From the NCBI RefSeq assembly GCF_900114345.1, contig NZ_FOZJ01000001.1:868001-932000 (forward strand): 64,000 bases of DNA, written 5' to 3'. The number at the start of each line of letters is the position of its first letter. Within the stretch, counting starts at the first letter, position 1. This DNA comes from Microbacterium sp. cf046 (GTDB taxonomy: Bacteria > Actinomycetota > Actinomycetes > Actinomycetales > Microbacteriaceae). The translations under genes and the position numbers were made by a program. The notes below the pieces were generated by a model. The model ran no database searches, had not been told where the DNA came from, and was given only the letters and a program-made list of their open reading frames with translations. Below, one piece after another: positions 1-64,000 of the stretch.

Positions 1-1047
1 GAACTCGATCTTTCCGCCCAGGACGTCGACGGCGGTCTCGAGGTCGACGGGTCGCGCCACCCCGACTCCTTCGTGCTGACGCGTCGCGCGGTGAAGGGCC
101 GCCGCGGCGATCGTCTCCGCCCCCGCGATCGCGAAGCGCGCCGATACGCCGGCGCGCTGATCGACGGCATCCGACTCGCGAAGATTGCGGGTGAACCGCG
201 CCAGGACCTCGAGCAGGTGCTCGGGGACGTCCGCGACGAGATCCGCCTCCTGACGGATGACCGCGACCTCCTCCTCGATGGTCTGCGGGTAGTGGGTGCG
301 GATCTCTGCGCCGAAGCGGTCCTGCAGAGGCGTGATGATTCGACCCCGGTTGGTGTAGTCCTCGGGGTTGGCGGTCGCGACGACGAGCACGTCAAGGTCG
401 AGGCGCAGCACGTAGCCCCGGATCTGGATGTCGCGTTCCTCCATGACATTCAGCAGCGACACCTGGATGCGCTCCGCCAGATCGGGCAGCTCGTTGATCG
501 CGACGATTCCGCGATGGCTTCGGGGGACCAGCCCGAAGTGGATCGTTTCGGGGTCGCCGAGCGAGCGGCCCTCTGCGACCTTCATCGGGTCCACGTCGCC
601 GATCAGGTCGGCCACCGACGTGTCGGGAGTCGCCAGCTTCTCGACGTACCGCTCGGCGCGGTGGCGCCACGAGACCGGGAGGTCGTCTCCCAGCTCCGAT
701 GCCCGCCGGACGGACCCAGGCGTCACCGGATGGAACGGGTGCTCCCCCAATTCGGAACCGGCGATGACCGGCGACCACTCGTCGAGCAGCCCCGAGAGGC
801 TGCGCAGCAGACGCGTCTTGCCCTGACCGCGCTCGCCGAGGAGGACCACGTCGTGACCGGCGAGGAGCGCTCGTTCCAGCTGCGGTATCACGGTCGTGTC
901 GAACCCGTGGATTCCGGGCCACGGGTCGCTTCCTTCGGCGAGTGCCGACAGGAGGTTCTCCCGCAGTTCGACGCGCACGGGCCGGTAGGTGTGCCCCGAC
1001 GCGCGCAGCTGTCCGGTCGTGGTGATCGGAGGCGGCGATGTTGTCAT
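1..1047 (-). CDS. MoxR/magnesium-chelatase-like AAA+ ATPase (3' end off window)
   Basis: The first 349 codons of an AAA+ ATPase lie in the window; the C-terminus is beyond the left edge. Translation from the ATG at 1047 shows a Walker A motif GERGQGKT near residue 71, a Walker B-like stretch RGIVAINELPD, and a sensor-1 region VVATANPEDYTN followed by RIITPLQDRFGAEI, all typical of the MoxR/ChlI branch. These ATPases usually remodel a target together with a von Willebrand A-domain partner encoded next to them; any partner would lie to the left and is not visible. No strong Shine-Dalgarno is seen. The long ORFs on the plus strand here are antisense shadows. The family call is firm; the substrate is unknown. 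Confidence 0.88.
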   Translation of the reverse strand, partial: MTTSPPPITTTGQLRASGHTYRPVRVELRENLLSALAEGSDPWPGIHGFDTTVIPQLERALLAGHDVVLLGERGQGKTRLLRSLSGLLDEWSPVIAGSELGEHPFHPVTPGSVRRASELGDDLPVSWRHRAERYVEKLATPDTSVADLIGDVDPMKVAEGRSLGDPETIHFGLVPRSHRGIVAINELPDLAERIQVSLLNVMEERDIQIRGYVLRLDLDVLVVATANPEDYTNRGRIITPLQDRFGAEIRTHYPQTIEEEVAVIRQEADLVADVPEHLLEVLARFTRNLRESDAVDQRAGVSARFAIAGAETIAAAALHRATRQHEGVGVARPVDLETAVDVLGGKIEF

Positions 1048-1127
1048 GACGAGAGAGTAGGTCCGCTCCACAGGCATGTGGGCCGGATTCTCATAATTCT
1101 CCGGTCATGCACCTCGAGATCTTGACG

Positions 1128-1355
1128 TCAGCGCGTGGGTGAACCGTCCGCGGGCTGCGCAGGGAGCCCGGGCTCGATCTGCTCGTGCCAGTCGATCGCG
1201 CCAGCGTCCGGCGAGTCGCGCACTTCCGGCTCGGGCATTCGAAGATCAGGCGGCCCGCCGATCTGCTCGTGCGTGATGACCACGCGGTCTTCGTCCACCG
1301 CGTCCTGCGGCAACGCGGGTTGCCGGAGGCTCTCTCGAGGGATCTCATCGGCCAT
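1128..1355 (-). CDS. Small acidic protein of unknown function
   Basis: A 75-codon ORF starts at the ATG at 1355 with a good ribosome binding site (AAGGA about 8 bases upstream). The product is strongly acidic and rich in Asp, Glu and Pro (starts MADEIPRESLRQ), with no Cys, membrane segment or signal peptide, and is probably disordered. It lies alone, 80 bases before the ATPase gene on the same strand. Longer in-frame extensions upstream have no ribosome binding site and read through low-quality sequence, so the short start is preferred. I do not recognise a function. Confidence 0.6.
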   Translation of the reverse strand: MADEIPRESLRQPALPQDAVDEDRVVITHEQIGGPPDLRMPEPEVRDSPDAGAIDWHEQIEPGLPAQPADGSPTR

Positions 1356-1404
1356 CGAGGTTCCTTTCGTGCACAGACACCGCGCTGGCGCGTGGTGCGC
1401 ACAA

Positions 1405-1451
1405 GGCCCTCCGAAATTTCGCCTGCCCCCAGGGCGGCATCTCGGAGGGCC
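1405..1451. repeat. Long-stem inverted repeat, possible terminator
   Basis: Arms GGCCCTCCGA (1405-1414) and TCGGAGGGCC (1442-1451) are perfectly complementary. The loop holds a nested CCTG/CAGG stem around four C residues. Read on the minus strand the stem is followed by TTGTG, so it could end transcripts arriving from the kdpE side. There is no clear U tract, so the terminator role is tentative. Confidence 0.4.
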
Positions 1452-1688
1452 GGTCGTGCGGCAGGGCGGCTCCGGCCTGCCTGTGGTCGGTTCGCATGGT
1501 CGGTGGGGCCTCCGCTTTCGTGCGCAGAGCTGCGCATCGCATTCCAATGGGTCGGCCCCAACCGACTCGTTGCTTCTGTCTTTCGACGTGCCAAGTGTCA
1601 CTCCGGCGCCGAGCACCCGAGCGGGGCTTGACATCTCGCCCGGCGAGCAATAGCGATCGCTCCGCGACTCGATCTCGCAAAGAACGGC

Positions 1689-1716
1689 GTAATGGATGCC
1701 GGATGTCGGCGTCCTA
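1689..1716 (+). promoter_or_regulatory. Promoter-like block A: GTAATGG-N14-CGTCCTA
   Basis: GTAATGG (1689-1695) is followed after exactly 14 bases by CGTCCTA (1710-1716). The same two boxes with the same spacing occur at 22746-22773, and identity extends to flanking GC before and AGTG after. Conservation of two boxes around a variable spacer is what a sigma-factor promoter would give, but it does not match the usual TTGACA/TATAAT consensus. Which sigma factor would read it is unknown. Confidence 0.5.
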
Positions 1717-1721
1717 GAAGT

Positions 1722-1828
1722 GCGGGGGGTTCGTCCTGGGCTCAGCCCCAGTTCGTTCGCCCCGTGGCGCCGCCCCAAACGGCGCCAGGGCCGACGTCAC
1801 TGGTTCATCCCCAGAGCGACGTCGGCCC
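1722..1828 (+). ncRNA. Candidate structured RNA A (C-rich-loop double hairpin)
   Basis: Downstream of block A the sequence folds into consecutive hairpins. A weak first stem pairs CGGGG (near 1723) with CCCCG (near 1760). Stem P2 is GGCGCCG (1766-1772) with CGGCGCC (1780-1786) around the loop CCCCAAA. Stem P3 has 11 perfect pairs (1788-1798 with 1818-1828) around a 19-base loop containing TGGTTCATCCCCAGA. The element at 22779-22881 has the same order, loops and compensatory base changes. Two C-rich-loop hairpins recall the actinobacterial 6C RNA, but the C runs here are four, not six, so identity is open. No ORF follows on this strand. Confidence 0.55.
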
Positions 1829-1914
1829 GCCCCACGATCTGCGTCATCGGGGCAGCTGATCGACCACCCGGTAGAACAGGTGCACGACGCCGCGTCCCTC
1901 GACGCCCCGGCGGG

Positions 1915-2598
1915 CTAGCCGACGTTGTCGAGCACCAGCCGGTATCCCATGCCGGACTCGGTCAGCAGGTGCACCGGTCGCGAAGGGTCGGCCTCGAGCT
2001 TCTTGCGCAACTGGGAGAGATAGAGCCGGAGGTAGCCGGTGTCGGTGACCTGTTCGGTGCCCCAGATGTCTGTGAGCAGCGCCTGGCGCGTCACCAGGAC
2101 GCCGGGCTTGCGCGCCAGGAACTCCAGGATCTGCCACTCGGTCGGGGTGAGGTGCACGAGTGCGCCGCGGCGGGTGACGGCCTTCGCGGCGAGGTCGACA
2201 CGCACATCACCGAACGAGACGATCGGATCGTCGGCGGATGCCGGCGCACGACGGGACAGGGCGCGCAGTCTCGCCAGCAGCTCGTCGATCTGGAAGGGCT
2301 TGGTCACGAAGTCGTCAGCGCCGGCGTCCAGGGCCTCGACCTTGTCGGCCGAGCCGGCCCTGCCCGAGACGACGATGATCGGCGCCGTCATCCAACCGCG
2401 CAGGGCCTCGATCACCTGCACGCCGTCGAGGTGCGGCATCCCGAGGTCGACCATCACGATGTCGGGATGCTCCTTCGCCGCAAGAGCGATCGCGGCGGCA
2501 CCGTCCGGCGCGGCGACCACGTCGTATCCGTGGGCGGCGAGCGTGATGCGCAGGGCGCGGACGAGCTGCGGGTCATCGTCGGCGATGAGGATCTTCAC
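1915..2598 (-). CDS. kdpE: KdpE-like response regulator
   Basis: A 227-residue OmpR/PhoB-type regulator, full length for the family. The receiver domain carries the acidic pocket DDD at residues 7-9 and the phosphoacceptor Asp51 (VMVDLGMP), with a conserved Lys in TKPF. A winged-helix DNA-binding domain follows (LTPTEWQILEFLARKPG, then the RLYLSQLRKKLE recognition region). Its start overlaps the end of kdpD by 4 bases, so the pair is translationally coupled. KdpE normally activates potassium-uptake genes. No kdpFABC genes lie in the window; the nearest candidate target is the KimA-like importer immediately upstream on the same strand. Confidence 0.92.
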   Translation of the reverse strand: MKILIADDDPQLVRALRITLAAHGYDVVAAPDGAAAIALAAKEHPDIVMVDLGMPHLDGVQVIEALRGWMTAPIIVVSGRAGSADKVEALDAGADDFVTKPFQIDELLARLRALSRRAPASADDPIVSFGDVRVDLAAKAVTRRGALVHLTPTEWQILEFLARKPGVLVTRQALLTDIWGTEQVTDTGYLRLYLSQLRKKLEADPSRPVHLLTESGMGYRLVLDNVG

Positions 2599-4439
2599 GT
2601 CTCGACCTCGGCGATGGGGAGTTCGATCACCATCGTCAACCCTCCGCCGGGCGTGTCCTCCGGTGTGAGCGTGCCGCCCATCCCCTCCGTGAAGCCTTTG
2701 GACAGCGCGAGCCCCAGGCCGAGCCCCGACGTGTTGTCGGTGTCGCCCAGGCGCTGGAACGGTGCGAACATCTCGTCGCGGCGTTCGGGGGCGATGCCTG
2801 CGCCGTGATCGATGACGCGCAGCGTCGCCCTGCCTCTGCGCGCTCCGGTGGTCACCTTGACCAGCGTGCCGTGGGGCGCGTGACGCTCCGCGTTCGCGAG
2901 CACGTTCACCAGCACACGCTGCAGCAGGACGGGATCTGCTGAGATCGCCGGAAGGTCGGGGTCGAGGGCGAGGTCGACGACGTCGGGACCGAGGCCAAGC
3001 TCCTCCAGGGCGGAGAGCACGACATCGGCGGCGTCGACCGCCCGCGTGGAGGCGGTCAGGACTCCTGCCTCGACCCGGCTGACATCCAGCAGATCGGTCA
3101 CCAGCTTCGAGAGTGCGGCCAGGCTCTCGTCCGCAGTCTCGACGAGCTCCTGGCGGTCTGCGTCCGAGAGGTGCGGACCGCTGGCGCGGAGCCCGCCGAC
3201 AGCTGCGATCGCGGCCGCCAGCGGACGGCGCACGTCGTGGCTCACGGCCGACAGGAGCGCGCTGCGAACCTGATCGGCTGCGGCGAGTGCTTCCGCCGCG
3301 CGCGCGGTCTCGGTCAGTTCGGCGCGCTCGAGAGCGGCGCCGAGCTGGGCGACGATGACATCGAGCAGGCGTCGCTCGGATGCGTCCAGTTCCTGTCCGT
3401 GCAGCTCGAGCGTCGCACGCGGCGGAGCACCGCGCGTGCCGATCGGCACGGCGACGAATCGGCCGTCGCGGACCGGCTCGCCGTCGGTCGCTTTCACCGT
3501 GCCGTCGACGTCGAGGAGTCGCACCCCGGCGAGTCCGAACGCCTCGCGCGCCCGACTGACGAGGGCCGGGACCGCGCTTTCGCCGCGCAGCACATTGCCG
3601 GCCACCGTCGCGAGCAGCTCTGCCTCGGCGGTGGCGCGCTGGGCGGTGCGCGCCCGCCTCGCGGCCTGGTCGACGATGTAGCTGACCAGCAGGGCGATGA
3701 GCACGTAGAGGAACAGGGCCCAGAGGTGAAGGGGATCGGAGACCTCGACCGTGAACTGCGGGGCGACGAAGAGGAAGTCGAGGGTCAGCCCAGACAGGAC
3801 AGCGGCGAACAGCGCGGGCCAGATGCCGCCGACGAGGGCGACGATGACGACGAGCAGTTGGAACGCGAGCACATCGGATGTGATCGATTCCGGTGTGCGC
3901 GCCGAGTAGAGGAGCCAGGTCAGCAGCGGCCCGCCCACGAGCGCGACCACGAACCCGAGTGCGACCCGCTGTCGGCTCAGCGCACCGCCGGTGATCCGCG
4001 GGAGCGCCGGCCGGTCCCGCGAGGCCGGGTGGCTCACGATGTGCACATCGAGGTCACCGGAGTCGCGGACGACGGTGGCGCCGATCCCTGGGCCCGACAG
4101 CACGGCGGCGATCCGCCCGCGCCGGCTCTCGCCGATGACGAGCTGGGTGGCCTCGTGCGCGCCGGCGAACTCGATGACCGCCTGCGCGATGTCTTCGCCG
4201 ATGACCTGGTGATAGGTCCCGCCGAGGGATTCGACGAGTGCCTGCTGCGCGGCGAGGTCGGCGGGCGCTGCCGCGCGTGCGTCGTCCTGGCTGGAGACGT
4301 GCACTGCCATGAACTCTCCGCGGCCGGATCGGTCGGCGATGTGTGCGGCCCGGCGGAGCAGCGTCTCACCATCGGGGTCACCGCTGACCGCTGCGACGAT
4401 GCGCTCGCGGGATGTGGCCTTCGTGTCGATGTCGTCCAC
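2595..4439 (-). CDS. kdpD: KdpD-like sensor kinase lacking the N-terminal KdpD domain
   Basis: A 614-residue histidine kinase starting at GTG 4439; typical KdpD is about 850-900 residues. The usual N-terminal KdpD domain with its Walker-type motif is absent, and the protein begins with the universal-stress-protein-like domain (residues about 12-135). Four closely spaced membrane helices (about 158-255), a GAF-like segment (about 270-370), the phosphoacceptor His401 (AVSHDVRRP) and an HATPase domain with LANAERHAPHG and GLGLGLALSKG follow. Only 73 bases separate it from the KimA-like gene, so there is no room for a missing exon-like N-terminus. The kinase should still phosphorylate KdpE, but its ligand input must differ from the classical protein. 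Confidence 0.9.
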   Translation of the reverse strand: MDDIDTKATSRERIVAAVSGDPDGETLLRRAAHIADRSGRGEFMAVHVSSQDDARAAAPADLAAQQALVESLGGTYHQVIGEDIAQAVIEFAGAHEATQLVIGESRRGRIAAVLSGPGIGATVVRDSGDLDVHIVSHPASRDRPALPRITGGALSRQRVALGFVVALVGGPLLTWLLYSARTPESITSDVLAFQLLVVIVALVGGIWPALFAAVLSGLTLDFLFVAPQFTVEVSDPLHLWALFLYVLIALLVSYIVDQAARRARTAQRATAEAELLATVAGNVLRGESAVPALVSRAREAFGLAGVRLLDVDGTVKATDGEPVRDGRFVAVPIGTRGAPPRATLELHGQELDASERRLLDVIVAQLGAALERAELTETARAAEALAAADQVRSALLSAVSHDVRRPLAAAIAAVGGLRASGPHLSDADRQELVETADESLAALSKLVTDLLDVSRVEAGVLTASTRAVDAADVVLSALEELGLGPDVVDLALDPDLPAISADPVLLQRVLVNVLANAERHAPHGTLVKVTTGARRGRATLRVIDHGAGIAPERRDEMFAPFQRLGDTDNTSGLGLGLALSKGFTEGMGGTLTPEDTPGGGLTMVIELPIAEVET

Positions 4440-4512
4440 CCTCTCGATCCAACACCCGCCGACCCTCGCGCGGTGCTCCTCACGCGGCTGAGCAGCCGAG
4501 CCGCTGCCCGGG

Positions 4513-6639
4513 TCAAGGCACCGACGCCGTCTCCTTCTCGGGTTCCGCGGCGGGCGGGCCGGCCGGACGGCTCGCCCGGCGCCCGTTCGTGTGGACCTCC
4601 GGCGCGGGACGACCGGCGCGCTGATCTCCGGGGAGCGGTCGCGAACGGCGGCCGTAGATCAGCTCCGACGAGTCGAGCAGCCACGGCACCAGCGTGATCG
4701 ACACGCCGTGCACGAGCATGAGCTGCTGCGCGATGCGCCGCGACCGCCGGTTGTGCAACGGCGCCTCCCACCAGTGCCCCACGATGTACTGCGGCAGGTA
4801 GACCGTCACGACGGACGATCCGAACTCGTGCCGGTACTGCTTGATGAACTTCGCGATGGGGGAGGCATAGGACCGATACGGCGACTCGATGATGACGAGC
4901 TTCATCGGGACCCTGTGCTCCTGCCACTCCTTCTGCAGCGCGGCGGACTCCTCATCGCTGACTGCGATGTGCACGGCGATCGCCTTGTCGTGCTTGGCGG
5001 CCAGCGCGTATTCCACGGCCTTGAGGACCGGCTTCTGCAGGCGGTTCACCAGGACGATCGCCAGGTCGCCGTCGGCGCCGAAATGGGTGGTGTCATCGAC
5101 GCGGATCTCGTGCTCGACGTCACGGTAATAGCGGTTCACCCCGATCATGAGCACCGCGAGGATCGGGATCGCGATGAACACGAGCCACGCACCGTGCGTG
5201 AACTTCGTGATCGTGACGATCAGCAGCACTGAGATCGTCATGGCTGCGCCCACGGCGTTGATCGCAAGTCCGCTGTAGGCGGACCGACGCGCATGACGGG
5301 CGGATGCCTGGGCCGCGGCATCCGGCGACAGCTTCGACATCTCCCGCAGGCTGCGCCGCCAGTGCCGCACCATGCCGATCTGCCCGATCGAGAACGACAC
5401 GAAGACGCCGATGATGTACAGCTGGATGAGCGTGGTCAGATTGGCCTGGTACACGATCAGGACGATGATCGCGACGATGCCGAGGATGATCATGCCGTTC
5501 GAGTAGACGAGTCGGTCGCCGCGGGTGTTCAGCGCCTTCGGCGCGAACCCGTCGCGGGCGAGCACGGCACCCAGCAGCGGGAAGCCGTTGAACGCGGTGT
5601 TCGCGGCGAGCAGTAACACGCACGCCGTGGCGGCCTGAATGACGAAGAACGGAATGGATCCCATGCCGAATGTCGCCGCGGCGACCTGGGCCATGAGGCT
5701 CGGCTGGGGGTTTGCGCAGTCGAAGCCGATCAGGTTGCAGGGGTTCTCGGCGTAGTGGACGCCCGACACGAGTGCGATCGCGGTCAGCCCGGAGAACAGG
5801 AGGATCGCGATGCCGCCCATGAGCGTCAGGGTCATCTGCGCGTTGCGCACCTTGGGCTTGCGGAACGCGGGCACGCCGTTGGAGACGGCTTCGACTCCGG
5901 TGAGCGCCGAGCAGCCGCTGGAGAATGCGCGCAGCACGAGCAGGATCACGGCCGCCTGGGTGAGCGATTCGGCATGGACGGCGTACTCGGCGCTGGATGC
6001 CACCGGCGGGTTGCCCGCGAAGGTGCGCGTGAGGCCGACGATCACCATGAGCGCCACCGAGCCGATGAAGACATACGTCGGGATCGCGAATGCGAATGAG
6101 GCCTCGCGCACGCCGCGCAGATTGACGATCACGATGAGGATGACGAACCCGACCGCGAGCTCGATTCGTCCTGGGTTGAGCTCCGGAATCGCCGAGATGA
6201 TGTTGTCCACGCCCGATGCAACCGAGACGGCGACGGTCAGGACGTAGTCCACCAGAAGCGCTGCTGCGACCACGACGCCAGGCACTTCGCCGAGGTTCGT
6301 CCGCGCCACCTCGTAGTCGCCACCGCCTGACGGATACGCCTTGATGAGCTGCCGGTAGCTCGCGACCACCACGATCAGCAGCAGCACGACTGCCGCAGCG
6401 ACCCACGGCGAGAATGCGAGGAATGCGGTTCCGCCGATGAGCAGGATCATCAGCAGCTCCTGCGGCGCGTACGCGACAGAGCTCAGCGCGTCGGACGCGA
6501 AGATCGGCAGTGCGCGCTTCTTGGGGAGGAGCTGCCCCTCGAGGTTCTCGGAGGTGAGCGGGTCGCCGAGGATGAGCCGCTTCGCCAGCGGCGGTTCATC
6601 TCCCGGCTCTCGGGATTCAATGGTCACGGCAGGCGACAC
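4513..6639 (-). CDS. kimA: KimA-type potassium/proton importer (APC superfamily)
   Basis: A 708-residue APC-fold permease with about 12 membrane helices and a cytoplasmic C-terminal domain of about 200 residues. Blocks matching the KimA (YdaO) family as I know it include SDALSSVAY (Asp50, Tyr57), SYRQLIKAYPSGGGDY, LLVDYVLTVAVS and CSALTGVEAVSN; the Asp, Tyr and Glu in these blocks are the ion-binding residues described for KimA. The C-terminal region resembles a universal-stress fold that in KimA contributes to dimerisation. Start is GTG 6639. It sits directly upstream of kdpD-kdpE on the same strand, which supports a potassium role rather than amino-acid uptake. No clear riboswitch fits in the 120-base upstream gap. 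Confidence 0.82.
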   Translation of the reverse strand: MSPAVTIESREPGDEPPLAKRLILGDPLTSENLEGQLLPKKRALPIFASDALSSVAYAPQELLMILLIGGTAFLAFSPWVAAAVVLLLIVVVASYRQLIKAYPSGGGDYEVARTNLGEVPGVVVAAALLVDYVLTVAVSVASGVDNIISAIPELNPGRIELAVGFVILIVIVNLRGVREASFAFAIPTYVFIGSVALMVIVGLTRTFAGNPPVASSAEYAVHAESLTQAAVILLVLRAFSSGCSALTGVEAVSNGVPAFRKPKVRNAQMTLTLMGGIAILLFSGLTAIALVSGVHYAENPCNLIGFDCANPQPSLMAQVAAATFGMGSIPFFVIQAATACVLLLAANTAFNGFPLLGAVLARDGFAPKALNTRGDRLVYSNGMIILGIVAIIVLIVYQANLTTLIQLYIIGVFVSFSIGQIGMVRHWRRSLREMSKLSPDAAAQASARHARRSAYSGLAINAVGAAMTISVLLIVTITKFTHGAWLVFIAIPILAVLMIGVNRYYRDVEHEIRVDDTTHFGADGDLAIVLVNRLQKPVLKAVEYALAAKHDKAIAVHIAVSDEESAALQKEWQEHRVPMKLVIIESPYRSYASPIAKFIKQYRHEFGSSVVTVYLPQYIVGHWWEAPLHNRRSRRIAQQLMLVHGVSITLVPWLLDSSELIYGRRSRPLPGDQRAGRPAPEVHTNGRRASRPAGPPAAEPEKETASVP

Positions 6640-6759
6640 TACGCTCGCGCGAGCGCCGGAGACTGCTCGAGATCGGCATCCTCACGGAATCCATGCAGCG
6701 GTCGCGGAAGCCGCGCAACGCGTCTTGCCAGTGTCGTGGGGTCGTGGTTTCTTGTTGGG

Positions 6760-7539
6760 ATGAACACCGCGACTTCAGCTGACGGGACGACGATCGCCTT
6801 CGAACAGGTGGGTGACGGGCCGACGATCGTGATCGTGGGCGGCGCCTTCTCCGTCGCGACCGATGGGGATGCGCTCGCGAGCGCCCTCGTGGATGCCGGA
6901 TTCCGGGCTGTGACGGTGGACCGGCGGGCGAGGGGCTCCAGCGGCGACAAGCGCGGATCCTCGCCGGAGGACGAGGCCGACGACCTCGCGGCCGTGATCG
7001 ACGCGGTCGGGGGTGACGCGTTCGTGCTCGGTCACTCGTCCGGCGCCGTTCTCGCGCTCTTCGCCGCAGGCAGGGGCGTGCCGATCCGGGCCCTCTTCCT
7101 GTCGGAGCCGCCGTTCCGATTCGGGGTGGACGAGCCCGCCGATGATCTCCCTGAGCGGCTGCAGCAGCTCGTCGACGACGGCAGGGGAGAGGATGCCGTC
7201 GTCACGTTCCAACTGGAGGGGGTGGGGCTGCCGCAGGAGATGGTCGATCAGATCCGGCAGAGCGATCTGTTCGCCACGCTCGTCCCGCTCGCTCAGTCCA
7301 CGGTCTACGACGCGAATCTCACGATGCAGATGTCGACTCCGACACCCGAGATGCTCTCCGTGTCGCAGCCGGTCACGATCCTGCGCGGCGAGCAGACGTT
7401 CCCCATCCTGGTGACCGCGGCAGATCGGCTCGCGCAGGAGCTGGATGGCGCGGAACTCGTCATCGTTCCGGAGTCGGTGATGCACCGGCCCGACCCAGCG
7501 GCCACCGCCCGTGTCGTGCGGGCGCGCGTGGACTCATGA
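6760..7539 (+). CDS. Alpha/beta hydrolase
   Basis: 259 residues from the ATG at 6760. The fold is recognisable from the nucleophile elbow GHSSGA (Ser about 98), the early TIVIVGGAF strand, the Asp-bearing region before the last helix and a C-terminal VMHRPDP His. No signal peptide is seen, so it is cytoplasmic. It is divergent from the KimA-like gene and overlaps the next gene by 4 bases (ATGA), so the two are one operon. An in-frame ATG at 6736 is possible, but it adds eight residues outside the family start. Substrate is unknown. Confidence 0.8.
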   Translation: MNTATSADGTTIAFEQVGDGPTIVIVGGAFSVATDGDALASALVDAGFRAVTVDRRARGSSGDKRGSSPEDEADDLAAVIDAVGGDAFVLGHSSGAVLALFAAGRGVPIRALFLSEPPFRFGVDEPADDLPERLQQLVDDGRGEDAVVTFQLEGVGLPQEMVDQIRQSDLFATLVPLAQSTVYDANLTMQMSTPTPEMLSVSQPVTILRGEQTFPILVTAADRLAQELDGAELVIVPESVMHRPDPAATARVVRARVDS

Positions 7540-7854
7540 CCGGCACGCGACCGGTGGTGCGGATGTGGACCGGCGTCGTTCGCACGGAAGACCGGGATGC
7601 CTACGTCGGCTACGTGGAGCAGACCGGCATCGCCGCCTACCGCGATACGGCGGGCAACCTCGATGCGTGGCTGCTGACCCGTGACCTCGGTGACGGTCGA
7701 ACCGAGATCGCCACCGTCTCCCGGGTGGGAGTCGCTCGAGGCGATCACGCGATTCGCCGGCGCCGACTACGAGCGTGCCGTCCTGTATCCCGAAGACGAT
7801 CGCTACCTCCTGGAGCGGGACGACCGCGTGCGCCACTACGACCAGCAGACGTGA
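7536..7854 (+). pseudogene. Frameshifted monooxygenase-like (ABM-type) gene
   Basis: The frame opens well (ATG at 7536, MTGTRPVVRMWTGVVR, then YVGYVEQTGIAAYRDTAGN) and resembles small antibiotic-biosynthesis-monooxygenase-like proteins of about 105 residues. After ATVSR, near 7721-7725, the frame is lost. Removing one G from the GGG run restores WESLEAITRFAGADYE and YPEDDRYLLERD, ending at the TGA at 7854, exactly the expected family tail. As given, the reading frame instead runs on to 7907 with unrelated sequence. This is either a real +1 disruption or a sequencing error in a homopolymer. Confidence 0.75.
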
Positions 7855-7900
7855 GCCCTGCAATCCGCTCGTGCCCGTGCGAGCCCCGAGCCGTGGTGCG

Positions 7901-8296
7901 TCAGTAGTCCTCGCCGGTCCGCCACGCCATCTCCTGCAACAGCATGGTGTTGCCGTCCGGGTCGCTGAACTCGGCGTATCTGACTCCGCCGCCGACGTCC
8001 GTGATCGCTGAGACCTCGACGCCGTGACCACGAAGCTCGGTGCAGGCGTCGTCGATGCTGTTCACGACCAGGTGAATCCCGTGAACCGTGCCGGGCAGCA
8101 TCCGGTCGAGCGAGGGCACGCCGTGACTGAGCGAGATCGAACACGCGGAGCCCGGCGGGGTGAGCTGTACGAAGCGAACCCCTTCAGCGGGAGCCACGTC
8201 CACATCGAGGACGAATCCGGCCTGCTCCGTGTAGAAGCGCATCGCGCGGTCGATGTCGCTGACCGGCACGGGTACGAGTTCGAGCTTCAGATCCAT
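7901..8296 (-). CDS. VOC-family (glyoxalase-like) protein
   Basis: 131 residues from ATG 8296. The beta-alpha-beta-beta-beta modules are visible as LELVPVPVSDIDRAMRFYTEQAGF and GIHLVVNSIDDACTELRGHGV, with the closing motif YAEFSDPDGNTMLLQE. It is similar to bleomycin-resistance/glyoxalase relatives, which may bind a metal and act on small molecules or act as dioxygenases. The longer upstream frame is not part of it. Convergent with the frameshifted gene. Exact reaction not assignable. Confidence 0.82.
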   Translation of the reverse strand: MDLKLELVPVPVSDIDRAMRFYTEQAGFVLDVDVAPAEGVRFVQLTPPGSACSISLSHGVPSLDRMLPGTVHGIHLVVNSIDDACTELRGHGVEVSAITDVGGGVRYAEFSDPDGNTMLLQEMAWRTGEDY

Positions 8297-8503
8297 GGTG
8301 ACTCCCTCTGGTGTGACGAACGGTGTGGGGCGGCATCGCGCTCTGCCACCTTCATCATGTGCGTCGAACGGGATGAGCGGATATCGACACCGACCGGCGT
8401 GCAAAGGCTGGTGGCACATCCCCACTCTCTGGTCAAGGTGGTGGCCGGTCGGCGGCGATCGGCGGACGCTGGGTTCATGACCGCCGTTCAAGGAGGCAAC
8501 GAG

Positions 8504-8716
8504 ATGACGAATCAGCCCGACGTCCAGGGTGACGGTGATGAGCGCGAGCAGGCCGACGAGATGCCGACGACCGAGGAGCTCGCCCAGCCGAGCACGGAGA
8601 AGGAACCAGATGAGGAGCCGAGAGGCGGCGCATCCGATGCGGAGCCCGACCACACCGCGGTCGGGATCGGGGTCATCGATGCGCCGCTGCCGGACTCCGA
8701 TCCGGGCGACGCCTAG
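8504..8716 (+). CDS. Small acidic, probably disordered protein
   Basis: 70 codons preceded by a perfect AGGAGG 7 bases before the ATG at 8504, which fixes the start despite a longer open frame upstream. The product is almost a third Asp plus Glu, Pro-rich and without hydrophobic core, ending in APLPDSDPGDA. Such proteins are common in Microbacteriaceae; no function is known to me. The 207 bases between this gene and the VOC gene show no other feature. Confidence 0.65.
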   Translation: MTNQPDVQGDGDEREQADEMPTTEELAQPSTEKEPDEEPRGGASDAEPDHTAVGIGVIDAPLPDSDPGDA

Positions 8717-8732
8717 GCCTGGCCGTCGCGCG

Positions 8733-8945
8733 TCAGGGTTGGGTGCGGCGCCTGCGCACGGCGATCACGATCGCGATGACGATCAGGACCACGCCGACGA
8801 CCAGGACGATCGGACCGATCGTCGCCCACAAAGGCGAACCGCTCATCGCCGACCCGCCGAGCACATTGAGCCCTTGCAAGGTCCACACCAGGCCGACCGC
8901 GCTCAGAATCACACCGGGGATGAGGAACAGCCAGAAGCGCTTCAC
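8733..8945 (-). CDS. Small two-helix membrane protein
   Basis: 70 residues from ATG 8945 with two hydrophobic segments (about 4-24 and 42-63) and a short Arg-rich tail (VRRRRTQP), placing the C-terminus in the cytoplasm. The gene is convergent with the acidic protein gene, with a 16-base gap. No family recognised. Confidence 0.6.
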   Translation of the reverse strand: MKRFWLFLIPGVILSAVGLVWTLQGLNVLGGSAMSGSPLWATIGPIVLVVGVVLIVIAIVIAVRRRRTQP

Positions 8946-9012
8946 ATATGAACCCTAGATCCCCATCGGCCCCGGGAATACCCTTGATCCTGCCGGTATA
9001 GGGAGGTCTCCG

Positions 9013-9855
9013 ATGGAGCCGATCCGCAGTGCGTCGCAAGAGTTCTTGAACGGGGAAGACCTGTGGCTGGCCTACGACCGGAACACCGGCGCGGCGACGA
9101 CCGGGCATCTCACGCCCGACGGCACCGCGCACCCGCTCACCCAGTTCCAGCTCGACCCGACCTGGGAGTTCATCCTGCCGACGACGGGCGGGGTGAACAT
9201 CTTCTTCCGCCTGTCGCAGGATCAGGTCAGCACCGGGGTGTTCGGTGCGGACGGGCGATTCACCGACCTGGTCACCAGTCCCCTCGGCGGGTTCTTCCAC
9301 CGTGTCACGGTGCTGCCCGCCGGGCTCGTGATGTGGAATCGCACCGTCTCCGAGAACGGTGAGTATCGCAGCGTCTCAGTGATCGGCCGTGTGCACGCCG
9401 ACGGTCGTCACGAGGTCATCAGCGAGCAGCTCCTGCTGGACTTCTGGACCCATATCGTGCACGTCGGCGAAGGACTCCTGCTGTTCTACAACAGCAGGAC
9501 CCGCCTGGCCGCCACGGGCCTGGTGACCGGTGACGGCGGATTCCGGGACCTCGGTCAGAGCTTCGAGTTCGACACGTGGACCACGATCCTCTCGGCGGGC
9601 GACGGCAACGTGCTGTTCTACAACACGGCGACCGGAGATTCCGCGACCGGCCGGGTCGACGCGGACGGCGGATACACCGATCTCCACTCCCAGTTCCTCG
9701 GACCGATGGGATTCGTGACCACCACGCGCGGCGGTTTCGTGATCATCCGGTCCGCGGACACCCTGGCCGCTCACCTGGACGAACGCGGAGTCTTCAGCGA
9801 CACCGTCATCGTGCGCGGCCTGCCGACGGAGCGCCGGATCGTCTTCGTCCGCTGA
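9013..9855 (+). CDS. Repeat protein with LFYN-x-TG-x-ATG motifs, likely beta-propeller
   Basis: 280 residues with ribosome binding site GGGAGGT. About six imperfect repeats of roughly 45 residues are visible. The strongest are LLFYNSRTRLAATGLVTGDG and VLFYNTATGDSATGRVDADG, each followed by a D-L pair and a W-T-x-I-L segment. The pattern suggests short beta-hairpins arranged as a propeller or lectin-like fold. No signal peptide or membrane segment is visible. It is convergent with the repeat/M23 protein, another unsignalled repeat protein. I do not recognise the family. Confidence 0.7.
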   Translation: MEPIRSASQEFLNGEDLWLAYDRNTGAATTGHLTPDGTAHPLTQFQLDPTWEFILPTTGGVNIFFRLSQDQVSTGVFGADGRFTDLVTSPLGGFFHRVTVLPAGLVMWNRTVSENGEYRSVSVIGRVHADGRHEVISEQLLLDFWTHIVHVGEGLLLFYNSRTRLAATGLVTGDGGFRDLGQSFEFDTWTTILSAGDGNVLFYNTATGDSATGRVDADGGYTDLHSQFLGPMGFVTTTRGGFVIIRSADTLAAHLDERGVFSDTVIVRGLPTERRIVFVR

Positions 9856-9894
9856 TCAAGCCGGTGGCGGCAGAGGTCGGCCGCACAGGAGGGT

Positions 9895-11478
9895 CTACGG
9901 ATACTGCGGCCGGCCGCCCTCCCACGCCACCGGGTACCGCACGCATGGACCGGTCGTCGCATCGGTCACACCGGCCGCGTAGTTCTCGGGGATCGAGTAG
10001 ATGCCGTACGGATCGAAGAAGTAGTACTCGCCGTCGGTGTCACGGCGCGTCCAGAAGATGTGCAGGTGGGTGTTCGGCCCGCCCGAACCCTTCTTGCCGC
10101 CGGGGCCGGTGTTGCCGGCCCATGCGATCGTCTGCCCGCGCGTGACGGTGTCGTTCGCTGCGACCAGGATGGTCTGCGCATCGGTGCCCCAATGGGCGGC
10201 ATCGAGGCTCCGTGTCGCGGGGTCCTGTGTGCAGCCGGTATCGGTGAGATGGGTCTTGTAGTCGGCGAGGTCGGCGGCGTTCAGTCCGCCGGTGGCCACC
10301 GTGTTGTTCCATGCGGCATCCGCGTCGTGGGTGGCACCGTCGCGCAGGTGCATGTAGATCGTGCGATAGGCATCGGCGACGCCGTTCACGTCGTGACTGA
10401 GGATCACCGTGTTGCCCGACCAGTTGTCCCAGCCGACGAAGAGCACCCGGCCGTCGGCAGATGCCTTGACCTCGAACGTGCCGGAATCGTCCCGCGAGTA
10501 GTCGCCCGCGTGGTGGTATCCGCCGCCGCCGTACCGCCAGATCCCGCCTCGCTTGACGGCGGTGTCGGTGAACGGGAGGCGGAGGAACGGCTCGACGCCG
10601 GTCAGGACACTCAGCCTCGCGAATCGGGTCGCCCCCGAGGTGTCCTGGACCGGCCAGCTGTAGAAGTTGCCGGTACCTGTGACCTGATAGTTGTACATGC
10701 CGGTGGGCATGACGACCTGGTTGAGCGCGTCCGCTGTGCAGCCGTGCCTCGAGCCGGCGGCATCCACCAGCCGCAGACCCGCCTGCGACCATTCGTTCCA
10801 CCGCGCGGTGAAGCTCTCCCAATCCACGCCCGCCCACAGCCCGTGGCCGCCCTCGCCCGGGAGGTAGGCGCCGACCCAGGTCCGCTCCCCGTTGTGCTCG
10901 TACGTGTCGATGCTCGTGAGGCGAAGCCCCTGCCCCGACAGCTCCTGCCATTTCGCGACGAAGCTGTCCCACGGCGCCGCCCACAGCGCATGCCCCGCGT
11001 TGCCCTCTCGGAAGACCCCGGCGAAGACCGGTGAGCCGCCGATCACCGCGGCCGAGACGTTCACGAGCCGAAGGCCACCGTCCGAGAGCTCCTGCCACTT
11101 CGCGACGAAGCTGTCCCACGGCGAGACCCAGAGCGCGTACCCGTCGGTACCCGGGAGGAACGCACCCGCGTACATCGCGGTGCCGTCCACCTCGTAGATC
11201 GCGATGCTCACCAGGCGCAGGCCCTGTCCCGACAGCTCCTGCCATTTCGCGACGAAGCTGTCCCACGCCGACACCCACAGCGCGTGCCCGCCCGTGCCCG
11301 CCCGGTACATGCCGATGAACTGGACGTCGCCGTCCTCCACCGACACCGAGATGCCGTGCAGCCTCTGGCCGCCATCGGACAGCTCCTGCCATTTCGCCAC
11401 GAAGCTGTCCCAGCCGGCCACCCACAATGCGTGTCCGTCATCACCGGGCAGAAAGACACCTGTGTACGCGCGTGCCAC
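9895..11478 (-). CDS. Tandem-repeat (BTRD1-like) protein fused to M23-type peptidase domain
   Basis: 527 residues from GTG 11478 with GGAGGT just upstream. The first half is five repeats of about 52 residues with the core WDSFVAKWQELS followed by G-x-RL, matching what I know as bacterial tandem repeat domain 1. The second half (about 310-510) is LytM/M23-like: HHAGDY gives the His-x3-Asp pair, IYMHLRD the middle His, and NTHLHIFW the HxH motif, so zinc ligands and catalytic His are all present. M23 enzymes cut peptidoglycan cross-links, yet no signal peptide, lipobox or membrane segment is visible. How it would reach the wall is unclear. The repeat DNA is also near-identical between copies. 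Confidence 0.82.
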   Translation of the reverse strand: MARAYTGVFLPGDDGHALWVAGWDSFVAKWQELSDGGQRLHGISVSVEDGDVQFIGMYRAGTGGHALWVSAWDSFVAKWQELSGQGLRLVSIAIYEVDGTAMYAGAFLPGTDGYALWVSPWDSFVAKWQELSDGGLRLVNVSAAVIGGSPVFAGVFREGNAGHALWAAPWDSFVAKWQELSGQGLRLTSIDTYEHNGERTWVGAYLPGEGGHGLWAGVDWESFTARWNEWSQAGLRLVDAAGSRHGCTADALNQVVMPTGMYNYQVTGTGNFYSWPVQDTSGATRFARLSVLTGVEPFLRLPFTDTAVKRGGIWRYGGGGYHHAGDYSRDDSGTFEVKASADGRVLFVGWDNWSGNTVILSHDVNGVADAYRTIYMHLRDGATHDADAAWNNTVATGGLNAADLADYKTHLTDTGCTQDPATRSLDAAHWGTDAQTILVAANDTVTRGQTIAWAGNTGPGGKKGSGGPNTHLHIFWTRRDTDGEYYFFDPYGIYSIPENYAAGVTDATTGPCVRYPVAWEGGRPQYP

Positions 11479-11574
11479 GTCGCACCTCCGCTCTCGGGGC
11501 TCGCCGAACCGAGCCCACTCGCAGGGTAGAGCGACTGCCCGCTCCGGTGATACCCCCCCCGAGGCGGGATCGGG

Positions 11575-12897
11575 CTAGAACGAGGAGAGGTTCGCCTGCA
11601 GCCCTCCGGGCACGAACTCCGAACGCAGGATGCCGCGCCGACGCAGGATGGGCACAAGCTCGTCGAGCGCGTGGTGAAGGGTGACCGGGTGAAGGTCGCC
11701 GGAGAAGATGAGGCCGTCGTTGTCGGCGTCGTCCCCCAGAGCCTGGACCAGATCTGCGAGCTCTTCGGCGGTTCCCACCGTGCCGCTGATGCCGTCGCCG
11801 ATACGGCCGAGCCTGGCCTTGCCGGCGAGGATCTGCCGGAACGGCACGTCCGCGAACGAGTCGAAGCGACCGCGCAGGCCCTTGATCGTGCCCTGCGACA
11901 CATGCTCGCCGAAGATCGCCGGATCCAGCGGCCGATCGAGATCCAGCGTCGTCAGGTCGGTCTCGAGGTCGCTCGACCAGGCCTCTGCCACCGCGAGCAG
12001 CGCGGCTTCGTCGGGATCGGCGGATGCGGCCACGATGCGGTCGGCTTCCTCGACCGACGACGCGACGATCGGCTTGAAGACGAACATCGTCTTGATCGTG
12101 TCCGGATCGCGGCCGTGTGCGACCGCGTCGGCACGGACGCGCTCGCGGTAGGCGCGGACGGCGTCGACATCGAGGTTGGAGAGGGCGAGCTGGATGTCCG
12201 AGTTCTCCCCGGCGAAGCGGATGCCGCGCGGCGAGCCGCCGGGAGAGGCGATGACCGGCTCCGACGGAAGCGGCTCCGCGTTGAGCGGGCCGTCGAACGA
12301 CCAGTACCTTCCGCGGTGCTCGACAGCGCGGATCTTCGAGCCGTCGGCATAGATCTGGGTCTCCGGATCGGCGATGAGGGCGCCCTCGTCCCAGCTGCGC
12401 CACAGCAGGCGGAGCGCGTCGAGCCACTCCTGCGCGCGGTCGTATGCGGCGTCGTGCGACAGGCGCTCCTGGCCGAAGTGGTGGGCGGAGCCGACATCGG
12501 TCACGACGTTCAGGCCGACTCGGCCGCCGGACAGATGCTGCAGCGAAGCGAACTGCCGCGCCGCGGTGTACGGATGCCAACCCGCGGGGTTCGCCGTCGG
12601 GATCACGCCGAGGTGCTCGGTGGCTGCGAACAGGTAGGGGGCGAGCGTCCACGGGTCGTGCTTGGGACCGCCGTATGCCTTCCGCACGCGCAGATCGAGC
12701 GTCTCGGGACTGATGCCGACCGAGAGGGCGTCTTCGATCAGGACGAAGTCGAACCCGGCCTGCTCGAGGGTGCGCGCGCCCTCCTGGTAGAGGCCGGGCT
12801 TCTGCCAGGGGTAATTCCACTCGTAGTACGGCCGCGCCCAGCCGTGCGGGCCGAAGCCCCGCGAGAGGAACCAGCCGAAGTGCTGCTGCTTGCTCAT
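11575..12897 (-). CDS. NtaA/SnaA/DszA-type FMN-dependent monooxygenase
   Basis: 440 residues from ATG 12897, the usual length for this branch of luciferase-like flavin monooxygenases. Marks include FGWFLSRGFGPHGW at the start, SVGISPETLDLR, the signature WHPYTAARQFASLQHLSGGRVG with NVVTDVGSAHHFGQ, and SPGGSPRGIRFAGENSD. These enzymes use reduced FMN from a separate reductase to oxidise organosulfur or aminopolycarboxylate substrates. Its start overlaps the metY stop by 4 bases, so the pair is one transcript and a sulfur-releasing substrate is the best guess. The reductase partner is not in the window. Confidence 0.88.
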   Translation of the reverse strand: MSKQQHFGWFLSRGFGPHGWARPYYEWNYPWQKPGLYQEGARTLEQAGFDFVLIEDALSVGISPETLDLRVRKAYGGPKHDPWTLAPYLFAATEHLGVIPTANPAGWHPYTAARQFASLQHLSGGRVGLNVVTDVGSAHHFGQERLSHDAAYDRAQEWLDALRLLWRSWDEGALIADPETQIYADGSKIRAVEHRGRYWSFDGPLNAEPLPSEPVIASPGGSPRGIRFAGENSDIQLALSNLDVDAVRAYRERVRADAVAHGRDPDTIKTMFVFKPIVASSVEEADRIVAASADPDEAALLAVAEAWSSDLETDLTTLDLDRPLDPAIFGEHVSQGTIKGLRGRFDSFADVPFRQILAGKARLGRIGDGISGTVGTAEELADLVQALGDDADNDGLIFSGDLHPVTLHHALDELVPILRRRGILRSEFVPGGLQANLSSF

Positions 12898-14219
12898 ACG
12901 ATGCCGGCCCTTTCGAGGAGTTCCGCCGCCTGCACGGCAGCCAGAGCATGATCGAGATCTGCGATGAGGTCGTCGGCATCCTCCAGGCCGATCGAGACCC
13001 GAAGCAGCCCCTGCCCCACCCCTGCCGCGACGCGCTCGTCCTCGGTGCGGTTCACGTGGGTCGTCGATGCGGGATGCAGCACGAGCGAGCGCACATCGCC
13101 GAGGTGGGTCATGCGGGTGAAAAGGTGCAGCGAATCGGTGAACGTCTTCGCGGCATCCCGGCCACCCCGGAGTGTGAACGCGAAGACCGATCCCTGCCCG
13201 CGCGGCAGGTACTGCTGAGCGAGCGCGTGGTACGGGCTGGAGGCGAGCCCGCTGTAGTCGACCGACTCGACCGCGGGGTGCGCTTCGAGCCAGGCCGCGA
13301 TGCGCCGTGCCGACTCGGAGTGCCGCTGCACGCGAAGCGAGAGCGTCTCGATGCCCTGGAGGATGAAGAAGGCGTTGAACGGCGACGGCGATGGACCCTG
13401 TCGCAGCGCGATGACCGATCGCGCGTACGCGAGGAATGCCGCACGCCCCGACCGCTCGGCGAACGTGCGCCCGTCCGACCCGACGTTCTGCGCGAGATGC
13501 GGGTAGCGATCCGGTGCGGCGGACCAGTCGATCCGGCCCGCATCGACGATCACCCCGCCCAGGACGGTGCCGTGGCCCGCGAGGAACTTGCTCGCGGAGT
13601 GGACGACGATATCCGCGCCATGCTCGATCGGCCGCAGCAGGTACGGCGTCGCGAGCGTGTTGTCGATGATGAGCGGCAGGCCGTGGCGGCGCGCGACCTC
13701 GGCCACGGCGCGGATGTCGAGGACGTCGTTCTTCGGGTTCGGGATGGACTCCGCGAACAGTGCCCGCGTCTCGGGTCGGATCGCGGCCTCCCACGACGCC
13801 GGGTCGTTCGCCTCGGTCACGAAGGAGGTCGTGATCCCGAGTCGCGCGAAGTTGTCGCGGAACAGCTCGCGCGAGCCCTCATAGATGCTCGCCGCCGATA
13901 CCAGGTGGTCTCCGGCGCCGGCGAGCGCCAGCACTGCAGTCGACACGGCTGCCTGCCCGCTGCCGACGAGGAGTGCTCCGATGCCGCCCTCGAGGTCGGC
14001 GATGCGCCGCTCGACCGCGGTGTTCGTCGGGTTGCCGACCCGCGTGTAGCTGTAGCCGTCGTCGGACTGCACGAAACGCTCGTTCGCCTGCTCGAAGTCG
14101 TCGAACACGAACCCGGCCGTCAGGTAGATCGGGGTCGCGCGCGGGCGGTGCGAGTCATCGAGCTCCGCGCCGGCATGGATCTGCCGGGTCGCGAAGCCGA
14201 GCGGGCCGTTCTGTGTCAT
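12894..14219 (-). CDS. metY: O-acetylhomoserine sulfhydrylase-like Cys/Met metabolism enzyme
   Basis: 441 residues, typical of MetY. The PLP-binding lysine lies in SASKFLAGHGT, with the upstream YSYTRVGNPTN phosphate-binding and VSAASIYEGSRELF aromatic-stacking regions, IIDNTLATPYL with the ring-binding Asp, and SIGLEDADDLIADLDHAL at the end. The enzyme joins sulfide to O-acetylhomoserine to make homocysteine. Being first in an operon with a flavin monooxygenase, it may capture sulfur released from an organosulfur compound. No S-box or SAM-type riboswitch is evident in the 185-base upstream gap. Confidence 0.88.
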   Translation of the reverse strand: MTQNGPLGFATRQIHAGAELDDSHRPRATPIYLTAGFVFDDFEQANERFVQSDDGYSYTRVGNPTNTAVERRIADLEGGIGALLVGSGQAAVSTAVLALAGAGDHLVSAASIYEGSRELFRDNFARLGITTSFVTEANDPASWEAAIRPETRALFAESIPNPKNDVLDIRAVAEVARRHGLPLIIDNTLATPYLLRPIEHGADIVVHSASKFLAGHGTVLGGVIVDAGRIDWSAAPDRYPHLAQNVGSDGRTFAERSGRAAFLAYARSVIALRQGPSPSPFNAFFILQGIETLSLRVQRHSESARRIAAWLEAHPAVESVDYSGLASSPYHALAQQYLPRGQGSVFAFTLRGGRDAAKTFTDSLHLFTRMTHLGDVRSLVLHPASTTHVNRTEDERVAAGVGQGLLRVSIGLEDADDLIADLDHALAAVQAAELLERAGIV

Positions 14220-14404
14220 GCACGGAGACTATGCGGGCATCGGCATCCGCTTCGCATCGCGCGTTACGCGCGGAAACATGCGCCCGCAGAGCGCGTTTGA
14301 TCCCGAACCCATGCGCTCGTCGCGAGACCATGCAGAGAACGGCCGTTCGACGTGTGGGTTCGAAGGGACGGGATGGGTTCGAGAGGAAGGGGAGGCGCTC
14401 GCGG

Positions 14405-16036
14405 TCAGCCGGCCAGGGCGCGGTGCACCGAGGCGACGGCGCTGGAGCCTTCGCCGACGGCCGCGGCGACGCGCTTCATCGATCCGCGGCGCACGTCGCC
14501 GGCGGCGAAGATGCGCGGCACCGATGTCTCGAAGGGGAGCGGCTCGCGGCCGAGCATCTGCCACTGCGCGAGCGACTGCGCCGCGATGTCGGTGCCCGTG
14601 CGCAGGAATCCGTCCGCATCACGGTCGAGGCCGTCGAGCCACGACGTCGCCGGCTCGGCGCCGATGAAGCAGAACAGACCCCGCGCGTCGACGGTGCCGA
14701 CGCTGTCGATGCTGACCCGTTCGAGGGAGTGCCCGCCGTCCAGACCGGTGACGCGGGACCCGGTGTGGACCTCCACGCGCGGGTCCTCGAGAAGTCGGTC
14801 GACGAGGTACGACGACATCCGCGTGCCGAGGTCCGAACCGCGCACGACGAGTCGCACCGGGCAGCCGTTCGCCGCGAGGTACAGCGACGCCTGACCCGCA
14901 GAGTTCGCTCCGCCCACCACGACGACGGGGGAGTCCATCACCTGGCGCAGCTCGAGCTGGGTCGCGGCGTAGTAGATGCCTGCGCGCTCGAAGTCCGACC
15001 AGCGATCGAGGTCGAGGGTCCGGTATGCGGCGCCGGATGTGACGATCGCCGTCCGGGTGCGGATGATGCGTCCGTCGGTGAGGGTGACATCGAGCAGGTC
15101 GTCGACGGGTTCGAGCTTCACCGCCTCGCACGGCGCGTAGACGCGCACACCGAACTTGAGCGCCTGCAGCGATGCCTGCCCGATCAGATCGCCGCCGCTG
15201 ACGCCGAACGGGAAGCCGAGGAAGTTCTCGATGCGCGAGGTCGCGGCCGCCTGGCCGCCGGGCGCGACGGCGTCGAGCAGTACTGTGCTGAGTCCTTCGG
15301 ACGCACCGTAGATCGCCGCGGCCAGCCCGGCCGGCCCACCGCCCACGACCACGAGATCCACCACCTCGTCGCCGTTGGCCTGGTAGCTCAGCCCGAGTCT
15401 CTCGGCGACCATGCCCGGAGTCGCCCGGAGGATCGGCTCGCCCTGGATGAACGCCACGGGGAGGTCGTCGACGGTGATGTCGTGCCCCGTCAGAGAGCCG
15501 AGGTCGCCGGGCGGAAGCTCGACGGCAGCGTGCACCAGGTCGAGTCGCTCGGCGAACCGGCGGAGCGAGAGGAAGTCGCGAGAGGACGTCGTCCCGACGA
15601 ATTTCAGGGTCAGCGCGGCGGGGCCCTTCCGCAGCGACTCGCGACGCGCCCACAGCGAGTGCAGGATGATGTCGCACAGCTCGTCGTCCTCGGCCATGAG
15701 CTTGCGCAGCTCGGCGCGGGTGACGCGCAGCATCCTGCCTGCTTCCGTGACGCGCGCGGACAGGAACGCGCCCTGGCCGTTGAGCAGGCCGAGCTCGCCG
15801 ACGAACGAGCGAGGACCCATCCGCACCAGCACCGCCTCCTCGATCCACCAGAGGGAATCGCGGACGACCTCGACCTCGCCGGTGTCGACCAGGATCAGGT
15901 CGTAGTCTCGATCGCCCGACCGGAACACGTAGTCCCCGACCGCGACCTCCTCCGGGGTTCCGAACGAGCACAGCCGCTCCCACTGGGCGTCGGTGAGTTC
16001 CGGTCGCTGCACAAGGTCGAGTTCGTGGTTTCCCAT
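14405..16036 (-). CDS. cNMP-binding domain fused to thioredoxin-reductase-like flavoprotein without CxxC
   Basis: 543 residues. Residues about 10-130 form a cyclic-nucleotide-binding domain (FVGELGLLNGQGAFLSARV is the phosphate-binding cassette area, with Ala where cAMP receptors have Arg). A short linker with a thioredoxin-like half follows. From about 225 it is an FAD/NAD(P) oxidoreductase with VVVGGGPAGLAAAIYGASEG, VVGGANSAGQASLYLA and FAAGDVRRGSMKRVAAAVGEG. The CxxC redox pair that thioredoxin reductase carries is replaced (YYAATQLE), so disulfide transfer as in TrxB is unlikely. It ends near, and probably shares a transcript with, nhaA 16 bases upstream. Confidence 0.85.
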   Translation of the reverse strand: MGNHELDLVQRPELTDAQWERLCSFGTPEEVAVGDYVFRSGDRDYDLILVDTGEVEVVRDSLWWIEEAVLVRMGPRSFVGELGLLNGQGAFLSARVTEAGRMLRVTRAELRKLMAEDDELCDIILHSLWARRESLRKGPAALTLKFVGTTSSRDFLSLRRFAERLDLVHAAVELPPGDLGSLTGHDITVDDLPVAFIQGEPILRATPGMVAERLGLSYQANGDEVVDLVVVGGGPAGLAAAIYGASEGLSTVLLDAVAPGGQAAATSRIENFLGFPFGVSGGDLIGQASLQALKFGVRVYAPCEAVKLEPVDDLLDVTLTDGRIIRTRTAIVTSGAAYRTLDLDRWSDFERAGIYYAATQLELRQVMDSPVVVVGGANSAGQASLYLAANGCPVRLVVRGSDLGTRMSSYLVDRLLEDPRVEVHTGSRVTGLDGGHSLERVSIDSVGTVDARGLFCFIGAEPATSWLDGLDRDADGFLRTGTDIAAQSLAQWQMLGREPLPFETSVPRIFAAGDVRRGSMKRVAAAVGEGSSAVASVHRALAG

Positions 16037-16052
16037 CGGGGGAGGCTTCCTC

Positions 16053-17951
16053 TTAGAGCGTCGGCGTGGTCAGGGTGGCGGTCGCCGTGCCCTGGTCGGG
16101 CTGCGACAGCGCTCTGATGAGCGACTGCGAATCGTATGGACCCGTGTGGCGGCGACCGTTGATGAAGAGAGTCGGCACCGACGTGATGTTCATCGCCTCG
16201 GCATCCAGCATGTCGTCGCGCACCCGGCCGGTGACCTCGGGAGAAGTCAGATCGCGTTCGAACTTCTCGATGTCGAGACCGAGCTCACGCGCGAGGCGGA
16301 TGATGTCGGAGGGTCGCTGGTTCTCCTGATCGGTGAACAGGCCGCGCTCGAACTCGAAGAACTTGCCCTGCAGGGATGCCGCCTCCGCGGCTTCTGCGCC
16401 CGCCAGTGCGTTCGGGTGGTACTGCGTCAGCGGCGCGTGCCGCCACACGTACCGCAGGTCGTCGCCGAGCTCCTCCTTGACCTCCTGGATCGAGCCGGAT
16501 GCCTTGAGGCAGAATCCGCACTGGAAGTCGCCGTACTCGACGATCGTGTACGGGGCGTTTTCGCTGCCGAACACGTGGTCGCGCTTCGCGTCGACCGGGC
16601 GCATCAGCGTCTGGCCGGATTCGAGGTCGGGGCGGACGACGTCGGAGATGCGGAAGATCACCGTCGAGACGAGGAAAGCGATGACGGATGCCGCGAGCAC
16701 GCCCACGCGCGCCTGGTTCTGGGCCGCCGGGTCGTCGATCGCGAGGTCGACGATGAAGAGCGAGATCGTGAAGCCGATGCCGCAGAGGGCGGCGCCCCCC
16801 GCGATGCGGTCGAGCGTGAGGCCAGGGCCGAACTCGCCGATCTTCAGCACGCGCAGGACCGCGGCCGAGCCGAACACGCCGATGAACTTGCCGACCACCA
16901 GGCCCACGACGATGCCCCATGTGAGCGCGGAGGTCATCGCCCCGGCCAGGATCTCCGGACTGATCACGACCCCCGCGTTGGCCAGGGCGAACAGCGGCAG
17001 GATCACGTATGCGACGTAGGGCGCGTAGGCCGACTGCAGCCGCTCGTTGATCGAGATCGACTCGCGGAGGCTGTTCGCCGCGGCGCGCGCGTACTCGGTG
17101 TTCGGCGACTGGCGGAATGTCCGGGCCAGGTCGAGGGCGTGCTCCACGTCGCGGCGGTCGGGCCGGTAGACGGGCACGAGGAGCGCGATCGCGACGCCGG
17201 CGAGCGTCGGGTGCACGCCCGAGGCGAGGAATGCGAGCCACACGATGATCGAGAGGGTCGCGTAGACCGGCCCGCGACCCCCGCGCAGGTAGCGCGTGAA
17301 GTACACGCCGGTGAGGCCGGCCGCCGCGATCAGCAGCGGCATCGGATTGAAGTTCTCGGTGTAGACGAGCGCGATGATGCTGAGCGCTCCGATGTCGTCC
17401 ACCACTGCGAGAGCCAGGAGGAACACGCGCAGCCGGCCCGGGACGCGCGGACCGATGAGCGCCAGCGCGCCGACGAGGAACGCGGTGTCGGTCGAGATGA
17501 CGATTCCCCACGCGTACTCGTGGCCCGACCCGGCTGCGATCAGCACGAACAGCAGCGCGGGGATCGCGAGCCCGGCGATCGCCGCGACCACGGGCACGAC
17601 CGCGCGCGACCAGCTCGTCAGCTCGCCGATGGCGAACTCGCGGCGCACCTCGAGACCGACCGTGAAGAAGAAGATCGCCATCAGAGCGTCGTTCACGAGG
17701 GCGTGGAGGGTGAAGTCGAGCTGCAGATCGCCCACGCCGACCGTGAGGTGGGTCTCCCAGAACGTCTCGTACGAGCCGATCGACACGTTCGCCCAGATGA
17801 TCGCCGCGGCCGTCGCGATCAGGAGGATCAGCGCACCGATCCGGTTCTGCCCCATCGCCCGGATCTTCTCGGCGATCGAGCGCCGAGTGCGCGACTGTGC
17901 TGCGACCTGCTCGGGATCGGGCGATCGCTGAATGATCGTCAGCTCAGTCAT
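16053..17951 (-). CDS. nhaA: NhaA sodium/proton antiporter fused to DsbA-like thioredoxin domain
   Basis: 632 residues against about 390 for E. coli NhaA. The antiporter half carries FFFTVGLEVRREF, STDTAFLVGAL and the essential double Asp in LALAVVDDIGAL, with about 11-12 membrane helices. From about residue 450 a DsbA-like domain follows, with ENAPYTIVEYGDFQCGFC (CGFC active site) and the cis-Pro motif ITSVPTLFINGR. Such NhaA-thioredoxin fusions are known in actinobacteria; the role of the redox domain is not established. It lies upstream of and close to the flavoprotein gene, so the two may work together in stress response. Confidence 0.92.
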   Translation of the reverse strand: MTELTIIQRSPDPEQVAAQSRTRRSIAEKIRAMGQNRIGALILLIATAAAIIWANVSIGSYETFWETHLTVGVGDLQLDFTLHALVNDALMAIFFFTVGLEVRREFAIGELTSWSRAVVPVVAAIAGLAIPALLFVLIAAGSGHEYAWGIVISTDTAFLVGALALIGPRVPGRLRVFLLALAVVDDIGALSIIALVYTENFNPMPLLIAAAGLTGVYFTRYLRGGRGPVYATLSIIVWLAFLASGVHPTLAGVAIALLVPVYRPDRRDVEHALDLARTFRQSPNTEYARAAANSLRESISINERLQSAYAPYVAYVILPLFALANAGVVISPEILAGAMTSALTWGIVVGLVVGKFIGVFGSAAVLRVLKIGEFGPGLTLDRIAGGAALCGIGFTISLFIVDLAIDDPAAQNQARVGVLAASVIAFLVSTVIFRISDVVRPDLESGQTLMRPVDAKRDHVFGSENAPYTIVEYGDFQCGFCLKASGSIQEVKEELGDDLRYVWRHAPLTQYHPNALAGAEAAEAASLQGKFFEFERGLFTDQENQRPSDIIRLARELGLDIEKFERDLTSPEVTGRVRDDMLDAEAMNITSVPTLFINGRRHTGPYDSQSLIRALSQPDQGTATATLTTPTL

Positions 17952-18157
17952 CTACCAGCATTGTCCTCGCCCGCCATAGGAGCGACAAGTCGATCCGGCC
18001 GATGGGCATTCCCACCGGCGGCCGAGAATTCACGGCCCGCTCTCAGCTTCGCGGGACCAAATCGGATGCGGCATCCGTTCTTCTCTATGACGCTGCAGCC
18101 AGCCGCGTCATCCGAGGAGGAACGTGACGCCATTCGTGGCTCACGAGGAGGAAGAAG

Positions 18158-18649
18158 ATGTCACAGGACTATCGCGCGACGGCCGATGCGCTCAGCCGCC
18201 TCACGCCCGCGCAGTATCGCGTCACTCAGGACGACGGCACCGAGCCGCCGTTCCGCAACGAGTACTGGAACAACCACGAGGCCGGCATCTACGTCGATGT
18301 CGTGTCAGGGCAGCCGCTCTTCTCATCGACCGACAAGTACGACAGCGGGACGGGGTGGCCCAGCTTCACCAAGCCGCTCGCCGCCGACGCCGTCACCGAG
18401 AAGGTCGACGGCAAGCTCTGGATGCGGCGCACTGAGGTGCGTTCATCGGGTGCCGACAGCCACCTGGGCCACGTCTTCGACGACGGACCGCGAGAGGCCG
18501 GCGGCATGCGCTACTGCATGAACTCGGCGGCACTGCGCTTCGTGCCCGTCGCACAGCTCGAGGAGCAGGGCTACGGTGACTACCGCGGGCTCTTCGAGGA
18601 CACCGACCCTTCGACCGGCTCAGCAAACAGCAAGGAGAACGCATCATGA
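18158..18649 (+). CDS. msrB: Peptide-methionine (R)-S-oxide reductase
   Basis: 163 residues with ribosome binding site GAGGAGGAAGA. The SelR fold is clear: [39 protein letters not shown] and the catalytic Cys in [11 protein letters not shown]. The paired CxxC zinc-binding cysteines of many MsrB proteins are absent, so this is a metal-free form. It reduces the R epimer of methionine sulfoxide in proteins. The stop overlaps the msrA start by 4 bases, a two-gene repair operon divergent from nhaA. Confidence 0.93.
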
Positions 18650-19203
18650 CCAGTGGACCATTCGACAAGGGTGAGATCACCCGCACTGCGGGCACCGAGA
18701 CTGCCGTGCTCGCCGGCGGCTGCTTCTGGGGCGTCGAGGACCTCATCCGCAAGCAGCCCGGCGTCCTGGACACTCGCGTGGGCTACACCGGCGGAACCAA
18801 GGACCACGCGACGTACCGCAACCACACCGGCCACGCCGAGGCGGTCGAGATCGTCTTCGATCCGACCAAGACGACGTATCGCGACATCCTCGCGTTCTTC
18901 TTCCAGATCCACGACCCGTCGACCCTGAACCGTCAGGGCAACGACATCGGGTCGAGCTACCGCTCGGCGATCTTCCCGCTGGATGCCGAGCAGGAGCGGG
19001 TCGCCCGCGACACGATCGCCGACGTGGACGCGTCCGGTCTGTGGCCGAAGAAGGCCGTCACCACGATCGAGCCCGCCGGGCCGTTCTGGGAGGCCGAGCC
19101 CGAGCACCAGGACTACCTCGTGCGGATCCCGCACGGCTACACGTGCCACTTCGTGCGTCCGGGCTGGGTCCTGCCCAAGCGCGACGCCGCATCGGCCGTC
19201 TAG
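18646..19203 (+). CDS. msrA: Peptide-methionine (S)-S-oxide reductase
   Basis: 185 residues with the active-site motif GGCFWGVED (nucleophilic Cys in GCFWG), [42 protein letters not shown] and [10 protein letters not shown], all diagnostic of MsrA. It reduces the S epimer of methionine sulfoxide, complementing MsrB. The gene is coupled to msrB by ATGA overlap and is followed by a strong bidirectional terminator. Nothing unusual is seen. Confidence 0.95.
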
Positions 19204-19213
19204 CACCGACACG

Positions 19214-19244
19214 AACGGCCGGACCCGCATGGGGTCCGGCCGTT
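19214..19244. terminator. Bidirectional terminator between msrA and oxidoreductase gene
   Basis: A 13-bp perfect stem (19214-19226 with 19232-19244) with a five-base loop lies between two convergent genes. The arms begin AACGG and end CCGTT, giving short A/T flanks on both strands. It leaves 10-11 bases to each stop codon. Confidence 0.85.
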
Positions 19245-19255
19245 CCTCGTGTGGG

Positions 19256-20416
19256 CTAGAGCGTTCGCGCGAACGGGTCGAAGTCGACCGGCACCGCCTC
19301 GATCTTCTCGACCGTGCTCTCGACCGCTATGAACTCGCCCCGTGCCGCCGACTCCTGAGCCGACACCATCGTGTCGAGCACGTGGTAGCCGAGTTCGCCG
19401 GTGGCGCGGTGCGGGCGGCCGCTGCGGATGGCGCGCGCCATGTCGAGGACGCCGAGGCCACGACCGACGACGACGCCTTCCTCTGCAACGTCCTCCCACG
19501 GCTGCTCGGCCCCGGCTGTGATGCCCGGGTCGCTGCCGCGGTGGCTGAACGGGCGGGTGATCGCAGTGCGCCCGGTGAACATGTTGGGGTCGGGAAGCAC
19601 GATCGTCCCTTCCGTGCCCGAGATCTCGACGAAGCCCTGGCGGCGAAGCGGTGAGTCGAAGCTCAGCAGCGACTGCGACTGAGCGCCGTGCTCGAAGCTG
19701 GCCAGCACGTTGATGCTCGACGGGACCTCGACCGGGAAGGTCTTGCCGGCGTCAGGGCCGACCAGGATCTCGCGCTGCTCCGTCGCCTTCAGTCCGAGCG
19801 CGGCGACCGCGGCGACCGGACCCAGGATGCTCACGAGCATCGTGAAGTAGTACGGGCCCATGTCGAACAGGGGTCCGGCGCCGTGGGCGAACAGGAACGC
19901 GGGGTTCGGGTGGAAGACCTCGGGGCCCTGGTACTGCATGCTGGTCTGCGCGAACAGCGGGCGGCCGATGTCGCCGCGCTCGATCGCGCGCTTCGCGGAC
20001 TGGATCCCGGGGCCGAGCACCGTGTCCGGTGCGATGCCGAGTCTCAGGCCGGCGGCATCCGCCTGGTCGAGGAGCGCTCGCGCGCTCGCCCGGTCGATGC
20101 CGATCGGCTTCTCACTCCAGACGTGCTTGCCTGCCGAGATCGCCTGCGACGAGATCTCGACGTGCACCGCCGGGACGGTCAGGTTGACGACGAGCTCGAC
20201 TCCCGGGTGCGCCAGGACGTCGGCGGTAGTTCCGGATGCCGGGATGCCGTGCTTCTGCGCCTGCGAGGCGGCGCGATCGGTGAGGAGGTCGCCGAGGATC
20301 AGCACCTCGACATCGGGGAAGCTGTTCAGGTTCTCGAGGTAGGTGTCGCTGATGACGCCCACCCCGACGAAGCCGATGCCGACCGGGCCGGTGCCGCGCG
20401 GCGCGAACTCGGCCAT
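19256..20416 (-). CDS. Gfo/Idh/MocA-family oxidoreductase
   Basis: 386 residues. The N-terminal Rossmann domain starts GIGFVGVGVISDTYLENL and the dinucleotide/substrate motif is GKHVWSEKPIG, where the Lys is catalytic in this family. The C-terminal alpha/beta domain is normal. These enzymes oxidise or reduce sugars and inositols with NAD(P). The start codon overlaps the stop of the isomerase gene by one base (TGATG), giving a two-gene operon controlled by the divergent TetR gene. The substrate could be an inositol or keto-sugar; not assignable further. Confidence 0.88.
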   Translation of the reverse strand: MAEFAPRGTGPVGIGFVGVGVISDTYLENLNSFPDVEVLILGDLLTDRAASQAQKHGIPASGTTADVLAHPGVELVVNLTVPAVHVEISSQAISAGKHVWSEKPIGIDRASARALLDQADAAGLRLGIAPDTVLGPGIQSAKRAIERGDIGRPLFAQTSMQYQGPEVFHPNPAFLFAHGAGPLFDMGPYYFTMLVSILGPVAAVAALGLKATEQREILVGPDAGKTFPVEVPSSINVLASFEHGAQSQSLLSFDSPLRRQGFVEISGTEGTIVLPDPNMFTGRTAITRPFSHRGSDPGITAGAEQPWEDVAEEGVVVGRGLGVLDMARAIRSGRPHRATGELGYHVLDTMVSAQESAARGEFIAVESTVEKIEAVPVDFDPFARTL

Positions 20417-21216
20417 CAGGCGAGACCCCGCGCTGCGAGGAACTCGTAGCCGGTCCGGACACCCTGCCAGATGTCGCCGGGGTAGTGGTCGAACTCGACG
20501 ATCGCGTACTGCGCGCTGTGCGCGGCATCCAATGCGTCGGCGAGTGCGACCACGCCTTCCCCCGCGGGGACCTGATCGGTGGGGATCGCGCCGAGCGACG
20601 GCAGCGGCTCGAGCGTGCCGTCCTTCACGTGCAGCGCGGTCACCTTGTCGCCGAGGCGCTCGAGCAGTGCGACGACGTCGGCGCCGCCGGCCGATGCCCA
20701 GTACAGGTCCAGTTCGAGGGACACGCCCGGGTCGAGCAGCTCCGCGAAGATCTCCAGCGGGTAGCGGCCTTCGATCTCGGTCAGGAATTCCTGGTTGTGA
20801 TTGTGATAGCCCACCGAGATGCCGTAGCCCGCTCCGATCACGGCTGCCGAGTTGAGCGCTTCGACCGTCTTGGTGATCTCCTCGACGCTCTCCCAGCGGT
20901 CGGGCGCGACGAAGGGGTCGAAAACCGTCGTCATGCCGAGCTTCTGCGCCGCGGCGAAGACCTCATCCGGGGTCGGAACGGCGATCGACGAGTCGAACGG
21001 GTTCTCGGTGCCGGATGCGAGCGATGCGTGGCCGGTCGGGGAGGAGACGCCGTGGCGCGCGAACGCGGCGGCGAGCTCATCGGCGCGCGAGACGAAGCCG
21101 AAGGCCTCCACATTCGCGAATCCGATGGCGCTCAGTTTGGCGAGCGTGCCATCCAGGTCGGCTGTCAGTTCGTCTCTCACTGTCCAGAGCTGGATGGAGA
21201 TCGCCGGGGTGGTCAT
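20416..21216 (-). CDS. Sugar phosphate isomerase/epimerase-like TIM barrel (AP endonuclease 2 family)
   Basis: 266 residues. Beginning AISIQLWTVRDEL, it carries ISVGYHNHNQEF and the metal-ligand regions VSLELDLYWASAGG and VTALHVKDGTLE, typical of IolE/xylose-isomerase-like TIM barrels that bind a divalent metal. First gene of an operon with the Gfo/Idh oxidoreductase; the two probably act in sequence on a cyclitol or sugar. The operator-like palindrome at 21269-21290 lies 52 bases upstream of the start. Confidence 0.87.
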   Translation of the reverse strand: MTTPAISIQLWTVRDELTADLDGTLAKLSAIGFANVEAFGFVSRADELAAAFARHGVSSPTGHASLASGTENPFDSSIAVPTPDEVFAAAQKLGMTTVFDPFVAPDRWESVEEITKTVEALNSAAVIGAGYGISVGYHNHNQEFLTEIEGRYPLEIFAELLDPGVSLELDLYWASAGGADVVALLERLGDKVTALHVKDGTLEPLPSLGAIPTDQVPAGEGVVALADALDAAHSAQYAIVEFDHYPGDIWQGVRTGYEFLAARGLA

Positions 21217-21268
21217 TTCGTGTCCTGCTTTCTGATGGCGTCATTGCGATATGGGAACGGTACCACGA

Positions 21269-21290
21269 AAAACCACCATGTGGAGGTTTT
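21269..21290. promoter_or_regulatory. Operator-like palindrome between isomerase operon and tetR
   Basis: Arms AAAACCACC (21269-21277) and GGAGGTTTT (21282-21290) are palindromic with one mismatch around a four-base centre. It ends eight bases before the -10-like TAGGCT of the TetR gene and so could repress both directions. A/T-rich arms stand out in this GC-rich region. Confidence 0.65.
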
Positions 21291-21309
21291 ATCTTGATAG
21301 GCTTTCGGC

Positions 21310-21933
21310 ATGGCCGTCACCTCCCCTGCTCCGGCGGATGAGCCGACCGGCGATGCGCCGGTGCCGAACCGCCCGAGGTCGTACGCGAAGGGAGTGGCGC
21401 GGCGCCAGGAGATCCTGGACCGGGCGATCGAGGTGTTCGCCGACAAGGGTGCCGAGGGAACCTCCCTCCGGGCGATCGCAGAGAAGATCGGCGTCTCGCA
21501 TGCCGCTCTCCTGCACTACTTCGGCTCACGGGAGGAACTCCTGGTCGAGGTCCTGCGCGAGGGGGAGCGACGACGCAGCGATCCGCGCGACAAGGGCGAG
21601 GTCGTCGGCATGATGGTGCGCGCCGCCGAGCGCAACGTCACGATCCCCGGCTTCGTCGCGCTGTACACGATGCTGCTGGCCGGCTCGCTCGAAGCCGACA
21701 AGGAGTACTCACGCGAGTTCTTCTCCGCACGCTTCGCGAGGATCCGCGCACAGCTCGAGGAGCTGATCCGGATCGGCCAGGATGATGGATCGATCCGACG
21801 CGGCATCGACCCCGCTTCGATGGCGGCACTCGTCATCGCCGCATCCGACGGCCTGCAGGTGCAGTGGCTGCTCGAGCCGACCGTCGACATCGCGAAGAGC
21901 CTGGCTCTGCTGGAGCGGATCCTCGAGCCCTAG
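21310..21933 (+). CDS. TetR-family regulator
   Basis: 207 residues. The helix-turn-helix is RQEILDRAIEVFADKG then TSLRAIAEKIGVSHAALLHYFGSREELL, near residues 30-75; the C-terminal ligand domain is helical. TAGGCT (21298-21303) lies six bases before the ATG, so the mRNA is probably leaderless. It is divergent from the isomerase/oxidoreductase operon and very likely regulates it together with itself through the intervening palindrome. Its stop overlaps the stop of the DUF899-like gene on the other strand (CTAG). Confidence 0.9.
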   Translation: MAVTSPAPADEPTGDAPVPNRPRSYAKGVARRQEILDRAIEVFADKGAEGTSLRAIAEKIGVSHAALLHYFGSREELLVEVLREGERRRSDPRDKGEVVGMMVRAAERNVTIPGFVALYTMLLAGSLEADKEYSREFFSARFARIRAQLEELIRIGQDDGSIRRGIDPASMAALVIAASDGLQVQWLLEPTVDIAKSLALLERILEP

Positions 21934-22652
21934 TCCGCCGGGGTGTCCGTTCTCAGCCACTGGAGCACCGGCCGCCCGCCCCTGCGCCACCACGCGCCGG
22001 TCCGATCCTGCGGCCACCCGGCCGGCGAGTCCTCCCACTCCTCCTTCCGCCCGTACGCCGTCAGGTCGAGCAGGTGCAGCGTGGGTGAGAACGCCTCGGT
22101 TCCGCGGTCAGTCGTCTCGTACGTGAGATACACGTCTTCGCCGTCGCGGAGGTACGCGCGCATGATGCCGCCCCCGGCCACGGCCGGGTTGTCCTGGACG
22201 GACCGGGTCGAGTACCAGGGCATGTTCCAGCCCAGGAACTCTCGATACTCCGCGATGTCCTCCCACGCGCCTTCGCACAAGACCGCGAACGTCACGTCGC
22301 GCTCGGCGAGGTAGAGCGGTGCGGCTTGGGCGATGTCGGCGATCGTGAACGTGCATCCCTCGCACTGCCGTGCGATCGAACAGCCGTCGTGCCACATGAA
22401 CGCGTATGCGAGCAGGACCGGCCGGTCCTCGAACACGACCTGCAGCGACGTCGGCCCGTCCGCGCCGATCAGGGTCACCGGGTCGACCGGTGTCATCGGC
22501 AGGCGGCGGCGCTCAGCGGCGAGCGCATCGCCGGCTCGAGTATGCAGCTTCTCCCGGATCAGCAGCTCGTCCCGACGGTCCTGCCATTCGGATCTGCTGA
22601 CGATCTGCGGGAGCGGCAACTCGGACTGGGGCGTCTGCGGGTTCGTGCTCAT
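21930..22652 (-). CDS. DUF899 (thioredoxin-like) family protein
   Basis: 240 residues from ATG 22652. The family is recognisable from VVSRSEWQDRRDELLIREK, FMWHDGCSIARQCEGCTF (a Cys-rich loop) and LGWNMPWYSTRSV. DUF899 proteins have a thioredoxin-like fold; the biochemical role is not established. The longer frame to 22817 would overlap RNA-like element B and lacks family similarity, so it was not used. Convergent with tetR. Confidence 0.88.
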   Translation of the reverse strand: MSTNPQTPQSELPLPQIVSRSEWQDRRDELLIREKLHTRAGDALAAERRRLPMTPVDPVTLIGADGPTSLQVVFEDRPVLLAYAFMWHDGCSIARQCEGCTFTIADIAQAAPLYLAERDVTFAVLCEGAWEDIAEYREFLGWNMPWYSTRSVQDNPAVAGGGIMRAYLRDGEDVYLTYETTDRGTEAFSPTLHLLDLTAYGRKEEWEDSPAGWPQDRTGAWWRRGGRPVLQWLRTDTPAD

Positions 22653-22745
22653 GGCGGGACTCCTCTCGCGACCGGCGGATGCCGGTTCACAAGCGGCGTC
22701 GAACGGCGGCCGGCGAAGTCGACAAAAAACTTTCTGCGAATCCGC

Positions 22746-22773
22746 GTAATGGATTCCGCGAACCGGCGTCCTA
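22746..22773 (+). promoter_or_regulatory. Promoter-like block B: GTAATGG-N14-CGTCCTA
   Basis: GTAATGG (22746-22752) and CGTCCTA (22767-22773) repeat the boxes and the 14-base spacing of block A. The boxes are identical while most of the spacer differs, and the following AGTG is shared. It precedes hairpins B and, 170 bases on, the tethered sigma-factor gene. Confidence 0.55.
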
Positions 22774-22778
22774 GGAGT

Positions 22779-22881
22779 GTGAAGTAGAGAACTGAATGCT
22801 TCACGGTGCTGCCCCAACAGCGCCTGGGCCGACGCTGCTTGGTTTCATCCCCAGAAGTCAGCGCCGGCCCTTACTTTATTT
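22779..22881 (+). ncRNA. Candidate structured RNA B, ending in a terminator-like hairpin
   Basis: Three consecutive stems follow block B: P1 GTGAAG (22779-22784) with CTTCAC (22799-22804); P2 GGTGCTG (22805-22811) with CAGCGCC (22818-22824) around CCCCAA; P3 22826-22837 with 22859-22870, 12 positions with one A-C mismatch, around a loop containing TTCATCCCCAGA. P3 is followed by TTACTTTATTT, as in an intrinsic terminator, so the product could be a free RNA of about 100 bases, or an attenuated leader of the sigma gene. P2 and P3 covary with element A. Kinship to 6C RNA is possible but unproven. Confidence 0.62.
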
Positions 22882-22941
22882 CCCGTTGCGGTTGGGTATC
22901 TCTCGCTTCCTTTGGCGCCCCGCGCATGATATGCATGCTCA

Positions 22942-24891
22942 ATGGCTGACGATTTGGGGTCGTCGCATGTTCGAACCGGTTTTGGGGAGCTGAGCGACGC
23001 CGAGCTGGTTCGCGCGACCCGTGACGGGTCGCGGCGTGCGTACGCGGCGCTCTGGGCGCGGCATTCCGTCAGCGCGCTCAAATACGCCAAGACCCTGACG
23101 ATGTCGGATGCCGACGACGTGGTGTCCGAGGCGTTCCTCAAGGTCTACGCCGCGATCAAGGCCGGCCGCGGGCCGGAAGAGGACTTCCGGTACTACATCC
23201 GCTCGGCCGTGCGGAACACGTACGTGTCCATGGTCAGATCCCGCCGCACGGCGCCCGCGGGCGATGCGATCGAAGACATCATCGGCGACCGGGGAGCCGA
23301 TGTCGCCTCGATGCGCAGCTTCGACGGATCCGTGACCGCCCGTGCCTTCCTCTCCCTGCCGGCGCGCTGGCAGGAGGTGCTCTGGTACACCGAGGTCGAG
23401 GGCTACACCCGCGATCACACGGCATCGCTGCTCGGCATGAACGCGAATGCCGTCTCGGCGCTCTCGTTCCGCGCACGCGAGGCCCTGCGGACGGCCTGGC
23501 TGCAGGAGCACATCAGCAGCCACTCCGACCTCGACCGCGGATGCGAAGCCATCACGCCGCTGCTCGGCGCGTACTCGCGTCAGGGGCTGTCGCGCCGCGA
23601 TCGCCTCCGCGTCGAGCACCACCTCAACGGCTGCGCACACTGCACCTCGGTCGTCGGTGAGCTCTCCGAACTCCTGACCCCCGGGCGTCTCGCCCTCGTC
23701 CTGCTGCCCGTCCTCGCCGCCGGAGGCGGTGTCGCGGCATACGTCTCGAAGCTCGGCGCCGGAGGCGGTGTCGCGGCATACGTCTCGAAGCTCGGCGCCG
23801 GATCGATCGCCGTCGCATCGGCATCCTCGATCGCGCCTCCGACCGCCCTGCTCGCCTCGGTGGGCGGGACGAGCGCGGGTGGCGCGGCGGCGCTGTCGGT
23901 CGTCGGCAAGGTGGCGGCGTGCGCCCTCGTGGCGACCATGATGGTGCCGCCGACCCAGATGCTCATCGAAGCTTCGCAGCACGCGCCTTCCGTCAGCCAT
24001 TCGACCAGTTCGGATGCGGACGCCGGATCCGGATCCCTGGACTCTCCGGAGTCCGAACCCGTCGACGTCGCCGGAGCGTCGGATGGGCCGGCGAACGGTG
24101 GCGGGGCCTCGACCGCTCCTGATGGCGACTCGGATTCCGGCATCGCGGGCACCGACGACAGCTCCGACTTCTGGGACGGGAGCGGCAACGGCCGCGCCCA
24201 GCCGAGCGGCAACGCGAACCCGCACGCGAGCGCGGAGGGCGCGGCGAACGGCAATGCGAACGCGAACGCGAACGACGACGCGAACGGCTCAGGCAACGGC
24301 AACGGCGCCGGCAACGCGAACAGCAGCGGAACCGGCTCGGCGAACAACTCCGGCAACGGTTCCGGAAACGCGAATGCGAACGCCAACGGCAATGCGAACG
24401 CAAATGCCAACGCCGACACGAACTCCAGCGCCAACGGATCGGGCCCTGCGAAGAAGGTGGTCGAGTCCGGCGCGAGCGCAACACCGAAGGCGACCACGAA
24501 CGCCAACGCCAATCCGAACGCCGCCACGACGGGCAACGGGAACGCAAACGCGAACAGCAACGCGAACGCGGGGCGGAACGGCAACGCGAACGGTGCTGAC
24601 GACGGGAACGCGGGCGGAAACGGGAACGGCAACGCGAACGGTGCTGCCGACGGGAACGCGGGCGGAAACGGGAACGGCAACGCGAACGGTGCAGCCAACG
24701 GAAACGGGAACGGCAACGCGAACGGTGCAGCCAACGGAAACGTGAGCGCGAGCGGCGCAGCGGACGGCAACGGCGCGGCGAACGGGAACGGCGCAGCGAA
24801 CGGCAACGGCAACGGCGCAGCGAACGGGAAGGCCAAGGCCGCTGCGGCCGCGCCGGAGGCCTCGGCGCCTGCGGAATCAACCGGTCCGTAG
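22942..24891 (+). CDS. Sigma factor fused to zinc anti-sigma motif, membrane segment and Asn/Gly/Ala-rich tail
   Basis: 649 residues. Residues about 10-195 are an ECF-type sigma factor: region 2 with ELVRATRDGSRRAYAALWARH and DADDVVSEAFLKVY, region 4 with LSLPARWQEVLWYTEVEGYTRDHTASLLGM. A zinc anti-sigma motif follows (His227-x3-Cys231-x2-Cys234), then a hydrophobic segment (about 250-270) and a second hydrophobic stretch near 310-330. The last 230 or so residues are almost only Asn, Gly, Ala and Ser. The layout predicts a sigma factor held at the membrane by its own built-in anti-sigma region, with the tail outside and possibly wall-associated. Release would need proteolysis; a secreted subtilase is encoded 2.6 kb downstream. 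Element B lies directly upstream. Confidence 0.8.
   Translation: MADDLGSSHVRTGFGELSDAELVRATRDGSRRAYAALWARHSVSALKYAKTLTMSDADDVVSEAFLKVYAAIKAGRGPEEDFRYYIRSAVRNTYVSMVRSRRTAPAGDAIEDIIGDRGADVASMRSFDGSVTARAFLSLPARWQEVLWYTEVEGYTRDHTASLLGMNANAVSALSFRAREALRTAWLQEHISSHSDLDRGCEAITPLLGAYSRQGLSRRDRLRVEHHLNGCAHCTSVVGELSELLTPGRLALVLLPVLAAGGGVAAYVSKLGAGGGVAAYVSKLGAGSIAVASASSIAPPTALLASVGGTSAGGAAALSVVGKVAACALVATMMVPPTQMLIEASQHAPSVSHSTSSDADAGSGSLDSPESEPVDVAGASDGPANGGGASTAPDGDSDSGIAGTDDSSDFWDGSGNGRAQPSGNANPHASAEGAANGNANANANDDANGSGNGNGAGNANSSGTGSANNSGNGSGNANANANGNANANANADTNSSANGSGPAKKVVESGASATPKATTNANANPNAATTGNGNANANSNANAGRNGNANGADDGNAGGNGNGNANGAADGNAGGNGNGNANGAANGNGNGNANGAANGNVSASGAADGNGAANGNGAANGNGNGAANGKAKAAAAAPEASAPAESTGP
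23720..23797 (+). repeat. 39-bp exact tandem duplication inside the sigma-factor gene
   Basis: Two identical 39-base units (23720-23758 and 23759-23797) encode a doubled GGGVAAYVSKLGA segment at the end of the predicted membrane helix. The period is a multiple of three, so the frame is kept. Exact identity indicates a recent duplication. Confidence 0.85.
24196..24835 (+). repeat. Low-complexity repeats coding for the Asn/Gly/Ala tail
   Basis: The stretch is built from aac, ggc and gcg-type codons in degenerate short repeats. Near 24585-24740 a longer unit of about 60 bases, encoding NGNGNANGA-type units, recurs three times with few changes. It stays in frame throughout and is coding sequence, not a CRISPR. 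Length is likely to vary between strains. Confidence 0.8.
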
Positions 24892-24893
24892 CG

Positions 24894-25853
24894 GTGCCGA
24901 TCCCCGTCGGCCCGCCCTTCGATCCTGAGCTCGAAGGCGTCCTGGCCGCGCTCGCCGACAAGGTTCCACCGACCATCACGGCGCCGATGATCGAAGGGTT
25001 CCGCGCGATTCCCGCCGATCCGTCCGTCGGAGGCCTCATCGAGCAGGTCGGCGCCGTGCGCGACGAGCGCACGATCGCCGGGTACGCGGGCGCCGACGTC
25101 GCGGTGTCGGTCATCCGCGGGCCGCAGCGCACGCCGGGCCCGGCCATCGTGTACCTCCACGGCGGCGGCATGATCTTCGGGAACCGATTCGGCGGCGTGG
25201 GCGCCTATCTGCCGTTCATCCAGAGCCATGGCGTCGTCGTCGTGACGGTCGAGTACCGCCTCGCCCCCGAGCATCCGGACCCGGTACCGGTCGAGGACTG
25301 CTTCGCCGCAGTGCAGTGGGTGGCGAAGAACGCCGCCGAGCTCGGCGTCGATCCGGCTCGACTCATCGTGGCGGGTCAGAGCGCCGGAGCAGGGCTCGCA
25401 GCCGGTGTCGCGCTGCTCGCACGCGACCGCGGCGGACCCGCGATCGCCGCCCAGGTGCTGGTCAGCCCGATGCTCGACGATCGCAACGACACCGTCTCCG
25501 CGCACCAGATCGACGGAATCGGAGTGTGGGACCGGTCGAGCAACGACACCGGATGGACCGCCCTCCTCGGAGCGCGGCGCGGCGGCGACGATGTGGCTGC
25601 ATCGGCCGCGCCCGGCCGTGTCGAAGACCTCGCGGGGCTTCCCCCCGCGTTCATCTCCGTCGGAAGCGCGGAGGTCTTCCGCGACGAGGCGGTGTCGTAC
25701 GCGTCGCGCATCTGGGCGTGCGGCGGCGTCGCGGAGCTGCACGTGTGGCCCGGCGGCTTCCACGGATTCGAGAACTTCGCACCCGATGCGCGGATCTCCA
25801 GAGCCGCAGCGGCGGCACGTGATGGATGGCTCGCCCGGACGCTCGGGGACTGA
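24894..25853 (+). CDS. HSL-type alpha/beta hydrolase (esterase)
   Basis: 319 residues from GTG 24894, two bases after the sigma-factor stop, so co-transcription is likely. The oxyanion motif HGGGMIFG, the nucleophile GQSAGAG, VEYRLAPEHPDPVPVEDC and the final FHGFENFAP with the catalytic His identify the hormone-sensitive-lipase group, which hydrolyses short acyl esters. No signal peptide; cytoplasmic. Physiological substrate unknown. Confidence 0.88.
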   Translation: MPIPVGPPFDPELEGVLAALADKVPPTITAPMIEGFRAIPADPSVGGLIEQVGAVRDERTIAGYAGADVAVSVIRGPQRTPGPAIVYLHGGGMIFGNRFGGVGAYLPFIQSHGVVVVTVEYRLAPEHPDPVPVEDCFAAVQWVAKNAAELGVDPARLIVAGQSAGAGLAAGVALLARDRGGPAIAAQVLVSPMLDDRNDTVSAHQIDGIGVWDRSSNDTGWTALLGARRGGDDVAASAAPGRVEDLAGLPPAFISVGSAEVFRDEAVSYASRIWACGGVAELHVWPGGFHGFENFAPDARISRAAAAARDGWLARTLGD

Positions 25854-25965
25854 GCAGGAGTCCGCGGGCGCGCAGAGGGACTCGCCGACGCCGCCGCCAG
25901 CGGCCAGACTGTCAGGGAGTCGATCGCGGCGGCCCGAGCCCAGCGTCCGCGAACAGGAGAACACC

Positions 25966-27354
25966 ATGACCCACGCGTATCAGCCCGACCACATGCACGC
26001 GATCTCGGAAGACACCCGTGACACCGTCGACGAGGTCCTGCACTACGCGCGCCGCCGCGCGCTGTTCCAGAACGTCCCTCTCGACAAGGCGATGTCGCCC
26101 CGCGACCTCGAGCGCTTGGCATCCGGCTCGATCACCGCCGACGGCATCGGCGCTCGTCGGGCGATCGGCCTGTTCGAGAACGTGCTCGCCCCGGCGTGCA
26201 TCTCCACCGACCACCCGGGCTATCTCTCGTTCATCCCGTCGGCGCCGACAAAGGCCGCACTCGCCTTCGACGTGGTCGTATCGGCATCCGCCATCTACGC
26301 CGGCTCGTGGATGGAAGGCGCCGGCGCGGTGTTCGCAGAGAACGAGGTGCTGCACTGGCTCGCCGCCGAGTTCGGACTGCCCGAGGGCGCCGGTGGAGTG
26401 TTCGTCCAGGGCGGCACGATCGGCAACCTCTCGGCCCTCGTGGCGGCACGCGACGTCGCCCGTCGCCGCAACCGGGCGGCGGGCCGCGTCGACCCTGCCC
26501 GCTGGATCATCGTCTGCAGCGCCGAGGCGCACTCCTCGATCGCCTCGGCGGCGGCGGTGATGGACGTCGATGTCGTCACCGCGACTCCGGATGCCGGGGG
26601 TCGGCTTCACGGCGACGCGGTGACCGCCGCCCTCGACGAACACGGCGCCGCGGTCTTCGCGGTCGTCGCGACCGGAGGCACCACGAACTTCGGGATCGTG
26701 GACCATATCGCCTCGATCGCCGCGGCGACCCGCGGCCGCGACGTGTGGCTCCACATCGACGGCGCCTACGGGCTCGCGGCGATGCTGGTCGATCGGATGC
26801 GGCCGGTGTTCGAGGGTGTCGGCGAGGCCGACTCCGTCATCGTCGACCCGCACAAATGGCTGTTCGCGCCGTTCGACGCGTGCGCCCTGATCTACCGCGA
26901 CCCGACGGTCGCCCTGGCCGCGCACACGCAGAAGGCCGAGTACCTCGACACTCTCACGGAGTCCGCGGACTGGAACCCGTCCGATCTGGCCGTGCAGCTG
27001 ACGCGACGGGCGCGAGGGCTGCCGCTGTGGTTCTCCCTCGCGACCCACGGCACCGAGCACTACCGCGCAGCCGTGGACAGCGGCATCCTGCTGGCGCAGC
27101 GCATCGCCGACGAGATCACGGCACGCGAGGGCCTGTCGCTCGTGCGGGATCCCCAGCTGTCGGTGGTCGTGTTCCGGCGGGAGGGATGGACGGCCGCGGA
27201 CTATCAATCGTGGTCGAACCGATTGCTGGAGGAGCAGAAGGCGTTCGTGGTGCCGAGCTCGCACGCGAGTGAAACCGTGCTGCGGTTCGCGATCATCAGC
27301 CCGCTCACGACGTTCGAAACCCTCACCGAGATCCTCGACACGCTCGCCGTATAG
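25966..27354 (+). CDS. PLP-dependent group II decarboxylase-like protein
   Basis: 462 residues from ATG 25966 with AGGAG eight bases upstream; a longer frame upstream overlaps the esterase and is not used. Marks are HPGYLSFIPSAPT, GGVFVQGGTIGNLSAL, HIDGAYGLAAM and the PLP lysine in VDPHKWLFAPFD. These are shared by aromatic-amino-acid, glutamate and related decarboxylases, so the substrate (aromatic amino acid, glutamate, diaminobutyrate) cannot be decided. A hairpin terminator follows at 27371. Confidence 0.87.
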   Translation: MTHAYQPDHMHAISEDTRDTVDEVLHYARRRALFQNVPLDKAMSPRDLERLASGSITADGIGARRAIGLFENVLAPACISTDHPGYLSFIPSAPTKAALAFDVVVSASAIYAGSWMEGAGAVFAENEVLHWLAAEFGLPEGAGGVFVQGGTIGNLSALVAARDVARRRNRAAGRVDPARWIIVCSAEAHSSIASAAAVMDVDVVTATPDAGGRLHGDAVTAALDEHGAAVFAVVATGGTTNFGIVDHIASIAAATRGRDVWLHIDGAYGLAAMLVDRMRPVFEGVGEADSVIVDPHKWLFAPFDACALIYRDPTVALAAHTQKAEYLDTLTESADWNPSDLAVQLTRRARGLPLWFSLATHGTEHYRAAVDSGILLAQRIADEITAREGLSLVRDPQLSVVVFRREGWTAADYQSWSNRLLEEQKAFVVPSSHASETVLRFAIISPLTTFETLTEILDTLAV

Positions 27355-27370
27355 CAGGACACGAGCGCGC

Positions 27371-27389
27371 CCGGCAACACCGTTGCCGG
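27371..27389 (+). terminator. Hairpin after decarboxylase gene
   Basis: CCGGCAAC (27371-27378) pairs perfectly with GTTGCCGG (27382-27389) around a three-base loop, 16 bases after the stop. There is no U tract, which is usual in high-GC actinobacteria. Confidence 0.6.
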
Positions 27390-27493
27390 ACGCACATGCG
27401 ATCCATAGACTCGACCCCGCTGGCTTTCAGCCGTGTGACGGACCGAGACGTCCGACATGCGTCGTCAGGACCTCACATCCCCCCAGGAGTGTC

Positions 27494-30400
27494 ATGAATC
27501 GTCGCCTTCGCACCCTCGTCACCGGCCTCGTCGCCGCTGTCGCGGTCCCCGCACTCGTGTTCGGCTCGTCCGCCGCATGGGCTGCCGATCCGGTTTCGCC
27601 GCCGACGCTCCCCGATGAGGTGACGAGTGACGGCGGCGACTGGACGCCGCCTGAGCCGCGAGGGCTCGCGGACAGCCTGAAGCGGGCGAGCGGCACCGTC
27701 GAGGTGACAGTGCGCCTCGCCGAGCCCACGATCGCGGAGACCGTGCCCGAGGGCGCCGTCGCCGAGGGCACCGTGCCCGGCAAGGCCGACCAGAAGGCGA
27801 AGAAGGACAAGGTCACGGCTCAGCAGGACGAGTTCGTGACCGAGGCGAGCGACCTCGGCGCGACCGAGCTGGGCCGCACGGATCTCGCGGCCAACCTCGT
27901 CGCCGTGTCGGCGGACGCAGGACAGCTCGAAGAGATCGCGGCGCTTCCCAACGTCATCTCTGTGACGCCGATCCGCACGTACGAGACCCACGCGACGACC
28001 CAGGACGACGCTGTGCAGTCCGGCAGCCTCGCCCAGGCGATCGACTACGTACAGGCCCGGCCGCTGCACGAGGCAGGATTCGACGGCACCGGCGTGAAGG
28101 TCGCGGTGCTCGACTCGGGCATCGACTTCACCCACTTCAACCTCGGCGGACCCGGTGATCAGGCCGTGACCGACGAGTGCTTCGCCGGAGCCGCGGCCGC
28201 GGTCGCGGGCGTGTGCGCGACGCTCTTCGGCGACAGTGCGCCGAAGGTGAAGGGCGGGTACGACTTCGTCGGCGAGACGTGGCCGACTGGTGCCCGCCTC
28301 GAGGATCCGAACCCGATCGATGCGGGCAGCGATGCGGGCCACGGCTCGCATGTCGCCGACATCATCGGCGGTCGCAGCGCCGATGGCACCCACTTGGGAA
28401 TCGCTCCGGGAGTCGACCTGTACGCGGTCAAGGTCTGCTCGGCGGTCTCCACTTCGTGCAACGGCGTCGCGATGCTGCTCGGCATGGACTGGGCGCTCGA
28501 CCCGAACGGCGACGGCGACATCTCGGACGCCGTCGATGTGGTCAACATGTCCCTCGGCTCGTCGTACGGGCAGGAGCAGGACGACTCCTCGCTGGCTGCG
28601 AACAACCTCGTGAACGCGGGCGTGGTCGTGGTCGTGTCGGCGGGCAACTCCGCCGACCGCCCGTTCATCGTCGGTTCGCCCTCGACCGCCCCCGGCGTGA
28701 TCAGCGTCGCCCAGACGTCACTGCCGGATGACCTGCAGTGGGTGATCCAGCCGGATGCCGGTCCCACGATCACCAACGCAGTGCTCCAGTCGTGGTCGCC
28801 GGCGCCCACCGCGCCGATCACGAGCGCATTGGCACGTCCGGCAGGCATCCTCGGCTGCAGTCCGGCTGACTTCGCGGGCTTCCCCGCCGGGGCCGTCGCG
28901 CTCGTCTCGCGCGGATCGTGCAACGTCTCCGACAAGGCGGTGTTCGCCCAGGGTGGGGGCGCCGTGGCGGTCATCATCTACAACAACGCACCGGGTGACC
29001 CGCCGAGCTTCAGCTTCGGCAGCACCGTGCCGGTGACCGTCCCGACGTTCAGCATCTCGCAGGCGGACGGGAACGCCCTCATCGCCTCCGGGGCGACCAG
29101 CGTCACGATCGATCCCGCTCAGGCGATCTCACTGACCAACACCATGGTCGGCACGTCCAGTCGCGGAACGACCGTCGGCGACCACCGGGCCAAGCCCGAC
29201 ATCGGAGCCCCGGGTGCCTGGCTCTCGGCAGAGACGGGCACTGCGACCGAGGAGACGAACTTCGGCGGCACGTCCGGTGCGGCTCCGGTCGTCTCCGGCG
29301 CAGCCGCGCTGCTGCTCGACAAGTTCGAGGGCGCGACTCCGGCAGTCATCAAGGCACGTCTGCTCAACGGTGCCGACAGCAGCAACCGCACCCCGACCGC
29401 GGACGGGTTCATCACGACCCCGATCTCCCGCATCGGGGCGGGCGAGGTGCGTGTCGCGCCATCCGCGGACGCCGTCGGTGTCCTGGCGGTTCCGGGAGTC
29501 GGCGGCAACATCGGGCTCGGCATCCCGTCCGTGACGAAGACGTACAGCACCGACGTGGAACTGACCCTCTCGAACACGTCCGATGCGAATCGCAAGTACT
29601 CCCTCACGGCGAGCTACCGCGAGGAGGCAGACCAGGCCAGCGGGGCGGTCTCGATCAAGATCGCGCCGAACACGGTGGTCGTGCCGAAGGGGAAGACCCA
29701 GAAGATCAAGGTGCAGGTGACGATCGACGGATCGAAGCTCGCGGACTGGCCGTTCAACTCGGTCGGCGCGACCGGCGGCACCGGCTCGCTGCTGAACGGT
29801 CCCGAGTTCGACGGCTGGATCACGGCGACCTCGGACAGCGAGAGCGTGAAGCTCGGCTGGACCGTGCTGCCGAAGAAGGCGGCTGACGTGAGCACGTCCT
29901 CGTCGCTCAAGCTGAAGAACGGCGCGGGCACCCTGAAGCTCAAGAACGGGTCGTTCGTCGCCGCCGGACCGACGGAGATCTTCGCGCTGACCGGGACGAG
30001 TCCGGAGCTTCCGGATCCGGCGCCGGGCGAGCCCGGATCGCCGGGCAGCAACGCCGCGATCATCGACCTCGCCGCGGTCGGAGTCCGCCAGCCCGCAGTG
30101 GACGTGCTGCAGTTCGCAATCGCCACGTACGATCGACGCACCGTGCTGAACTACCCGGCCGAGTTCGACGTCTACATCGACTCGAACAACGACGGCACGG
30201 ATGATTACGTGCTCTACAACGCCGAAGTGGGCGGATTCGCCGTGACCGGGCAGACCGCGGTGTACGTGGCGAACCTCAGCACCGGGGCGTCGACGGCCTA
30301 CTTCTACGTCGACGGCGGGTTCAACTCGGCGACGCAGATTTTCACGGCGCCGCTCGCGGCGCTCGGGATCGCGCAGGGTCAGACGTTCGGGTACAGCGTG

Positions 30401-30640
30401 TACGCCTTCGACAACTACTTCACCGGCGCCGCCACCGACGCCATCGAGGGGCAGTCGTTCACGGCCGGCGCGTCGAAGTACACGCCGTCATCGGGCGCCG
30501 TGACGGTTCCGGCCAAGTCGGGCATGACGGTGAACGTCCAGGCGACGGGCTCGACGGCGACCTCGACCCAGACCGGGCTGCTGCTGACGTACCGCAGTGC
30601 CGCGACGACCGACTTCGCGGTGGTGCAGATTCCGCAGTAA
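27494..30640 (+). CDS. Secreted subtilisin-like serine peptidase with PA domain
   Basis: 1048 residues from ATG 27494, preceded by CAGGAG; the longer frame upstream overlaps the decarboxylase. A signal peptide (MNRRLRTLVTGLVAAVAVP...AAWA, about 31 residues) and an I9-type propeptide region (about 60-165) precede the catalytic domain: Asp207 (VAVLDSGID), His283 (GHGSHVAD) and Ser594 (GTSGAAPVVSG). A protease-associated (PA) insert lies between His and Ser near residues 440-540. Fn3-like beta domains follow to the C-terminus. No LPxTG or membrane anchor is seen, so it is probably released. A good terminator follows. Confidence 0.92.
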   Translation: MNRRLRTLVTGLVAAVAVPALVFGSSAAWAADPVSPPTLPDEVTSDGGDWTPPEPRGLADSLKRASGTVEVTVRLAEPTIAETVPEGAVAEGTVPGKADQKAKKDKVTAQQDEFVTEASDLGATELGRTDLAANLVAVSADAGQLEEIAALPNVISVTPIRTYETHATTQDDAVQSGSLAQAIDYVQARPLHEAGFDGTGVKVAVLDSGIDFTHFNLGGPGDQAVTDECFAGAAAAVAGVCATLFGDSAPKVKGGYDFVGETWPTGARLEDPNPIDAGSDAGHGSHVADIIGGRSADGTHLGIAPGVDLYAVKVCSAVSTSCNGVAMLLGMDWALDPNGDGDISDAVDVVNMSLGSSYGQEQDDSSLAANNLVNAGVVVVVSAGNSADRPFIVGSPSTAPGVISVAQTSLPDDLQWVIQPDAGPTITNAVLQSWSPAPTAPITSALARPAGILGCSPADFAGFPAGAVALVSRGSCNVSDKAVFAQGGGAVAVIIYNNAPGDPPSFSFGSTVPVTVPTFSISQADGNALIASGATSVTIDPAQAISLTNTMVGTSSRGTTVGDHRAKPDIGAPGAWLSAETGTATEETNFGGTSGAAPVVSGAAALLLDKFEGATPAVIKARLLNGADSSNRTPTADGFITTPISRIGAGEVRVAPSADAVGVLAVPGVGGNIGLGIPSVTKTYSTDVELTLSNTSDANRKYSLTASYREEADQASGAVSIKIAPNTVVVPKGKTQKIKVQVTIDGSKLADWPFNSVGATGGTGSLLNGPEFDGWITATSDSESVKLGWTVLPKKAADVSTSSSLKLKNGAGTLKLKNGSFVAAGPTEIFALTGTSPELPDPAPGEPGSPGSNAAIIDLAAVGVRQPAVDVLQFAIATYDRRTVLNYPAEFDVYIDSNNDGTDDYVLYNAEVGGFAVTGQTAVYVANLSTGASTAYFYVDGGFNSATQIFTAPLAALGIAQGQTFGYSVYAFDNYFTGAATDAIEGQSFTAGASKYTPSSGAVTVPAKSGMTVNVQATGSTATSTQTGLLLTYRSAATTDFAVVQIPQ

Positions 30641-30657
30641 CGGCGGGAGGGACGCGA

Positions 30658-30682
30658 GGGCCGAGCGCACTGCGCTCGGCCC
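30658..30682 (+). terminator. Terminator after secreted subtilase
   Basis: An 11-bp perfect stem (GGGCCGAGCGC at 30658-30668 with GCGCTCGGCCC at 30672-30682) with a three-base loop is followed by TTCGTCGT. It lies 18 bases after the stop codon. Confidence 0.8.
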
Positions 30683-30769
30683 TTCGTCGTGTGGACCATG
30701 ACTCCCGTGCGCACGAACCGAGTCGTCCGGACGGCCCCGGCGGCGGCATCCCGTGCAAGAGTCGAAGGG

Positions 30770-31609
30770 ATGAGCAGCGCATCGCACGCGAAGACGATCG
30801 TGATCACCGGTGCGAGCGATGGGATCGGGGCGGCCGCGGCGCGCCGGCTGAGGGCCGGCGGGCACTCGCTCGTGCTCGTGGGCAGATCTCCGGAGAAGAC
30901 CCGGCGGATCGGCGAGGAGCTGGCGTCCCCGTACTTCGCGGCCGACTTCGCCGATCTCGGCCAGGTGCGCGCACTCGCCTCCGACCTCGCATCCGCCTGC
31001 CCGACGATCGACGTGCTCGTGAACAACGCAGGTGGCATCTTCGGCGATCGCCACCGCACCCGGGACGGATTCGAGAAGACCCTTCAGGTGAACCATCTCG
31101 CACCGTTCCTGCTGACGAACCTGCTGATGCCCACGCTGCGTGCGAGCGGGGCGAGCGTGATCAGCACCTCCAGCGTCGCGGCGCGCCTGTGGGGTCGCAT
31201 CGACATCGACGATCTGAACAACGACCGCAGGTTCTCGGCTCGCAAGGCCTACGGCGACTCCAAGCTCGCGAACATCCTCTTCACGAAGGAGCTGCATCGG
31301 CGGTTCCATGCCGACGGCCTGGCCGCGGCGGCGTTTCACCCTGGGCCGGTCGCGACGGGTTTCGCGACCGGGTCGACGAGTCTCATGCGCTGGGTCTACC
31401 AGTCACCGCTGCGTCACGTCGCCGGGTTGATCACGCCCGACCAGGGTGCGATCACGCTCATCTGGCTCGCCGAGACGACGCCGGGTGCGGACTGGGAGTC
31501 CGGGGAGTTCTACGAGCGGCTGCAGATCGCGGGGACCAGCCCGCAGGCCGCGGATGCCGAGCTCGCACGTGAGCTCTGGGACCGCAGTTCGCGGCTCGTC
31601 GGCCTCTGA
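30770..31609 (+). CDS. Short-chain dehydrogenase (retinol-dehydrogenase-like)
   Basis: 279 residues from ATG 30770 with GAAGGG upstream. TGASDGIG is the nucleotide-binding Gly motif, VLVNNAGG follows, and the catalytic Ser-Tyr-Lys are in STSSVAARL and KAYGDSKLANILFTKEL. The last pattern is typical of the RDH/WW-oxidoreductase-like branch of SDRs. Substrate unknown. It precedes an old-yellow-enzyme-type gene by 65 bases. Confidence 0.88.
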   Translation: MSSASHAKTIVITGASDGIGAAAARRLRAGGHSLVLVGRSPEKTRRIGEELASPYFAADFADLGQVRALASDLASACPTIDVLVNNAGGIFGDRHRTRDGFEKTLQVNHLAPFLLTNLLMPTLRASGASVISTSSVAARLWGRIDIDDLNNDRRFSARKAYGDSKLANILFTKELHRRFHADGLAAAAFHPGPVATGFATGSTSLMRWVYQSPLRHVAGLITPDQGAITLIWLAETTPGADWESGEFYERLQIAGTSPQAADAELARELWDRSSRLVGL

Positions 31610-31674
31610 TCAGGCGCGGGCACCCGGTCATCGCGGGCGCGCCGGATGGATCCGGCGGTGCGGCTGGGGCCAGG

Positions 31675-33693
31675 ATGAGATCGGTGACCATCGACACGAG
31701 CCACGGATCGCCGCTCTTCGCGCCGCTGCGGATCGGCGGCATCACCGTGCCCAATCGCATCATGCAGACCGCGCACTCGAAGCAGTACTCGGACCGCACC
31801 GAGTCCGCGCGCGAGACGGCCTATTTCGTCCGCCGTGCGCGTGGCGGGTGCGGCCTGTTCGTCGCGGGCAACCACTTCGTGCATCCGTCGGGATCGATCC
31901 GGGGCTTCGAAGACGCGTTCCGCCCGGAAGCGATCGGCTCCGATCGGCGCATGACCGACGCGATCCACGAGGCCGGCGCGCGCGTGTTCGTCCAGCTGAA
32001 CCACCACGGCGCGCAGGCCACACCAGACGGCCCGGACGGTCCGCGCGCGGTATATGCGCCATCGCGCATATTATCGCCCTCCACGGCGCACGCGACCCGT
32101 GAGATGAGCGTCGCCGACATCGACCGGTTCACCGCATCCTGGGCCGCGTCCGCCGGGATCGCCCAAGAGGGCGGCTTCGACGGTGTCGAGATCCACATCG
32201 CGCACGGATATCTGCTGCACCAGTTCCTCTCGCCGCTCTACAACGCACGCAGCGACTCGTACGGCGGAGACCTCGACGGCCGCACGCGATTCGCCCGCGA
32301 CGTGCTCGCGGCCGTGCGCGAGCGGGTCGGCGAGGACTTCGTGGTCGGCATCCGCATCGTGGCGAACGAGTTCCACCCGCAGGGGATGGATGCCGCCGAC
32401 CTCCGCGATGCGATCGCGATGCTCCGCGGCTCGAACCGCATCGATTTCCTCGATCTGGCCGCGGGCGGCTACCACAACGTCCACTACGTGTTCCCGTCGG
32501 ACGCGATGCCCTACGCGTGGATGCGCGACGAGGTCGCAGCGGCGAAGTCCGCCAACCCCGACATCCCGGTGTTCGGAGTCGGCGCCGCGATCAGCGTCGA
32601 GCAGGCCGAAGAGGTGGTGCGCGACGGGATCGCCGACATGGTGGCCCTCACCCGCGCGCAGATCGCCGATCCGGACCTCGGGCTCAAGCTCCGGGATGGG
32701 CGCGGAGACATCCGGCACTGCATCCGCCTGAACCAGGGGTGCCTGGGCCGGGGCAGTCGCGGCCTCGCGATGTCGTGCACCGTGAACCCGCTCGCGGGTC
32801 GTGAGCTGGATCGCGCGCCACGCCCCGCGACAGCCGCGCCGCAGCGCTGGATCGTGGTCGGCGGCGGACCGGCCGGAATGCGCGCCGCGGTCGAACTCGC
32901 GACGGATGGCCACGCGGTGACGCTCCTCGAGCGGGATGCCGAGCTCGGCGGCCAGCTGCGTCTGGCTCGCGCCGTGCCGGGCCGCGAGAGCATCGGCCTG
33001 CTGATCGCGGATCTGCACCGTGATCTCACTGCGGCCGGCGTCGACGTGCGGCTCGGGACGGAGGCGACGGCCCGGACTGTGCGGGAGCTCTCCCCGGATG
33101 GAATCGTGCTGGCGACCGGTGCGTCCGCGCCGAGGTCGACCTCGTTGGCGATCGGCGGGGCGTACCGAGACGGATTCCCGGCGCTGGGAACCGTGGACGC
33201 GTTCGCCGCGGCATCCGATCCGGCGATGCTCGGCCGGAGGATCGCGGTGATCGACGACGACGGCACCGCCTACGCGTCGGGCATCGTGCTCCTGCTGCTC
33301 GAGGCGGTGGACGAGCTCACCTTGATCACGCCGTTCGAGACCGCGTTCCCGCATGTCGGCGCGGGCTACGATCGACCGCTCCTGTTCGAGCGTCTCACCG
33401 CCGGCGGCGGTTTCGATCGCGTGGTCTCGCATCGCGTCGATCAGGTGACCGACAGTGCCCTCACCGCGACCGACCAGCTGACCGGACGCACCACTGTGGT
33501 CGGGGCGCTGGATGCGATCGTCGCGATCGAGCCGCGCAGCCCGGTGAGCGTCACCGGACTCGATGACGAGGCCGCAGGGCCGCGGATCGTCGCCATCGGC
33601 GACGCGTTCGCGCCCCGCACGATCGACGCGGCGATCTTCGAGGCGGTGGAGCTCGCCTATGACATCGCGGGACTCGCGAGTCTGCGCGGCTGA
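31675..33693 (+). CDS. NADH:flavin oxidoreductase/2,4-dienoyl-CoA-reductase-like protein with altered Fe-S site
   Basis: 672 residues: an N-terminal OYE-type FMN barrel (PNRIMQTAHSKQYSD; EIHIAHGYLLHQFLSPLYNARSD split by SYGGDLDGRTRF), a linker that should bind a 4Fe-4S cluster, and a C-terminal FAD/NAD(P) half (VVGGGPAGMRAAVELA). In this family the cluster site reads C-x2-C-x3-C then C. Here it reads CIRLNQGC with a later MSC, so the second Cys is Leu and only three ligands remain. Either a 3Fe-4S cluster forms, another ligand is used, or electron transfer is altered. Natural substrate unknown. Confidence 0.87.
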   Translation: MRSVTIDTSHGSPLFAPLRIGGITVPNRIMQTAHSKQYSDRTESARETAYFVRRARGGCGLFVAGNHFVHPSGSIRGFEDAFRPEAIGSDRRMTDAIHEAGARVFVQLNHHGAQATPDGPDGPRAVYAPSRILSPSTAHATREMSVADIDRFTASWAASAGIAQEGGFDGVEIHIAHGYLLHQFLSPLYNARSDSYGGDLDGRTRFARDVLAAVRERVGEDFVVGIRIVANEFHPQGMDAADLRDAIAMLRGSNRIDFLDLAAGGYHNVHYVFPSDAMPYAWMRDEVAAAKSANPDIPVFGVGAAISVEQAEEVVRDGIADMVALTRAQIADPDLGLKLRDGRGDIRHCIRLNQGCLGRGSRGLAMSCTVNPLAGRELDRAPRPATAAPQRWIVVGGGPAGMRAAVELATDGHAVTLLERDAELGGQLRLARAVPGRESIGLLIADLHRDLTAAGVDVRLGTEATARTVRELSPDGIVLATGASAPRSTSLAIGGAYRDGFPALGTVDAFAAASDPAMLGRRIAVIDDDGTAYASGIVLLLLEAVDELTLITPFETAFPHVGAGYDRPLLFERLTAGGGFDRVVSHRVDQVTDSALTATDQLTGRTTVVGALDAIVAIEPRSPVSVTGLDDEAAGPRIVAIGDAFAPRTIDAAIFEAVELAYDIAGLASLRG

Positions 33694-33702
33694 GGCGACC
33701 TG

Positions 33703-34359
33703 ATGCAGCCGGTCATGCTGGAGCTCCCCTTCCGCGGTCGGTGGCGCGCGGAGATGAGTCCCGCCTCGAGGGTGCCGAGTCACGGCACCGATCTGTTCGG
33801 CATCACCTACGCGATCGACTTCGTCGGCGTCCGCGAGGACGGACTGTCCGCACCGCGCACATGGCGGGCGGCGCTCTCGTCCGAACCTCCCGAGACCTTC
33901 GCGGGTTTCGGCCGCCCGATCCTCGCGCCCGTCGCGGGGACGGTCGCGGCGGTCCACGACGGCGAATCCGACCACGTCGGGCGCCGCTCGCCGCTGAGCC
34001 TCATCCCGTACATGCTCGGCCAGGGGGCGCGCATCCGCGCCGGCATCGGGGCCATCGCGGGCAACCACATCGTGATCGCCCTCAGTCCCAGCGGGCCGTT
34101 CGTGGGGCTGGTCCACCTGCGTCGCGGGACCGCGCAGGTGGCCGTCGGCGACGTCGTCGGGACCGGCGAGGAGCTCGCCGAATGCGGCAATTCCGGCAAC
34201 AGCACCGAGCCGTGCCTCCACCTCCAGGTGACGGACTCCGTCGAGTGGAACTCGGCCCACGGCATCCCGATGTCGTTCCGTGCGTACCGCAGCGTTCGAA
34301 CGGGCGCGACCGTCGAGAACGGGATGCCGGCCGAGTCGGAGATCATCGAGGCAGTCTGA
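33703..34359 (+). CDS. M23-like (LytM fold) protein with degenerate zinc site
   Basis: 218 residues. The fold is suggested by HGTDLFGITYAIDF, the conserved PILAPVAGTVAAVHDGE turn, NHIVIAL, FVGLVHLRRGTAQVAVGDVV and CLHLQV. Classical M23 peptidases end with HxH; here the first His is Cys (P-C-L-H-L). No signal peptide. It may be a non-peptidase scaffold or act on other bonds. It begins 9 bases after the flavin oxidoreductase stop. Confidence 0.72.
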   Translation: MQPVMLELPFRGRWRAEMSPASRVPSHGTDLFGITYAIDFVGVREDGLSAPRTWRAALSSEPPETFAGFGRPILAPVAGTVAAVHDGESDHVGRRSPLSLIPYMLGQGARIRAGIGAIAGNHIVIALSPSGPFVGLVHLRRGTAQVAVGDVVGTGEELAECGNSGNSTEPCLHLQVTDSVEWNSAHGIPMSFRAYRSVRTGATVENGMPAESEIIEAV

Positions 34360-34477
34360 GGCCGTGCGCGGCAGTGAGCCTGCGCGCGGACCCCTCGTGT
34401 ATCACTGACGGCGGGTCTAGCCTCTCCACCGAAGACAGCCGCGCGACCGCACGGCTCATCGAACGAGGGAGGAGCCA

Positions 34478-35281
34478 ATGGCATATATCCGACCCGTCGG
34501 GGACATCTTCATCTCCGACAGCTGGCAGGGGCACATAGACAGACCCACGCCCTCAACCGAGCCCGGCGTCGATTACGGCTGCGGATCGGGCACCGCGGTG
34601 CATGCGCCGGCGGATGCAGTCATCGTCGAGACCCACGACTCGCCGTCAGGCGGCGGAGGTCGAACGATCATGCTGCGCACCGGGGGCGACTGGCATCGTG
34701 CCCTGCACCTCTCCGAGATCCATGTGCGGGAGGGGCAGAGCGTCAGACAGGGCGACGTGATCGGCCTCTCGGGTGCATCTGCGAACGGCAGTGAGACCTT
34801 CTTCGGCCCGCATCTGCACTGGACGTTCTGGCGTGCGCGGGGAGAAGACAACCCACCGGTTCCGGGGATCTCCGGAACGGATGATTTCGAACGATTCGTC
34901 GGGCTCAACAGGACCGGGCCCGCAGGTTTTGCAATGGAGGATGACATGTTCAACGACGAAGACCGGGCTCTGCTCACCACGGTGCGCAACGCGATCATGA
35001 ACACCCACGCAGGCATCTGGTCCGGCGGTCGAGCGACCATCGACGGCCAGGTCTCGGTGTTCAACTACGGCGTGCTGCCGATCGTGGCGCACAACCAGAA
35101 CCTGATCGCCAGGCTGTCCGGCCAGGTCGCCGCGCTGCAGGAGGTCGTGAATCAGCTCACCAGCACGAACAACGTCGTGCTGGATCAGGGTGCGATCGAC
35201 GACGCCGCGACTCGGGGCGAGGACTTCGCCCGCGGCGGCCTCACCAACGAGGTCGTGACGAACGAGCCCGACGTCCCCTGA
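34478..35281 (+). CDS. M23-like protein with C-terminal helical, phage-lysin-like region
   Basis: 267 residues with a strong GGGAGGAG site. Residues about 20-140 look LytM-like: PGVDYGCGSGTAVHAPADA, RALHLSEIHVREGQSVRQGD and FGPHLHWTFW, so HLH is kept while the first His ligand before the Asp is Glu. The C-terminal third has a helical heptad-like region (LIARLSGQVAALQEVVNQL) similar to tail segments seen in phage endolysins and minor tail proteins. No signal peptide. With its neighbour it may be a domesticated lysin pair, or parts of a cytoplasmic-release system. Followed by a strong terminator. Confidence 0.72.
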   Translation: MAYIRPVGDIFISDSWQGHIDRPTPSTEPGVDYGCGSGTAVHAPADAVIVETHDSPSGGGGRTIMLRTGGDWHRALHLSEIHVREGQSVRQGDVIGLSGASANGSETFFGPHLHWTFWRARGEDNPPVPGISGTDDFERFVGLNRTGPAGFAMEDDMFNDEDRALLTTVRNAIMNTHAGIWSGGRATIDGQVSVFNYGVLPIVAHNQNLIARLSGQVAALQEVVNQLTSTNNVVLDQGAIDDAATRGEDFARGGLTNEVVTNEPDVP

Positions 35282-35298
35282 TCGGCCCTGCTCGACCC

Positions 35299-35330
35299 CG
35301 CGGACCGCTCGAACCAGCGAGCGGTCCGCG
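35299..35330 (+). terminator. Terminator after M23-like gene
   Basis: A 13-bp perfect stem (35299-35311 with 35318-35330) with a six-base loop lies 17 bases after the stop codon. It separates the M23-like pair from the MFS unit. Confidence 0.8.
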
Positions 35331-35380
35331 CTGGTGGATTGCCGGTGGGGCCGGGCCCTGCGCGAGGTCTCCCGGCCGCC

Positions 35381-35386
35381 TACGAT
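35381..35386 (+). promoter_or_regulatory. -10-like TACGAT before leaderless uORF
   Basis: TACGAT is followed after seven bases by the ATG of an 11-codon ORF, the spacing expected when transcription begins at the start codon. No clear -35 box is seen. Confidence 0.5.
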
Positions 35387-35393
35387 CGGACTC

Positions 35394-35429
35394 ATGTGCG
35401 AGCGACCGTGCGACGGCGACCCCGCATGA
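35394..35429 (+). CDS. Leaderless 11-codon upstream ORF coupled to the MFS gene
   Basis: Encodes MCERPCDGDPA. Its ATG lies seven bases after a -10-like box, so it is probably read from a leaderless transcript. Its stop (35427-35429) overlaps the ATG of the MFS gene (35426) as ATGA. That geometry would couple MFS translation to passage of ribosomes through the short ORF, which contains two Cys codons and two Pro codons. The MFS ATG has no Shine-Dalgarno of its own. The alternative is a leaderless GTG start at 35396 for the MFS gene itself. Confidence 0.5.
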   Translation: MCERPCDGDPA

Positions 35430-36628
35430 GCGCGTTCCGTGCGAGTGCCGGGCACGAAGCCGGTTTCTGGATCGTCGCGGCCGTGTTCCTGACGACCATG
35501 GCCTATTCGACCGTGCCGACGCCGCTGTACCCGCTCTACGAGAAGGCCGACGGCTTCCCGGTGAGCCTCGTGACCGTGATCTACTCCTCGTACGCGGTCG
35601 GAGTGATGCTCAGCCTGTACTTCGCAGGTCATGTGAGCGACTGGCTCGGCAGACGGCGGATGCTGCTCGTCGCCGTCGGGATCTCGATCCTCTCCGCCCT
35701 GATGTTCCTCCTGTGGCCCGAGTCGCTCGGGCTCATCGGCGCGCGGCTGGTGAACGGGGTGAGCATCGGCATCCTGTCGGCGACCGCGACCGCGCACTTG
35801 GGGGAGCTGCGCGCGATCGCCAAGCCGCAGGAGAGCATCGCGTTCGCGACGTCGGTGGCCGGCGGGGCCAATCTCGGCGGCCTGGCGCTGGGTCCGCTCG
35901 TCGGCGGACTCCTCGCCGAGTTCCTCCCCGATCCGCTCGTCATCCCGCACATCCTCTTCCTCGTGCTGCTCATCCTCTGCGCGCTTGCGCTCCTGATGGT
36001 GCCCGAGACGGTCGTGCCGCCGAACGAGCGGCCCCGCTACCGGCCCCAGAAGCTCTCGGTGCCGCGCGCCAATCGGACGATCTTCCTGGTCGCGGCGTTC
36101 GGCGCGTTCGCGGGATTCGCCGTCTTCGGACTCTTCAGCTCCCTGGTGCCGACCTTCCTCGCAGGGACGTTCGGCGACCGCGACCACCTGCTCGCCGGAG
36201 TCGCCGTCTTCGCGATCTTCGCCTCCGCCGCAGTAGGTCAGCTCGCACTGGCCTCGCGACGCCTGCGAACTCAGCTCACGATCGCGATCGCCGCCTGCGC
36301 GGTGGGCCTCACACTCGTCGCGGTCGGCGCCCTGCTTCCGCAGGTCGCCCTGTTCCTCGGCGGCGGTGTCATCGCAGGACTCGGTGTCGGCGTCCTCTTC
36401 CGCGGCGCGATCGCGACCGCACTCGGCATCGCCGAACCGGGTCATTCCGGTGAGACGCTCGCACTGCTGTTCCTGATCGCGTACGCGGGTCCGGTGATCC
36501 CGGTGCTCGCAGTCGGCATCGCGCTGGCCTTCGCGCCGCCCGTGGCCGTCCTGCTGGTCTTCGCCGCCGTCGTGCTCGCGGCGACTGTGGTCGCGGGTTC
36601 GATCATGCGCCGCCGCGCCCCTGTCTGA
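35426..36628 (+). CDS. MFS transporter
   Basis: 400 residues with 12 predicted helices. The MFS signature between helices 2 and 3 is GHVSDWLGRRRMLL, and a helix-5-like LNGVSIGILSATATAHLGEL stretch is present. The family is close to drug or metabolite exporters; the substrate is not readable. The start at 35426 is coupled to the preceding uORF by ATGA; a GTG at 35396 would add 10 residues. Convergent with an SDR gene six bases away. Confidence 0.87.
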   Translation: MSAFRASAGHEAGFWIVAAVFLTTMAYSTVPTPLYPLYEKADGFPVSLVTVIYSSYAVGVMLSLYFAGHVSDWLGRRRMLLVAVGISILSALMFLLWPESLGLIGARLVNGVSIGILSATATAHLGELRAIAKPQESIAFATSVAGGANLGGLALGPLVGGLLAEFLPDPLVIPHILFLVLLILCALALLMVPETVVPPNERPRYRPQKLSVPRANRTIFLVAAFGAFAGFAVFGLFSSLVPTFLAGTFGDRDHLLAGVAVFAIFASAAVGQLALASRRLRTQLTIAIAACAVGLTLVAVGALLPQVALFLGGGVIAGLGVGVLFRGAIATALGIAEPGHSGETLALLFLIAYAGPVIPVLAVGIALAFAPPVAVLLVFAAVVLAATVVAGSIMRRRAPV

Positions 36629-36634
36629 TCCCGG

Positions 36635-37690
36635 CTATGCCGCCGACCAGCCGCCATCGCTCGCCATGATGATCCCGTTCACGTTGACGCCGTCGTTGCT
36701 GAGCAGGAACGTGATGGATGCCGCGAGCGCGTCGGCTTCGGCCGGATCGGGCATGACCGCCATGGCGGTCTGGATCCGCTCGGCGCCGAGTGGGGAGCCG
36801 AAGCTCGCCTCGATGTTCGTGATCGTCGGGCCCGGCGCCACCGCGTTGACCCGGATGCCCGAGGGGCCGTACATGAACGCACTGCTCTTGGTGAGCCCCG
36901 CGACCGCGTGCTTCGAGGCCGTGTAGGCGACTCCGGCCGCGGAGCCGCGGAGTGCCGCCTCGGAGGCCGTGTTCACGATGGAACCGCCGCCCTGAGCGAG
37001 CATCGCGGGGATCACGGCGCGCATGAGCTTCATCGTGCCGTTGACGTTCACCCGGAAGACGCGATCCCAGACGGCATCCGTCACGTCGCCGACCGGGGTC
37101 ATGTCGTCCATGATCCCGGCGATGTTCGCGAGCCCGTCGATCGTGTCGCCGGCCGCTTCGATGATGCGGGCCACGCCGGCGTCGTCGGTGATGTCGGCCG
37201 TGAGCGAGACGATGTCGGCTCCTGCGTGCTCGGCGACGAACTCGTCCAGGCGCTCCTGGCTCACGTCGACGGCGATCACGCGGCCGCCCTCGCGGGCGAT
37301 GCGGGATGCGGTCGCGCGGCCGATGCCGGAGCCGGCGCCCGTCACGATCACGGTCTGACCCGTGAAGCGCCCCTGGTCGATGCGCTCGGTCCACTCGCGA
37401 AGGGTGACGGCGTCAGCTGCTGAGGGCTCCGCGGGGGCTTCGGGAGCGGCATCCGCACCGGCCGGGACATCGCCGGCGGCGGCGCGGCGGACGAGGTCGT
37501 CGAGCATCTCCTGCGTGAACGCACCTCGGCTCATCTTCACGAGCCGCTTGATCGCCAGCCGCTTGATCGGTGCGAACACCTCGGGCGACTGGCCGCCCTG
37601 AGCGAGCATGTCGGTGAGGATGGCGTTGCCGACCGGGTCGTCCAGCCATTTGGCGATGGAGGAGTCTGCAGTGAGAGGCGCGGTGCCCAT
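36635..37690 (-). CDS. Short-chain dehydrogenase with N-terminal helical extension
   Basis: 351 residues from ATG 37690 with AAGGAA upstream. Residues about 115-350 are a classical SDR: VTGAGSGIGRATASRI, NIAGIMDD, and the Ser and Tyr-x3-Lys in VNTASEAALRG and AYTASKHAVAG. The first 110 residues are unusual: a helical domain (IAKWLDDPVGNAILTDML, RLAIKRLVKMSRGAFTQEML) and an Ala/Pro linker. Divergent from tetR, with a perfect palindrome between, so probably repressed by that TetR until an inducer is present. Substrate unknown. Confidence 0.87.
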   Translation of the reverse strand: MGTAPLTADSSIAKWLDDPVGNAILTDMLAQGGQSPEVFAPIKRLAIKRLVKMSRGAFTQEMLDDLVRRAAAGDVPAGADAAPEAPAEPSAADAVTLREWTERIDQGRFTGQTVIVTGAGSGIGRATASRIAREGGRVIAVDVSQERLDEFVAEHAGADIVSLTADITDDAGVARIIEAAGDTIDGLANIAGIMDDMTPVGDVTDAVWDRVFRVNVNGTMKLMRAVIPAMLAQGGGSIVNTASEAALRGSAAGVAYTASKHAVAGLTKSSAFMYGPSGIRVNAVAPGPTITNIEASFGSPLGAERIQTAMAVMPDPAEADALAASITFLLSNDGVNVNGIIMASDGGWSAA

Positions 37691-37704
37691 GATGTGTTCC
37701 TTTC

Positions 37705-37726
37705 TACCGGACAACCATGTCCGGTA
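37705..37726. promoter_or_regulatory. TetR operator palindrome
   Basis: Perfect 9-base arms, TACCGGACA (37705-37713) and TGTCCGGTA (37718-37726), surround a four-base centre between the divergent SDR and tetR genes. It abuts TAGGCT (37728-37733), the likely -10 box of tetR, so binding would block both promoters. Confidence 0.82.
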
Positions 37727-37739
37727 TTAGGCTACACCC

Positions 37740-38309
37740 GTGCCGACCCCTGAACCAGATCCGAAGCGCCCGAACCGCGGCCCCGCCGCGGGTCCCGGAA
37801 ATCGGGCAGCGCTCATCGCCGCCGCGCGGGAGGTGTACGCCGACGATGGTCTGAACGCACCGTTCAGCGCAGTGGCGAAACGGGCCGGGGTCGGGCAGGG
37901 GAGCCTCTACCGCCACTTCCCCGACCGAAAGGCCCTCGCGGTCGCGGTGTTCGAGGAGAATCTCATCGACCTGGAGGAGTTCACGGCATCGCCCGAACGC
38001 ACGATCGACGACCTGCTGGACCGCGTGGTGGCGCAGGCGATGGTCTCGACCGCATTCATCGATCTCATCACCGCGGATGTGCACGATCCCCGGGTCGCGC
38101 CGCTCGGCATCCGCTTCTACGGTGTCGCCGAGCGGCTGCTCGCCCGCGAGCGGACCCTCGGCCATGTGGGCGCCCATGTCGAGGTCGAGGATGTCATGAT
38201 GGCGACCGGGATGCTGGCGACGGAGCTCGCCCGGGCCGATCCCGCACAGCGCCCCGAGGTCGCACGTCGTGCGCGCGCGCTGTTCCGCGCGGCATTCGCA
38301 CCGCGCTGA
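37740..38309 (+). CDS. TetR-family regulator of the SDR gene
   Basis: 189 residues from GTG 37740. The helix-turn-helix reads RAALIAAAREVYADDGLNAPFSAVAKRAGVGQGSLYRHFPDRKAL in order (shown here only to mark residues about 20-65). The C-terminal half is the SBP_bac-type ligand domain of small TetR proteins. TAGGCT six bases before the GTG predicts a leaderless mRNA. Likely represses itself and the divergent SDR. Confidence 0.9.
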   Translation: MPTPEPDPKRPNRGPAAGPGNRAALIAAAREVYADDGLNAPFSAVAKRAGVGQGSLYRHFPDRKALAVAVFEENLIDLEEFTASPERTIDDLLDRVVAQAMVSTAFIDLITADVHDPRVAPLGIRFYGVAERLLARERTLGHVGAHVEVEDVMMATGMLATELARADPAQRPEVARRARALFRAAFAPR

Positions 38310-38345
38310 CCCCACGCGCAGGAGGTCCGCGGGTAGGCTCAGTGC

Positions 38346-38675
38346 ATGGGCAGGTTCATCTACGACACCATGGCGAATTCGGTCGACATCGACGATCGGA
38401 CGCTGGCCCATCTGCGGATCGTCGTGATGAACAAGCTCCGGCGCACCGAGGCGTTCATGTTCGACGTCGAGGTCGGTGACGGCAGCGGTCGGCGAAGCTT
38501 CTGGATGCACCCGTCGGTGCCGATCCAGTTCCACTTCTTCGGCAGCCGTCAGCCTCGCATCAATCGCGCATGGATCGAGGATCTGATGCAGGCCGCGAGC
38601 GGCCCGAACGGCCTGACGATCACGACCGAGCCTGCAGAGGACGCGCCGGTCGAAGAGACTCAGTCGGCCGGCTGA
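38346..38675 (+). CDS. DUF7882-like small protein (copy 1)
   Basis: 109 residues beginning MGRFIYDTMANSVDIDDRTLAHLRIVV. Family blocks are NKLRRTEAF, FWMHPSVPIQFHFFG and RAWIEDLMQAASGPNG. Relatives in Microbacteriaceae are sometimes labelled ATP-dependent DNA ligase, which the sequence does not support (no KxDG motif). TAGGCT six bases before the ATG suggests a leaderless mRNA. Its 3' end overlaps the convergent paralogue by 16 bases. Confidence 0.75.
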   Translation: MGRFIYDTMANSVDIDDRTLAHLRIVVMNKLRRTEAFMFDVEVGDGSGRRSFWMHPSVPIQFHFFGSRQPRINRAWIEDLMQAASGPNGLTITTEPAEDAPVEETQSAG

Positions 38676-39139
38676 ATCGGAGTCTCGGCCGTCTCGAGCA
38701 CATTCTGCTCGGTGGTCACGCCGCTGATCGGCACCTCGGTGCCGGCGACGGTGAGCTTGTCGATCGACAGCTCGTCGACGTCGACCTTTCCCACGGACAG
38801 GTGGGCGTCCTCGGTCGAGACGAGATCGACGGGACCTGTGTCGAAGTGCTCGGCGATCAGGGTGATTCCGCCCGAGGAGTTCGCCGAGCTGGCCAGCTCC
38901 TCGATCCACTCGCGGCTCAGCTCGGTCGGCTCCGGGTCGTCGAAGACGAAGCGCAGCGGGATCGACGGATGCAGCCAGATCGTGCTGCGTCCGCGCGGCT
39001 GATCCTCGGGATGCCGCCAGGTGACCGTGAAACTCTCGCTTCGTCGCAGCTTGGTCGCGATGACGACCTTCAGGTGCGCCAGAGCGCGATCATCGATGTG
39101 GATCGGTGTTGCCGACCCGCCGTAGTAGATGGTGCCCAC
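38660..39139 (-). CDS. DUF7882-like small protein (copy 2, longer)
   Basis: 159 residues from GTG 39139; TATGGT six bases upstream on this strand suggests a leaderless mRNA. The first 100 residues are paralogous to copy 1 (IDDRALAHLKVVIATKLRRSESF; IWLHPSIPLRFVFDD; REWIEELASSANSSGG). A further 55 residues of acidic, Val/Thr-rich sequence follow (SVGKVDVDELSIDKLTVAG). Function unknown. The convergent overlap with copy 1 means both transcripts are antisense at their 3' ends. Confidence 0.75.
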   Translation of the reverse strand: MGTIYYGGSATPIHIDDRALAHLKVVIATKLRRSESFTVTWRHPEDQPRGRSTIWLHPSIPLRFVFDDPEPTELSREWIEELASSANSSGGITLIAEHFDTGPVDLVSTEDAHLSVGKVDVDELSIDKLTVAGTEVPISGVTTEQNVLETAETPIQPAD

Positions 39140-39216
39140 GTGGCCACCATAAGCCCCGGACGACCGCGCCCCGGCATCCCTGTGGAAACTCGTCCCCTCC
39201 GCGGTCGAGCGAGGGG

Positions 39217-39852
39217 TCAGCGTGTGGCGAGAGCCAGGTTGTCCACCAGCTCGTCGCGGGTCTGGCGAACGACGTAGGCGGGCTGGTCGCGCTCGACGCG
39301 CCAGCTGTCCTCGAGGGGGCCCACGTTCACCGTGTCGAATCCGAATTCGTCGTACAGCGCGGTGACGAATGCGGTCGCCTCGTCGCTGTCGCCGGCCGTC
39401 GCGAGCGCGCGCCGGTCAGCGGTGCCGGCGGGCCTGCCGTCGGTGAGGATCTGGCTGGAGGTGATGTGGTTGAACGCCTTGGCGACCTTCGACTCGGGCA
39501 GGTGCTCCTGCAGGAGTCCGCTGGTGGTGGCGACCTTCTCGTCGAGCGAGGGGATGCGGCCATCGCGCTCCCAGTAGTAGTTGTTGGTGTCGAGCACGAT
39601 CTTGCCGGCGAGCGGAGCGACCGGCACGTCCTGGTAGGCCTTGAGCGGCACGGTCACGATCACGACATCGCCGAAGGCTGCGGCATCCGCAGCGGTCCCC
39701 GCGGTCGCCCGCTCGCCGAGCTCGGCGATGAGGGGCGCCAGCGACTCGGGTCCCCGCGAGTTGCTGATCGTCACGTCGTAGCCGCGGTCGACGAGACCGC
39801 GAGCCAGGGTCGAACCGATGTGTCCTGCGCCGATGATTCCGAAACGTGTCAT
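39217..39852 (-). CDS. NADPH-dependent reductase, F420-reductase-like (NpdG/DUF family)
   Basis: 211 residues starting MTRFGIIGAGHIGSTLARGL, a Rossmann fold with NADP-type SNSRG at the end of strand 2, VVIVTVPLKAY, and VLDTNNYYWERDG. It resembles the F420-dependent NADP reductase family and its flavin/other-substrate relatives. Whether F420 is the partner cannot be read; no F420 genes are in the window. Starts 50 bases after the aminotransferase stop on the same strand. Confidence 0.82.
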   Translation of the reverse strand: MTRFGIIGAGHIGSTLARGLVDRGYDVTISNSRGPESLAPLIAELGERATAGTAADAAAFGDVVIVTVPLKAYQDVPVAPLAGKIVLDTNNYYWERDGRIPSLDEKVATTSGLLQEHLPESKVAKAFNHITSSQILTDGRPAGTADRRALATAGDSDEATAFVTALYDEFGFDTVNVGPLEDSWRVERDQPAYVVRQTRDELVDNLALATR

Positions 39853-39901
39853 GCGGGGGTGGAACGCCGCCGTTCCGTGGGTATTCCCCGACGTCGTGGT
39901 G

Positions 39902-41305
39902 TTACAGCCGCGACCAGGCCTCGGTGAGCACGCCGCGCAGGATCTGCTCGATCTCGTCGAACTCGGCCGGCCCGATCGTGAGCGGCGGGGCGAGCTGGAT
40001 GACCGGGTCTCCCCGATCGTCGGCGCGGCAGTACAGCCCGGCATCGAACAGCGCCTTGGAGAGGAAGCCGCGCAGCAGACGCTCGGACTCGTCGTCGTCG
40101 AAGGTCGCCTTGGTCGCCTTGTCCTTCACGAGCTCGATGCCGAAGAAGTATCCGTCGCCGCGCACATCCCCGACGATCGGCAGGTCGGTGAGCTTCTCGA
40201 GCGTCGAGCGGAAGACCGGCGAGTTCTCCCGGACGTTCGCCAGGAGACCCTCCTCCTCGAAGATGTCGAGGTTCTCCATCGCAACGGCGGACGAGACCGG
40301 GTGCCCCCCGAACGTGTAGCCGTGCGGGAAGGACACGTGCCCGTGGGAGAACGGCTCGTAGATGCGGTCGCTCACGATCGTGCCGCCGAGCGGGGAGTAC
40401 CCGCTCGTCACCGCCTTCGCGAAGGTGATCATGTCCGGCTGGTAGCCGTATGCATCGGCGCCGAAGTAGTGCCCCAGCCGACCGAACGCGCAGATGACCT
40501 CGTCGGAGACCAGCAGCACGTCGTACCGATCGCAGATCTCTCGCACCCGCTGGAAGTAGCCCGCGGGCGGCGGGAAGCACCCACCCGAGTTCTGCACGGG
40601 CTCGAGGAAGATCGCCGCGACGGTCTCGGGTCCCTCGAAGTTGATCATCTCCTCGATGCGATCGGCCGCCCAGACTCCGAACTCCTCCTCGGTTCCGCCG
40701 GTGAAGCCCATCTCGCCCGCGCGGTAGTAGTTGGTGTTCGGCACCCGGAAGCCGCCGGGCGTCACCGGCTCGAACATCGACTTCATCCCGGGGAGGCCGG
40801 TGATCGCGAGCGCGCCCTGCGGGGTGCCGTGGTACGCGATGTACCGAGAGATCACCTTGTGCTTGGTGGGCTGGCCGGCGAGCTTCCAGTACTGCTTGGC
40901 GAGCTTGAACGCGGTCTCTACCGCTTCACCGCCCCCGGTCGAGAAGAACACGTGGTTGAGGTCGCCCGGCGCGAGGTGGGCGATGCGGTCGGCGAGCTCG
41001 ATCGCGGCGGGGTGCGCATACGACCAGATCGGGAAGAACGCGAGCTGCTCGGCCTGCCGCGCGCCGGCCTCGGCGAGTCGACGGCGACCGTGACCGGCGT
41101 TCACGACGAACAGGCCGGAGAGCCCGTCGATGTACTCCTTGCCGTTGGAGTCCCAGATGCGGTGACCGTCGCCCTTGACGATGATCGGCACACCCGGACC
41201 CTCGGTCATCACCGACTGACGGGAGAAGTGCATCCACAGGTGGTCGCGGGCCATCTCCTGAAGCTCCGCGTCGGTGCGGGTCGTTCGTTCGGTCGAGATC
41301 GACAT
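39902..41305 (-). CDS. Class III PLP-dependent aminotransferase
   Basis: 467 residues from ATG 41305 with GGAAGG upstream; an in-frame extension to 41353 lacks a site. Marks are WDSNGKEYIDGLSGLFVVNAGHG, FFSTGGGEAVETAFKLAKQYW, SRYIAYHGTPQGAL, DVLLVSDEVICAFGRLG and the PLP lysine in TFAKAVTSGYSPLGG. Omega-aminotransferases of this length act on diamines, beta-alanine, GABA or similar with pyruvate or 2-oxoglutarate. The amino donor cannot be fixed. Confidence 0.9.
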   Translation of the reverse strand: MSISTERTTRTDAELQEMARDHLWMHFSRQSVMTEGPGVPIIVKGDGHRIWDSNGKEYIDGLSGLFVVNAGHGRRRLAEAGARQAEQLAFFPIWSYAHPAAIELADRIAHLAPGDLNHVFFSTGGGEAVETAFKLAKQYWKLAGQPTKHKVISRYIAYHGTPQGALAITGLPGMKSMFEPVTPGGFRVPNTNYYRAGEMGFTGGTEEEFGVWAADRIEEMINFEGPETVAAIFLEPVQNSGGCFPPPAGYFQRVREICDRYDVLLVSDEVICAFGRLGHYFGADAYGYQPDMITFAKAVTSGYSPLGGTIVSDRIYEPFSHGHVSFPHGYTFGGHPVSSAVAMENLDIFEEEGLLANVRENSPVFRSTLEKLTDLPIVGDVRGDGYFFGIELVKDKATKATFDDDESERLLRGFLSKALFDAGLYCRADDRGDPVIQLAPPLTIGPAEFDEIEQILRGVLTEAWSRL

Positions 41306-41442
41306 GTGGGACCTTCCGTCGGGCATCGTTACCGACGATACCGGCGCGATCACCGCACGGCCAGAACGGTCCGTCCGGATCCTCGTGCAGATCCGGCGGA
41401 CCGTCCACCGTCCGTCTGCGGTGCGCGTCTGGCGAAGTCGGC

Positions 41443-43743
41443 CTATGCCTGAATCGGAGCCGCCACGGCCACTGACACCGTGCGGCCGTCGGCCGCAGTC
41501 ACCTCGTGCACGGGGCCGATGAAGCGCATCGTTGCCGACGTCTCCCGGTCCTCGCAGGAGGCGCCGACCCAGAGTTCGACGTCTCCGGGCTCGACGATGC
41601 GGACCCCGCGTCGATCCGCGAATGCGAGACGGGCCGACGGCACCTGGAACCGCACGACGGTCCGCTCGCCTGCCTCGAGGGCGACGCGTGCGTAGCCGAC
41701 GAGCTGCGCGACGGGACGTGTCACGCTCGCATACGGATCGCGTGCGTACAGCTGCACGACGTCGACTCCGGCGCGATCGCCGGAGTTGAGGACCTCGACC
41801 GTGACGGCGAAGTCCGCAGCCGTCGACGTTTCGGCCGGGGCCGTCAGACGGGTGTGCTCGAACGACGTGTACGTGAGGCCGTGACCGAAGGGCAGTACCG
41901 GAGTGCTGTCGGCGCTCGTGATCTCGGACGCGCCGCCCAGGATCGGATGCAGGTACGTGTAGGGTTGCGCTCCCGCCGATCGAGGCAGGGAGACCGGAAG
42001 CCGTCCGGATGGGGCGGTGCGGCCGGTGAGGATCTCGGAGATCGCGGCGCCGCCCTCCTCTCCCGGGAAGAAGGTCTGGAGGACCGCGGCCGGAGCCGTC
42101 GGTCCGGCGATGGCCCAGCCGATCGAGTACGGACGCCCCGAGAGCACGACCATGACCGTCGGCACGCCCGTCTCCACGACCTCCTGCACGAGCCGGCGTT
42201 GCAGGCCGGGAAGCTCGAGGTCCTCGACGTCGTTGCCTTCGCCCACCGTCCCGCGGCCGAACAGGCCCGCGCGGTCGCCCACGACGACGATGGCGACGTC
42301 GGCTGCGCGCGCCGCCGCGACCGCGGCCGGGATGCCGCTGTCGTCATCGCCCGTCACCTGGCACCCGGCGGCCACCTCGATCGTGGCATCCGGCAGTTCT
42401 GCACGGATCGCGTCCGCAACGCTCGGCAGCTCCAAGCCCAGCGGCACCTCGGGGTGATGCGCCAGGACATGGTTGACGAACGAGTAGCAGCCCATGAGCG
42501 CCTCCGGCGCATCCGCGTTGGGACCGATCACGGCGATCCGCGCGCCGCCGCGAAGATCGAGCGGCAGGAGGCCGTCATTGGAGAGCAGGACGATCGACTC
42601 GGCGGCGAGGCGACGGGCGACCTCTCGATGAGCCGGCGTGTCGAGGTCGATCTCGGTGGGGGGCTGGTCGAAGCTCTCGTCGAGCAGGCCCAGCTCCTCC
42701 TTCTCGTTGAGCACCCTCAGCACCGCGCGGTCGACGAGCCCTTCGTCGACGCGACCTTCCCGCACAGCGGCGGCCAGGGGCGCCGTGAACGCATCGCCTG
42801 TCGGCAGTTCGACATCGATGCCCGCCATGAGTGCGAGCGCACCCGCTTCTCCCAGGTCTTCGGCCACGGCATGCATCGTGTGCAGGAACGCCACGGAGAA
42901 GTAGTCGGAGACCACGACGCCGTCGAAGCCCCACTGGCCTCGCAGTATGTCCGTCAGCAGTTCCTGCGAGGCCGCGGCCGGCACCCCGTCGATCTCCGCG
43001 TACGAGTTCATGACCGACCGCACGCCACCGTCGCGCACGGCCATCTCGAACGGCGGCAGCAGCACGTCGGCCAGCTCGCGGGCGCCCGCGTGCACGGGCG
43101 CGTGGTTGCGTCCCCCTTGCGACGCGGAGTACCCCACGAAGTGCTTCAGAGTCGCGTGGATGCCGGCATCCTGCAGTCCGCGCACGTATGCGGTGCCGAT
43201 CGTGCCGACGACGTAGGGGTCCTCGGCGATGCACTCGTCGACCCGCCCCCAACGTGGGTCGCGGATGACGTCCAGCACGGGTGCGAGACCCTGATGGATG
43301 CCGAGCGCCCGCATGGATTCCCCGATGAGACGGCCCATCTCCTCGACCAGGGCGGGGTCGAACGAGGCACCCCACGCGAGCGGAGTCGGGAATGTCGCGG
43401 CCTTCCACGCGGCAAGCCCCGTGAGGCACTCCTCGTGGACGATCGCCGGGATGCCGAGCCGGGTCTCCTGGCGGAGCCGGCGCTGCTCCGCCCACAGCCA
43501 CGCGGCGCGCTCGACCGGATCGACCGGTCGAGTGCCGTAGACGCGCGTGAGATGTCCGATGCCGTGCGCCGTCGCATCCTCGTATCTCGTCGACGTCGCC
43601 ATCTCGCCCGCCATCGGCGCCACGAGCTCATCGCCCTGGTCGACCCAGTACCCGACGAGCTGAGCGAGCTTCTCGTCGAGGGTCATTCGCTCGTGCAGGG
43701 ACTGCACCCGCCCGGACACCGGCGGGAGTCGGACCTCGCTCAT
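41443..43743 (-). CDS. GH3 glycosidase, probable beta-xylosidase
   Basis: 766 residues from ATG 43743. GH3 domain marks: LAPVLDVIRDPRWGRVDE, TLKHFVGYSASQGGRNHAP, MNSYAEIDGVPAA and the nucleophile Asp in GVVVSDYFSV. The second domain has GPNADAPEALMGCY and the C-terminal Fn3-like domain ends the protein. KHFVGYS-x-GGRN-x-AP is a pattern I associate with beta-xylosidases and related GH3 enzymes. No signal peptide, so it hydrolyses imported oligosaccharides in the cytoplasm. The start overlaps the permease stop (ATGA), making it last in a four-gene ABC operon next to the xylose genes. Confidence 0.9.
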   Translation of the reverse strand: MSEVRLPPVSGRVQSLHERMTLDEKLAQLVGYWVDQGDELVAPMAGEMATSTRYEDATAHGIGHLTRVYGTRPVDPVERAAWLWAEQRRLRQETRLGIPAIVHEECLTGLAAWKAATFPTPLAWGASFDPALVEEMGRLIGESMRALGIHQGLAPVLDVIRDPRWGRVDECIAEDPYVVGTIGTAYVRGLQDAGIHATLKHFVGYSASQGGRNHAPVHAGARELADVLLPPFEMAVRDGGVRSVMNSYAEIDGVPAAASQELLTDILRGQWGFDGVVVSDYFSVAFLHTMHAVAEDLGEAGALALMAGIDVELPTGDAFTAPLAAAVREGRVDEGLVDRAVLRVLNEKEELGLLDESFDQPPTEIDLDTPAHREVARRLAAESIVLLSNDGLLPLDLRGGARIAVIGPNADAPEALMGCYSFVNHVLAHHPEVPLGLELPSVADAIRAELPDATIEVAAGCQVTGDDDSGIPAAVAAARAADVAIVVVGDRAGLFGRGTVGEGNDVEDLELPGLQRRLVQEVVETGVPTVMVVLSGRPYSIGWAIAGPTAPAAVLQTFFPGEEGGAAISEILTGRTAPSGRLPVSLPRSAGAQPYTYLHPILGGASEITSADSTPVLPFGHGLTYTSFEHTRLTAPAETSTAADFAVTVEVLNSGDRAGVDVVQLYARDPYASVTRPVAQLVGYARVALEAGERTVVRFQVPSARLAFADRRGVRIVEPGDVELWVGASCEDRETSATMRFIGPVHEVTAADGRTVSVAVAAPIQA

Positions 43744-44606
43744 CCCTTGACCGCCCCCGTCAGACCGCCGACGATGCGTCGCTCGAAGAGGCTGAAGAAG
43801 ACCAGCGCCGGGATCATCGACAGCGACGTGAACGCGAGCACCTTCGCGGTGTCCTGCGAGTACTGCGACGAGAACGCCTGGACGCCCAGTGGCAGCGTGA
43901 AGTTCGCATTGTCGTTGAGCAGGAACAGCGGCAGGAGATAACTGTTCCAGCTGCCGATGAAGGCGAGGATTCCGACCGTGATGACGCCAGGAATCGCCAG
44001 CGGAAGCACCATGCGCCAGAAGAATCCCAGGCGGCTGCAGCCGTCGATGAACGCCGCCTCTTCGATCTCGTCGGGGATCGCACGCAGGAACGGCACCAGG
44101 ATGATGATCGTCACCGGCAGTGCGAACGCGATCTGGGGAAGGATGACGCCGACGAGCGAATTGATGAGCCCGAGGTCGCGCACGACGATGTAGAGGGGCG
44201 TGATGGCGACCGTGATCGGGAACATGAGTCCCGCCGCGAACAGCGCGTACATCGCCCCACGACCGCGGAAGCGGTACCTCGCGAGCACGTAGCTCGCCAT
44301 CAGGCCGAGCAGGATGACGCCCACAGTGGTCGCGACTCCGACGATCGCAGAGTTGAGCACGAGCTGCCAGAAGACGCCGCCGGTCAGCACTTCGAAGTAG
44401 TTCGTCCAGACCCATGGGTCGGGAAGCCCCCCAGGATCCGCCGTGATCTGCGAATTCGAGCGGAATCCACCCAGGATGATGTAGATGATCGGACCCAGCA
44501 TGAGCGCGATCACGACCAGCGCGACGAAGTACACGGCGGGCGTACCGGCCTGCATGGGCCGACGTCGTGGTGGCGGCAGCTCAATGGTCGCCAAGGCGGC
44601 GGTCAT
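43740..44606 (-). CDS. ABC sugar permease, MalG-like
   Basis: 288 residues with six predicted helices. The binding-protein-dependent transport loop is EAAFIDGCSRLGFFWRMVLPLAIPG, matching the EAA-x3-G motif that contacts the ATPase. It forms a heterodimer with the upstream permease, coupled by a 4-base overlap. No ATP-binding subunit gene is present in the window, so a shared MsiK-type ATPase encoded elsewhere is likely. Confidence 0.92.
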   Translation of the reverse strand: MTAALATIELPPPRRRPMQAGTPAVYFVALVVIALMLGPIIYIILGGFRSNSQITADPGGLPDPWVWTNYFEVLTGGVFWQLVLNSAIVGVATTVGVILLGLMASYVLARYRFRGRGAMYALFAAGLMFPITVAITPLYIVVRDLGLINSLVGVILPQIAFALPVTIIILVPFLRAIPDEIEEAAFIDGCSRLGFFWRMVLPLAIPGVITVGILAFIGSWNSYLLPLFLLNDNANFTLPLGVQAFSSQYSQDTAKVLAFTSLSMIPALVFFSLFERRIVGGLTGAVKG

Positions 44607-45628
44607 CGGGTGGTCCTTTCAGTGAGCGCCCCCGCGGTGTCGCGGCGCAGCACGAAGCGCTGGTAGATCAAGGCGACGATGAGGGAGATGAGGAAGATGA
44701 CGACGGCGACGGCGTTGCCGTAGCCGAAGTTTCCTGCGTTGCGGCCGTTGGAGACCATGTAGGTGGCCATCGTGGATGTGCCCGCCACCGGTGCGACGTA
44801 TTGCCCCCAGATGATGTACACCAGGTCGAACAGCTGCAGCGCCCCGATGATCGACAGGAACACCCAGATGCGCAGGGTCGGGCTGAGGAGCGGGATCGTG
44901 ATGCGCCGCTGGATCTGCCAGTAGCTCGCGCCGTCGATCGCGGCCGCCTCGTAGAGCTCGTCCGGGATGCTCTGGAGCCCCGCGAGGAACAGGATGACCG
45001 CGAAGCCGACGTACTTCCACGTGAGGATCGCCATGAGCGTCCAGATGGCGATGCTGGGGTCGGCCAGCCAGTCGCGGGCCAGTCCCGACAGCCCGAGATT
45101 CTCGAGCACTCCGTTCAGAGCGCCGTTCGTCGCGAGCAGGAGGGCGAAGCCGGTACCCACGACGACCTCGGCGATCACGTAGGGCGCGAAGATGAGCACC
45201 CGGATGATCGACTGCCCCCGCATCTTGCGGTTGAGCAGCAATGCGATCAGCAGGGCCGCAGGTCCCTGGATGACGATCGACATCACCACGATGAACGCGT
45301 TGTGGCCGAGCGCTTCCTGGAAGTCGGGGTCGGTCAGGATCAGGAAGTAGTTCTGCAGGCCGACGAAGTCCGTCGGCGGTCCGTAGCCCTGCCATCTGAA
45401 GAAGCCGTAGTAGGCCGCCATGACCATCGGGAAGATGACGAAGCCGATGAAGACGATCATCGCCGGCCCGGCCAGCAGGGCGATCTCGAATCGGCCCGAC
45501 CATCCGATGCCCCGGGGTCGGCGGCGCCGCGGTGCCGAGGGCGGCGACTCGACGCCACCGCCCCCGGCGCGCTGCGCGAGATCCGTCTCCGGGCGATCGT
45601 CCGTTTTCGGTGTCTCGCTTGCATGCAT
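44603..45628 (-). CDS. ABC sugar permease, MalF-like
   Basis: 341 residues from ATG 45628. After a disordered basic N-terminus (PSAPRRRRPRG) come about six helices and the EAA loop ELYEAAAIDGASYWQIQRRITIPLL. It pairs with the MalG-like subunit. It begins 11 bases after the stop of the binding-protein gene, so all belong to one operon. Confidence 0.92.
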   Translation of the reverse strand: MHASETPKTDDRPETDLAQRAGGGGVESPPSAPRRRRPRGIGWSGRFEIALLAGPAMIVFIGFVIFPMVMAAYYGFFRWQGYGPPTDFVGLQNYFLILTDPDFQEALGHNAFIVVMSIVIQGPAALLIALLLNRKMRGQSIIRVLIFAPYVIAEVVVGTGFALLLATNGALNGVLENLGLSGLARDWLADPSIAIWTLMAILTWKYVGFAVILFLAGLQSIPDELYEAAAIDGASYWQIQRRITIPLLSPTLRIWVFLSIIGALQLFDLVYIIWGQYVAPVAGTSTMATYMVSNGRNAGNFGYGNAVAVVIFLISLIVALIYQRFVLRRDTAGALTERTTR

Positions 45629-45639
45629 GGGAAGTGTTC

Positions 45640-46929
45640 CTAGCCCTTCGCCCCGGCCGCGTTGGCCTCGTCGATCATCTGCTGCGGCGTGCTCTGCCCG
45701 GCCAGCAGCGACACGACCGACACGTTCAGCGCGTTGCCGACGTTCTGACCGAGCACGGTGTCGAGCCACTGCGAGACGAACGGAGCCTTGTTGTAGGCCT
45801 CGAGGATCTGAATCAGGTACGGCTCGGTGACAGCCTCCTGCGCGACCGTGTTGACCGGCGGGGACGAGAACGCCTCGTAGTACGCGGTCTGCTGAGCGTC
45901 CGAGCCGACGAAGCTGAGGAAGTCGACGCATTCCTTCGGCGCTTGCGCGGAGCAGGAGTAGCCGTCGACGCCGCCCATCATCGAGCCGGGCTCACCATCC
46001 CCACCGGGGACCTCGGGGAACGGGTACCAGGCGAGATCCGGCAGCGGCTTCTCGTCGGGCGTCAGCGAGGCGATCACGCCCGGGTCCCAAGCGCCCATCA
46101 GTTCGCCGCCCGCCTTGTGGTTGGCGACCAGACCGGCCGAGCTGCCGGCGCCCTGCTGCGCAGCGGTCGTGAGGAAGCCTTCGTTGAAGGGCTGCGTCGC
46201 GTTGAAGTCGGCGAGGTCCTGCGCGGCCTTGAGCCAGCAGGGGTCGCTGAAGTCCTTCGAGTCGCCGGTCGCCTCCACGGTCGCGGGGGAGCACTCGCGC
46301 AGGGCGAACCAGTAGAACCAGTGCGCCGCAGGCCAGGCGTCCTTCGCTCCGAGGGCGAGCGGAGCGACGTCCGTCGCCTTCAGCTTGTCGTTCGCGGCCA
46401 CCAGGTCGTCGATGGTCTTCGGCGTCTCGCTGATGCCTGCGGCCTCGTAGAGGTCCTGGCTGTAGAAGATGCCACCGGGCAGCACCGACAACGGGATCGC
46501 CCAGAGCTTGTCCTGGTAGGTCTCGGCCTTGAACGAGCCCTCCGGGATGTTCTCCGCCGCCTCGCCGGTGATCTTGCCGGTGAGGTCCATGAGCTGATTG
46601 GCCTGCACCATGGCCGCCATCTTGCCGCCGCCGCGCTGGAGGAAGATGTCCGGCGGGTCGCCGGCGTTCAGGGACGTCTGCAGCTTGCCGTCCATGTCTT
46701 CGTTCTGGACGGACTGCATCTTGATCGTGACGTTCGGATTCTCCTCCTCGAACGCCGCGATCGCGTCCTTCCAGAACTGCTGTCCCGGCCCTGTCGTCGA
46801 GTTCTGCCACAGCGTCATCTCGACGGTTCCGTCACTGTTCTCGTTGGAGCCGCCGCCACTGCAGCCGGCGAGCGCCAATGCGCCGACGACGAGTGCGACG
46901 GACCCGGCGAGGATCCTGTTGCGCTTCAT
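45640..46929 (-). CDS. ABC sugar-binding lipoprotein
   Basis: 429 residues. The signal peptide MKRNRILAGSVALVVGALALAGCSGG carries the lipobox LAGC (Cys at about 23), giving a lipid-anchored extracellular binding protein of the family 1 carbohydrate group (TLWQNSTTGPGQQFWKDAI; AFEEENPNVTIKMQ). Cargo is probably a xylo-oligosaccharide given the GH3 and xyl neighbours. First gene of the operon; the LacI-type operator and a -35/-10 pair lie upstream. Confidence 0.93.
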   Translation of the reverse strand: MKRNRILAGSVALVVGALALAGCSGGGSNENSDGTVEMTLWQNSTTGPGQQFWKDAIAAFEEENPNVTIKMQSVQNEDMDGKLQTSLNAGDPPDIFLQRGGGKMAAMVQANQLMDLTGKITGEAAENIPEGSFKAETYQDKLWAIPLSVLPGGIFYSQDLYEAAGISETPKTIDDLVAANDKLKATDVAPLALGAKDAWPAAHWFYWFALRECSPATVEATGDSKDFSDPCWLKAAQDLADFNATQPFNEGFLTTAAQQGAGSSAGLVANHKAGGELMGAWDPGVIASLTPDEKPLPDLAWYPFPEVPGGDGEPGSMMGGVDGYSCSAQAPKECVDFLSFVGSDAQQTAYYEAFSSPPVNTVAQEAVTEPYLIQILEAYNKAPFVSQWLDTVLGQNVGNALNVSVVSLLAGQSTPQQMIDEANAAGAKG

Positions 46930-47030
46930 GTGATTCCCGTTCTCTTCTTCGAGGAGCACCCCTGCTCCGGGGTGCCGGTGGTCAGCGCGGTCGGGACCGC
47001 GCAAACTCGGCGTGCTGTCCGAGCAGGAAA

Positions 47031-47059
47031 AGTGTGCGTCCACAACAAATCTTTGTCAA
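47031..47059 (-). promoter_or_regulatory. Promoter of the ABC/GH3 operon
   Basis: On the minus strand TTGACA (47059-47054) is followed after 17 bases by CACACT (47036-47031), about 100 bases before the binding-protein start. The -35 box adjoins the LacI-type palindrome, so the repressor would block this promoter. Confidence 0.6.
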
Positions 47060-47060
47060 A

Positions 47061-47074
47061 CGTTTTCGAAAACG
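47061..47074. promoter_or_regulatory. LacI-family operator
   Basis: CGTTTTCGAAAACG is a perfect 14-base palindrome with the central CG typical of LacI/GalR operators. It lies between the divergent lacI-type gene and the ABC operon. Confidence 0.85.
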
Positions 47075-47102
47075 GTTTCTAACCCGTTATGCTTTCGAGA
47101 TC

Positions 47103-48098
47103 ATGGAGCGCCGTCCGACAATCATGGATGTCGCCGCTGCAGCAGGAGTCTCAGTGGCGACCGTCTCCAAGGCGGTCAACGGCCGGTACGGAGTCGCCCC
47201 TGAGACGGTTGACCGCGTGCTGTCGGTCGTGGCGGAGCTCGGCTATGAGTCCAGCCTCATCGCGAGCAGCATGCGCTCCCGCAGAACGGGGGTCATCGGC
47301 GTGCTCGTGGCCGACTTCGAGCCGTTCAGCGCCGAGATCCTGAAGGGCGTCGGCCAGGCGCTGAGCGCCTCGCGCTACGACCTGCTCGCGTACTCGGGCT
47401 CCCATGGGACCGCCGAGGGCTGGGAGCGGCGTTCGCTGTCCCGCCTGAGCGGAACGCTCATCGACGGCGCGATCATGGTGACTCCGACGGTCGTCAATGT
47501 CAGCACGGATGTCCCCCTCGTCGCCATCGACCCGCACGCGGGGCCGGCCGACCTGCCCACCGTCGAGTGCGACAGTTTCGGCGGCGCGCACCAGGCGACG
47601 CGCCACCTCATCGAACTCGGCCACTCCCGCATCGGCTTCATCGCCGGCCGAACCGACCTGCGCTCGTCGATCGCGCGTGACGCGGGCTACCGGCGTGCGC
47701 TGGTGAATGCCGGGCTTCCCGTCGACCCCGCGCTCGTCGGATCAGGAAGCTACCGCCAGGATGCGGTGCGGGTCGCCGCCCTCGAGATGCTCAGCCGCCT
47801 CGATCGGCCGACGGCGATCTTCGCCGCCAACGACATCTCGGCGCTCGAGATCATGAAGGTCGCTGCGGAGCTCGGGCTGGATGTCCCGCAGGACCTGTCG
47901 ATCATCGGATTCGACGACGTGCCCGAAGCGTCCGCGGCGACCCCCGCGCTGTCGACGGTCCGTCAGCCGATGCAGACGCTCGGAGCGGAGGCCGCCCGGA
48001 TGCTGCTGTCGCTCATGCAGGGTGAGACACCCGCGGCCACGCACTTGAAGCTCCCGACCCGGCTCGTGACGCGCGGGACGACGGCGCCGCCCGCATAG
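47103..48098 (+). CDS. LacI-family regulator of the ABC/GH3 operon
   Basis: 331 residues from ATG 47103. The helix-turn-helix is TIMDVAAAAGVSVATVSKAVNG (split here across residues 6-27), followed by the hinge helix RRTGVIGVLV boundary and a periplasmic-binding-like ligand domain (IIGFDDVPEA; TVRQPMQTLG). Divergent from the ABC operon with a LacI palindrome between, so it most likely represses that operon until a sugar binds. Convergent with the ROK gene six bases away. Confidence 0.93.
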   Translation: MERRPTIMDVAAAAGVSVATVSKAVNGRYGVAPETVDRVLSVVAELGYESSLIASSMRSRRTGVIGVLVADFEPFSAEILKGVGQALSASRYDLLAYSGSHGTAEGWERRSLSRLSGTLIDGAIMVTPTVVNVSTDVPLVAIDPHAGPADLPTVECDSFGGAHQATRHLIELGHSRIGFIAGRTDLRSSIARDAGYRRALVNAGLPVDPALVGSGSYRQDAVRVAALEMLSRLDRPTAIFAANDISALEIMKVAAELGLDVPQDLSIIGFDDVPEASAATPALSTVRQPMQTLGAEAARMLLSLMQGETPAATHLKLPTRLVTRGTTAPPA

Positions 48099-48104
48099 CC
48101 GGGC

Positions 48105-49268
48105 TCACCGCAGCGCGACGCCGGCGGGATCTGCCAGAAGCTCGGCGAACGCCGCCTCGGACGCGCCGATGAGCAGCCGATCCTCCCCGAGTGCCGCGGG
48201 GTGGATCTCGAGCTCCTCGCCATTGGCGTGCATCGTCTGCGCGATCACAGCCAGCCGGAAGCCTTCGAGATCGTGGGCCGCCAGCATCCCGAGGAATCCG
48301 CCGAGGATCACGACCGCGGGGTTGAGCACGTTGACCGCGTTGGCCAGTGCCGTCGCGAGGATGCGGCGCTGCCGGGCGATCTCATCGAGCACGTCGGGGG
48401 ACTGCGTCGCTGCGAGGAGCCGCGCGAGCGTGGGCTCGTCGACGTTGGCCCGGCCGAGACACGCGAGCAGCCTCGCGCGGCTGACTTCGTCTTCGAGCAC
48501 GCCGTCGTTGGCGCGGCGATCAGCCGCGGACGCGATGCCTGGCCGATTCTGGCCGAACTCCCCCGAGTACCCCGACGCGCCAGCGACCGGGATCCCCTGC
48601 ACGATCAGACCACCGCCGATGCCGCTCGCGCCGCCGTTCAGGTAGACCACGTCATCGATGCCCTGCGCGGCGCCGAACAGGTGCTCTGCGAGGACGCCCA
48701 TCGCGGCGTCGTTGCCCACGACAGCGGGCAGCCCCGTCGCGGCTTCGATGAGCTCCCGGAATGCGACATCCGTCCAGGACAGGTGCGGGGCGTCGCGCAC
48801 GAGCCCATCCGCTGCGCGAACGAGACCCGGCACGGCGACGCCGATTCCGGCGATCGCCGCATCGGCGAACTCTTCGCTGCGCCACGCCGCGATGCGCTCG
48901 CCGATGATGCGGGCGGTCTGCTCGGGCCCGATCAGCCCCGCCATCTCGATGCGCTCGCGTCGCCGAACGGTGCGGTCGAGCCCGACAGCGCCCAGCTCGA
49001 GGGCATCGACTTCGGGGTTGACCGCGATGGCAATGACCCGGGGGTGCGCGCTCACCAGCGGCGAAGGGCGGCCGACGCGCCGGCTGGGGTCGGGCGCGCG
49101 CTCCTCGACGACGCCGAGCGAGACCAGGTCGCCGACCAGATCCGCGATGGTGGAGCGGTTCAGCCCCGTCTCGGACGTGAGCGTCGCGCGGGAGACCGGA
49201 CCTTCGAGATGGACGAGCCGCAGCAATCGCGAGAGATTCGCTTGGCGCCTGCCGACCGTCTCGTTCAT
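48105..49268 (-). CDS. xylR: ROK-family repressor, XylR-like
   Basis: 387 residues: an N-terminal winged helix-turn-helix (VSRATLTSETGLNRSTIADLV, shown to locate residues about 24-45) and a ROK sugar-kinase-like domain (GVAVPGLV, VYLNGGASGIGGG, GYSGEFGQNRPG). The zinc-binding Cys motif of many ROK proteins is not evident. Divergent from xylA with two inverted-repeat candidates between, which is the usual place for a xylose repressor. A direct role for LacI at xylA is possible but no LacI site is seen there. Confidence 0.88.
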   Translation of the reverse strand: MNETVGRRQANLSRLLRLVHLEGPVSRATLTSETGLNRSTIADLVGDLVSLGVVEERAPDPSRRVGRPSPLVSAHPRVIAIAVNPEVDALELGAVGLDRTVRRRERIEMAGLIGPEQTARIIGERIAAWRSEEFADAAIAGIGVAVPGLVRAADGLVRDAPHLSWTDVAFRELIEAATGLPAVVGNDAAMGVLAEHLFGAAQGIDDVVYLNGGASGIGGGLIVQGIPVAGASGYSGEFGQNRPGIASAADRRANDGVLEDEVSRARLLACLGRANVDEPTLARLLAATQSPDVLDEIARQRRILATALANAVNVLNPAVVILGGFLGMLAAHDLEGFRLAVIAQTMHANGEELEIHPAALGEDRLLIGASEAAFAELLADPAGVALR

Positions 49269-49334
49269 GCCGCCGGTGCGCGCGGAACTCGCCGACGAGC
49301 GAGATGGGCGGGACGGGTCACGCGTGAATTATAC

Positions 49335-49349
49335 GTTGCGACCGACAAC
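49335..49349. promoter_or_regulatory. Candidate ROK operator half-site pair 1
   Basis: GTTG (49335-49338) and CAAC (49346-49349) face each other in an AT-richer patch close to the xylR start. Weaker than the site at 49465; listed because the same TTG/CAA spacing theme recurs. Confidence 0.35.
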
Positions 49350-49464
49350 AATCCGGTTTCGGCGTGCGGCCGCGCGCTGCCGTCGAGGGATGCCCGACCC
49401 CTCTCCTCTCCGCGACGAATCCGATGCGGATTCGCGGTGGACGCGGCATCCGATCTGCTATAGG

Positions 49465-49480
49465 TTGTTTTCAGCAACAA
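49465..49480. promoter_or_regulatory. Candidate XylR operator before xylA
   Basis: TTGTT (49465-49469) and AACAA (49475..49480 region, arm 49476-49480) form a palindrome with a six-base centre, 19 bases before the xylA start. Position and TTG/CAA arms fit ROK-family xylose operators. Confidence 0.6.
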
Positions 49481-49498
49481 TTCCCGCGAAGGAGCGTC

Positions 49499-50686
49499 AT
49501 GCCCACCCCCACCACCGCCGACAAGTTCTCGTTCGGACTCTGGACCGTCGGCTACAACGGCACCGACCCGTTCGGTGGACCGACCCGCCATCCCCTCGAC
49601 GTCGTTCACGCCGTCGAGAAGCTCACCGAGCTCGGCGCGTACGGTCTCACCTTCCACGACGACGACCTGTTCGCATTCGGGTCGACCGACGCCGAGCGAC
49701 AGAAGCAGATCGACCGCCTCAAGGGCGCACTCGCCGACACCGGGATGATCATCCCGATGGTCACCACGAACCTGTTCAGCGCACCCGTCTTCAAGGACGG
49801 CGGCTTCACCTCGAACGACCGCGACGTGCGCCGCTTCGCGCTGCGCAAGGTGTTCCGTCAGCTCGATCTGGGTGCCGAGCTGGGCGCGAAGACGTTCGTC
49901 ATGTGGGGCGGCCGCGAGGGCGCCGAGTACGACTCCGCGAAGGACATCCGCCAGGCGCTGGAGCGCTACCGCGAGGCCGTCAACCTCCTGGGCGACTACG
50001 TCACCGACAAGGGCTACGACATCCGCTTCGCGATCGAGCCCAAGCCCAACGAGCCGCGCGGCGACATCCTGCTGCCCACGCTGGGTCACGCGATCGCGTT
50101 CATCGACTCGCTCGAGCGCCCCGAGCTGGTGGGCCTGAATCCCGAGGTCGGCCACGAGCAGATGGCGGGGCTGAACTTCGCCGCCGGCATCGCCCAGGCG
50201 CTGTACCACGGCAAGCTCTTCCACATCGACCTGAACGGACAGCGCGGCATCAAGTACGACCAGGACCTCGTGTTCGGCCACGGTGACCTGCACAACGCGT
50301 TCGCCCTCGTCGACCTGCTCGAGAACGGCGGCCCCGGCGGAGTGCCGGCCTACGACGGCCCCCGTCACTTCGACTACAAGCCCTCGCGCACCGAGGACGA
50401 GAACGGCGTCTGGGACTCTGCGGCGGCCAACATGCGCACCTACCTGCTGCTCAAGGAGCGCGCGGCCGCCTTCCGCGCCGACCCCGAGGTGCAGGAGGCG
50501 CTCGAGGCTTCGCGCGTGCACGAGCTCTCGGTGCCGACGCTGAACCCGGGCGAGACGTACGACGACTTCCTCGCCGACCGGTCGGCGTACGAGGACTTCG
50601 ACCCGAGTGTCTACCTGGGCGGCAAGGGCTTCGGCTTCGTCCGCCTGCAGCAGCTCGCGACCGAGCACCTGCTCGGCGCTCGCTGA
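49499..50686 (+). CDS. xylA: Xylose isomerase
   Basis: 395 residues from ATG 49499 (AAGGAG upstream), the short class I form of actinobacteria. Catalytic blocks are [28 protein letters not shown] with the active-site His, [21 protein letters not shown] with Glu and Lys metal/substrate ligands, [14 protein letters not shown] and [17 protein letters not shown]. It interconverts D-xylose and D-xylulose with two divalent metals. The in-frame extension to 49364 includes the operator and is rejected. Confidence 0.96.
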
Positions 50687-50693
50687 CACCCCT

Positions 50694-50766
50694 CCTCTGG
50701 TCGACTTGCCGTATATGTAGGCGACACGCCGTGCGGCGACATGCATATACGGCAAGTCGACAGAGG
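50694..50766. repeat. Large inverted repeat between xylA and xylB
   Basis: A 17-base perfect inverted repeat (50701-50717 with 50744-50760, arms TCGACTTGCCGTATATG) is extended by CCTCTG/CAGAGG past one bulged base, giving 23 pairs around a 26-base loop. The loop contains GGCGAC twice. There is no U tract. It could be a REP/MITE-like element, or a processing hairpin setting the xylA:xylB ratio. Confidence 0.75.
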
Positions 50767-50808
50767 GATGATTCCGGAACCGGCCGGGCACACACCGAAG
50801 GAGCAGCG

Positions 50809-52128
50809 ATGACGCTCGTGGCAGGAGTCGACTCGTCGACGCAGTCGTGCAAGGTCGTCCTGACGGATGCCGAGACCGGCAGCGTCGTGAGCGAAGGGCG
50901 CGCGTCGCACCCCGAGGGCACCGAGGTGCATCCCGGCGCATGGTGGTCGGCCCTGCGGGCGGCGATCGCGGATGCCGGGGGCCTCGGCGACGTGGCGGCG
51001 TGGGCGATCGGCGGCCAGCAGCACGGCATGGTCGTCCTCGGCGAGGACGGCCGGGTCATCCGCGACGCGCTGCTGTGGAACGACACCCGCTCCGCGGGTG
51101 CGGCGGCGGACCTGATCGCCGAGTTCGGTGCCGAAGCGCTGGCCCAGCGCACCGGCCTGGTTCCGGTAGCTTCCTTCACGATCACGAAGCTCCGATGGCT
51201 GCGAGACCACGAGCCGGAGAACGCCGCGCGCGTCGCCGCTGTCGCACTGCCCCACGACTGGCTGACGTGGCGGCTTCGCGGCTTCGGACCCGCGGACGAG
51301 TCGCCGCTCGGTCCGGTGCTCGCCGAGCTCGTCACCGACCGCTCCGACGCCTCGGGCACCGGCTACTGGGATCCTGCGACCGGAGGCTACGACCGCGACC
51401 TGCTCGTGGCCGCGCTCGGGCACGATGCGATCCTGCCGCGCGTCCTCGGACCGCAGGAATGGGTCGAGGACGAGGCGGGCCGTCGCGTCGGCGGCGGAGC
51501 GGGCGACAACGCCGGCGCCGCCCTGGGCCTGGGTGCCGGGCCGGGTGACGTCGTGGTCTCGATCGGCACGAGCGGCACCGTCTTCGCGGTCAGCGAGCAG
51601 CGCACGATCGACCCGACCGGCACCGTCGCCGGCTTCGCCGACTGCACCGGCCGCTTCCTGCCGCTGGTCGCGACGCTCAACGCCGCCCGCGTGATGACCG
51701 CGATCGGCGGCCTGCTCGGTGTGGACCACGCCGAGCTCAGCCGTCTCGCACTGGCTGCGGAGCCCGGCGCGGCGGGGCTGCAGCTCGTGCCCTACTTCGA
51801 GGGTGAGCGCACACCGAATCTGCCCGAGGCCACGGCTTCCCTGACCGGCATGACCCTCGCCTCGACCACCCGCGAGAACCTGGCACGGGCGGCGGTGGAG
51901 GGGATGCTGGGCGGACTCGGCGCCGGACTCGAAGCACTCCGCGGGCTGGAAGTGCCGATCCGGCGTGCGCTGCTGATCGGCGGCGGTGCGCAGTCTGAGG
52001 CCGTGCGCGTCATCGCCCCGCTCGTGCTCGGCGTGCCGGTCGAAGTGCCCGCGCCGGGGGAGTACGTCGCACTCGGTGCGGCACGGCAGGCGGCATCCGT
52101 CGTCGCCGCGTCGGCCTCCGGCGCCTGA
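50809..52128 (+). CDS. xylB: Xylulokinase
   Basis: 439 residues, slightly short for the family. FGGY-kinase features: [15 protein letters not shown] phosphate loop, [31 protein letters not shown], the catalytic Asp in [12 protein letters not shown], and the C-terminal [26 protein letters not shown]. It phosphorylates xylulose to xylulose 5-phosphate. Good site GAAGGAG before ATG 50809. Separated from xylA by 122 bases holding the large inverted repeat; the same direction suggests co-transcription. Confidence 0.95.
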
Positions 52129-52144
52129 TCCTCCGGTTCATCCG

Positions 52145-52171
52145 TCACCGCGGTACGCGCTCGCGCGGTGA
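52145..52171 (+). terminator. Hairpin after xylB
   Basis: TCACCGCG (52145-52152) pairs perfectly with CGCGGTGA (52164-52171) around an 11-base loop, 17 bases after the xylB stop. No U tract, so termination is a guess. Confidence 0.45.
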
Positions 52172-52272
52172 TCGCGTGCACGGGTGACGGCTGAACGAGG
52201 GGGCCGGCTGCACGAGAGGGGCGGCCGGGCTCTCACAGTGATCTCGTAGCCCCGGGCCATAGCGTCGGAGGC

Positions 52273-52959
52273 ATGCCCCTCGAAGACACCGACGATGATC
52301 AGGTCACCTTCTCGACGAATGAGCTCCGCGCGATGCGCGACGAGATGCAGCGGTTCCTGCTCGAGTACCGCTTCGGGATGCAGGAGATCGAGACCAAGGT
52401 GGCGATCCTCCGCGACGAGTTCCTCTACATGCACGACTACAACCCGATCGAGCACGTCTCGAGCCGGGTGAAGTCTCCCGACAGCCTCGTCGACAAGGTC
52501 GTCCGCAAGGGGATCGACGCGGACTTCGCCTCGATCCGCGAGGCGATCACCGACATCGCCGGGGTCCGCATCACCTGCAGCTTCACGACCGATGCCTACC
52601 GGCTCTTCGACCTGCTCACCGCGCAGGACGACGTCACGGTCGTCGCGGTGAAGGACTACATCGCCGAGCCCAAATCGAACGGCTACAAGAGCCTGCACGC
52701 GATCGTCGAGGTGCCCGTTTTCCTCTCCAGCGGCCGGGTCGCGGTGCCCGTCGAGGTGCAGTTCCGCACGATCGCGATGGACTTCTGGGCGAGCCTCGAG
52801 CACAAGATCTATTACAAGTACGACCGGCAGGTGCCCGGCGAGCTCCTCAGCAGCCTGAAGGATGCCGCCGACACGGCCGCCGAGCTCGATGAGCGCATGC
52901 AGCGCCTGCACCGCGAACTGCACGGCCCCGCCGGGCACGGCCGTATGGTCGCGATCTGA
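52273..52959 (+). CDS. Small alarmone synthetase (RelQ-like (p)ppGpp synthetase)
   Basis: 228 residues with only the synthetase domain; no HD hydrolase or TGS region. Marks are HVSSRVKSPDSLVDKVVRKG, DIAGVRITCSFTTDAYRLFDLL, DYIAEPKSNGYKSLHAIVEV and PVEVQFRTIAMDFWASLEHKIYY, matching the RelA/SpoT nucleotidyltransferase with the Glu of EVQFRT catalytic. It makes (p)ppGpp from ATP and GTP/GDP. GGAGG lies before ATG 52273. Monocistronic. Confidence 0.92.
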   Translation: MPLEDTDDDQVTFSTNELRAMRDEMQRFLLEYRFGMQEIETKVAILRDEFLYMHDYNPIEHVSSRVKSPDSLVDKVVRKGIDADFASIREAITDIAGVRITCSFTTDAYRLFDLLTAQDDVTVVAVKDYIAEPKSNGYKSLHAIVEVPVFLSSGRVAVPVEVQFRTIAMDFWASLEHKIYYKYDRQVPGELLSSLKDAADTAAELDERMQRLHRELHGPAGHGRMVAI

Positions 52960-52966
52960 GGACGAC

Positions 52967-53437
52967 TCAGGCGGCGCCCAGGAGCGAGCCGACGGCGAAC
53001 GCGACACCGACGACGCCCACCAGGAGGTCGGTGAGACAGGCGACCCACTCCTTCGCGCTCTTGTCCTTCTTCGGAAGGTGACGAAGGCCTGCGAGCAGCA
53101 GGAAGCCGCCGCCTGCCAAGCCGATGGCCGGTGCCCACTCCGGCACGAAGACGCTGATCACCGCCGCAAGGCCGATCGAGAGGTTCATGAAGCCGAGCTC
53201 CTGCACGATCTGCGCTGCTTCCGGGGCGTCGATGTGCAGGATCTCCTTGCTCGTGAACTGCGGGCGCAGGATCTGGCTCACGCCTGCGGCCAACAGGCGG
53301 ACGCCGATCCCCCAGAAGACCCACCAGACCCCGAACACGTGCAGCGCACCGCCGGCCCACTCGGTCATCGATCCCGCGATGACCCCTGAGACGAGCGGAG
53401 CGAGGACGGTCGTGAACACAACGAAGACGAAATACAT
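52967..53437 (-). CDS. Four-helix membrane protein (DUF6790-like)
   Basis: 156 residues from ATG 53437 with four hydrophobic segments. Conserved-looking blocks are FGVWWVFWGIGVRLLAAGVSQILRP and IVQELGFMNLSIGLAAVIS. The resemblance to DUF6790 is from memory. Function unknown. The long frame reaching 54685 continues into the antisense of the coiled-coil gene and is not real. Confidence 0.75.
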   Translation of the reverse strand: MYFVFVVFTTVLAPLVSGVIAGSMTEWAGGALHVFGVWWVFWGIGVRLLAAGVSQILRPQFTSKEILHIDAPEAAQIVQELGFMNLSIGLAAVISVFVPEWAPAIGLAGGGFLLLAGLRHLPKKDKSAKEWVACLTDLLVGVVGVAFAVGSLLGAA

Positions 53438-53558
53438 GAGGCTCCCCAGCACTGGACGGATGTGTCCTTTGTAGCGCGCGGCCTCGTGGGGCGGCGAGTC
53501 TTCCGCGGCTCGGGGGGAGATGTCGCGGCCGGGCCGACCTGCCCACCAGAATGGACGC

Positions 53559-54413
53559 GTGCCACCTTCCGCCGAAGAGTCCGCTGTCGCACAGGTCGAC
53601 GCGATCGCGGTGGAACTGTATGCCCTGGCTCCCGACGCGTTCACCGAGGCGCGCAACGCCCGTGCCGCGGCATCCGACCGTTCCCTCGCCGCGCGCGTGA
53701 AAGCGCTCCGCAAGCCGACCGCTTCGGCGTGGGCCGTGGATCTGCTCGCCCGCGACGGGCAGCTGGCCGAAGCGCTCGAACTGGCCGGTGCGCTGCGCGA
53801 GGCGCAGGACGACCTGGACGCCGCCGAGCTCGCGCGCCTGAGCCGCCAGCGCCGCGCCCTCGTGGCCGCGCTCGCCACCCAGGCGGTCGGTCTGGCCGAG
53901 GACAAGGGCGTGACGATCAGCGCCGCGGCGCGCGCCGACGTCGAGAAGACGATCAACGCGGCCGTGATGGATGCCGCGGCCGCGGCCGCCGTCATGACAG
54001 CGCGCCTGGTGCGCCCGCTCGAGGCGTCCGGATTCGATCCGGTCGACGTCTCGGATGCGGTCGGCGGGAGCCTCCCCGGCGTCCCCGACGCGCCGCCGCC
54101 CAGTCGCGACGACCTCGCCGAGCGCCGAGCGCGGAAGGCGGCGGAGAAGGCGCTGCGGGAAGCGGAGCGGGCAGCGGGTGAGGCAGACCGCGAACTCGCG
54201 AAGATCGACGCGCAGCTCGCCAAGGCACGCGAGCGCGGAGACCACCTGCGGGAGCGCATCGACGACCTGCGCGGCGAGCTGGCGCGCCTGGAAGGCGACG
54301 TCGAGAAGGTCGATCGCGACACCGAGCACCTCGATGACCAGAGGGCGGACGCCGCCACACGCGCTCGCGCCGCCGAGCACGAAGCCGAGAAGGCGCGGAA
54401 GGCACTGGAATGA
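53559..54413 (+). CDS. Coiled-coil protein, probably leaderless
   Basis: 284 residues from GTG 53559; CAGAAT ends six bases before it, which fits a leaderless transcript, and no ribosome binding site is seen. The N-terminal half is helical with FTEARNARAAAS and KALRKPTASAWAVDLLAR; residues about 185-284 are a strongly charged coiled coil (ELAKIDAQLAKARERGDHL, ELARLEGDVEKVDRDTEHL). This family is common in actinobacteria and unnamed. Coupled by ATGA to a lipoprotein gene. Confidence 0.75.
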   Translation: MPPSAEESAVAQVDAIAVELYALAPDAFTEARNARAAASDRSLAARVKALRKPTASAWAVDLLARDGQLAEALELAGALREAQDDLDAAELARLSRQRRALVAALATQAVGLAEDKGVTISAAARADVEKTINAAVMDAAAAAAVMTARLVRPLEASGFDPVDVSDAVGGSLPGVPDAPPPSRDDLAERRARKAAEKALREAERAAGEADRELAKIDAQLAKARERGDHLRERIDDLRGELARLEGDVEKVDRDTEHLDDQRADAATRARAAEHEAEKARKALE

Positions 54414-54832
54414 CGGCCCGCCGAGGATGCTCCCCGCGACGAGCGCTCGCGGCTCTGACGCTCGCCGCCGCAGCCCTCGCGGTGAGCGGCTGCGCCGGCC
54501 CGAGCAGCGATGTGCCCAGCGTCGCGACCTTCGATGTCGAGGGCCAGACCTTCAAGATCGAGCTCGTCACCGCCGAGCTGGTGCAGCACGCCAAGGACCT
54601 GATGGCGGGCAAGGAGGTGCCGGCGATCCCGGTGGGGACGATCGTGCGCGACGACCCCTCGGTGAACGAGCCGTGGAGCTGGCACATCGACCCCGAGACG
54701 CTCGAGTTCGCCGACTTCACGACAGAGGTCTGCGACGGTCTGCCGGAGTACGTGGAGGACGGAACCCTGACCAGCGACATCTACTGCCCCTGGTCATCGA
54801 CCGTGATCGCCGTCGAGCCGCTCGATGACTGA
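54410..54832 (+). CDS. BP74-like lipoprotein
   Basis: 140 residues. A basic N-terminus and hydrophobic stretch end in the lipobox VSGC, so it is lipid-anchored outside. The mature part matches what I know as the BP74 (calmodulin-binding protein) N-terminal-like domain: FDVEGQTFKIELVTAELV, PWSWHIDPETLEFADF and EVCDGLPEYVE, then a CPWS motif, with two Cys possibly bridged. Function in bacteria unknown. Confidence 0.78.
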   Translation: MTARRGCSPRRALAALTLAAAALAVSGCAGPSSDVPSVATFDVEGQTFKIELVTAELVQHAKDLMAGKEVPAIPVGTIVRDDPSVNEPWSWHIDPETLEFADFTTEVCDGLPEYVEDGTLTSDIYCPWSSTVIAVEPLDD

Positions 54833-54850
54833 CCGCGGTCAGGTCGCAGC

Positions 54851-56029
54851 GTGAGACCAGGCTTCCGCTGGGCCGCGGTCTTCGTCGCGGCCGTGCTGGC
54901 GGTCGCCGGCGGCGTGGTGGCGGTCGAGGCCCTGCGCATCGGCGGCGACGCCCTCGAGCGGCCCGGCATCGACGCGTTCTACGAGCAGCCGGCGGATGCC
55001 GCGGACGGCGAGCCTGGGTCCATCGTGAAGCTCGATCCGCTCCTCGGGGCGCCGTTGGCTGCGCGCGCCTGGCGGATCATGTACCGCACGACCGACCTCA
55101 ACGGCGACGCGGTGGTCGCCACCGGCGTGCTCGTCGTGCCGCTCGCTCCGGCCCCGCCGGGGGGCCGCACCGTGGTCTCGTGGGCGCACCCCACCACGGG
55201 CGCCGCGCGCGAGTGCGCCCCGTCGTACGGATTCGACCCGTTCGTGCTGATCGAAGGGCTCCGCGCTCTGCTGGATCGCGGCTATGCGGTCGTCGCGACG
55301 GACTACGTGGGCATGGGGACGGACGGTCCCGACTCGTATCTCGTCGGTATCACCGGCGGCAACGCGGTGCTCGACGCGGTCCGCGCCGCACGGGCGGTGC
55401 CGGATGCGGATGCGAGCGATCGCGTGATCCTCTGGGGCCACTCGCAGGGTGGCCAGGCCGTGCTGTTCGCCGCCGAGCGCGCCCCGAGCTATGCCCCCGA
55501 GCTGGACATCCAGGCAGTGGCCGCGGCAGCTCCGGCCGCCGACCTCATCGACTTGATGAGCGCGCACCTCGACGACATCTCAGGCGTCACGATCGGCTCG
55601 TACGCCTTCACGGCGTTCGCCTCGGTGTATCCCGCGGCGAAGCTCGACAGCATCCTCACCCCGGATGCGCTCGAGATCGTGCCCGAGATGAATCAGCTCT
55701 GCCTGCTCGCGAACATCACCGAGCTGCATCGCATCGGAGCGCCCCTCGTCGGCGATTTCACCTCCAGTGATCCGACCACCACCGAACCGTGGAAGACCCT
55801 CCTGGCCGACAACTCCGCCGGCTCGACGGCGTTCGACGCGCCGCTGTTCATCGCACAGGGGCTCGACGACGAACTGGTGGTTCCCACGGATACGACCGAC
55901 TTCGTCGAGCACGAGGCCTCGCTCGGGATCGACGTGACCTATCAGGAGATCCCGTTCGCGACGCACGGCACGGTGGCCTACCTCGCGATCCCCGGATTGA
56001 CGGCGTGGCTCGACCGAGTGGTGCCGTGA
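54851..56029 (+). CDS. Secretory-lipase-like alpha/beta hydrolase
   Basis: 392 residues from GTG 54851. One N-terminal hydrophobic segment (about 5-27) serves as an anchor or uncleaved signal. Catalytic features: VVSWAHPTTGAARECAPS, VVATDYVGMGTDG, the nucleophile GHSQGGQAVLF, and a late FATHGTVAYL His. These match the LIP family of secretory lipases. Extracytoplasmic esterase or lipase; substrate unknown. Confidence 0.85.
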   Translation: MRPGFRWAAVFVAAVLAVAGGVVAVEALRIGGDALERPGIDAFYEQPADAADGEPGSIVKLDPLLGAPLAARAWRIMYRTTDLNGDAVVATGVLVVPLAPAPPGGRTVVSWAHPTTGAARECAPSYGFDPFVLIEGLRALLDRGYAVVATDYVGMGTDGPDSYLVGITGGNAVLDAVRAARAVPDADASDRVILWGHSQGGQAVLFAAERAPSYAPELDIQAVAAAAPAADLIDLMSAHLDDISGVTIGSYAFTAFASVYPAAKLDSILTPDALEIVPEMNQLCLLANITELHRIGAPLVGDFTSSDPTTTEPWKTLLADNSAGSTAFDAPLFIAQGLDDELVVPTDTTDFVEHEASLGIDVTYQEIPFATHGTVAYLAIPGLTAWLDRVVP

Positions 56030-56072
56030 TCGGCTGATACCTCCCGGGCGTCCGAGTCGATACGGTGAACCC

Positions 56073-57275
56073 GTGGACCAGCTCGAGCCGACCCTCCTCG
56101 TCATCCCGCTGCTCGCGGTGCTGGCGCCGCTGCTGACCCGTGGCCTGGGGCGCTGGGTCCGCATCCCGGTCGTCGTGTTCGAGCTCGCACTCGGCATCCT
56201 CTTCGGTCCGTCGCTGCTCGGCTGGGCGGTGCCGTCCGACTTCGTCGGCGCGCTGTCGGAGTTCGGTCTGGCCATGCTGTTCTTCGTCGCCGGGTCCGAG
56301 ATCGAGTTCACCGCGTTCCGCGGCCGCACCGGGCGGTTCGCCCTCTTCGGCTGGCTGATCAGTCTGGCGATCGGCGTCGGAGTGGTCTGGTTCGTCTATC
56401 CCGGTGAGATCGCGATCGTCGTCGGGATCGCCCTGTGCTCCACCGCGCTCGGCACGATCCTGCCGATCCTGCGCGACGCCGGCGAGCTGCGCACACCGTT
56501 CGGGCAGGCGATCGGCGCGATCGGCGCCGTCGGGGAGTTCGGACCCCTGATCGCGATCTCGATCTTCCTCGGGGCCAGCAACCCCGGGATCGAGGCGGTC
56601 GTGCTGGTGATCTTCGCAGTGGTCGCGGGGCTCGCGATCTTCCTCGCCTTCAAGATGCCCCGCGGTGCGATGCACCGGGTGGTCAGCGGGACGCTGCACA
56701 CCTCGGGGCAGTTCGCGATCCGCGTCGTGTTCCTGATCCTCTCGGCCTTGGTCGCGCTGAGTATCCTGCTCGATCTCGACATGCTCCTGGGCGCGTTCGC
56801 CGCGGGCGTCGTCTGGCGACTGCTCATGCGGGATGCCGACGAGTCCGATCGCAAGGTCGTCGAGAGCAAGGTCGAGGCCGTCGCCTTCGGCTTCCTGGTG
56901 CCGGTCTTCTTCGTCTACACCGGAGTGACGTTCGATCTGGCCGCGCTGCTCGCGCAGCCGCTCCTGCTGGCGGTCGTGCCGCTGCTGGTCGTGGCGCTGT
57001 TCGTCGTGCGCGGCCTGCCGTCGATGCTGGCCGCGCCGGTGGGCTCCAGCGGTCGCGAACGGCTCTCGGTCGCGTTCCTCGGCGCGACGGGCCTGCCGAT
57101 CATCGTGGCGGTCACCGCGATCGGCGTGGACGAGGGAGTCCTGTCCACGGCCGGCGCAGCGGTGCTCGTCGGCGCCGGGATGCTGTCGGTGCTGCTCTTC
57201 CCCCTGATCGCGATGACCCTCCGCGGGGAGCGCACGGTGCGGGCGACGGCTCCGCTCGAGGACGACCTGGCGTGA
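56073..57275 (+). CDS. CPA2-type cation/proton antiporter, membrane part only
   Basis: 400 residues from GTG 56073; TACGGT six bases upstream suggests a leaderless mRNA. About 12 helices, with FVAGSEIEFTAF, STALGTILPILRD and FVYTGVTFDLAALL. Many CPA2 proteins continue into a TrkA-N (RCK) regulatory domain of 150-250 residues; here the protein ends after the last helix. The next gene overlaps the stop by 3 bases. It is not an RCK domain by sequence. Confidence 0.88.
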   Translation: MDQLEPTLLVIPLLAVLAPLLTRGLGRWVRIPVVVFELALGILFGPSLLGWAVPSDFVGALSEFGLAMLFFVAGSEIEFTAFRGRTGRFALFGWLISLAIGVGVVWFVYPGEIAIVVGIALCSTALGTILPILRDAGELRTPFGQAIGAIGAVGEFGPLIAISIFLGASNPGIEAVVLVIFAVVAGLAIFLAFKMPRGAMHRVVSGTLHTSGQFAIRVVFLILSALVALSILLDLDMLLGAFAAGVVWRLLMRDADESDRKVVESKVEAVAFGFLVPVFFVYTGVTFDLAALLAQPLLLAVVPLLVVALFVVRGLPSMLAAPVGSSGRERLSVAFLGATGLPIIVAVTAIGVDEGVLSTAGAAVLVGAGMLSVLLFPLIAMTLRGERTVRATAPLEDDLA

Positions 57276-57757
57276 GCACGAGCGCGCTGCTCGCCGACGC
57301 GCGCGCCGAGCTGGTGGATGCGCCGCAGGAGGCGCTCGGCGAAATGATCGTGCCGCGACGGGTGCTCGGTGTCGGCCGCTCGACGCGGATCGTGCGGCGC
57401 GGCGCGGCCTGGCACCTCGGGGTGCTGCTGCTCGTCGACGACGGAGTGCTGGCCACCGGCGACATCGTGCGCGCGCGGCAGGAGGTCAGGCGCGGCTTCA
57501 CTGCCGAGTCGCAGCGCCGACGCGCCGAACTGGCGGCAGCCGCCCGCCGGGGCGGCTTCGCGGAGGGTGAGCCGGTGCACATCGGCTGGACGGTGCTCGA
57601 CGCCGATCAGGTGGACAGCGGGGCGGCGTCCGGCCCGCTCGCCCTGATCGAAGGCACGCCGAGCGTGCGCTGGAGCGCGGCGGGGAGCTACATGCCGCTC
57701 GCCGCATATCTCGACGAGCGCATCGAACTCCTCCGGCACCCGCCTTCGGGCGCCTAG
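57272..57757 (+). CDS. Uncharacterised protein coupled to the antiporter
   Basis: 161 residues from GTG 57272 overlapping the antiporter stop (GTGA). It is soluble, with VPRRVLGVGRSTRIVRRGAAWHLGVLLL, VRARQEVRRGFTAESQRRRAELAAAA and a C-terminal GSYMPLAAYLDERIELL. I do not recognise the family. Translational coupling suggests a partner or regulator of the transporter. Convergent with the amidotransferase gene one base away. Confidence 0.72.
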   Translation: MSTSALLADARAELVDAPQEALGEMIVPRRVLGVGRSTRIVRRGAAWHLGVLLLVDDGVLATGDIVRARQEVRRGFTAESQRRRAELAAAARRGGFAEGEPVHIGWTVLDADQVDSGAASGPLALIEGTPSVRWSAAGSYMPLAAYLDERIELLRHPPSGA

Positions 57758-57758
57758 C

Positions 57759-58511
57759 TCAGACGGGACCGAATTCGCGGGCGAACGCGCGCAGGAGCCG
57801 CACCGGCTCGGTGACGGATGCCGCGAGCACGCGTCCGGCGACCGTGTCGAAGTCGTTCGCCGGGAAATAGCCGTCGTCCCGGTACACCGCCATGCGCTCG
57901 GTGAACGCTTTGGTCGTCGGCTCAGGATGGAACTGCGTCGCGTAGAGGCGATCGCCCACCCGGAACGCCTGCACGGGGCACTGCCCGTTCGTCGCGAGGA
58001 GCGTGGCGCCCTCGGGCACGGCCGCCGCACCCTCCTTGTGCGCGGTCAGGGCGGTGAAACGGTGCGCCAGCGTGCCCAGCAGGGGATCGCTCTCGCCTTC
58101 GGCCGTGAGATCGATCGTGACCGGGCCGGTGTCCTCGGGATAGGCGCGGCTCACCTCGCCGCCCAGCATGCGCGTGACCACGCCGATGCCGTAGCAGGTG
58201 AAGAAGGCGGCGACCGGCGCGACGGCCGATGCCGAGATTGCGGCATCCGCGATCCGCTCGAGGTCGCCCTCGAGCCGGCGCTGCACCGGAGTCTTCGTCG
58301 ACTCGGGATCGGTCACGTTGAACGGGCTGCCGCCGACGAAGAATCCGCTGTAGCGCTCGAACACGTCCTCGGGCAGAGGGTCGCGCACGAGGTCGAGCTG
58401 GACGAGCTGGGACGGCTCCAGGTGCGCGGCGACGCGAAACGATTCGTACTCCATGGCAGCCGCGCCCTGCTGCGGCCGCACGCACACATAGAGCAGCGGC
58501 GCCGTCGTCAT
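57759..58511 (-). CDS. Class I glutamine amidotransferase-like protein (GMP synthase-type)
   Basis: 250 residues with the triad in place: Cys in FFTCYGIGV, His in TQFHPEPTT and the following Glu. The substrate-binding GGSPFNVTDP loop is also normal. The protein is a stand-alone GATase of the type often annotated GMP-synthase-like; a true synthase domain is absent. Which acceptor it serves, or whether it hydrolyses gamma-glutamyl compounds, is not visible. Confidence 0.87.
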   Translation of the reverse strand: MTTAPLLYVCVRPQQGAAAMEYESFRVAAHLEPSQLVQLDLVRDPLPEDVFERYSGFFVGGSPFNVTDPESTKTPVQRRLEGDLERIADAAISASAVAPVAAFFTCYGIGVVTRMLGGEVSRAYPEDTGPVTIDLTAEGESDPLLGTLAHRFTALTAHKEGAAAVPEGATLLATNGQCPVQAFRVGDRLYATQFHPEPTTKAFTERMAVYRDDGYFPANDFDTVAGRVLAASVTEPVRLLRAFAREFGPV

Positions 58512-58592
58512 GGTGCGAGTGTAAAGGGCCGGGGCGCCGATGTATCAGCCATGTCCTTTCGCGCTCCTCCAGATGTGGACACAATGGGCGCT

Positions 58593-59210
58593 ATGACGCA
58601 TGGGGGCGCCGAGGCTTCAGTCGACTCCGCCGAGCCGACACGCTGGGAGCGCGCTGCGGCGATGTTCCTGAAGTGGCGTGACGGTGACGCGCGGGCGATG
58701 GACGATCTCGTTCGGCTGATGACGCCGCTGCTGTGGCATGTGGTGCGCGCGTACGGCCTGGACCGTGCGCTCGCCGAGGACGTCGTGCAGACGACGTGGC
58801 TCACGCTCGTGCGCAGGCACGAGTCGATCACGGAGCCGCAGGCGGTGTCAGGGTGGCTGACGATGGTCGCCCGTCGCGAAGCGTGGCGTGTAGGAAAGCT
58901 CCAGCGCCGTGCCGATCCGACCGAAGCCGAGAGCCTCGAACCGCATCTTCCCGCCCAGGAGTCCGCAGAGCAGACCGCCGCGACCGAGGACGAATCCCAT
59001 CGTCTGTGGCTCGCGGTGGCACAGCTCAATGATCGGTGCCAGCGCCTGCTGCGCATCGTGGCATTCGAGGAGCGCCCCGACTACGCACGCATCGCGCAGG
59101 ACATGGCGATGCCGATCGGCTCGATCGGGCCGACGCGTCAGCGCTGCCTCGGCAAACTCCGCGCCCTCCTCGAGGGCGACGGCTGGGGAGGGGATTCCGA
59201 TGGAGACTGA
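58593..59210 (+). CDS. ECF-type sigma factor of the subtilase/TPR unit
   Basis: 205 residues from ATG 58593; CACAAT ends seven bases upstream, fitting a leaderless transcript (an in-frame ATG at 58584 would add three residues). Region 2: FLKWRDGDARAMDDLVRLMTPLLWHVVRAYGLDRALAEDVVQTTWLTLV; region 4: LNDRCQRLLRIVAFEERPDYARIAQDMAMPIGSIGPTRQRCLGKL (both shown by residues about 28-75 and 130-175). No anti-sigma zinc motif is fused. It overlaps the next gene by 11 bases. Likely drives this operon and perhaps other members of a regulon. Confidence 0.9.
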   Translation: MTHGGAEASVDSAEPTRWERAAAMFLKWRDGDARAMDDLVRLMTPLLWHVVRAYGLDRALAEDVVQTTWLTLVRRHESITEPQAVSGWLTMVARREAWRVGKLQRRADPTEAESLEPHLPAQESAEQTAATEDESHRLWLAVAQLNDRCQRLLRIVAFEERPDYARIAQDMAMPIGSIGPTRQRCLGKLRALLEGDGWGGDSDGD

Positions 59211-59667
59211 AGACTTCGCTGCGGATGCGGCACTTTTCGCCCGAATGCGCGCCATGTGGGAGGAGATCGACCCCGCACCGGCCGATCTCGTCGACCGAAT
59301 GGTCGCTGCCGTCGCGGTCGAGGACCTGTCGCGCGAGTACGCGCTGCTGACACTCGTGGCGGGTGAGCTCGCCGCCGTGCGTGGCGACACGGACACCCTG
59401 ACGCTGCAGTTCAGCGACGGAGACACGAGCGTGCTGCTGCACGTGACCGCCCCCGAAGACGATCATCGCCGCATCGACGGATGGGTCGATGCGACGGCGC
59501 TCGCCGTCCGCCTGGTCCAGGGCGATCGGGAGTGGTCGGCCGAGCTCGGCGAGCACGGTCGCTTCGCGTTCGACGGTGTCAAACCCGGTGTGTCACGCAT
59601 CCGCCTCGTCGTGCGCAACGATGATGACGATCTGCGCGAGTTCCAGACCCCCCAATTCGAAGTGTGA
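59200..59667 (+). CDS. Partner protein of the sigma factor, unknown domain
   Basis: 155 residues from ATG 59200 (GGGGAGGGG upstream), overlapping the sigma-factor end. The N-terminal 60 residues are helical (FARMRAMWEEIDPAPADLVDRM); from about 65 on it is beta-rich (LTLQFSDGDTSVLLHV; RFAFDGVKPGVSRIRLVV). No Cys, so it is not a zinc anti-sigma factor, and no membrane segment. Tight coupling suggests it controls the sigma factor or links it to the peptidases. I do not recognise the fold. Confidence 0.8.
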   Translation: METEDFAADAALFARMRAMWEEIDPAPADLVDRMVAAVAVEDLSREYALLTLVAGELAAVRGDTDTLTLQFSDGDTSVLLHVTAPEDDHRRIDGWVDATALAVRLVQGDREWSAELGEHGRFAFDGVKPGVSRIRLVVRNDDDDLREFQTPQFEV

Positions 59668-59725
59668 TCGGGTGCCGCGACGAATGCGGCACCCTGACGG
59701 CCCCTCGCGGCCATGAGGAGAGACG

Positions 59726-61372
59726 ATGACTGACGATCCGATCCGACGCCCGCCCCTGCCACGCCGTCCCCCGGGTCAGCCGTGGTGGCAGCGCACCGGA
59801 GCCGCTCGCCCGCTCGGCGTGCAGCTCAAGCCCACGCAGGAGGACGGCTTCGGCAGGGAAGCCGTGCAGCCGACCGGCTACGCGCCCCGCCATCTGCTGG
59901 TCACCGGGTCCGACGAGCTCGATTCCGTGTACGAGGTGCTCAATGCCGCTGCACTGCACTTCGGCTGGAGCATCCTGATCACGACGCTCGACGGCGAGGT
60001 GCTCGACACGGTGGACGCACGGAATGCCGCACAGCAGCAGGCGCAGGGGGAACGGGCAGCGGGGCGCGTTCCTGCGCTCTATCGCGCACTGATCGTCGTG
60101 GATCCCAAGGATGACGTCGACGACGAACCGGTCGCCGTGATCGATGCATGGCGCCTTCTCGAGGATGCGCGCTCGCGCGGTCTCGTGCGCCGCGTCGGTC
60201 TCGATCACGTCATGTCGGTCGGTCCATTCCCGCGCACGAATCCGTTCACGCGCACGAATCCGTTCACCCGGACGAATCCGTTCACGCGGACGAACGCGCC
60301 CGGACCCGACGGCTACGCCGATCCAGGGAGCGGGGGTCGCGAGGCCGTGAGCTTCGCCGGTGCGGCCCCGACCCACGAGATCGATGTCGTCGAAGGAGGC
60401 CGCCGCCCCGTGGTCGCGATTCTCGACACCGGATGCGGCAGCCACCCCTGGCTGGACGGGCATGTCCGCCTGGATCCCGTGCTGCCCAACGGCGGCGCGA
60501 TCGGGCGCTACGACCCGGCCACCGATCCGGAGGTCTACGGAGACCAGGCAGGTCCGTACGACGGCTTCCTCGACGACGCCGCCGGGCACGGAACGTTCAT
60601 CGCGGGGATCATCCGTCAGCGCTGCCCGGAGGCCGAGATCGTCGCCATCCGGGTCGCAGACAGCGAGGGTCTCGTCCTGGAGGGCGACTTCCTCGAGGCC
60701 GTGCGGAGCTTGGTCGCGTGGATCCGAGGAGACGACGGCGACGCGCAGCCGATCGATGTGCTCAACCTCTCCATCGGCTACTACCACGAGACGCCCCGCG
60801 ACGTCCGCTTCGACGACACGATGAGCCTGCTCCTCGCGGATGCGCGGAAGCAGGGGTGCGCGGTGGTCTGCTCGGCGGGCAACGACTCGACGGATCGGCC
60901 GGCGTTCCCCGCCGCGCTCTGGCGGTACGCCGGCGCCGAATACGACGTGGTCGAGCCGGAGGATGCTGCGCCGCACGTCTCGGTCGGAGCACTCAACCCC
61001 GACAACGAGACCGTGGCGCTGTTCAGCAACATCGGGGCATGGGTCAAGGTGTACGCGCCGGGAACGTCCGTGCTGAGCACGTCCCCGGCGTTCCAGGGTG
61101 CAGTCCAGGCCGGCACGCGCGACGACGTGACCATCGACGGCGTCGTGCTCGCCCGCGCGTCGATCGATCCCGACGACTTCACCGGCGGGTTCGCCCTCTG
61201 GAGCGGAACCTCGTTCGCGGCGCCCTACATCGCCGGTTCGATCGCCCATCGGGTCGCTCAGGGAATGCTCGCGGGCAAGTCGTCGCCGGATGCGGCCGAG
61301 CGCTCACGGGATCTTCGAGATGCAGCTGACGCGATCACGCAGGTCCTCGGCGTTCCGGGCACGACGGCATGA
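59726..61372 (+). CDS. Cytoplasmic subtilase 1 with NPFTRT repeats
   Basis: 548 residues, no signal peptide. A prodomain-like region (about 1-160) is followed by hexapeptide repeats GPFPRT and three NPFTRT (residues 166-189), a Gly-rich linker, and the S8 catalytic domain: Asp234 (AILDTGCGSHPW), His288 (AAGHGTFIAG), oxyanion Asn386 (CSAGNDST) and Ser496 (WSGTSFAAPYIAG). It is coupled to subtilase 2 by ATGA. The repeats sit where autoprocessing would separate prodomain from peptidase. Confidence 0.92.
   Translation: MTDDPIRRPPLPRRPPGQPWWQRTGAARPLGVQLKPTQEDGFGREAVQPTGYAPRHLLVTGSDELDSVYEVLNAAALHFGWSILITTLDGEVLDTVDARNAAQQQAQGERAAGRVPALYRALIVVDPKDDVDDEPVAVIDAWRLLEDARSRGLVRRVGLDHVMSVGPFPRTNPFTRTNPFTRTNPFTRTNAPGPDGYADPGSGGREAVSFAGAAPTHEIDVVEGGRRPVVAILDTGCGSHPWLDGHVRLDPVLPNGGAIGRYDPATDPEVYGDQAGPYDGFLDDAAGHGTFIAGIIRQRCPEAEIVAIRVADSEGLVLEGDFLEAVRSLVAWIRGDDGDAQPIDVLNLSIGYYHETPRDVRFDDTMSLLLADARKQGCAVVCSAGNDSTDRPAFPAALWRYAGAEYDVVEPEDAAPHVSVGALNPDNETVALFSNIGAWVKVYAPGTSVLSTSPAFQGAVQAGTRDDVTIDGVVLARASIDPDDFTGGFALWSGTSFAAPYIAGSIAHRVAQGMLAGKSSPDAAERSRDLRDAADAITQVLGVPGTTA
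60221..60292 (+). repeat. 18-base repeats coding NPFTRT in subtilase 1
   Basis: Four 18-base units in a row: one GPFPRT and three NPFTRT, followed by NAPG. Third positions vary between units, so the peptide is selected rather than only the DNA. Confidence 0.85.
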
Positions 61373-63018
61373 GCGATCTCACCCCCGACGACCCGGCCCG
61401 CGGTTCGGCATCCGGTGGAGGCACGACGCCGGGCTGGCGTCGTCGCTACGACGCCGCCCGTGCGAACGGCGTGCACCTCGACCCGACCGGTGAGCCGGTG
61501 CGCGGCGTCAGCGCATACCCGACCTCCTACGCACCCGACCACCTGCTGCTCACCTCCGGAGACGATGTCGAGCCGGTGCTGGAGATCCTGCGACCTGCGG
61601 CGGCGGACTTCGGCTGGGGGATCGAGCTGCAGAATCTGGACGGCTCGGACGTCGACGTCGAGACCGCCAACGAGCGCGGTCGGCGCGGCCGCGATCTGTT
61701 CGACCTGCCGACGATCTACCGCGTGGCGATCTTCCCGTCGCCGAGCCCTGATCGCGACGATCAGCCGGTGCCGCCCATCGACGCCTGGCGGCTGCTGCAG
61801 CGCGCTCGCGCGCGGAACGGGAGGGTGATCCGGGGCATCAGCCTCGACCACGTGCTGACGGTCGATCCGTTCGGCAAGACCAACCCGTTCGGCAAGACGA
61901 ACCCGTTCGGCAAGACGAACCCCTTCGGGAGGACCAACCCGTTCGGCAAGACGAATGCGCCCGGAGTGGACAGCTACGCGATCGCAGGAGGCGGCGGGCG
62001 GCAGGTGATCCAGTACGTCGGACCGGCGCCCGAGCGTCGCGCCACCATCGCCACAGGTGGTCGGCGGCCCGTCGTCGCCGTATTCGACACAGGCTGCGGG
62101 GAGCACCCCTGGCTTCCCGATGACATCGTGATGCGCGAGCCCGTGGTGGACGGCAAGGTGCTGGGCGTCCAGGACGCGGGCACCGATCCCGAGAGCGTCG
62201 GGGACGTCTCGGGGCCGTTCGACGGCGAGCTGGACGCCTCGGCCGGTCACGGCACGTTCATCGCCGGCATCGTGCGGCAGGTGTGCCCCGACGCCGACAT
62301 CGTCGCCGTCCGCGTCGCGGACAGCACCGGGATGCTCCTGGAGGGCGACTTCATGTACGCGGTGCGCACGCTCGTGAAGTGGATGCTGCTCCCGGCATCC
62401 GAGGGCGGGCGCCGGATCGACGTGATGAACCTCTCCCTCGGCTACTACCACGAGACCCCCGAGGACGAGCTCTTCGACGGCACGCTCAGCGAGCTGCTGG
62501 CGATCGCGCGGCGTCAGGGCTGCGCCGTGGTGTGCTCGGCGGGCAACGAGGCGACGGATCGCCCGACGTTTCCGGCTGCCCTGTGGAACTGGCCGGGCTC
62601 GGACTTCACGGTCGACGACCCGGCGGATGCCGCACCGCACATCGCGGTCGGCGCGCTCAATCCGAACGACACCGTCGCCCTGTTCAGCAACATCGGGCCC
62701 TGGGTGCACGCATACGCGCCGGGCGCCGCAGTGCTGAGCACGTCGCCCCCGCTGAGGGGCGGTGTGCAGGCCGGCAGCCGCTCCGATCGGATGGGCATGC
62801 GGCGGGAGACGATCGACCCGGACGACTACTCCGGGGGATTCGCGCTGTGGAGCGGCACCTCGTTCGCCGCGCCGTATGTCGCGGGCAGGCTCGCGCAGGC
62901 GCTGGTGGATCAGCTCGCCTCGGAGGCCGCGGAGACGCCGGCGTGCGTGCGCACGCTGAGCCAGGCGAGCGATCAGCTGATCGGCGAGCTCTCCGGGAAG
63001 GTCGTCCGCACCGCCTGA
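61369..63018 (+). CDS. Cytoplasmic subtilase 2 with NPFGKT repeats
   Basis: 549 residues, paralogue of subtilase 1 with the same layout. Repeats (DPFGKT, NPFGKT twice, NPFGRT, NPFGKT, residues 166-195) precede the catalytic domain: Asp240 (VFDTGCGEHPW), His294 (SAGHGTFIAG), Asn393 (CSAGNEAT) and Ser498 (WSGTSFAAPYVAG). No signal peptide. The 890-residue ORF on the opposite strand is antisense noise. Two paralogues with distinct repeat sequences suggest different partners or cleavage targets. Confidence 0.92.
   Translation: MSDLTPDDPARGSASGGGTTPGWRRRYDAARANGVHLDPTGEPVRGVSAYPTSYAPDHLLLTSGDDVEPVLEILRPAAADFGWGIELQNLDGSDVDVETANERGRRGRDLFDLPTIYRVAIFPSPSPDRDDQPVPPIDAWRLLQRARARNGRVIRGISLDHVLTVDPFGKTNPFGKTNPFGKTNPFGRTNPFGKTNAPGVDSYAIAGGGGRQVIQYVGPAPERRATIATGGRRPVVAVFDTGCGEHPWLPDDIVMREPVVDGKVLGVQDAGTDPESVGDVSGPFDGELDASAGHGTFIAGIVRQVCPDADIVAVRVADSTGMLLEGDFMYAVRTLVKWMLLPASEGGRRIDVMNLSLGYYHETPEDELFDGTLSELLAIARRQGCAVVCSAGNEATDRPTFPAALWNWPGSDFTVDDPADAAPHIAVGALNPNDTVALFSNIGPWVHAYAPGAAVLSTSPPLRGGVQAGSRSDRMGMRRETIDPDDYSGGFALWSGTSFAAPYVAGRLAQALVDQLASEAAETPACVRTLSQASDQLIGELSGKVVRTA
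61864..61953 (+). repeat. 18-base repeats coding NPFGKT in subtilase 2
   Basis: Five 18-base units (DPFGKT, NPFGKT, NPFGKT, NPFGRT, NPFGKT) followed by NAPG, at exactly the same protein position (166 on) as the repeats of subtilase 1. One more unit than subtilase 1. Confidence 0.88.
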
Positions 63019-63036
63019 TCGCGCCATGATGGGGGA

Positions 63037-64000
63037 ATGGCGCGCTCCGCGGGGGAACTTCACGAGGCCGGCGTGCGCCTGGCCAACGAGGGGCGCCATG
63101 CCGCCGCCACGAGGATGCTGCTGGCCGCACAGGAGCTCACCGACGATGTGAACGTGCGTGCTCGGATCGCCGGCACGCTCGCGTACATCAAGTCGCGCAC
63201 CGGTGCGCCGGCCGAAGGCGAGCAGATGTGCCTCGATGCCATGGCCCAGCCCGGCATCGACTCGCACACGTACGCGCTCCTGGCCGGGCAGCTCGGCGCG
63301 CTCGCCGAGCAGGCCGGCCGCTACGACGACTCCGAACGGTGGCTCACGCAGGGGATCGATGCGCTCGAGGAGGATTCGGAGGAAATGGCCAACCTCCTGG
63401 TGAACCGGAGCCTGGTCAACATGCGCAGGCTCCGGCTCGCGGAGGCCTCCCGCGACGCGGCCCGTGCGTCGGAGATCTTCGGGGCGCTCGCCCGACCCGT
63501 CGATCAGGCGCAGGCGCTGCACAACGAGGGATACATGGCCCTGCTCGGTGGCGATCTGATCACGGCGATGCGGATCATGTCTTCGGCGCGGAGCACCCTC
63601 GTGGATGTCTCGCCGGTCTTCGCGGCGGTGTGCGACGTGGACCGCGCGGAGGTCCTCAGGGACGCCGGGCACACGATCGAGGCCGAACGGATCCTCGCTC
63701 AGGCGGCGACGGTCTTCGGTCGCCAGCGGATGCCGCAGTCCCGTGGTGAGGCCGAGTACCACCTGGCTCGATCCCTTCTGGCTCATGACCCGCTGCGGGC
63801 GCGCCCGGTCGCGACGAGGGCGGCACGTCGCTTCCGGACGGTCGGGAACGACTCGTGGGCCTCCCGCGCGGAGGCCGTGCGCATGCGCGCCGAGCTCAGC
63901 GGCGGGCAGGTCATGCGCACCGGGCACCACGTCCCGCCTCCGCGTCGCGTTCCCGCCCGTGACGATGTCGAGGGCGCATCCGGTGCACTCGAACGGTTCG
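63037..64000 (+). CDS. TPR protein, 5' part (probably continues into a CHAT or similar domain)
   Basis: At least 321 residues from ATG 63037, open to the right edge; the end is outside the window. Successive helical pairs match tetratricopeptide repeats (RLANEGRHAAATRMLLAAQEL; AGRYDDSERWLTQGIDALEE; NEGYMALLGGDLITAMRIMSSA; AGHTIEAERILAQAATVFG). Actinobacterial TPR proteins next to such subtilases often end in a CHAT (caspase-like) protease domain; that part cannot be seen here and is inference. It begins 19 bases after the subtilase 2 stop, same strand. Confidence 0.85.
   Translation, partial: MARSAGELHEAGVRLANEGRHAAATRMLLAAQELTDDVNVRARIAGTLAYIKSRTGAPAEGEQMCLDAMAQPGIDSHTYALLAGQLGALAEQAGRYDDSERWLTQGIDALEEDSEEMANLLVNRSLVNMRRLRLAEASRDAARASEIFGALARPVDQAQALHNEGYMALLGGDLITAMRIMSSARSTLVDVSPVFAAVCDVDRAEVLRDAGHTIEAERILAQAATVFGRQRMPQSRGEAEYHLARSLLAHDPLRARPVATRAARRFRTVGNDSWASRAEAVRMRAELSGGQVMRTGHHVPPPRRVPARDDVEGASGALERF

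Follow-up and report, generated by a model that had tools for sequence, protein, structure and literature searches.

Element B (22744-22882, plus strand) of the window, the whole 64,000-nucleotide stretch of Microbacterium DNA analysed here, is probably part of an RNA system driven by a sigma factor. The complete reading, in which B is the gene of a trans-acting small RNA (sRNA) with C-rich loops, controlled by the neighbouring sigma factor and acting by base pairing, is given a probability of about 0.6. B would then encode a small RNA about 100 nt long. Its promoter (22744-22774) would be used by the ECF sigma factor, the gene of which (22942-24891) is next to B on the downstream side. A zinc-finger segment resembling anti-sigma factors is part of this protein, which would probably be set free when a protease cleaves its membrane tether. 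Once active, it would transcribe B, a second element of the window (A) and a third RNA elsewhere in the genome (D). Transcription that continues beyond B would also include the sigma gene. A and B would use the CCCC-containing loops of their hairpin P2 and of the terminator-like hairpin P3 to pair in trans with GGGG-containing RNA, as reported for the 6C/B11 RNA. Partners would most likely be mRNAs, through G-rich sequences at their ribosome-binding sites, and the G-loop RNA D; D may form an sRNA/decoy pair with A and B. In many other Microbacterium, a similar sigma factor would drive an RNA with four GGGG hairpins from a divergent promoter. With this reading an unannotated intergenic hairpin is placed in a testable frame that comprises the sigma factor, the promoter and the RNAs made from it. 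Since many relatives have another RNA under similar control, a single bacterial signalling switch may act mostly by way of structured RNAs.

Structure and conservation of elements A and B

B begins with two boxes, continues with three hairpins (P1-P3) and ends in a U-rich run. The upstream, -35-like box GCGTAATGGAT (22744-22754) and the downstream, -10-like box CGGCGTCCTAG (22764-22774) form a putative ECF promoter. Folding and alignment place P1 (GTGAAGTA / TGCTTCAC) at 22779-22804, P2, with the loop CCCCAA, at 22805-22824 and P3 at 22826-22870. The U-rich tail 3' of P3, TTACTTTATTTC (22871-22882), is a possible end of the RNA. Element A (1687-1828, plus strand) likewise has two promoter-like boxes and three hairpins. 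Its boxes, at 1687-1697 and 1707-1717, have the same letters as those of B. Its P1 (1722-1765) is longer than that of B and differs in sequence, its P2 (1766-1786) has the loop CCCCAAA, and its P3 occupies 1788-1828. In both elements, P2 and P3 lie where they had been predicted. The original prediction also described the two-box block as identical at the two loci. This is true of the boxes and of their spacing, but the 9 bases that separate the boxes differ at 6 positions, and the block is therefore not identical throughout.

The loops of P2 and P3 are nearly identical in A and B. Both P3 loops contain TTCATCCCCAGA, which the window contains at 1804-1815 and at 22844-22855 (0.17 occurrences expected; none of 100 shuffles contained two), and at no other site even when up to one mismatch is allowed. 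In A, part of the CCCC pairs within the P3 loop. A strict terminator scan, which accepts loops of up to 8 nt and thus shorter than that of P3, reported no terminator at A or B. The predicted folds of 22740-22885 (B) and 1700-1850 (A), promoters included, are better than those of 200 out of 200 dinucleotide shuffles each, with z-scores of -3.70 and -3.77, respectively.

A blastn search with B through 98 genomes (the own genome and relatives) gave matches in three, namely the own genome, where B itself and A were found, G003 and G025. The G025 match (L005) was discarded: it comprises 29 nt of block-like sequence, and no B-like hairpins are seen there by eye. The G003 copy is 92% identical to B and occupies the same place upstream of the orthologous sigma-factor gene, the product of which is 85% identical to that of the window. 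A further B is present in the named MAG Microbacterium sp. BWSM_6 (JASBUD010000067.1), where the sigma protein is 81% identical.

A, B and the copies from G003 and BWSM_6 constitute the alignment used for the covariation analysis. Standard pairs fill 102 of its 108 cells (94.4%), compared to at most 53.7% for slid structures. Two-sided changes are found at 5 of 27 stem pairs; shuffles gave 1.8 +/- 1.1, and 3 out of 500 were as high. Between A and B, the P2 stem has one one-sided change (U-G/C-G) and one two-sided change (U-A/C-G), and the P3 stem has two two-sided changes (C-G/U-A and U-A/C-G), the very substitutions that were noticed originally. P1 is also kept, with two both-sided changes. 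One position of P3 is a mismatch, A.C in B and U.U in both B orthologues, and is an A-U pair in A. The covariation of four sequences is good but modest support for the structure. Together with the orthologues and with the third own-genome relative, D, it bears out the earlier claim of a conserved RNA fold.

A covariance-model search had been suggested as the way to find homologues. The model R1, built from the same four sequences and run over 198 genomes of the genus, returned the known copies and D. The search was run under Infernal's stricter filters, so that weak copies may be missed. With these filters the C-loop form is found in 2 of the 198 genomes and at 1 of 80 named sigma loci. It is thus a narrow form, present in three lineages, and for this reason the covariation rests on four sequences. 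D is located on the minus strand of another contig (G000:C1:806152-806284, equivalent to L122:1501-1633) and was matched with an E-value of 7.4e-9, part of the score stemming from the promoter columns. It has the same promoter boxes as A and B, a different P1 and a terminal hairpin with the G-rich loop CACUGGGGAGGUG, in which the loop letters are CUGGGGA. A 163-codon open reading frame starts about 100 nt downstream of D on the same strand.

The two copies 21 kb apart, the third on another contig and the strong palindromic hairpins might also be expected of a mobile or repeat element, a REP- or MITE-like palindrome that carries a promoter-like block with it. Only three copies were found, however, and their stems have changed in a compensatory manner while the loops of A and B were kept. 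Furthermore, B is at the same place in three lineages, and the block also occurs independently upstream of sigma-factor homologues. A repeat origin of A, B and D is highly improbable.

The probably tethered sigma factor and its putative promoter

The gene at 22942-24891 (plus strand) encodes an ECF sigma factor that continues into a zinc-finger segment (zf-HC2), as judged from profile matches. The scores are 31.3 bits for Sigma70_r2 (cut-off 24), 52.4 for the sigma70-ECF profile TIGR02937 (cut-off 42.9) and 22.9 bits for Sigma70_r4_2, just under the Pfam cut-off of 25.7. The zf-HC2 match, at residues 201-234 of the same chain, reaches 30.6 bits (cut-off 22.2). The protein thus contains sigma-70 regions 2 and 4 and a fused zinc finger. 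Hydrophobic stretches and a long Asn/Ala/Gly-rich tail, both recognised by eye, follow. The tail is encoded (24169-24837) by a repeat array with a mostly 12-base spacing. Homologues in relatives are mostly 41-47% identical, and none of 18 stretches of viral contigs that matched a peptide pattern encodes a relative of the protein. The succession of sigma regions 2 and 4, zf-HC2, hydrophobic stretches and tail resembles, by domain order alone, the ECF48/52/53 proteins (e.g. SCO4117), in which a zinc-finger anti-sigma segment and membrane helices are fused to the sigma factor. For these actinobacterial groups with a fused zinc finger, activation by proteolysis is expected according to a review of ECF sigma factors (PMC8999054), in which the term 'small RNA' does not occur.

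The two-box block looks like an ECF-type promoter of the presumably tethered sigma factor next to it and not like a part of the RNA, a role that the original prediction did not recognise. The two boxes recur upstream of the relatives of the sigma gene, often once on the sigma strand and once divergently. Of 80 sigma loci, 78 were counted, two being omitted for their short upstream sequence, and a few others offered only about 300 nt. These loci contain 99 sites within at most 410 nt upstream, all 99 with the same spacing even though the pattern would have accepted one base more or fewer. A co-directional site is present in 47 loci, a divergent one in 50, both in 38, at least one in 59 and neither in 19. 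The rest of the same loci, used as a control, gave 18 hits in 900,612 strand-bases, which corresponds to about 1.3 expected upstream. The loci with neither site belong to Plantibacter, Leifsonia or Herbiconiux (8), named Microbacterium (9) and other MAGs or isolates (2), and some contain near-misses of the pattern.

A longer pattern gave 44 sites in 25 chosen relatives, compared to 1 for the reversed control pattern, with sites in 22 of the 25; 31 of the 44 are at the sigma locus, as judged from coordinates. Some of the off-locus promoters precede protein genes (L168, L191 and L192), and the regulon of the relatives is therefore not composed of RNA only. Other off-locus hits (L166, L169, L175 and L177) are in apparent coding regions by eye and were set aside as probably due to chance. 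The small proteins of L168, L191 and L192, which belong to three relatives, share the stretch LDLSIDEE by eye, and this small protein is a possible protein member of the regulon. A looser pattern gave 8 hits in the own genome, against 4 controls. Only A, B and D carry the strict motif CGTAATGGAT, and all three copies precede hairpin RNAs. The predicted strict-motif regulon of this genome thus consists of three RNA genes, one of which, B, runs toward the sigma gene itself. Trans-acting sRNAs made by an ECF sigma factor are familiar from the sigma-E system of enterobacteria (MicA and RybB). There, however, the regulon is large, consists mostly of protein genes and includes few sRNAs, whereas all three strict sites here precede RNAs.

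Because the block behaves as an ECF promoter, from which transcription would start at about 22777-22780, the original idea of an independent RNA starting near 22780 is supported indirectly. B is also suitably placed for a cis-acting leader, an attenuator or riboswitch-like element in which P3 and the U-run would stop transcription unless a signal opens the structure. Attenuation is possible because B is situated downstream of the promoter and upstream of the sigma start codon. This codon is 71 nt away from the end of P3, which is followed by the U-rich tail. The B orthologues hold the same place in G003 and BWSM_6. In addition, P1 of B resembles by eye the hairpin after the sigma promoter in relatives, many of which have P1-like GTGRAG..CTYCAC inverted repeats there. 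However, A has the same P2 and P3 but no same-strand gene close behind it, except for a mechanical open reading frame antisense to the next gene, which encodes a KdpE-like regulator and is convergent. This speaks for an independent RNA. The folds of A and B, computed as general folds alone, show no competing anti-terminator pairing. Furthermore, the ATG of the sigma gene has no clear Shine-Dalgarno sequence in the three B lineages, and the motif TAnGCAT, common to all three and ending about 5 nt before this ATG, may be a separate promoter of a leaderless sigma mRNA; both features were recognised by eye. A cis-acting leader is a possibility of some weight, though not a probable one.

The G-loop RNA of relatives

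In many relatives, a conserved stretch of about 175 nt is located 3' of the divergent promoter; the copy at L083:2552-2723 (minus strand) is an example. A pattern search found 67 such sequences, 57 of them distinct and a few atypical or cut short, of which 26 were aligned. The alignment has four hairpins in which 94.8% of 1,039 cells are paired, compared to at most 54.0% in slid controls. Two-sided changes are present at 16 of 40 pairs; shuffles gave 8.0 +/- 1.5 and none of 500 was as high. The hairpin loops contain GGGG in 26/26 (P1), 25/26 (P2), 26/26 (P3) and 26/26 (P4) of the sequences. The P4 loop contains UCUGGGGA in 24 of the 26, and CCTCGGGGGAGGAG, beside the GGGG loops, is invariant in all of them.

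The covariance model of this G-loop RNA, R2, reaches an E-value of 0.01 or better in 65 of the 198 genus genomes. The weakest match only just passes this limit, and some of the 65 genomes had contributed to the seed alignment of the model. R2 has no match in the own genome (G000) or in G003. Counted from the table of named sigma loci, 47 of 80 have a match. Several loci contain tandem copies about 210-250 nt apart, and the RNA is also found off the sigma locus after a similar promoter (e.g. L180, L193 and L197). A peptide-coding function was considered and rejected: none of the frames contains an open reading frame with an ATG or GTG start in all 26 sequences (TTG starts excluded), and the length from P1 to P4 differs from that of the first sequence by a number of bases that is not a multiple of three in 15 of the 26. 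Rfam searches of 14 sigma-homologue loci at the gathering threshold returned only one tRNA and five ZTP riboswitches, and no family matched the G-loop RNA at its cut-off in the places tested. As a widespread, strongly covarying RNA with no such match, it is a candidate new family, the role of which can be tested in laboratory strains.

Hairpins that repeat a loop motif are the layout of protein-sequestering RNAs. In this respect, and by RNA layout alone, the G-loop RNA with one short motif in each loop resembles the CsrB/RsmZ decoys, but its motif is GGGG(A) and its promoter is of the ECF type. The RNAs might accordingly be ligands of a protein with specificity for apical loops of CCCC or GGGG, so that sequestration of this protein would take the place of RNA-RNA pairing. 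The occurrence of GGGG in four loops and the invariant neighbours such as CCTCGGGGGAGGAG would fit such a function. The loops of A and B, however, are C-rich, the complement of the G-loops, which would not be expected of RNAs that share a protein ligand. Protein sequestration is distinctly unlikely.

Loop complementarity and the relationship to 6C RNA

The sequence UCCCCAGA in the P3 loop of A and B is the exact reverse complement of UCUGGGGA in the P4 loop of the relatives' RNA, and it complements the loop of D over 7 nt. On account of this complementarity and of the 6C/B11 precedent, A and B are read as base-pairing C-loop sRNAs, and D and the RNA of relatives as G-loop partners or decoys. 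With accessibilities computed, the interaction energies of B with D and of A with D are -5.8 kcal/mol each, and 0 and 3 of 60 shuffles, respectively, were as good. The best accessible contact between B and D consists of 4 pairs, between CCCC of the P2 loop and GGGG of D, and does not contain the conserved 7-nt match of P3. The contact is predicted to form through P2 and not P3 because in P3 some of the CCCC is engaged in pairs within the hairpin itself. The own genome was searched, with at most one mismatch allowed, for the complement of the 12-nt loop sequence. There are 13 sites (4 controls), of which two, the only exact ones, are A and B, and the 11 one-mismatch sites include no convincing target.

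In 6C RNA, by definition, each of the two hairpin loops has a run of about six C. A and B resemble this RNA (RF01066; B11 of Mycobacterium) in being short actinobacterial RNAs with C-rich hairpin loops, one of them on a terminator-like hairpin, but their loops have 4 C and not about six, and B has a different promoter. A and B do not qualify as 6C RNA, the family singled out for checking in the original prediction, as no Rfam family, 6C included, reaches its cut-off at either element. The whole window has no Rfam match at the gathering threshold. Near B, three chance-level matches appear up to an E-value of 10, none of which is 6C, and A scores 16.9 bits with RF01066, the curated cut-off of which is 47. 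Permissive searches with B, A, D and one copy of the G-loop RNA gave nothing near a family cut-off. Their lowest E-values were for D as an sbcD RNA (22.5 of 40 bits, E 0.013) and as a viral frameshift element (27.3 of 40 bits, E 0.015), and both assignments were rejected. The best reading is that B would work like a 6C RNA without belonging to that family, and would perhaps serve as an attenuator in addition. In Mycobacterium, according to a study of 6C/B11, it is the C-rich loop on the terminator that makes the contact with the target (PMC12395582).

Apart from A and B, the own genome has a 6C-like RNA at G000:C1:858650-858742 (equivalent to L233:651-743), found with an E-value of 6.6e-16. 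A genus model, R3, built from 15 sequences of the genus, identifies such RNAs with C-rich loops in 173 of the 198 genomes. The Rfam 6C model matches 22 of the 198 at an E-value of 0.01 and exceeds its cut-off in 3, and it misses the own-genome copy at an E-value of 0.1; the RNA is called '6C-like' for these reasons. When R3 was run against the loci that hold A and B, neither element scored up to an E-value of 10. R3 matches the strand opposite D, a palindromic hairpin, with 30.2 bits (E 5e-6). Shortly 3' of the terminator hairpin of the 6C-like RNA, several species have TCCTCCCC, often as TCCTCCCCAG: it is found just after position 743 of L233 and in the 3' flanks of L202, L204, L207, L209 and L211. 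The complement of this motif resembles the G-loop motif.

Pairing of D with the 6C-like RNA of its own genome is predicted at -7.7 kcal/mol, better than 59 of 60 shuffles. For A and the same RNA the value is -4.6 (4 of 60 shuffles as good), through other letters, and B does no better than shuffles with it. In the relatives, pairing of the G-loop RNA with 6C is predicted at -7.6 to -11.0 kcal/mol in each of the 7 genomes tried. Shuffled 6C sequences were often equally good: in five genomes 7 to 22 of 60 were, and in the remaining two 1 and 2 of 60. Composition therefore explains most of this pairing, and 6C was rejected as a specific partner of the G-loop RNA. A 6C-like hit is also present in 61 of the 65 genomes with the G-loop RNA, as read from two tables, a co-occurrence that carries little weight because the 6C-like RNA is nearly universal.

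A wider circuit may be envisaged, in which a tethered ECF sigma factor acts mainly on structured RNAs, and the G-loop RNAs (D and those of relatives) are decoys of the C-loop RNAs (A, B and the housekeeping 6C-like RNA). Such a circuit is tentative and rather unlikely. If it did exist, an envelope signal would reset post-transcriptional control by loop-loop RNA pairing. If the G-loop RNAs did pair with 6C-type RNAs, they would be the first known decoy for that class of RNA; to our knowledge, none has been described earlier, and no title among the 6C papers listed points to one. Among the titles and abstract openings listed for open-licence papers on Microbacterium sRNAs with sigma factors, on 6C sponges or C-rich loops, on actinobacterial RNAs with G- or C-rich loops and on sRNA regulons of ECF sigma factors, nothing was found on these RNAs. 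Elsewhere in the window, a long open reading frame on the minus strand (16053-17951) appears by eye to encode an antiporter of the NhaA type with a thioredoxin-like domain (PYTIVEYGDFQCGFC) behind it.
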